Positions 1 through 15,313 of a stretch of 15,313 nt of DNA are shown here, piece after piece (positions within the stretch are counted from its first letter, which is position 1; every line of letters begins with the position of its first letter). Made by a program: the position numbers and the translations under genes. The notes under the pieces are model-generated. The model ran no database searches and was not told the origin of the DNA. It saw nothing but the letters and a program-made list of their open reading frames with translations. Source of the stretch: Paenibacillaceae bacterium UBA6304 (GTDB taxonomy: Bacteria > Bacillota > Bacilli > Paenibacillales > Paenibacillaceae); assembly GCA_002439285.1 (NCBI GenBank), contig DJTQ01000262.1, positions 844 to 16,156 on the forward strand. The letters are read 5' to 3'.

Positions 1-702
1 GAAATGGGCCGCAATATCGATAATTTGATCGAGCAGGTATATGTGACCCAAATCGAGAAAAAGGAAGCCGAGCTGGAATCGCTCCAAGCCCAGATTAATC
101 CGCATTTCCTGTACAATACGCTTTCCTCTATCAGTCGTTTAGCTCAATTTGGCGAGGTCGATAAGCTGCAGCGGATGGTGCTGGACTTGGCGAAGTTTTA
201 TCGTCTCTCCTTGAATGAAGGACGGACGGTAATTCCGATTCGTAGCGAAGTGGAACAGGTTCAGGCATACATGAACATCCAGACGACCAAATTCGGGGAC
301 TCGGTGTCGGTATTCTACGATATTGATCCTGAGATTATCAAATACGTTACCGTGAAGCTGATTCTGCAGCCTTTTATTGAAAATGCCTTGGAGCATGGCT
401 GGTTCGGAAATTCGATCCATATCCGCGTCTCCGGCAAAATGGAAGGCACCAACGTCGTGTTTAAAATTATCGATGACGGCATCGGAATGTCTGCGGAACT
501 AATCCGGCAAATTTTCGATCCGGTGGAGGGACTCAATACAGGGTTCGGCATCCGGAATGTCAACAGCCGTATTCAGCTCCACTTCGGAGCAAAGTTCGGC
601 GTTACGATCGGAAGTAGGCCTGGCATCGGTACAACGGTGCAGATCGTAATTCCTGCCGAGCGGGCCGGATGTCCTAATCATGGGCTGAAGGGGAAAGAAT
701 AG
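1..702 (+). CDS. YesM-family sensor histidine kinase, C-terminal part (5' truncated)
   Basis: This is the cytoplasmic end of a membrane two-component sensor kinase; the window starts inside the gene, so the extracellular sensor, membrane segments and most of the HAMP region are missing. The visible 233 residues begin with a coiled-coil linker (KKEAELESLQAQ) followed by the His_kinase domain with the phospho-acceptor box INPHFLYNTL (His about residue 35). The ATPase domain follows, with N box (QPFIENALEHG), G1 (DDGIGM) and G2 (GFGIRNVNSRI). This box order is the LytS/YesM class. Such kinases usually pair with an AraC-type YesN regulator encoded nearby; none is present downstream, so the partner is presumably upstream, outside the window. 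The reading frame is open from base 1; the first ATG at 4 is internal and not the true start. No strong terminator follows. Confidence 0.93.
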   Translation, partial: EMGRNIDNLIEQVYVTQIEKKEAELESLQAQINPHFLYNTLSSISRLAQFGEVDKLQRMVLDLAKFYRLSLNEGRTVIPIRSEVEQVQAYMNIQTTKFGDSVSVFYDIDPEIIKYVTVKLILQPFIENALEHGWFGNSIHIRVSGKMEGTNVVFKIIDDGIGMSAELIRQIFDPVEGLNTGFGIRNVNSRIQLHFGAKFGVTIGSRPGIGTTVQIVIPAERAGCPNHGLKGKE

Positions 703-720
703 CCCGGTTCAAGAGATAAA

Positions 721-832
721 GACTGGAACTTTGTTCCTGTTTTGGTGGCAAGGTGTTTACGGGGCATGCCATAAGGGTAAGAAAGCAAAGGTACTTCGTG
801 CCGGATACCCTTTTGCAAAGGAGGTTTAGGAT
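721..832 (+). promoter_or_regulatory. Structured 5' leader with competing hairpins over the ribosome binding site (unclassified)
   Basis: Upstream of the 62-residue ORF the sequence can form GGAAC-ttt-GTTCC (725-737), TGGCA/TGCCA (746-750 with 767-771), and AAGGGTA/TACCCTT (773-779 with 806-812) enclosing GGTAC/GTGCC (790-794 with 798-802). A mutually exclusive hairpin CCTTT-tgc-AAAGG (809-821) would hide the Shine-Dalgarno AAAGGAGG (817-824). Exclusive pairings that hide or free a ribosome binding site are what translational riboswitches do, but it does not match any riboswitch consensus I know. No promoter of good quality was identified for it. Confidence 0.35.
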
Positions 833-1021
833 ATGAATCTCAGCGTACATAGCCCCGTGCCTTACCACTCACAATATCCCAAATCATCTGCGGCTAACAT
901 GGCAAAAAAGAATGACGGCAAAACTACGTCTCTCAGTTTCCAGGACATTTTGCATGAAAAGATGAAAACCAATCGCGAACGGCAGACACCCGGGACGAAT
1001 CGATTAATTTCGATAAGATAG
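833..1021 (+). CDS. 62-residue hypothetical protein
   Basis: I do not recognise this protein. The start ATG has an almost perfect ribosome binding site (AAAGGAGGT, 8 bases upstream), and the gene is followed within 20 bases by a strong intrinsic terminator, which together argue that it is real and expressed as a single-gene unit. The product is basic and polar, has no membrane segment or signal peptide, and carries a central SLSFQDILHEKM segment likely to be an amphipathic helix. That segment vaguely resembles the N-terminal SFQ-x-(I/L)L motif of some small flagellar-operon proteins, but this is too weak to assign a role. Its leader may fold over the ribosome binding site. Confidence 0.65.
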   Translation: MNLSVHSPVPYHSQYPKSSAANMAKKNDGKTTSLSFQDILHEKMKTNRERQTPGTNRLISIR

Positions 1022-1037
1022 ATTATAGAGATCCCCC

Positions 1038-1086
1038 AGTCCAAAACCATTGTGCATTAAACAACGGTTTTGGACTATTTTTATTG
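1038..1086 (+). terminator. Intrinsic terminator after the 62-residue ORF
   Basis: A perfect 11-bp stem AGTCCAAAACC / GGTTTTGGACT (1038-1048 and 1066-1076), extended by TTG/CAA inside, is followed by ATTTTTATT. On the opposite strand the T-run is weaker. Confidence 0.9.
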
Positions 1087-1097
1087 CTTTCATGTGC

Positions 1098-1126
1098 TTG
1101 ACATATATTAACTTCTCGGTTTTAAT
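1098..1126 (+). promoter_or_regulatory. SigA-type promoter for the MFS transporter
   Basis: TTGACA (1098-1103) is separated by 17 bases from TTTAAT (1121-1126), one mismatch from consensus. It lies just after the preceding terminator and about 45 bases before the transporter start, so the transporter is its own transcription unit. Confidence 0.8.
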
Positions 1127-1170
1127 AGTTCAATAGTTTTACCAAATTCAGGTCAGGAAAGGTATCGCTA

Positions 1171-2394
1171 ATGAACTCACACTTAAGACAAATTCATCCT
1201 CTATCCTGGACCATTATTATCGGAACGATATTTGGCCGGATGGCCACCTCGATGAGCATCCCTTTTCTCTCGATTTATCTGATTAACCGGCTTGGAGCTT
1301 CGCCTTCAGAGGCCGGCGTCGTTGTCGCCGTCAGCTCGTTGATCGGCGTGTTTGCAAGCTTTTACGGCGGATACATATCCGATGTTATCGGACGAAAAAA
1401 TGTACTCTTTATATCTATCTTCGGTTGGGCGGTCGTCTTTGTCGGGTTTGCGCTTGCGGACCGAATTTGGCTCTTCTTCGTCATTAATGCGTTGAACGGA
1501 CTTTGCAGGGCGATGTTCGAACCGACTTCCCGGGCGCTGCTAGCGGATATCACGCCTCAGGAGAGCAAGCTTCTTGTCTTTAACCTCCGTTATGCCGCAA
1601 TCAATCTGGGAGTCGTAGCCGGCCCGATTCTGGGGCTGCAAATGGGCACTGCGCGCTCGGGGAGCGCATTTTACATTGCGGGTCTTGTCTATTTATTATA
1701 TGGAATCGTGCTGGTGATTCAGTTCTTGCTGCACAAAGAAATCGGCGGGTCCAAGCCGCAGGTTAACACGGACAGACTGACTTTAACGGGAGCATTAAAG
1801 GTTACCGGAAAGGACCGCACCTTCATGTATGTCCTGGTCGGGATGATATTCGGCGTGCTGGGGTACGGCCATTTCGGTTCAACGTTAGCACAGTATTTGG
1901 AGTTAAGTCCAAGCTTTACGGACGGGGCCAAATGGTTTGGCTACATGCTATCGCTGAATGCGGTGGTCGTGCTGGCGGTACAATATCCGCTTGCTCGGTT
2001 AGCCAGCCGCTTTTCACCTATTGCCCCGCTGATTGTAGGCAATCTTTGCGTCTCATGCAGCTTGCTCTTGTTTGGAGTGGCACCGCAAATGTGGACGATG
2101 ATGCTGGGCGTTGTACTGTTTACAATCGGTGAGGTACTGATGTTCACGATGACGGATGTGCTCGTCGACCGGATTGCCCCGCATGAACTTCGGGGGACCT
2201 ACTTCGGCATGTTCGGGTTTAACAATCTGGGAAATGTCATAGCCCCGTTGCTAGGCGGTTTTTTGTTGGATGCGCTTGGCGTAAGCCAGCCCTTGCTGAT
2301 CTTCGGGATCATCGCACTGACGGCGGCGTTCGGACTGCCGTTCTTGCTATTGGCCCGGCGGCACCTGCCTGAAGAACAAGCCCAAACCGAGTGA
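1171..2394 (+). CDS. MFS transporter, drug:H+ antiporter type
   Basis: A 407-residue integral membrane protein of the major facilitator superfamily, probably a proton-coupled exporter in the 12-helix DHA1 (MdtG/MdtH/YfkF-like) group. The MFS motif A is seen in the loop between helices 2 and 3 (GGYISDVIGRKNV, about residues 67-79), and RAMFEPTSRALLADITPQ after helix 4 is typical of multidrug-type members. A central cytoplasmic loop (about 185-205, KEIGGSKPQVNTDR) separates two six-helix halves. Length is normal. The ATG has AGGAAAGG 8 bases upstream and its own SigA promoter. The substrate cannot be read from sequence. Neighbouring genes for an RNA methyltransferase, a GNAT acetyltransferase and a TetR remnant would fit a resistance-type neighbourhood, but that is inference. 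Confidence 0.92.
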   Translation: MNSHLRQIHPLSWTIIIGTIFGRMATSMSIPFLSIYLINRLGASPSEAGVVVAVSSLIGVFASFYGGYISDVIGRKNVLFISIFGWAVVFVGFALADRIWLFFVINALNGLCRAMFEPTSRALLADITPQESKLLVFNLRYAAINLGVVAGPILGLQMGTARSGSAFYIAGLVYLLYGIVLVIQFLLHKEIGGSKPQVNTDRLTLTGALKVTGKDRTFMYVLVGMIFGVLGYGHFGSTLAQYLELSPSFTDGAKWFGYMLSLNAVVVLAVQYPLARLASRFSPIAPLIVGNLCVSCSLLLFGVAPQMWTMMLGVVLFTIGEVLMFTMTDVLVDRIAPHELRGTYFGMFGFNNLGNVIAPLLGGFLLDALGVSQPLLIFGIIALTAAFGLPFLLLARRHLPEEQAQTE

Positions 2395-2482
2395 ATGGAA
2401 ATATTGTGAACGATGTTATAGCCTTGTTTCTTATTCTGGCAGATAATTGTGAATAGATGGGTTTGAAAGGAGGATCCGAAAC

Positions 2483-2551
2483 ATGGTTTGGGTTATCGAT
2501 TTCGTACTCGCTGGGCTCCATGCAAAGTCTGCAGAATCGACTGGGCGATAA
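2483..2551 (+). CDS. Putative 22-residue leader peptide
   Basis: A short ORF starting MVWVIDFVLAG has a perfect Shine-Dalgarno (AAAGGAGG, 2466-2473) nine bases before its ATG. Its codons 11-14 form the 5' arm of an 11-bp hairpin, and its TAA stop is the last three bases of the 5' arm of a terminator. A ribosome reaching the stop would therefore block terminator formation. This is the geometry of leader-peptide attenuation, known for example ahead of ribosome-targeting antibiotic resistance genes. I do not recognise the peptide, and its function is inferred only from position. Confidence 0.5.
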   Translation: MVWVIDFVLAGLHAKSAESTGR

Positions 2552-2586
2552 CTTGCATGGAGCGGTAATGGATTATCGCCTTTTTA
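2515..2586 (+). promoter_or_regulatory. Attenuator: 11-bp hairpin/pseudoknot overlapping an intrinsic terminator
   Basis: GCTCCATGCAA (2515-2525) pairs perfectly with TTGCATGGAGC (2553-2563). GGCGATAA (2544-2551), in the loop of that hairpin, pairs with TTATCGCC (2573-2580), which is followed by TTTTT. The two helices interlock as an H-type pseudoknot with loops of 18, 1 and 9 bases, or they could form in alternation, one as a terminator. A third stem AAAGCCT/AGGCTTT (2592-2598 with 2620-2626) follows. The structure lies before the CD3324-family gene and probably controls read-through into it. Confidence 0.55.
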
Positions 2587-2666
2587 CCGGAAAAGCCTAT
2601 TTCCAAAGTTGATTACCGCAGGCTTTGCTCTCTTAAATTCACAATGAATTAAGGAGCGGAGCATAG

Positions 2667-2936
2667 ATGAAATATATGAAGGCGGAAGTCATTTTACCGG
2701 AAGATTTATTGAGAGAACTCCAAAAATATGTTCAGGGAGCTACCCTATACATTCCAAAATGTGAAGGAGTACGCAAAAAGTGGGGAGAAAACTCCGGAAT
2801 CCGGGATTTTCTGAGTCATCGAAATCAGGATATCTGCAACAAATTCCGGGAAGGACACTCTATTGATTTGCTCGCTGAGTCCTACTGTCTCTCTTACGAA
2901 AGTATAAAGCGCATCGTCTATTCGAAAAAAAGATAA
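2667..2936 (+). CDS. CD3324 family / Mor-like helix-turn-helix protein
   Basis: An 89-residue protein with the layout of the CD3324 family: an N-terminal segment MKYMKAEVILPEDLLRELQKYV, the tract YIPKCEGVRKKWGENSG, and a C-terminal helix-turn-helix (about residues 57-85, FREGHSIDLLAESYCLSYESIKRIVYSKKR) related to the Mor transcription activator fold. A DNA-binding role is likely from the family; targets are unknown. The start at 2667 has AAGGAG ten bases upstream and matches the usual family N-terminus; the second ATG at 2676 is less likely. It sits alone between an upstream attenuator and its own terminator. Confidence 0.85.
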   Translation: MKYMKAEVILPEDLLRELQKYVQGATLYIPKCEGVRKKWGENSGIRDFLSHRNQDICNKFREGHSIDLLAESYCLSYESIKRIVYSKKR

Positions 2937-2940
2937 ACCA

Positions 2941-2976
2941 AGCCCGACCGCTGATTTCAAGCGGCGGGCTTTTTTG
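2941..2976 (+). terminator. Intrinsic terminator after the CD3324-family gene
   Basis: AGCCCG-a-CCGCT pairs with AGCGGCGGGCT across a 7-base loop (arms 2941-2952 and 2960-2970, one bulged A), followed by TTTTT. Confidence 0.92.
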
Positions 2977-3041
2977 TCTTTTGGGGAACCTGATTGTGTC
3001 AAAAACAAATAGGAATAATACTTGAACTATCGATCGCAGTC

Positions 3042-3068
3042 TTGATCTTCTAAGTTTATTAGTATACT
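3042..3068 (+). promoter_or_regulatory. Possible promoter for the methyltransferase-acetyltransferase operon
   Basis: TATACT (3063-3068) is a good -10 box; the best -35 nearby is TTGATC (3042-3047) at a short 15-base spacing. It lies after a terminator and about 20 bases before the start codon. The position fits, but the -35 spacing is poor. Confidence 0.35.
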
Positions 3069-3087
3069 CGGATACACAAAAGGAAGC

Positions 3088-3951
3088 ATGAACATGATTT
3101 CTGCGGAAATAACTTTATTGCTAAAAAAGTATGCTCATAAGATCAAAGCGATCGGTATGCAGCATGACAAAATAGGGGAACTCCGGCGCTTGCTGGATCA
3201 CGGAACTGCTGAACAGTCAGGTATGCGGTTTGCGGCCGAGGGAATGTGGTCGCAGCAAAAATTGCTGGCGGCAGGGCTGAAGATCCACGGCTTCTTTTTT
3301 TGTCCGGAATGCATCTATAGCCGGGAAGCGGTCGAATTAGCAGAGAAAGTGATCCATGCAGCTGGCGAAGTATATCTGATTTCCAAGAAGGTGCTGGAAA
3401 AGCTCGTTGACCGGGATAAACCCGACGGCTTCCTGTCGGTTGCGGAGTTACCTATGATTACTGCGCAGGAACTGATTCTGCCGGATAATGCCTTGGTTAT
3501 GGTACTGGACGGGCTGGAGTCCCCCGGCAATATCGGAACCATCCTGAGGAGTTGCGACGGTGCGGGGGTGAATGCCGTATTGATCTGTAACGCCAAAGTA
3601 AGGCTGACCCATCCTAAGCTGATTAAAGCCAGTATGGGGGCAGCATTCGTGGTCCCCGTAGTTTGTTTTGCAGCAGTGGAGCAATGTATGGATTGGCTCT
3701 TTTCCCGTGGTTACGAAATCTATTTGTCTGATTCCTCGGCAGAGCACTGTTATACGGCGGCTCGACCCCGCGGGAATACGGCCCTCGTTGCTGGGAGTGA
3801 ACGCTATGGGCTATCTGAAGCATGGCATGGAAGCAGCGATACAATCCGAAAAATTTCAATCCCAATGCACGGGATATGCGATTCCTTGAATGTCGGGATT
3901 GCCGCTTCGATTCTTATTTATGTATTCAGTACAATAAATGGTAAGGGATGA
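3088..3951 (+). CDS. TrmH/SpoU-family RNA 2'-O-ribose methyltransferase
   Basis: A SAM-dependent RNA 2'-O-methyltransferase of the SPOUT (SpoU/TrmH) superfamily. The N-terminal third (about residues 15-110) matches the substrate-binding domain of the RlmB/TsnR type (RRLLDHGTAEQSGMRFAAEG, FFFCPECI). The C-terminal domain has motif 1 (LDGLESPGNIGTILRSCDGAG, with the conserved N and R), motif 2 (VAGSERYGLS) and motif 3 (IPMHGICDSLNVGIAASILIY) that build the trefoil knot and SAM site. The most likely substrate is 23S rRNA, but the nucleotide cannot be read from sequence. The ATG at 3094 has a better distance (9 bases) from the AGGA than the ATG at 3088 (3 bases), so translation may begin two codons later. 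The stop lies seven bases before the following gene, so the pair is probably co-transcribed and translationally coupled. Confidence 0.9.
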   Translation: MNMISAEITLLLKKYAHKIKAIGMQHDKIGELRRLLDHGTAEQSGMRFAAEGMWSQQKLLAAGLKIHGFFFCPECIYSREAVELAEKVIHAAGEVYLISKKVLEKLVDRDKPDGFLSVAELPMITAQELILPDNALVMVLDGLESPGNIGTILRSCDGAGVNAVLICNAKVRLTHPKLIKASMGAAFVVPVVCFAAVEQCMDWLFSRGYEIYLSDSSAEHCYTAARPRGNTALVAGSERYGLSEAWHGSSDTIRKISIPMHGICDSLNVGIAASILIYVFSTINGKG

Positions 3952-3958
3952 AGGAGAC

Positions 3959-4861
3959 ATGAACCTACGTTTACGGAAATATGAACCTGACGATTTGGTG
4001 AAGGTGCGCGATTTTATCGTTAGAACCCAAAGCTTGCTTAGACAGCCCAACAGTTGGGGAATAGACCGATGGGAATTCGTGCCTTTCTGTCAGGAGACCA
4101 AGAATGGAACCTTAGAGCAATGGCTAAACAGGATTGGGATATGGGAGCATGAGAACGGGGAGATTGTAGCGGTGGCTTGCGATGACGGTGATGCTTATTT
4201 TCTGTTGGATACCTGGGAGCCCGGCGATACGCTGATGCAAGAGATGTTCGAATATGCGGAAAATCATCTTTTATTTAGTGAGCCGGGCCGGCGATTTACT
4301 CGAAATGCACTGGCAATCCCGGCGAGGATGAAGGGTTTGGAATGTATTGCGGCAAGCAGAGGGTATGTCCGGGAGCCACAGGAAGATATCATGTTGTCAA
4401 TGGAGCTCGACCAACACTATGATGTAATCTTGCCTCTAGGATTTGTCATTAAAGACGGCCATGAAGTGGACGACCGAAAAAAAGCAATGGGACACATTCG
4501 AGCCTTTGACTACGAGGGAACAGATAAAGCGAAAGCCACCATGCTCCATTATGGAAATATCCGTAATGCTCCCGATTACAGGGCCGAACTGGATCTGTTC
4601 ATTCTGAATCCTGCCGGGGAAGTCGTTTCGTTCTGCGGTCTCTGGTACGATGAAGTGAATCATATAGCGATTCTGGAACCGGTGGGGACTCACATAGATT
4701 ACAGACGCAGGGGCTTAGGGAAGGCAGTCATCTACGAAGGCTTGAATCGTTTGAGAAGCCTAGGCGTCCGTGAAGTTTATGTGGGCTCCGGCCAACCTTT
4801 TTACCGTAGTATAGGGTTACAAAAGGAATATCCGCTCCACCGCTGGATCAGGCATCTTTAG
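3959..4861 (+). CDS. GNAT family N-acetyltransferase
   Basis: A 300-residue acetyl-CoA-dependent acetyltransferase with two GNAT-like halves. The N-terminal half (about 1-130) is degenerate, while the C-terminal half carries the acetyl-CoA motif A (HIDYRRRGLGKAVIYEGL, matching the R/Q-x-x-G-x-G/A pattern) after the beta strand IAILEPVGT, and the later VYVGSGQPFYRSIGL segment typical of motif B. An ATG in frame at 3938 would overlap the preceding gene by 14 bases; the ATG at 3959 is preferred because the product then begins MNLRLRKYEPDDL, a usual GNAT N-terminus. However, its AAGGAG is only two bases away, an unusually short gap that suggests dependence on coupling to the upstream stop. The substrate is unknown. 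Confidence 0.88.
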   Translation: MNLRLRKYEPDDLVKVRDFIVRTQSLLRQPNSWGIDRWEFVPFCQETKNGTLEQWLNRIGIWEHENGEIVAVACDDGDAYFLLDTWEPGDTLMQEMFEYAENHLLFSEPGRRFTRNALAIPARMKGLECIAASRGYVREPQEDIMLSMELDQHYDVILPLGFVIKDGHEVDDRKKAMGHIRAFDYEGTDKAKATMLHYGNIRNAPDYRAELDLFILNPAGEVVSFCGLWYDEVNHIAILEPVGTHIDYRRRGLGKAVIYEGLNRLRSLGVREVYVGSGQPFYRSIGLQKEYPLHRWIRHL

Positions 4862-4914
4862 AGACCGGAAGAGGTGTTGTCTTTGGCTTTCGCCTCTCTG
4901 GGCCAAATGAAGTA

Positions 4915-5250
4915 GCTGCAAGTGATAACTAGATCAATGCCCAGCACTAGGCACCGGAAATGGAGGTTTGGTTTGTATTCACAGCACATTATAGCTATAA
5001 GCGGGATAACTTTAATGCTCACCATGACGGGATACTCAGCTTAATCGGGCAAATTCTTGAGCAATTGAACCAGCTTGGATTGTTAAAGCGAGAGGTGCAG
5101 ATAGACATGGAGGCGGAGAAGCTATACGCGCTGGTGGATGGCCTGGCCATACATGCTTTGTTCGATCCCTGGCGATTGGACAAAGAGCGGGTCACTCGGG
5201 TGCTGGAGAGTTATCTGGATTCCATCGGCGATTTTTCCGCAGAAAAATAG
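4915..5250 (+). pseudogene. Remnant of a TetR-family repressor (C-terminal domain only)
   Basis: The ORF from 4960 encodes about 96 residues that match the ligand-binding/dimerisation half of TetR proteins of the BetI-like type: MEVWFVFTAHYSYKRD near the start, then LEQLNQLGLLKREVQIDMEAEKLYALVDGLAIHALFDPWRLDKERVTRVLESYLDSI. The helix-turn-helix DNA-binding domain is absent. Just upstream, another frame reads LQVITRSMPSTRHR, which resembles the segment normally preceding the EMxVW motif. In the frame of the ORF itself there are stops at 4930 and 4948, which points to a frameshift near 4955. There is no room for an N-terminal domain before the acetyltransferase gene ends, and no ribosome binding site. 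It is probably a dead gene fragment; a short expressed effector-binding protein is less likely. Confidence 0.75.
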
Positions 5251-5263
5251 CATGTTCTTCCTA

Positions 5264-5291
5264 GGGGCAGGGCATCTGCCCAATCTTTCTT
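5264..5291 (+). terminator. Weak terminator-like hairpin
   Basis: GGGCAG-ggcat-CTGCCC (5265-5281) followed by AATCTTTCTT. The stem is short and the T-run interrupted, so termination would be partial at best. Confidence 0.35.
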
Positions 5292-5340
5292 GAAGTTAGG
5301 CACGTATACTGTGTCATGACCTAGAGGAAGTGGGGGATTT

Positions 5341-5622
5341 ATGACGATGATAGCACGGGGAAATCTGGCCCGGAAGTATCTGGGTAAGCCGGTTCGAATC
5401 AGGACCAAAACCGGAGCCGTCTTCTACGGAAAAATCGTGAAAGTAGGAAACGGCAAGGTATATCTCAAGACCGATGCGGTCCACAGCAAGGGTAGTAAGG
5501 CTCATGCAACCTTTGCTCCGTTTATTTTACCTCTGGTACTGTTCGATTTGTTGGCGATCATATTGCTGGAGACAAGACCAAGACGGAGAAGAAGAAAAAG
5601 AAGAATAAGAAGAAGACGGTAA
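5341..5622 (+). CDS. Small Lsm/SH3-barrel-like protein with membrane segment and Arg-rich tail
   Basis: I do not recognise a named family. The 93-residue product has three parts. Residues about 12-45 (YLGKPVRIRTKTGAVFYGKI, then VKVGNGKVYLKTD) have the strand-turn pattern of a small SH3/Sm-like beta barrel, as in the Bacillus YuzF-type small proteins. Residues about 57-77 (TFAPFILPLVLFDLLAIILL) form one hydrophobic membrane segment. The tail is almost entirely arginine (RPRRRRRKRRIRRRR), encoded by a purine-rich tract. The start ATG has GGGGG and GAGGA upstream, neither ideally placed. A strong terminator follows directly, so it ends its transcription unit. A nucleic-acid or anionic-lipid contact by the tail is possible but only inferred. 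Confidence 0.7.
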   Translation: MTMIARGNLARKYLGKPVRIRTKTGAVFYGKIVKVGNGKVYLKTDAVHSKGSKAHATFAPFILPLVLFDLLAIILLETRPRRRRRKRRIRRRR

Positions 5623-5630
5623 CCGGAAAA

Positions 5631-5665
5631 ACGGTGTGGCAATGAACTTGCCCCACCGTTTTTTC
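5631..5665 (+). terminator. Intrinsic terminator after the Lsm-like gene
   Basis: ACGGTGTGGCAA (5631-5642) pairs with TTGCCCCACCGT (5648-5659) with a single mismatch across a 5-base loop, followed by TTTTTC. Confidence 0.92.
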
Positions 5666-5689
5666 ATGAGATGTGGTGATTGATGCAAA

Positions 5690-5873
5690 TAACTGGATTA
5701 CCTACAGTTGATTTGGGACTTGAAGCGCTTTTTCTTAGTTTAACTGGATATCTTACAGCTAATATCAGGAGAATTGAAGATTAACGGTCCTAAGGAATAA
5801 TTAACTGTAGGTTTTACAGGTAATTACATTTAAGTACCGTTATAACGAAAATTAGCTGGAGTAAATACAGTTG
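5690..5873 (+). repeat. Four copies of a 21-bp imperfect palindrome
   Basis: Copies at 5690-5710, 5741-5761, 5802-5822 and 5853-5873 share the pattern TARCTG-k-A, five variable bases, then TACAG-n-T-r. The arms AACTG and CAGTT make each copy an imperfect dyad. Start-to-start distances are 51, 61 and 51 bp, near whole numbers of helical turns. A further, diverged copy is at 11150-11170. The stretch has no gene and lies between two convergent units (the Lsm-like gene and trpS). Confidence 0.65.
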
Positions 5874-5933
5874 TTTTTTCGATGACGGCAAGCAACTAGA
5901 TCATCTGCAGCAAGCAATTTAAGTGTGATGCGA

Positions 5934-6944
5934 TTATTGAGGGGTCCGGAAATAATCCAGTCCCATCGCTTCCCGCACTTCGGACAGCGTCTCCCGGGCA
6001 ACTACCCGGGCCCGTCTCGTTCCCTCCATAAGAATCTCGTCGATGTTGCGAGGGTTGCCCGCATAGCGGGCACGCCGTTCGCGCATCGGCTCCAGCAGCG
6101 TGTTGAGCGAGGCGACGAGCCGTTGTTTACATTCGGTGCAACCGATTGAGCCAAGTTCGCATGCTTCCTGGATTTCCGGGGCTCCCGACCCCTCGAATAC
6201 TTTGTGGTATGCGTAAATCGGACATACCTCCGGATGCCCGGGATCATGTCTTCGAACCCGGGCAGGGTCGGTGACCGCACGGCGGATTTTATGGGACAAT
6301 TGTTCCGGCGTAATGTCCAGCTCGATAGCGTTGCCGAGACTTTTGCTCATCTTCGCGTTGCCATCGGTGCCAATCAGCCGCGGAGTTTCACCGATCAGCG
6401 CTTGCGGCTCGGGGAACACGGGCCGGTACAGTTCATTGAATCGCCGTACGACTTTCCGGGCTAGCTCTAGATGAGGGAGCTGGTCTTCGCCTACAGGAAC
6501 AATCGACGCTTTGCAGAAAGTAATATCGGCCGCCTGGCTTACTGGATAGCCAAGAAAGCCGTAATACATTTCGTCCAGGCTGCTGCCTTTCGACTCGGAT
6601 TTGATCGTGGGGTTATGCCGCAGTGTATTTACCGTGACAAACATAGAAAAGAAAACGGTCAGTTCGGCGATTTCCGGAACCATCGACTGGACGAATAGCG
6701 TGGCTTGATTAGGGTCGATGCCCACCGCCAAATAATCGAGCGCTACCTCGCGCAAATGTTCCCTGATCGCCTCCGGTCTGTCAAAGTGAGTTGTTAACGC
6801 CTGGACATCGGCGAGAAGAATATAAGAGTCGTATTTGTCTTGCAGCATCACGCGGTTTTGTAAACTGCCGACGTAATGGCCGAGATGAAGTTTTCCGGTC
6901 ACGCGGTCGCCTGTAAGCATCCGCTCTTTGTTTTTCGAATTCAT
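5934..6944 (-). CDS. trpS: Tryptophanyl-tRNA synthetase (T-box regulated, TrpRS II-like)
   Basis: A class Ic aminoacyl-tRNA synthetase that charges tRNA-Trp with tryptophan in the cytoplasm, 336 residues, normal length. The HIGH-type signature is GKLHLGHY (about residues 17-24) and the KMSKS loop is complete (NAKMSKSLGN). VPVGEDQLPHLELAR is the conserved stretch near the active site. The N-terminus (RMLTGDRVTGKLHLGHYVGSL) and LADVQALT, where B. subtilis and Geobacillus TrpRS have VDQHAIT, mark it as the divergent second type rather than the standard Bacillus enzyme. The His that contacts indolmycin in the Geobacillus enzyme (His43) appears as Gln here. The start ATG has AAGGAGG seven bases upstream. 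The gene is oriented against its neighbours and is preceded by a T-box leader and a Trp-codon leader ORF. Confidence 0.96.
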   Translation of the reverse strand: MNSKNKERMLTGDRVTGKLHLGHYVGSLQNRVMLQDKYDSYILLADVQALTTHFDRPEAIREHLREVALDYLAVGIDPNQATLFVQSMVPEIAELTVFFSMFVTVNTLRHNPTIKSESKGSSLDEMYYGFLGYPVSQAADITFCKASIVPVGEDQLPHLELARKVVRRFNELYRPVFPEPQALIGETPRLIGTDGNAKMSKSLGNAIELDITPEQLSHKIRRAVTDPARVRRHDPGHPEVCPIYAYHKVFEGSGAPEIQEACELGSIGCTECKQRLVASLNTLLEPMRERRARYAGNPRNIDEILMEGTRRARVVARETLSEVREAMGLDYFRTPQ

Positions 6945-7050
6945 TTAATTTCCTCCTTAAATTGGAGACCTGGCTCTCCGAAGAGAACAGGTCATTGTAA
7001 TTGGGAACCGAACAGCGAAGCAAACTGTGCCACCACCAACCATCTTCCAC
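6781..7050 (-). CDS. Trp-codon leader ORF overlapping the trpS start
   Basis: Between the T-box terminator and trpS, AAGGAGGT (7065-7058) lies eight bases before GTG 7050; an in-frame ATG at 7056 is too close to be the likely start. The frame reads MEDGWWWHSLLRC, with three consecutive TGG codons at 7038-7030. It runs 89 residues, across the trpS ribosome binding site and start in another frame, and stops at 6781, inside trpS. The B. subtilis anti-TRAP (rtpA) operon has the same order: T-box, then a short leader peptide with three Trp codons, whose translation controls the next gene. Ribosomes moving through would cover the trpS ribosome binding site; ribosomes stalled at the Trp codons would leave it free. 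Only the first part may matter; the C-terminal portion inside trpS is probably a shadow of that gene. Confidence 0.55.
   Translation of the reverse strand: MEDGWWWHSLLRCSVPNYNDLFSSESQVSNLRRKLNEFEKQRADAYRRPRDRKTSSRPLRRQFTKPRDAARQIRLLYSSRRCPGVNNSL
6952..6993 (-). promoter_or_regulatory. Alternative hairpins at the trpS ribosome binding site
   Basis: Three competing helices are visible on the minus strand: a stable UUCG hairpin closed by GACCTG/CAGGTC (6993-6967); GGAGA/TCTCC (6979-6975 with 6968-6964); and TCTCC/GGAGG (6968-6964 with 6956-6952), which would hide the trpS Shine-Dalgarno. The UUCG hairpin takes part of the TCTCC arm and so would free the ribosome binding site. They lie inside the Trp leader ORF, downstream of its Trp codons. 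Confidence 0.5.
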
Positions 7051-7071
7051 GGCCATCACCTCCTTAAAAAA

Positions 7072-7102
7072 TCAAAAAAACCCCGTCCGCATAAGGACGA
7101 AG
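7072..7102 (-). terminator. T-box terminator hairpin
   Basis: ACTTCGTCC pairs with GGACGGGGT across TTATGC (two G-U pairs), followed by a run of T on the minus strand. It competes with the antiterminator formed by the T-box sequence. Confidence 0.88.
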
Positions 7103-7380
7103 TTATCGTGGTACCACCTTAATTGACATTCCGCCTCCGTATAATGAAATGGTGGAATGACTCTCTCAACCAGTACGGAGAATGGAATTGAACTAATGGA
7201 AAGTCCCGATATTCTCGATACCTATCCCTTGATAACGGCGGGAACCCCGGCTTTTCCTAGTGCATCCTTCACGGACGGTTCGGCAAAGCGACTCCAAAGG
7301 CCATTCGATCAAACGAGGAACACCGGTTCACAGCGGCCACCGGCTCTCTGGAATCCCCCAGCTTTGTCTACTTACCCTTT
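7072..7380 (-). promoter_or_regulatory. T-box leader responding to uncharged tRNA-Trp
   Basis: All T-box hallmarks can be read on the minus strand. Stem I is closed by CAAAGC/GCTTTG (7366-7361 with 7289-7284) and has the AGAGAG bulge (7349-7344) and a CCGGT-ACCGG distal hairpin. The specifier loop reads GAATGGCCTTTGGAG, with Trp codon UGG at 7303-7301. The T-box AATTAAGGTGGTACCACG is at 7124-7107, and a terminator follows. Uncharged tRNA-Trp binding should favour the antiterminator and allow trpS transcription. The T-box bulge reads UGGU, which would make a U-G wobble with the G73 discriminator usual for bacterial tRNA-Trp. Confidence 0.95.
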
Positions 7381-7404
7381 GTCACAGTCATTCGCAAATA
7401 TAGG

Positions 7405-7436
7405 ATTATGTTACATTTATTTTTCTCATCGGTCAA
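7405..7436 (-). promoter_or_regulatory. Promoter of the T-box-trpS unit
   Basis: TTGACC (7436-7431) is followed after 17 bases by TAACAT (7413-7408), or after 20 bases by CATAAT (7410-7405). Transcription would begin shortly before the T-box Stem I. Confidence 0.6.
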
Positions 7437-7554
7437 TTAAAAATGCTGCTAGCCGGTCTATCCTGGCCAAGCCGGAACTCGTCTGCATAATCGGCCAAGT
7501 TCCCTCATAGACATGTATCAGTTTAGGAAATCAAACTGCAGAGGGGATGATCTC

Positions 7555-8679
7555 ATGCGTCGGATCGCAAAGATGCTGACTATTTTGATCGTATTAAGCA
7601 TCGTACTGGCCGCATGCGGGAAAAAGGATGCCGCGGGTGTCGTGAAGGATTTGGACAAAGTGGTTACCAAATTGGAAAGTTATCAGGGCTCCGGGACCAT
7701 GACGCTGTTCACCGGCGACAAGCCCCAGGAGTACAAGGTGGAGGTATGGTATCAGAATCCATCCTTCTACCGGATAGCGCTTACCAATGCTGAGAAGGAC
7801 GTGACTCAGATCGTCCTCCGTAATGAACAGGGCGTATATGTCTTGACGCCAAGTTTGAACAAAAGCTTCCGCTTCCAGAGCGATTGGCCGGAGAATCAAG
7901 GCCAGGTGTATCTCTATCAAACTTTGGTTCGGAGCATATTGAGCGACGGCTCGCGTCAATTCGTGAGCGACAAAGACAGCTACGTATTTGAAGTTGCGGC
8001 CAATTACAATACGCATGCGCTAGTGCGTCAAAAAATCTGGCTGGCGAAAGACAACTATGCACCAAAACAAGTGCAAGTTTCGGACTCACAAGCCAAAGTC
8101 GTTGTGGAAGTGAAATTCGATAAATTCGCTTTTGATGCCAAATTCGAGAACAACTCCTTTGACATGCAGCACAATTTGGATACAGCGGCCCAGAATGCCA
8201 AGGGCACATTGCTCGAAGTCGATGAGAACGGAATGTTGGTTGAGAAGGCTCCAGAGGCGAGCCAGAGCGAACCGGTCTCTGAAGATACTGCCTTGGGTAC
8301 GGAAGAACAAGAAGGAAACGCTTCGCTTCCGGCCATGTCCGATCCGTTCGGCGTAATCATTCCTACCTATTTCCCTGACGGTGTTGTTTATCAGGATAGT
8401 AAAATTGTTGAAGACAGCGACCGCAGCCTAGTGCTTCAGCGCTATGACGGGACATATCAATTTACACTCACGGAATCCAGGTCACCGGATCGGACGGCCT
8501 CACTGGTTCCCGGTGAATTGATTGATCTTGGCTTCACATGGGGTTTATTAACGGGAGAAGAGCTTCAGACGCTGACCTGGACCACGGATGGTTTGGAATT
8601 CCGGATTACAAGCGATAACCTTCCTCTAAATGAAATGGTGAAAATTGCCGCTTCTATGCAGGATCAAACGGGTAAATAA
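7555..8679 (+). CDS. ydcC: YdcC/LolA-like lipoprotein
   Basis: A secreted lipoprotein of 374 residues, with signal peptide MRRIAKMLTILIVLSIVLAAC ending in the lipobox LAAC (lipidated Cys21). Residues about 35-215 show the LolA/LppX-type beta-rich fold (SYQGSGTMTLFTGDKPQEYKVEVWYQNPSFYRI, then VTQIVLRNEQGVYVLTP). An acidic, Ser/Glu-rich linker follows, then a C-terminal domain from about 260 (DPFGVIIPTYFPDG) similar to DUF4367-type domains. The family includes B. subtilis YdcC, also encoded directly before alr. It is probably anchored to the outer face of the membrane; the molecular function is not established. A longer frame opens at 7513, but ATG 7555 has AGAGGGG eight bases upstream and gives a clean signal peptide. 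Confidence 0.9.
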   Translation: MRRIAKMLTILIVLSIVLAACGKKDAAGVVKDLDKVVTKLESYQGSGTMTLFTGDKPQEYKVEVWYQNPSFYRIALTNAEKDVTQIVLRNEQGVYVLTPSLNKSFRFQSDWPENQGQVYLYQTLVRSILSDGSRQFVSDKDSYVFEVAANYNTHALVRQKIWLAKDNYAPKQVQVSDSQAKVVVEVKFDKFAFDAKFENNSFDMQHNLDTAAQNAKGTLLEVDENGMLVEKAPEASQSEPVSEDTALGTEEQEGNASLPAMSDPFGVIIPTYFPDGVVYQDSKIVEDSDRSLVLQRYDGTYQFTLTESRSPDRTASLVPGELIDLGFTWGLLTGEELQTLTWTTDGLEFRITSDNLPLNEMVKIAASMQDQTGK

Positions 8680-8690
8680 TTTAGTATAGT

Positions 8691-8755
8691 AGGCGGATTA
8701 CGGATGTTCCGGCGAGATTTAGTTCGCTGGAACCCGTCTATTCGCCTCTTTTTTA
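8691..8755 (+). terminator. Intrinsic terminator after ydcC
   Basis: AGGCG (8691-8695) pairs with CGCCT (8743-8747) outside an inner stem ACGG-at-GTTCCGGCGA / TTCGCTGGAAC-c-CGT, followed by CTTTTTT. It separates ydcC from alr transcription. Confidence 0.85.
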
Positions 8756-8773
8756 TTTTGTTATCCCGCAGAT

Positions 8774-8802
8774 TTGACAGCCGCCCCGCGGGACATTACC
8801 AT
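8774..8802 (+). promoter_or_regulatory. Promoter of alr
   Basis: A perfect -35 TTGACA (8774-8779) and a -10 TACCAT (8797-8802) are 17 bases apart, directly after the ydcC terminator and about 70 bases before the alr start. Confidence 0.65.
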
Positions 8803-8806
8803 TAGT

Positions 8807-8835
8807 GTATTGTTTGAGAATAAGTATTGTTTGAG
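8807..8835 (+). repeat. Perfect 12-bp direct repeat in the alr leader
   Basis: GTATTGTTTGAG occurs at 8807-8818 and 8824-8835, 17 bp apart, starting at the expected transcription start of alr. It could be a regulator site or a small tandem duplication. Confidence 0.7.
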
Positions 8836-8871
8836 CATGGACTTTCAATCATTAGAGAAGGTGACTAAGAA

Positions 8872-10056
8872 GTGCAAGTGAAGTATCGACCAACCCAGGC
8901 TGTCATTGATTTGGACGCGTTGTATTCCAATTATACGGAGTTGCGGCAGGGGCTGCCCGCAGACATGAAACTGCTCGCATGTGTAAAGGCTAATGCTTAT
9001 GGACACGGTGCAGTAACTGTAGCAACGGAACTTGAACGATATGGAGCGGATTATCTCAGCGTTGCCTTTTTGGATGAAGCGCTGGAACTGCGTCATGCCG
9101 GAATCAAGCTCCCCGTATTGGTTCTTGGATACACGTCGCCGGATGGCATAAGGACGGCATGGGAGCACGACATCACGCTGACCGTGTTCAGCGGGGAAGT
9201 GCTGGAGGCGATCAGAGATCTTGATCCTTCGGAATTTCCGCATAAGTTAAAGGTCCATATCAAAATTGACTCCGGAATGGGGCGTCTTGGCCTACTTCCC
9301 GGAGAAGAGGCGATTGCGTTCATTCGCAAAGCGCTGCAAATTCCGCATGTGGAAGTAGAGGGGATGTTTACCCATTTTGCTACAGCGGACGAAGAGGACA
9401 AAAGCTATACATTGGAGCAATACCGGCGTTTTCAGGACGTGGTGGACGCGCTGCGGGAATATGAAGCTCATATCCCTATTATACATACGGGTAACAGCGC
9501 CATAGCCATTGATATTCCGGAGCTATCTTGCCATATGGTGAGAATCGGCATCGCTTTATACGGGATTTATCCGTCGGATGAAGTCCATAAGGACCGTATT
9601 AAGCTCAACCCGATTTTGACGCTAAAGACGGAGCTGGTAAGGGTCAAGACGATGCCACCGCACTCCGCCATTAGTTACGGTGCGAGATATGTGACCGACC
9701 GGGAGGAAAAGATAGGCACGCTCCCGATCGGCTATGCCGACGGTTATTCCCGAATGCTTGGCGGCAAGGCGCAAGTATTGATACGCGGACGCCGCGTTCC
9801 TGTAGTCGGAACGATCTGTATGGACCAATGTATGGTTTCGCTTCAACCTTTGGCTGATGAAGCCGAAGAAATTCAAGCCGGCGAGGAGGTTGTACTCATC
9901 GGCCAGCAGTCCGGCGGTCAAATTACCGCTGACGAACTGGCCTCCATGCTTGGAACCATCCCTTACGAATTGATATGCATGCTGGCGCATCGGGTCCCCC
10001 GTTTGTACACTTGTTCCGGGAAACCCGACATCTTAATCAATCCCTTGTTGTCATAA
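8872..10056 (+). CDS. alr: Alanine racemase
   Basis: A PLP-dependent enzyme that interconverts L- and D-alanine, supplying D-Ala for peptidoglycan. It has 394 residues, a usual length. The PLP lysine is Lys39 in VKANAYGHG; the second catalytic base is Tyr269 in SYGARY; TLPIGYADGYSR, GSGMGRLG-like (DSGMGRLG) and VGTICMDQCMV are further family signatures. The start is GTG with GAAGGTG nine bases upstream; a second GTG lies two codons later. Gene order ydcC-alr-mazE-mazF is as in B. subtilis. It has its own promoter after a terminator. Confidence 0.97.
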   Translation: MQVKYRPTQAVIDLDALYSNYTELRQGLPADMKLLACVKANAYGHGAVTVATELERYGADYLSVAFLDEALELRHAGIKLPVLVLGYTSPDGIRTAWEHDITLTVFSGEVLEAIRDLDPSEFPHKLKVHIKIDSGMGRLGLLPGEEAIAFIRKALQIPHVEVEGMFTHFATADEEDKSYTLEQYRRFQDVVDALREYEAHIPIIHTGNSAIAIDIPELSCHMVRIGIALYGIYPSDEVHKDRIKLNPILTLKTELVRVKTMPPHSAISYGARYVTDREEKIGTLPIGYADGYSRMLGGKAQVLIRGRRVPVVGTICMDQCMVSLQPLADEAEEIQAGEEVVLIGQQSGGQITADELASMLGTIPYELICMLAHRVPRLYTCSGKPDILINPLLS

Positions 10057-10246
10057 AATCCGAGGGACTGACAAAAACCTACAAAACTTTTTTCCTGTAT
10101 GAAGGAATTTATGCTTGGGTATCGAATGAATAAACACATGGAAATGATCAGGTATGTACGCCAATGTCATTTTTGTTTATAATGAGATGCAGCATACTTG
10201 ATATACTCTCGGCATATATTTCTTTTGTATATATTTCCTTGAATAA

Positions 10247-10255
10247 TGCTATACT
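10247..10255 (+). promoter_or_regulatory. Extended -10 promoter of mazEF
   Basis: TG-c-TATACT (10247-10255) is an extended -10 element; the nearest -35-like box is TTGTAT (10225-10230) with a long 19-base spacer. It lies 56 bases before the mazE start. A perfect TATAAT at 10178-10183 has no matching -35. Confidence 0.6.
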
Positions 10256-10310
10256 GAAACACAAGGTCAAGGGATCAGGGTCGACAAGGTTTTGGGGGTG
10301 GAAGTTTAAG

Positions 10311-10592
10311 ATGGCGAATATGCATAACACCAAAAGAATCATGATTAGTTTACCGGATCATCTTTTGCAGGAAGTGGATGGAATCGTAGCGATGGAGAAC
10401 TCCAATCGCAGCGAGCTGATTAGGCAGGCCATGAAATTGTATTTGAATGAGCGGAAGAAGAGATTCATCCGTGAATCGATGCAGCGCGGCTATATGGAAA
10501 TGGCTAAAATTAATTTATCCATGGCCTCTGAAGCATTCCATGCGGAGGAAGATGCAGACATCACTCTGGACCGCTTAGTAAGCGGGGTGTAA
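10311..10592 (+). CDS. mazE: MazE/EndoAI antitoxin (ribbon-helix-helix)
   Basis: The antitoxin of a type II toxin-antitoxin pair, which binds and inhibits the MazF RNase and usually represses its own operon. It has 93 residues, the same length as B. subtilis EndoAI (YdcD). The N-terminal ribbon-helix-helix fold (KRIMISLPDHLLQEVDGIVAMENSNRSELIRQAMKLYL) binds DNA as a dimer, and the C-terminal part (RRGYMEMAKINL-like RGYMEMAKINLSMASEAFHAEEDADITLDRLVSGV) contacts the toxin. The frame is open further upstream to 10164, but that is rejected because ATG 10311 follows GGGGTGG and gives the family length. The toxin gene starts three bases after its stop. Confidence 0.95.
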   Translation: MANMHNTKRIMISLPDHLLQEVDGIVAMENSNRSELIRQAMKLYLNERKKRFIRESMQRGYMEMAKINLSMASEAFHAEEDADITLDRLVSGV

Positions 10593-10595
10593 CTA

Positions 10596-10946
10596 TTGAT
10601 CGTAAAGCGCGGCGACGTTTTTTTTGCAGACCTCTCCCCTGTAGTCGGTTCTGAGCAGGGTGGAGTTAGACCGGTGCTTATTATCCAGAACGATATCGGC
10701 AACCGATTCAGCCCGACGGCGATCGTTGCTGCCATCACGGCCCAAATCCAGAAGGCGAAGCTGCCGACTCATGTGGAGATCGAGGCAGCTACGCACGGCT
10801 TTGACCGGGATTCCGTTATTTTACTGGAACAAATCCGAACGATCGACAAACAGAGACTAACCGACAAAATTACGCATTTAGACGAAGAGACGATGAAGAA
10901 AGTGAATGACGCTTTGTTAATCAGTCTTGGTTTAATTGATTTTTAA
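10596..10946 (+). CDS. mazF: MazF/EndoA endoribonuclease toxin
   Basis: A sequence-specific mRNA interferase of 116 residues, as in B. subtilis EndoA (NdoA), whose known cleavage site is UACAU. The family start [31 protein letters not shown] is present, with the catalytic Arg in GGVRPV and the Thr-containing segment [19 protein letters not shown]. The start codon is TTG, three bases after the mazE stop, with GGGGTG six bases upstream overlapping mazE, so toxin synthesis is coupled to antitoxin translation. The rsb genes that follow in B. subtilis are not present here. Confidence 0.97.
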
Positions 10947-10987
10947 CCATACAGCCTGACGGGATCCGTAGATCCACGTTTGGCCGG

Positions 10988-11024
10988 GCGCTCCGAGCAG
11001 CATGTTCGGGGCGCTTTTCTTTTT
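10988..11024 (+). terminator. Intrinsic terminator after mazF
   Basis: GCGCTCCGA (10988-10996) pairs with TCGGGGCGC (11006-11014) with one wobble, followed by TTTTCTTTTT. Confidence 0.9.
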
Positions 11025-11149
11025 ATGGGATAGACTTCCTCCCAAAGGTATTTTGAAGCATAGTGCTTATGTATCAAGACATATAATATGTGGCCAAGAT
11101 TAAAGCGATGTGAAGCGAAACGTAAATCTACCTGAAACGTAACTTAAGT

Positions 11150-11170
11150 TAGCTGGAAGTTTTTCCGGTC
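11150..11170 (+). repeat. Outlying copy of the 21-bp palindromic repeat
   Basis: It begins TAGCTGGA like the copy at 5853 and has the same 21-bp length, with CTGGAA/TTCCGG as arms. It lies in the 379-base stretch between the mazF terminator and the DUF4190 gene. In that stretch, besides the element at 11181-11326, I see only an AT-rich palindrome ACATATAATATGT at 11079-11091. Confidence 0.4.
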
Positions 11171-11180
11171 TGATTGCAAA

Positions 11181-11326
11181 CTAAATAAGTTGAACTAAAG
11201 AATGGGATGCAGGCAAGGAAGTTAAATGATTCCGAAGAAGCTGAAAGCTTTCTGTAAGAAAGCTGCATCGGAAGCAACATTTTACGTACTTGTCACATAT
11301 CGATTTAAACAGTTCAACTTATATAG
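11181..11326 (+). mobile_element. 146-bp element with 16-bp terminal inverted repeats (MITE-like or structured RNA)
   Basis: CTAAATAAGTTGAACT (11181-11196) and AGTTCAACTTATATAG (11311-11326) are inverted repeats with 15 of 16 matches. Inside, TTCCGA/TCGGAA (11230-11235 with 11268-11273) encloses AGCTTTC-tgtaa-GAAAGCT (11246-11264). There is no coding capacity. AAA flanks both ends, which could be a 3-bp target duplication but is low complexity. It is either a small non-autonomous transposable element or a folded RNA; sequence alone does not decide. Confidence 0.5.
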
Positions 11327-11342
11327 AAAGGCATAAAAATGG

Positions 11343-11372
11343 TTGGCGCTCTCCCCGGAGATGAAGTACAAT
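11343..11372 (+). promoter_or_regulatory. Possible promoter of the DUF4190 gene
   Basis: TTGGCG (11343-11348) and TACAAT (11367-11372) are 18 bases apart and 32 bases before the start codon. The -35 is weak. Confidence 0.4.
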
Positions 11373-11403
11373 GGTCATAGTTTATGGAGGAGGTACTTTT
11401 TGA

Positions 11404-11775
11404 ATGGATCAGAATCCGTCAGATCAGTATCAGTATACGACATTTAATAATTATTCTCAGGGCTATCCGCCTGGACCACCCGGACCACCGGTACCGCCCA
11501 AGACGAACGGTAAATCGATCGCTTCGCTTGTACTGGGCGTTTTGTCCATCGTAGTTCCGTACATAGGTTTCCTTTTGGGAATCGTCGCAATCGTGTTTTC
11601 CAGCTTGTCTTTCAAAGAACTGAAGCGAACCGGAGAGCAGGGTAAAGGCTTATCGATAGCAGGATTAGTCTGCGGGATTGTCGGAACGGCGATTTATGGC
11701 ATCATTCTTTTAATTCTCATCTTGGCCATTTTTATCTTTGCCTCGGCAGGCGTGGAGAATTACTCCACATTTTAA
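11404..11775 (+). CDS. DUF4190 domain small membrane protein
   Basis: A 123-residue membrane protein. The N-terminal 35 residues are a Gln/Tyr/Pro-rich, probably disordered cytoplasmic stretch (YSQGYPPGPPGPPVPPK). Then KSIASLVLGVLSIVVPYIGFLLGIVAIVFSSLSFKEL and GKGLSIAGLVCGIVGTAIYGIILLILILAIFIF form the paired hydrophobic segments typical of DUF4190, joined by a short basic loop (KELKRTGEQGKG). The function of the family is not established. The ATG has GGAGGAGGT 11 bases upstream. A terminator follows within 15 bases, so it is probably monocistronic. Confidence 0.82.
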   Translation: MDQNPSDQYQYTTFNNYSQGYPPGPPGPPVPPKTNGKSIASLVLGVLSIVVPYIGFLLGIVAIVFSSLSFKELKRTGEQGKGLSIAGLVCGIVGTAIYGIILLILILAIFIFASAGVENYSTF

Positions 11776-11787
11776 TGAACAAGAAAT

Positions 11788-11828
11788 GCACCGTCTCGGA
11801 TTTGAAACCGGGCCGGTGTTTTTTCTTT
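11788..11828 (+). terminator. Intrinsic terminator after the DUF4190 gene
   Basis: CACCG-t-CTCGG pairs with CCGGG-c-CGGTG (11789-11818, one mismatch, one wobble), followed by TTTTTTCTTT. Confidence 0.88.
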
Positions 11829-11905
11829 AGTGATGGATGCCGGAAATGAAGCCTTCCTTTCTGGTGGTGGAAAAGAGGCTGGAAGTTTGTGATAATAAAA
11901 GGATC

Positions 11906-14131
11906 ATGGAATTTTTGAATGAAAGAGGGATTTCTTTGTCGCAATCGGAAACTAACGCAACGCAGGAGAAGAATGAGAGCGGGGACCGTGAACGTATTGT
12001 GCAGCAAGTAGCAAAGGAGCTTGCCTTGTCCTTGAAGCAAGTGAGAACCACCATTTCGCTGATGGATGAAGGCAATACGATTCCGTTTATCGCCCGCTAC
12101 CGGAAAGAAATGACCGGCGAACTGGATGAGAACCAGTTACGCGATATTGAAGAACGTACACATTATCTCCGCAATTTGGAGGAGCGTAAATCCGAGGTGA
12201 TCCGGATTATCGCAGAGCAGGATAAGCTTACGGGCGAACTGGAAGCGGCAATCCGCAAAGCGGTCAAGCTTCAGGAAGTGGAGGACTTGTACCGTCCTTA
12301 CCGGCAGAAACGGAAGACAAGGGCCAGCGTGGCTAAGGAAAAAGGACTCGCTCCATTGGCAGAATGGCTGCTGTCCCAGCCCAAACAGGGCGACCCGTTG
12401 GTGGAAGCCGCTAAGTATATTCAACCGGACAAGGGTGTGGAAACAGCGGAAGAAGCGCTGCAGGGCGCTATGGATATCGTGGCTGAAGGCATGGCCGATG
12501 AGGCGGCTACCCGGGCGTGGGTCCGGAAGTATACAATGGATCACGGCATGATGGTGTCCGAGGCGAAGTCGCCTGAAGCGGAATCCGTCTATGAGATGTA
12601 CTATAACTACCGTGAAGCGGCCAAGAAGATGCCGTCTCACCGGATTCTCGCCATGAACCGCGGAGAACGGGAAGAGGTGCTCAAGGTTTCGCTTGAAGTG
12701 GAAACGGAACAGATCCACCGATATATTGCGGGCCGATGGATTAAGAGCACCTCCGTTGCGCAGAGCGTACTTCACTCCGTCGTGGAAGACGCCTACAAAC
12801 GGTTGATTGCGCCTTCCATTGAGCGGGAAGTACGCGGAGAACTGACGGAACGCGCCGAACAGCAGGCGATTTCCATCTTCGCGGGGAATCTGCGCAGCTT
12901 ACTGCTGCAGCCGCCGGTACGGGGCAAGCGGGTACTTGGCGTCGATCCGGCGTTCCGGACCGGTTGCAAGCTCGCCGTTGTGGACGATACGGGCAAACTT
13001 TTGGAAGTTGCGGTAACATATCCGACGCCGCCGAACAACAAGAAACGGGAAGCGGCCGCCAAGTTCAACGAGCTGATCGACCGTTACGCCATAACGCTGA
13101 TCGTTATCGGCAACGGTACGGCTTCGCGCGAGACGGAACAGTTCGTGGCGGAAGTGATCGCCGAGCGCAAGGATAAAGAGCTGGCCTATTTGATCGTCAA
13201 CGAGGCCGGTGCGAGCGTTTATTCCGCATCCAAGCTGGCGGCGCAGGAGTTCCCGGAACTGGATGTCGCTGAACGTAGCGCGGTCTCGATTGCCCGCCGG
13301 CTGCAGGATCCGCTGGCCGAGCTGGTCAAGATCGAGCCGAAGGCGATCGGGGTTGGCCAATACCAGCATGACGTCTCCCAGAAGCATCTCGATGAGAGCC
13401 TGACTACGGTCGTAGAGTCGGCTGTAAACCACGTCGGGGTCGACGTGAATACGGCGTCTCCCTCGCTACTATCGTATGTGTCCGGCGTGAATGCCACGAC
13501 TGCTAAGAACATCGTCAAATTCCGTGAAGAAAACGGACGGTTCCACAGTCGGAAACAGCTGCAAAAGGTTCCGCGGCTTGGCGCGAAGACCTATGAACAG
13601 TGCATCGGTTTTATGCGGATCTCCGAAGGCGAGCATCCGCTGGACCGCACGCCGATCCACCCCGAGTCGTATGACGTGGTAAACCGGCTGTTCGCCGAGC
13701 TGGGCGTAGGCCTGGATCAGCTAGGTTCGAAAGAGCTGGCGGACAAGCTTGCAGCGTTAAACGCCGAAGCATTGGCGGAACGGCTGGAGGTCGGCGTGCC
13801 GACCCTACGCGATATTCTGGACAGTCTCCAGCGACCGGGGCGCGATCCCCGCGAAGAGCTGCCGCTTCCGATCTTCCGTACCGATGTGCTGAAGATCGAG
13901 GATTTGACGCCGGGAATGGAACTTCAGGGCACGGTTCGTAACGTTATCGATTTCGGTGCCTTTGTGGACATCGGGATTAAGAATGACGGACTCGTCCATA
14001 TTTCCCAGTTAAGCGAGGGCTTTGTCAAACATCCGATGGACGTCGTATCGGTTGGAGATAATGTCACCGTTTGGGTGCTGAATGTAGATCTGAAAAAGGG
14101 ACGCGTCGGACTAACGATGCGGAAACCGTAA
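11906..14131 (+). CDS. tex: Tex family transcription accessory / RNA-binding protein
   Basis: A nucleic-acid-binding protein of about 741 residues, homologous to Tex and B. subtilis YdcI. Domain order: an N-terminal helical region (ELALSLKQVRTTISLMDEGNTIPFIARYRKEMTGELDE), a YqgF/RNase H-like domain (about bases 12920-13200; VLGVDPAFRTGCKLAVVDDTG), helix-hairpin-helix motifs (about 13470-13620; SYVSGVNATTAKNIVKFREENG) and a C-terminal S1 domain (about 13910-14125; LQGTVRNVIDFGAFVDIG). The start is uncertain. ATG 11837 overlaps the terminator tail and has no ribosome binding site; ATG 11906 has AAAGGA only two bases away; TTG 11936 has AGAGGG six bases upstream and would give a 731-residue product. 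I list 11906, with 11936 a serious alternative. Confidence 0.95.
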   Translation: MEFLNERGISLSQSETNATQEKNESGDRERIVQQVAKELALSLKQVRTTISLMDEGNTIPFIARYRKEMTGELDENQLRDIEERTHYLRNLEERKSEVIRIIAEQDKLTGELEAAIRKAVKLQEVEDLYRPYRQKRKTRASVAKEKGLAPLAEWLLSQPKQGDPLVEAAKYIQPDKGVETAEEALQGAMDIVAEGMADEAATRAWVRKYTMDHGMMVSEAKSPEAESVYEMYYNYREAAKKMPSHRILAMNRGEREEVLKVSLEVETEQIHRYIAGRWIKSTSVAQSVLHSVVEDAYKRLIAPSIEREVRGELTERAEQQAISIFAGNLRSLLLQPPVRGKRVLGVDPAFRTGCKLAVVDDTGKLLEVAVTYPTPPNNKKREAAAKFNELIDRYAITLIVIGNGTASRETEQFVAEVIAERKDKELAYLIVNEAGASVYSASKLAAQEFPELDVAERSAVSIARRLQDPLAELVKIEPKAIGVGQYQHDVSQKHLDESLTTVVESAVNHVGVDVNTASPSLLSYVSGVNATTAKNIVKFREENGRFHSRKQLQKVPRLGAKTYEQCIGFMRISEGEHPLDRTPIHPESYDVVNRLFAELGVGLDQLGSKELADKLAALNAEALAERLEVGVPTLRDILDSLQRPGRDPREELPLPIFRTDVLKIEDLTPGMELQGTVRNVIDFGAFVDIGIKNDGLVHISQLSEGFVKHPMDVVSVGDNVTVWVLNVDLKKGRVGLTMRKP

Positions 14132-14157
14132 AATTTATCTCGTAGATAACTACAAAT

Positions 14158-14184
14158 AAGCCCGCCGAACCCGGCGGGCTTTTA
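14158..14184 (+). terminator. Intrinsic terminator after tex
   Basis: AAGCCCGCCG (14158-14167) pairs perfectly with CGGCGGGCTT (14172-14181) across a 4-base loop, ending in TTTT. It lies between the convergent tex and cmpA genes. Confidence 0.9.
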
Positions 14185-14223
14185 CAATGAAAGGGCTATT
14201 TGCCCGGCATGGGCTTATTCTTA

Positions 14224-14358
14224 TTATAGGTTGCTGGATTCGTTATTCGCGCCCTGGCGATTGTAATAAAAGAACCAGCAATCATTGAGCAAAACAATCT
14301 GGCGGCGGTCGCGCTTATGGAAGGCGCGCATAATTTGGTTGCTGAGCCATTTGGGCAA
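14224..14358 (-). CDS. cmpA: Cortex morphogenetic protein CmpA
   Basis: A 44-residue sporulation protein. PKWLSNQIMRAFHKRDRR and QIVLLNDCWFFYYNRQ match B. subtilis CmpA (37 residues), which in that species works with ClpXP to remove defective SpoIVA during spore envelope assembly. The start is TTG at 14358: GGAGGAGGAG lies six bases upstream and the product then begins MPKWL, as in the family. An in-frame ATG at 14379 would translate the ribosome binding site as Pro-Glu-Glu-Glu and is rejected. It lies 86 bases after the 117-residue gene and is probably co-transcribed with it. Its presence shows a spore former. Confidence 0.88.
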   Translation of the reverse strand: MPKWLSNQIMRAFHKRDRRQIVLLNDCWFFYYNRQGANNESSNL

Positions 14359-14444
14359 CAGGGTCTCCTCCTCCGGCATTCTTTGTAGGTAGCATATGGG
14401 TGAATGCCGGAAACCGTGCAGGTCCAAGTGTTCCGCAGGCTGAA

Positions 14445-14798
14445 TTAGACGATGCCTTCCTCTTCGTACCACTGTTCCAACTGGGCTTGAAGCGCACGGA
14501 TTTCCGTGAGCAGGGAGACGAGAGGGTAGTTCTCTTCCCGAATTGCGCTGAAAGCTGCCTCGAGCTCATTAATATACTCCAAACCGCTGGTGATTTGCAG
14601 CGATTCCTGCAGCAGATCGAGTCGGTCGCACTCTGCGATCGCTCGTGGCAAAACCGGCACTTGCTCCGCCGTCAGCTTATCGATCTCTTTGTTAAGGCGC
14701 AGATTCAACGCGCTCAGTTGATAGGCATAATCGCCGGGCATCTCCACGAACAATAATTTCTGGTCCTGCTGTAAAATGACGTATCTCATAACGGCCAT
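14445..14798 (-). CDS. Conserved 117-residue protein of unknown function
   Basis: I do not know its function. The product begins MAVMRYVILQQDQKLLFVEMPGDYAYQLSALN and continues as an almost entirely helical, heptad-like sequence (LRLNKEIDKLTAEQVPVLPRAIAECDRLDLL, then INELEAAFSAI and LLTEIRALQAQLEQWYEEEGIV), suggesting a helical bundle or coiled coil. There is no signal peptide or membrane segment. ATG 14798 has AAAAGGAG 11 bases upstream; a second in-frame ATG is three codons later. It is the first gene of the minus-strand unit with cmpA, so a sporulation link is possible from context only. Confidence 0.8.
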   Translation of the reverse strand: MAVMRYVILQQDQKLLFVEMPGDYAYQLSALNLRLNKEIDKLTAEQVPVLPRAIAECDRLDLLQESLQITSGLEYINELEAAFSAIREENYPLVSLLTEIRALQAQLEQWYEEEGIV

Positions 14799-14831
14799 AT
14801 CAAGATATTCTCCTTTTCGTTCTTTACCTAC

Positions 14832-14862
14832 TTGACAGTGTAGCGTAAGGAGAAGTTAAAAT
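14832..14862 (+). promoter_or_regulatory. Promoter of the SprT-like gene
   Basis: A perfect TTGACA (14832-14837) is followed by TTAAAA (18-base spacer) or TAAAAT (14857-14862, 19-base spacer). It overlaps the divergent promoter by one base at 14837. Confidence 0.5.
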
Positions 14863-14866
14863 TCAA
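14837..14866 (-). promoter_or_regulatory. Promoter of the minus-strand unit (117-residue gene and cmpA)
   Basis: TTGAAT (14866-14861), 18 bases, TACACT (14842-14837), reading on the minus strand, about 40 bases before the start codon. It overlaps the plus-strand promoter-like sequence at 14832. Confidence 0.55.
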
Positions 14867-14897
14867 GTACATCCTTAGAAAGGGGGCGGAGAGAACA

Positions 14898-15313
14898 ATG
14901 GACGACAAGCAACTTCAGCAATGGGTCGAGGAGATCTCACTGCGGAACTTCGGCGTGCCGTTCCGCCATCAGGCGAGGTTTAACGGACGGCTCAGAACAA
15001 CCGGCGGAAGGTATTTTATGAAAACCCATCATATCGAAATTAATCCGGCCCAATTGGAAGCTTACGGAATAGATGAAGTGGAGAAAATAATTAAGCACGA
15101 ACTCTGCCACTACCACTTGCACTTATCCGGTAGGGGATATCAGCACCGTGATCCCGAGTTTAAGGCCCTGCTGAAAAAAGTCGACGGAAGCCGCTATTGC
15201 CAGTCCCTGCCGGGCCAAGCCAAACGTAAAACTCTCCCTTACCGCTATAAGCTGGTCTGCTCCGGCTGCGGGATGGAATATCTTCGTAAGCGGCGGGTAG
15301 ATCCGGAACGTTA
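14898..15313 (+). CDS. SprT-like zinc metalloprotease-type protein (3' truncated)
   Basis: The frame is open to the window end (138 complete codons). The product begins [19 protein letters not shown] and has the zinc-binding HExxH site in [13 protein letters not shown], with further conserved residues in [20 protein letters not shown]-terminal zinc ribbon begins with CSGCGMEY; its second Cys pair would lie beyond the window. This is the layout of the B. subtilis YdcK/SprT family. Whether it is an active protease is not established for the bacterial members. The start ATG follows a GGGGGCGGAGAG tract. It diverges from the cmpA unit; order tex-cmpA-sprT parallels B. subtilis ydcI-cmpA-ydcK. Confidence 0.92.

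Follow-up and report, generated by a model that had tools for sequence, protein, structure and literature searches.

A candidate two-layer sensor of uncharged tRNA-Trp, a T-box followed by an overlapping leader, upstream of an auxiliary tryptophanyl-tRNA synthetase gene

Locus layout and identity of the synthetase

The locus analysed here raises the question of why a tryptophanyl-tRNA synthetase (TrpRS) gene that is preceded by a T-box should also carry, between the T-box and the gene, a short leader with consecutive Trp codons whose reading frame continues over the start of the gene. The window (i.e., the whole 15,313-nt stretch of DNA that was analysed) contains all of these elements on one strand (Table 1), and the tRNA-Trp T-box, the leader Shine-Dalgarno sequence (SD), the GTG start, the TGG run, and the trpS SD and start were each located where a first-pass annotation had placed them. 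In the window, the T-box specifier and the gene it precedes agree in their amino acid, Trp. When the interval was shuffled with its dinucleotides preserved, an SD, a start, and WWW within the first 12 codons were reproduced in 0 of 5000 cases, which argues that the leader did not arise by chance.

Table 1. Features of the T-box, leader, and trpS locus in the window.
Feature	Position	Strand	Evidence and remarks
T-box riboswitch, specifier TGG (Trp)	7394-7090	(-)	RF00230, 96.6 bits (gathering 93)
Specifier context GAATGG	7306-7301	(-)	Sequence; specifier TGG at 7303-7301
T-box motif	7120-7107	(-)	Sequence
Intrinsic terminator of the T-box	about 7099-7071	(-)	Stem CGTCC/GGACG, then T run
Leader SD, AAGGAGGTGATG	7065-7054	(-)	Sequence; similar in relatives
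Leader ORF, starting VEDGWWWHSLLR, GTG at 7050	7050-6781	(-)	89 codons
TGG TGG TGG, leader codons 5-7	7038-7030	(-)	Two or three Trp in relatives
trpS SD, AAGGAGG	6958-6952	(-)	Within the leader reading frame
Leader/trpS overlap	6944-6781	(-)	164 nt; relative to the leader, trpS is in +1 phase (xAT Gxx as read in the leader frame)
Auxiliary TrpRS, 336 aa	6944-5934, ATG at 6944	(-)	TIGR00233 above cut-off; PF00579

The gene that the first-pass annotation called trpS does encode a TrpRS, but represents a second copy with 36% identity to the other copy in the same genome. Judged by its sequence, it is an auxiliary, TrpRS II-like synthetase and not the housekeeping trpS. Among solved structures, its closest match in sequence is TrpRS II, 1yi8, which we take to be the enzyme from Deinococcus radiodurans, and a TGDR motif is common to both; the nearest record with a name in a protein search was from Paenibacillus vini. 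A TrpRS of some kind was matched in all 40 genomes of the window's genus, while an auxiliary-type copy was matched at E ≤ 1e-90 in only six of the 40, one of which (G006) is broken; G005, G030, and G031, also in this genus, presented auxiliary-type trpS pieces only. Across the family, auxiliary trpS was found at E ≤ 1e-75 in 101 of 394 genomes (G006 counted).

Two substitutions distinguish the auxiliary copies. Arg replaces the Gln of the primary enzyme's SGIQPSG motif in all 109 leader loci located before trpS, and the pocket His of the primary copy is replaced by Gln in 107 of the 109 loci according to a pattern search, with the remaining two also presenting Gln at this place in their sequences. 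The equivalence of this His to H43 of the Bacillus stearothermophilus enzyme was set by motif, not by structure alignment; an H43N substitution in B. stearothermophilus TrpRS is reported to result in indolmycin resistance (PMC4899734). Replacement of the pocket His, together with the resistance associated with H43N, suggests that the auxiliary enzyme is likely an inhibitor-tolerant spare TrpRS. A link to NO synthase (NOS) is not claimed; NOS is common in the family (matches in 256 of 315 genomes), and no NOS match was found in the window's genome, which is 86% complete.

Two further ORF regions of the window were observed outside this locus. At positions 10164-10946, an ORF for a MazF-like endoribonuclease (match below NCBIfam cut-offs) comes after a small ORF that resembles an antitoxin gene only in its position, and positions 3088-3951 contain an RNA methyltransferase of the RlmB/NshR-TsnR kind, which scores below the cut-offs of the NCBIfam families listed.

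Conservation and distribution of the leader and the T-box

Conservation among relatives had been set in advance as the point on which the first-pass proposal could fail, and conservation was observed; all 101 family genomes with auxiliary trpS at E ≤ 1e-75 carry a leader that has an SD, a start, and two or more Trp codons, and the remainder of the leader varies between loci. Of these 101 leaders, 89 fit a strict DNA pattern and 12 are relaxed forms (TTG start and MDGGWW-like, GWRW, altered SD, or similar). The strict pattern was found in 91 of 394 family genomes, with 0 matches for the reversed control; 89 of these 91 genomes have auxiliary trpS, the exceptions being G264, in which trpS was not found at the threshold, and G298. 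At the G298 locus (L249:774-1241, minus strand), a MEDGWWW leader and a terminator precede an aminoacyl-tRNA editing-domain gene (PF04073) and not trpS; no T-box at gathering score was found there.

Leaders were also present at 14 of 80 loci found by protein, and these were seen before any pattern existed; this count and the 89 strict plus 12 relaxed leaders among 101 are the unconditional figures. The 14 loci represent Paenibacillus, Cohnella, and two clostridial assemblies (L051 and L053), while most of the other 66 protein-found loci belong to different phyla or classes. Among 398 genomes sampled from the class (family members included), there were 17 pattern matches, with four genomes outside the family. 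In a clostridial order, the pattern was found in three of 58 genomes; two of these are seed genomes and one (L210, in G802) presents a leader followed, by eye, by only the C-terminal end of TrpS, an apparent deletion remnant that was found after the count and lies outside it. Pattern-found loci identical over 210 nt were counted once, and one of the 98 distinct leaders (L201, without trpS) was excluded from the spacer and codon-variation counts.

Among the 109 loci, for which per-codon counts over pattern-found loci are conditional on a strict pattern that fixes much of leader codons 1-6, Trp is present at codon 5 in 109, codon 6 in 104, and codon 7 in 51; position 2 is E in 65, D in 43, and V in one, position 3 is D in 98, G in nine, and E in two, and position 4 is G in 108. 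The Trp codons are consecutive in 104 loci, and five loci present WYW or WRW. The three TGG codons at positions 5-7 emphasized in the first-pass annotation are found in the window and in 46 of the 109 loci, but 63 loci have two; the conserved core is two Trp codons, not three. Synonymous third-base changes among the leader codons show that it is the peptide that has been retained. The E/D-D-G residues ahead of the Trp codons, some of which the search pattern itself fixes, are kept in Bacilli and in two clostridial loci, and codon starvation alone provides no explanation for them.

A T-box core was identified upstream of the leader in 97 of 97 pattern loci (two scans combined, with 82 and 94 loci), as well as in 11 of the 12 relaxed loci; the other relaxed locus, L244, presented a core with one changed base. 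The RF00230 gathering score, which the window's T-box exceeds, was also reached by seven of 10 further leader loci (L250, L129, L142, L239, L126, L145, and L192), with L165, L243, and L244 falling below it. The specifier context reads GAATGG in 55 of 82 T-box-core loci and ATGG or GTGG in the other 27. Because the available upstream stretches were short, one genus was suspected of having lost the T-box; this proved to be wrong, as its T-box is located further upstream.

The reading frame over the trpS start and a proposed mechanism

In 105 of the 109 loci, trpS is in phase 1 of the leader. The distance from leader start to trpS ATG takes 24 different values (58 to 139 nt), 21 of which are 1 mod 3; the other three, 63, 66, and 69 nt, represent the four exceptional loci. 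The leader frame is open up to the trpS ATG in 106 of 109 loci. Over the spacers of 97 loci, which run from the Trp codons to the trpS ATG, three stops were counted in 1795 codons of the leader frame, as compared to 135 in 1791 and 88 in 1698 in the other two frames. A leader in phase 2 (i.e., the third frame) would stop at ATGA, at a median of 4 nt; the loci thus use the phase in which the leader continues beyond the trpS start.

Continuation of the frame was also evident inside trpS. A leader-frame stop within the first 20 trpS codons was found in none of 105 loci, as compared to 54.3 expected from synonymous resampling using each gene's own codons; within 30 codons, 11 were observed and 66.8 expected. 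Both controls were close to expectation, with such a stop in 33 of 58 relatives from other taxa that lack the leader pattern (33.0 expected) and in seven of 22 primary trpS genes (7.9 expected); control loci without a clear start (eight of 66 leader-less and three of 25 primary) were left out. With near relatives removed, there were still zero stops, as compared to 28.0 (62 loci), 22.0 (50 loci), and 17.2 (37 loci) expected. Based on these comparisons, codon choice in trpS holds the leader frame open for 60 nt or more beyond the start, and the continuation noted in the first-pass annotation is, by this codon evidence, under selection. In our interpretation, selection has acted against stops close to the start, a place at which terminating ribosomes could reinitiate. 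The four exceptional loci, which were left out of the 105-locus tests (accessibility, stop test, and relatives-removed test), include L143 and L144, from two genomes of another family, with a 12-codon leader that stops 27 nt upstream of the start and resembles some rtpA leaders; L194, whose leader stops at the SD and whose genome yielded no auxiliary TrpS match at E ≤ 1e-75; and L150, with a leader fused in frame with trpS.

Taken together, the elements and their conservation, the phase that prevails, the open leader frame, and the selection acting on the codons of trpS lead us to infer, in line with the first-pass proposal, a mechanism of occlusion and relief, and we consider it quite probable that the T-box and the overlapping leader together form a two-layer sensor of uncharged tRNA-Trp that controls the auxiliary TrpRS. 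In the first layer, uncharged tRNA-Trp would stabilise the antiterminator and allow RNA polymerase to pass. In the second layer, ribosomes would load at the strong SD past the terminator and translate MEDGWW(W). When Trp-tRNA is available, these ribosomes would continue, in a frame other than that of trpS, across its SD and start and for at least 60 nt into the gene, covering the trpS start while running and terminating too far from it to reinitiate there. When Trp-tRNA is scarce, they would stall at the Trp codons, upstream of the trpS ATG, and a second ribosome could initiate trpS; given the size of a ribosome footprint, a trpS ATG at least 58 nt from the leader start would provide room for both the stalled and the initiating ribosome. 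The auxiliary enzyme may serve when the housekeeping TrpRS fails or is inhibited.

Several alternatives were considered. Leader translation or stalling might switch a hairpin that hides the trpS SD, and a hairpin is indeed predicted just upstream of the trpS SD in the window; however, the fold z-score is 0.11, the spacers differ in length and sequence, and the mean predicted accessibility of the trpS SD is 0.57 whether the stretch under a stalled ribosome is included or left out, with a gain above 0.2 on stalling in only four of 105 loci. An SD-sequestering structure is therefore not supported and seems very improbable, and the unchanged accessibility favours occlusion over refolding. A shift of ribosomes into the +1 frame when the Trp codons are starved would result in a leader-TrpRS fusion, consistent with trpS lying in the leader's +1 frame in 105 of 109 loci, but in 82 of 97 loci a stop closes the trpS-side frame somewhere from the Trp codons to the ATG, and this candidate was rejected with almost no weight left to it. 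The leader could also be a functionless remnant of a cassette that rtpA carries too, and its homology to the rtpA leaders fits this; as the spacer and the trpS codons are both under selection and the leader is kept in 101 of 101 family genomes with auxiliary trpS, this seems scarcely credible.

Two other explanations concern the stalled leader ribosome and the nascent leader peptide. A stalled leader ribosome might mainly shield trpS mRNA from decay instead of freeing its start, which fits the strong SD after the terminator and the conserved leader start, but gives no reason for a frame that is held in one phase and remains open across the trpS start and for a further 60 nt; we consider it quite improbable. 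Alternatively, M-[ED]-D-G-W-W may be read as a nascent peptide inside the ribosome, which would arrest in response to Trp, a Trp analogue, or a TrpRS inhibitor, with the same downstream occlusion. Retention of E/D, D, and G at positions 2-4 of the 109 loci despite synonymous codon variation points in this direction, as does the fit of the motif to 89 of 101 protein-found trpS genomes and to the 14 leader loci of 80, including two clostridial ones; however, four residues before the Trp codons would be very short for arrest in the tunnel, and several rtpA leaders depart from the motif (MESDWRR and MEEGWP), making arrest unlikely. The two-layer sensor of uncharged tRNA-Trp has counterpoints of its own, including the four of 109 departing loci (L143, L144, L194, and L150), the G298 leader that precedes a tRNA-editing-domain gene, the changed base in the L244 T-box core, and the E/D-D-G residues.

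Relation to rtpA and to other known systems

The first-pass annotation had drawn a parallel with B. subtilis rtpA, which encodes anti-TRAP, and this parallel goes beyond analogy to homology. Of the 25 rtpA loci compared in a single genus, presumably Bacillus, 23 carry a homologous leader; a 26th anti-TRAP match, below the cut-off, was left out of this set. Examples include MYDGWWWHSR* (L283), MDDGWWCITDQ*, and MESDWRR..., the last of which reads over the rtpA start. Twelve of the 23 rtpA leaders read over the start by 7 to 155 nt, seven stop 14 to 24 nt upstream, three (L287, L291, and L294) are fused in frame, and one stops at the start. The cassette is not general to the anti-TRAP family, a possibility that was rejected, as both leader and T-box core were absent from 12 of 12 anti-TRAP-family loci outside that genus; one of these 12 loci is in a genome of the window's family (G112). 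TRAP was present in 39 of 39 sampled genomes of the window's genus, and anti-TRAP was found in 0 of six relatives searched.

The T-boxes of rtpA and auxiliary trpS share up to 85% identity (mean 0.625), as compared to at most 60% (mean 0.512) for auxiliary and primary trpS, and the two cassettes have the leader start and the SD-start spacer in common. In a T-box tree rooted on primary trpS (seven of 97 auxiliary loci, one of 25 primary loci, and the 12 relaxed loci left out), the 23 rtpA rows group with nine auxiliary rows at 99/99, inside the auxiliary rows; the primary trpS group is supported at 65/81 with all rows and at 100/99 with eight long-branched or odd rows removed. In this reduced tree, the auxiliary rows are kept as one group neither in the ML tree nor in any (0%) of 200 bootstraps, but the AU test does not reject a single auxiliary trpS group (p = 0.198). 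Common ancestry of the T-box-leader cassette at rtpA and auxiliary trpS is thus well supported by these comparisons, while descent of the rtpA cassette from the trpS cassette is suggested only. We tentatively put forward, at somewhat less than even probability, the fuller reading that the locus is a dual-coded two-layer switch for an inhibitor-tolerant spare TrpRS, with trpS codons evolved for overrun without reinitiation, and also the source of the tandem sensor of Bacillus anti-TRAP.

These observations suggest that tandem transcription-translation sensing, known from one small regulatory protein, represents a widespread synthetase-gene cassette, and they hint at a way in which tRNA-Trp control may have been extended to a TRAP antagonist. 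The locus also illustrates clearly how an overlapping regulatory frame constrains the choice of codons. A further prediction is that starvation or inhibition of the main TrpRS would induce a spare one in many Paenibacillus relatives.

Compared with known systems, the locus shares a T-box before trpS with the housekeeping trpS of Firmicutes; a T-box core was found in 24 of 25 primary trpS loci (with a gathering-level Rfam match in three of six tried), but the primary T-boxes form a separate group in the tree, and the strict leader pattern was found in none of the 25 primary loci. The D. radiodurans enzyme, TrpRS II (1yi8), is the closest solved relative by sequence and shares the TGDR motif; its reported partnership with NOS (PMC9437257) is not implied for the window enzyme. 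An auxiliary TrpRS with a Trp-codon leader is also found in Streptomyces (trpRS1/trpS2), whereas here the T-box would handle transcription and the leader overlaps the gene. The Streptomyces trpRS1 gene is said to be controlled by a leader-dependent attenuator. A candidate attenuator has been reported upstream of S. avermitilis trpS2 (PMC1262725), and Streptomyces TrpRS1 has been listed as indolmycin resistant (PMC9437257).

The closest parallel is B. subtilis rtpA/rtpLP, in which a Trp T-box is likewise followed by a strong SD and a short MDDGWW- or MYDGWWW-like leader, with the gene start located just after or under the leader; DGWWWHS is common to the window leader and the L283 rtpA leader. 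In the B. subtilis form, the leader stops just upstream of the downstream SD, whereas the window leader ends 164 nt inside trpS, a sub-feature that also varies among rtpA loci. The ends of rtpA leaders vary, whereas 105 of 109 auxiliary trpS leaders run across the start and continue for at least 60 nt, and unlike rtpA, the downstream gene in the window encodes a TrpRS. Complete translation of the B. subtilis leader is reported to prevent RtpA translation (PMC2311275), and rtpA transcription and translation are both reported to respond to uncharged tRNA-Trp (PMC4027176, PMC11255114); by homology and geometry, we propose that the same regulation may operate here. The first-pass annotation knew of no description of this arrangement for trpS, and none was found in searches of an open-licence library; against the known tandem sensor of rtpA and the attenuator of Streptomyces trpS2, what appears to be new is a T-box combined with an overlapping leader on a trpS gene.
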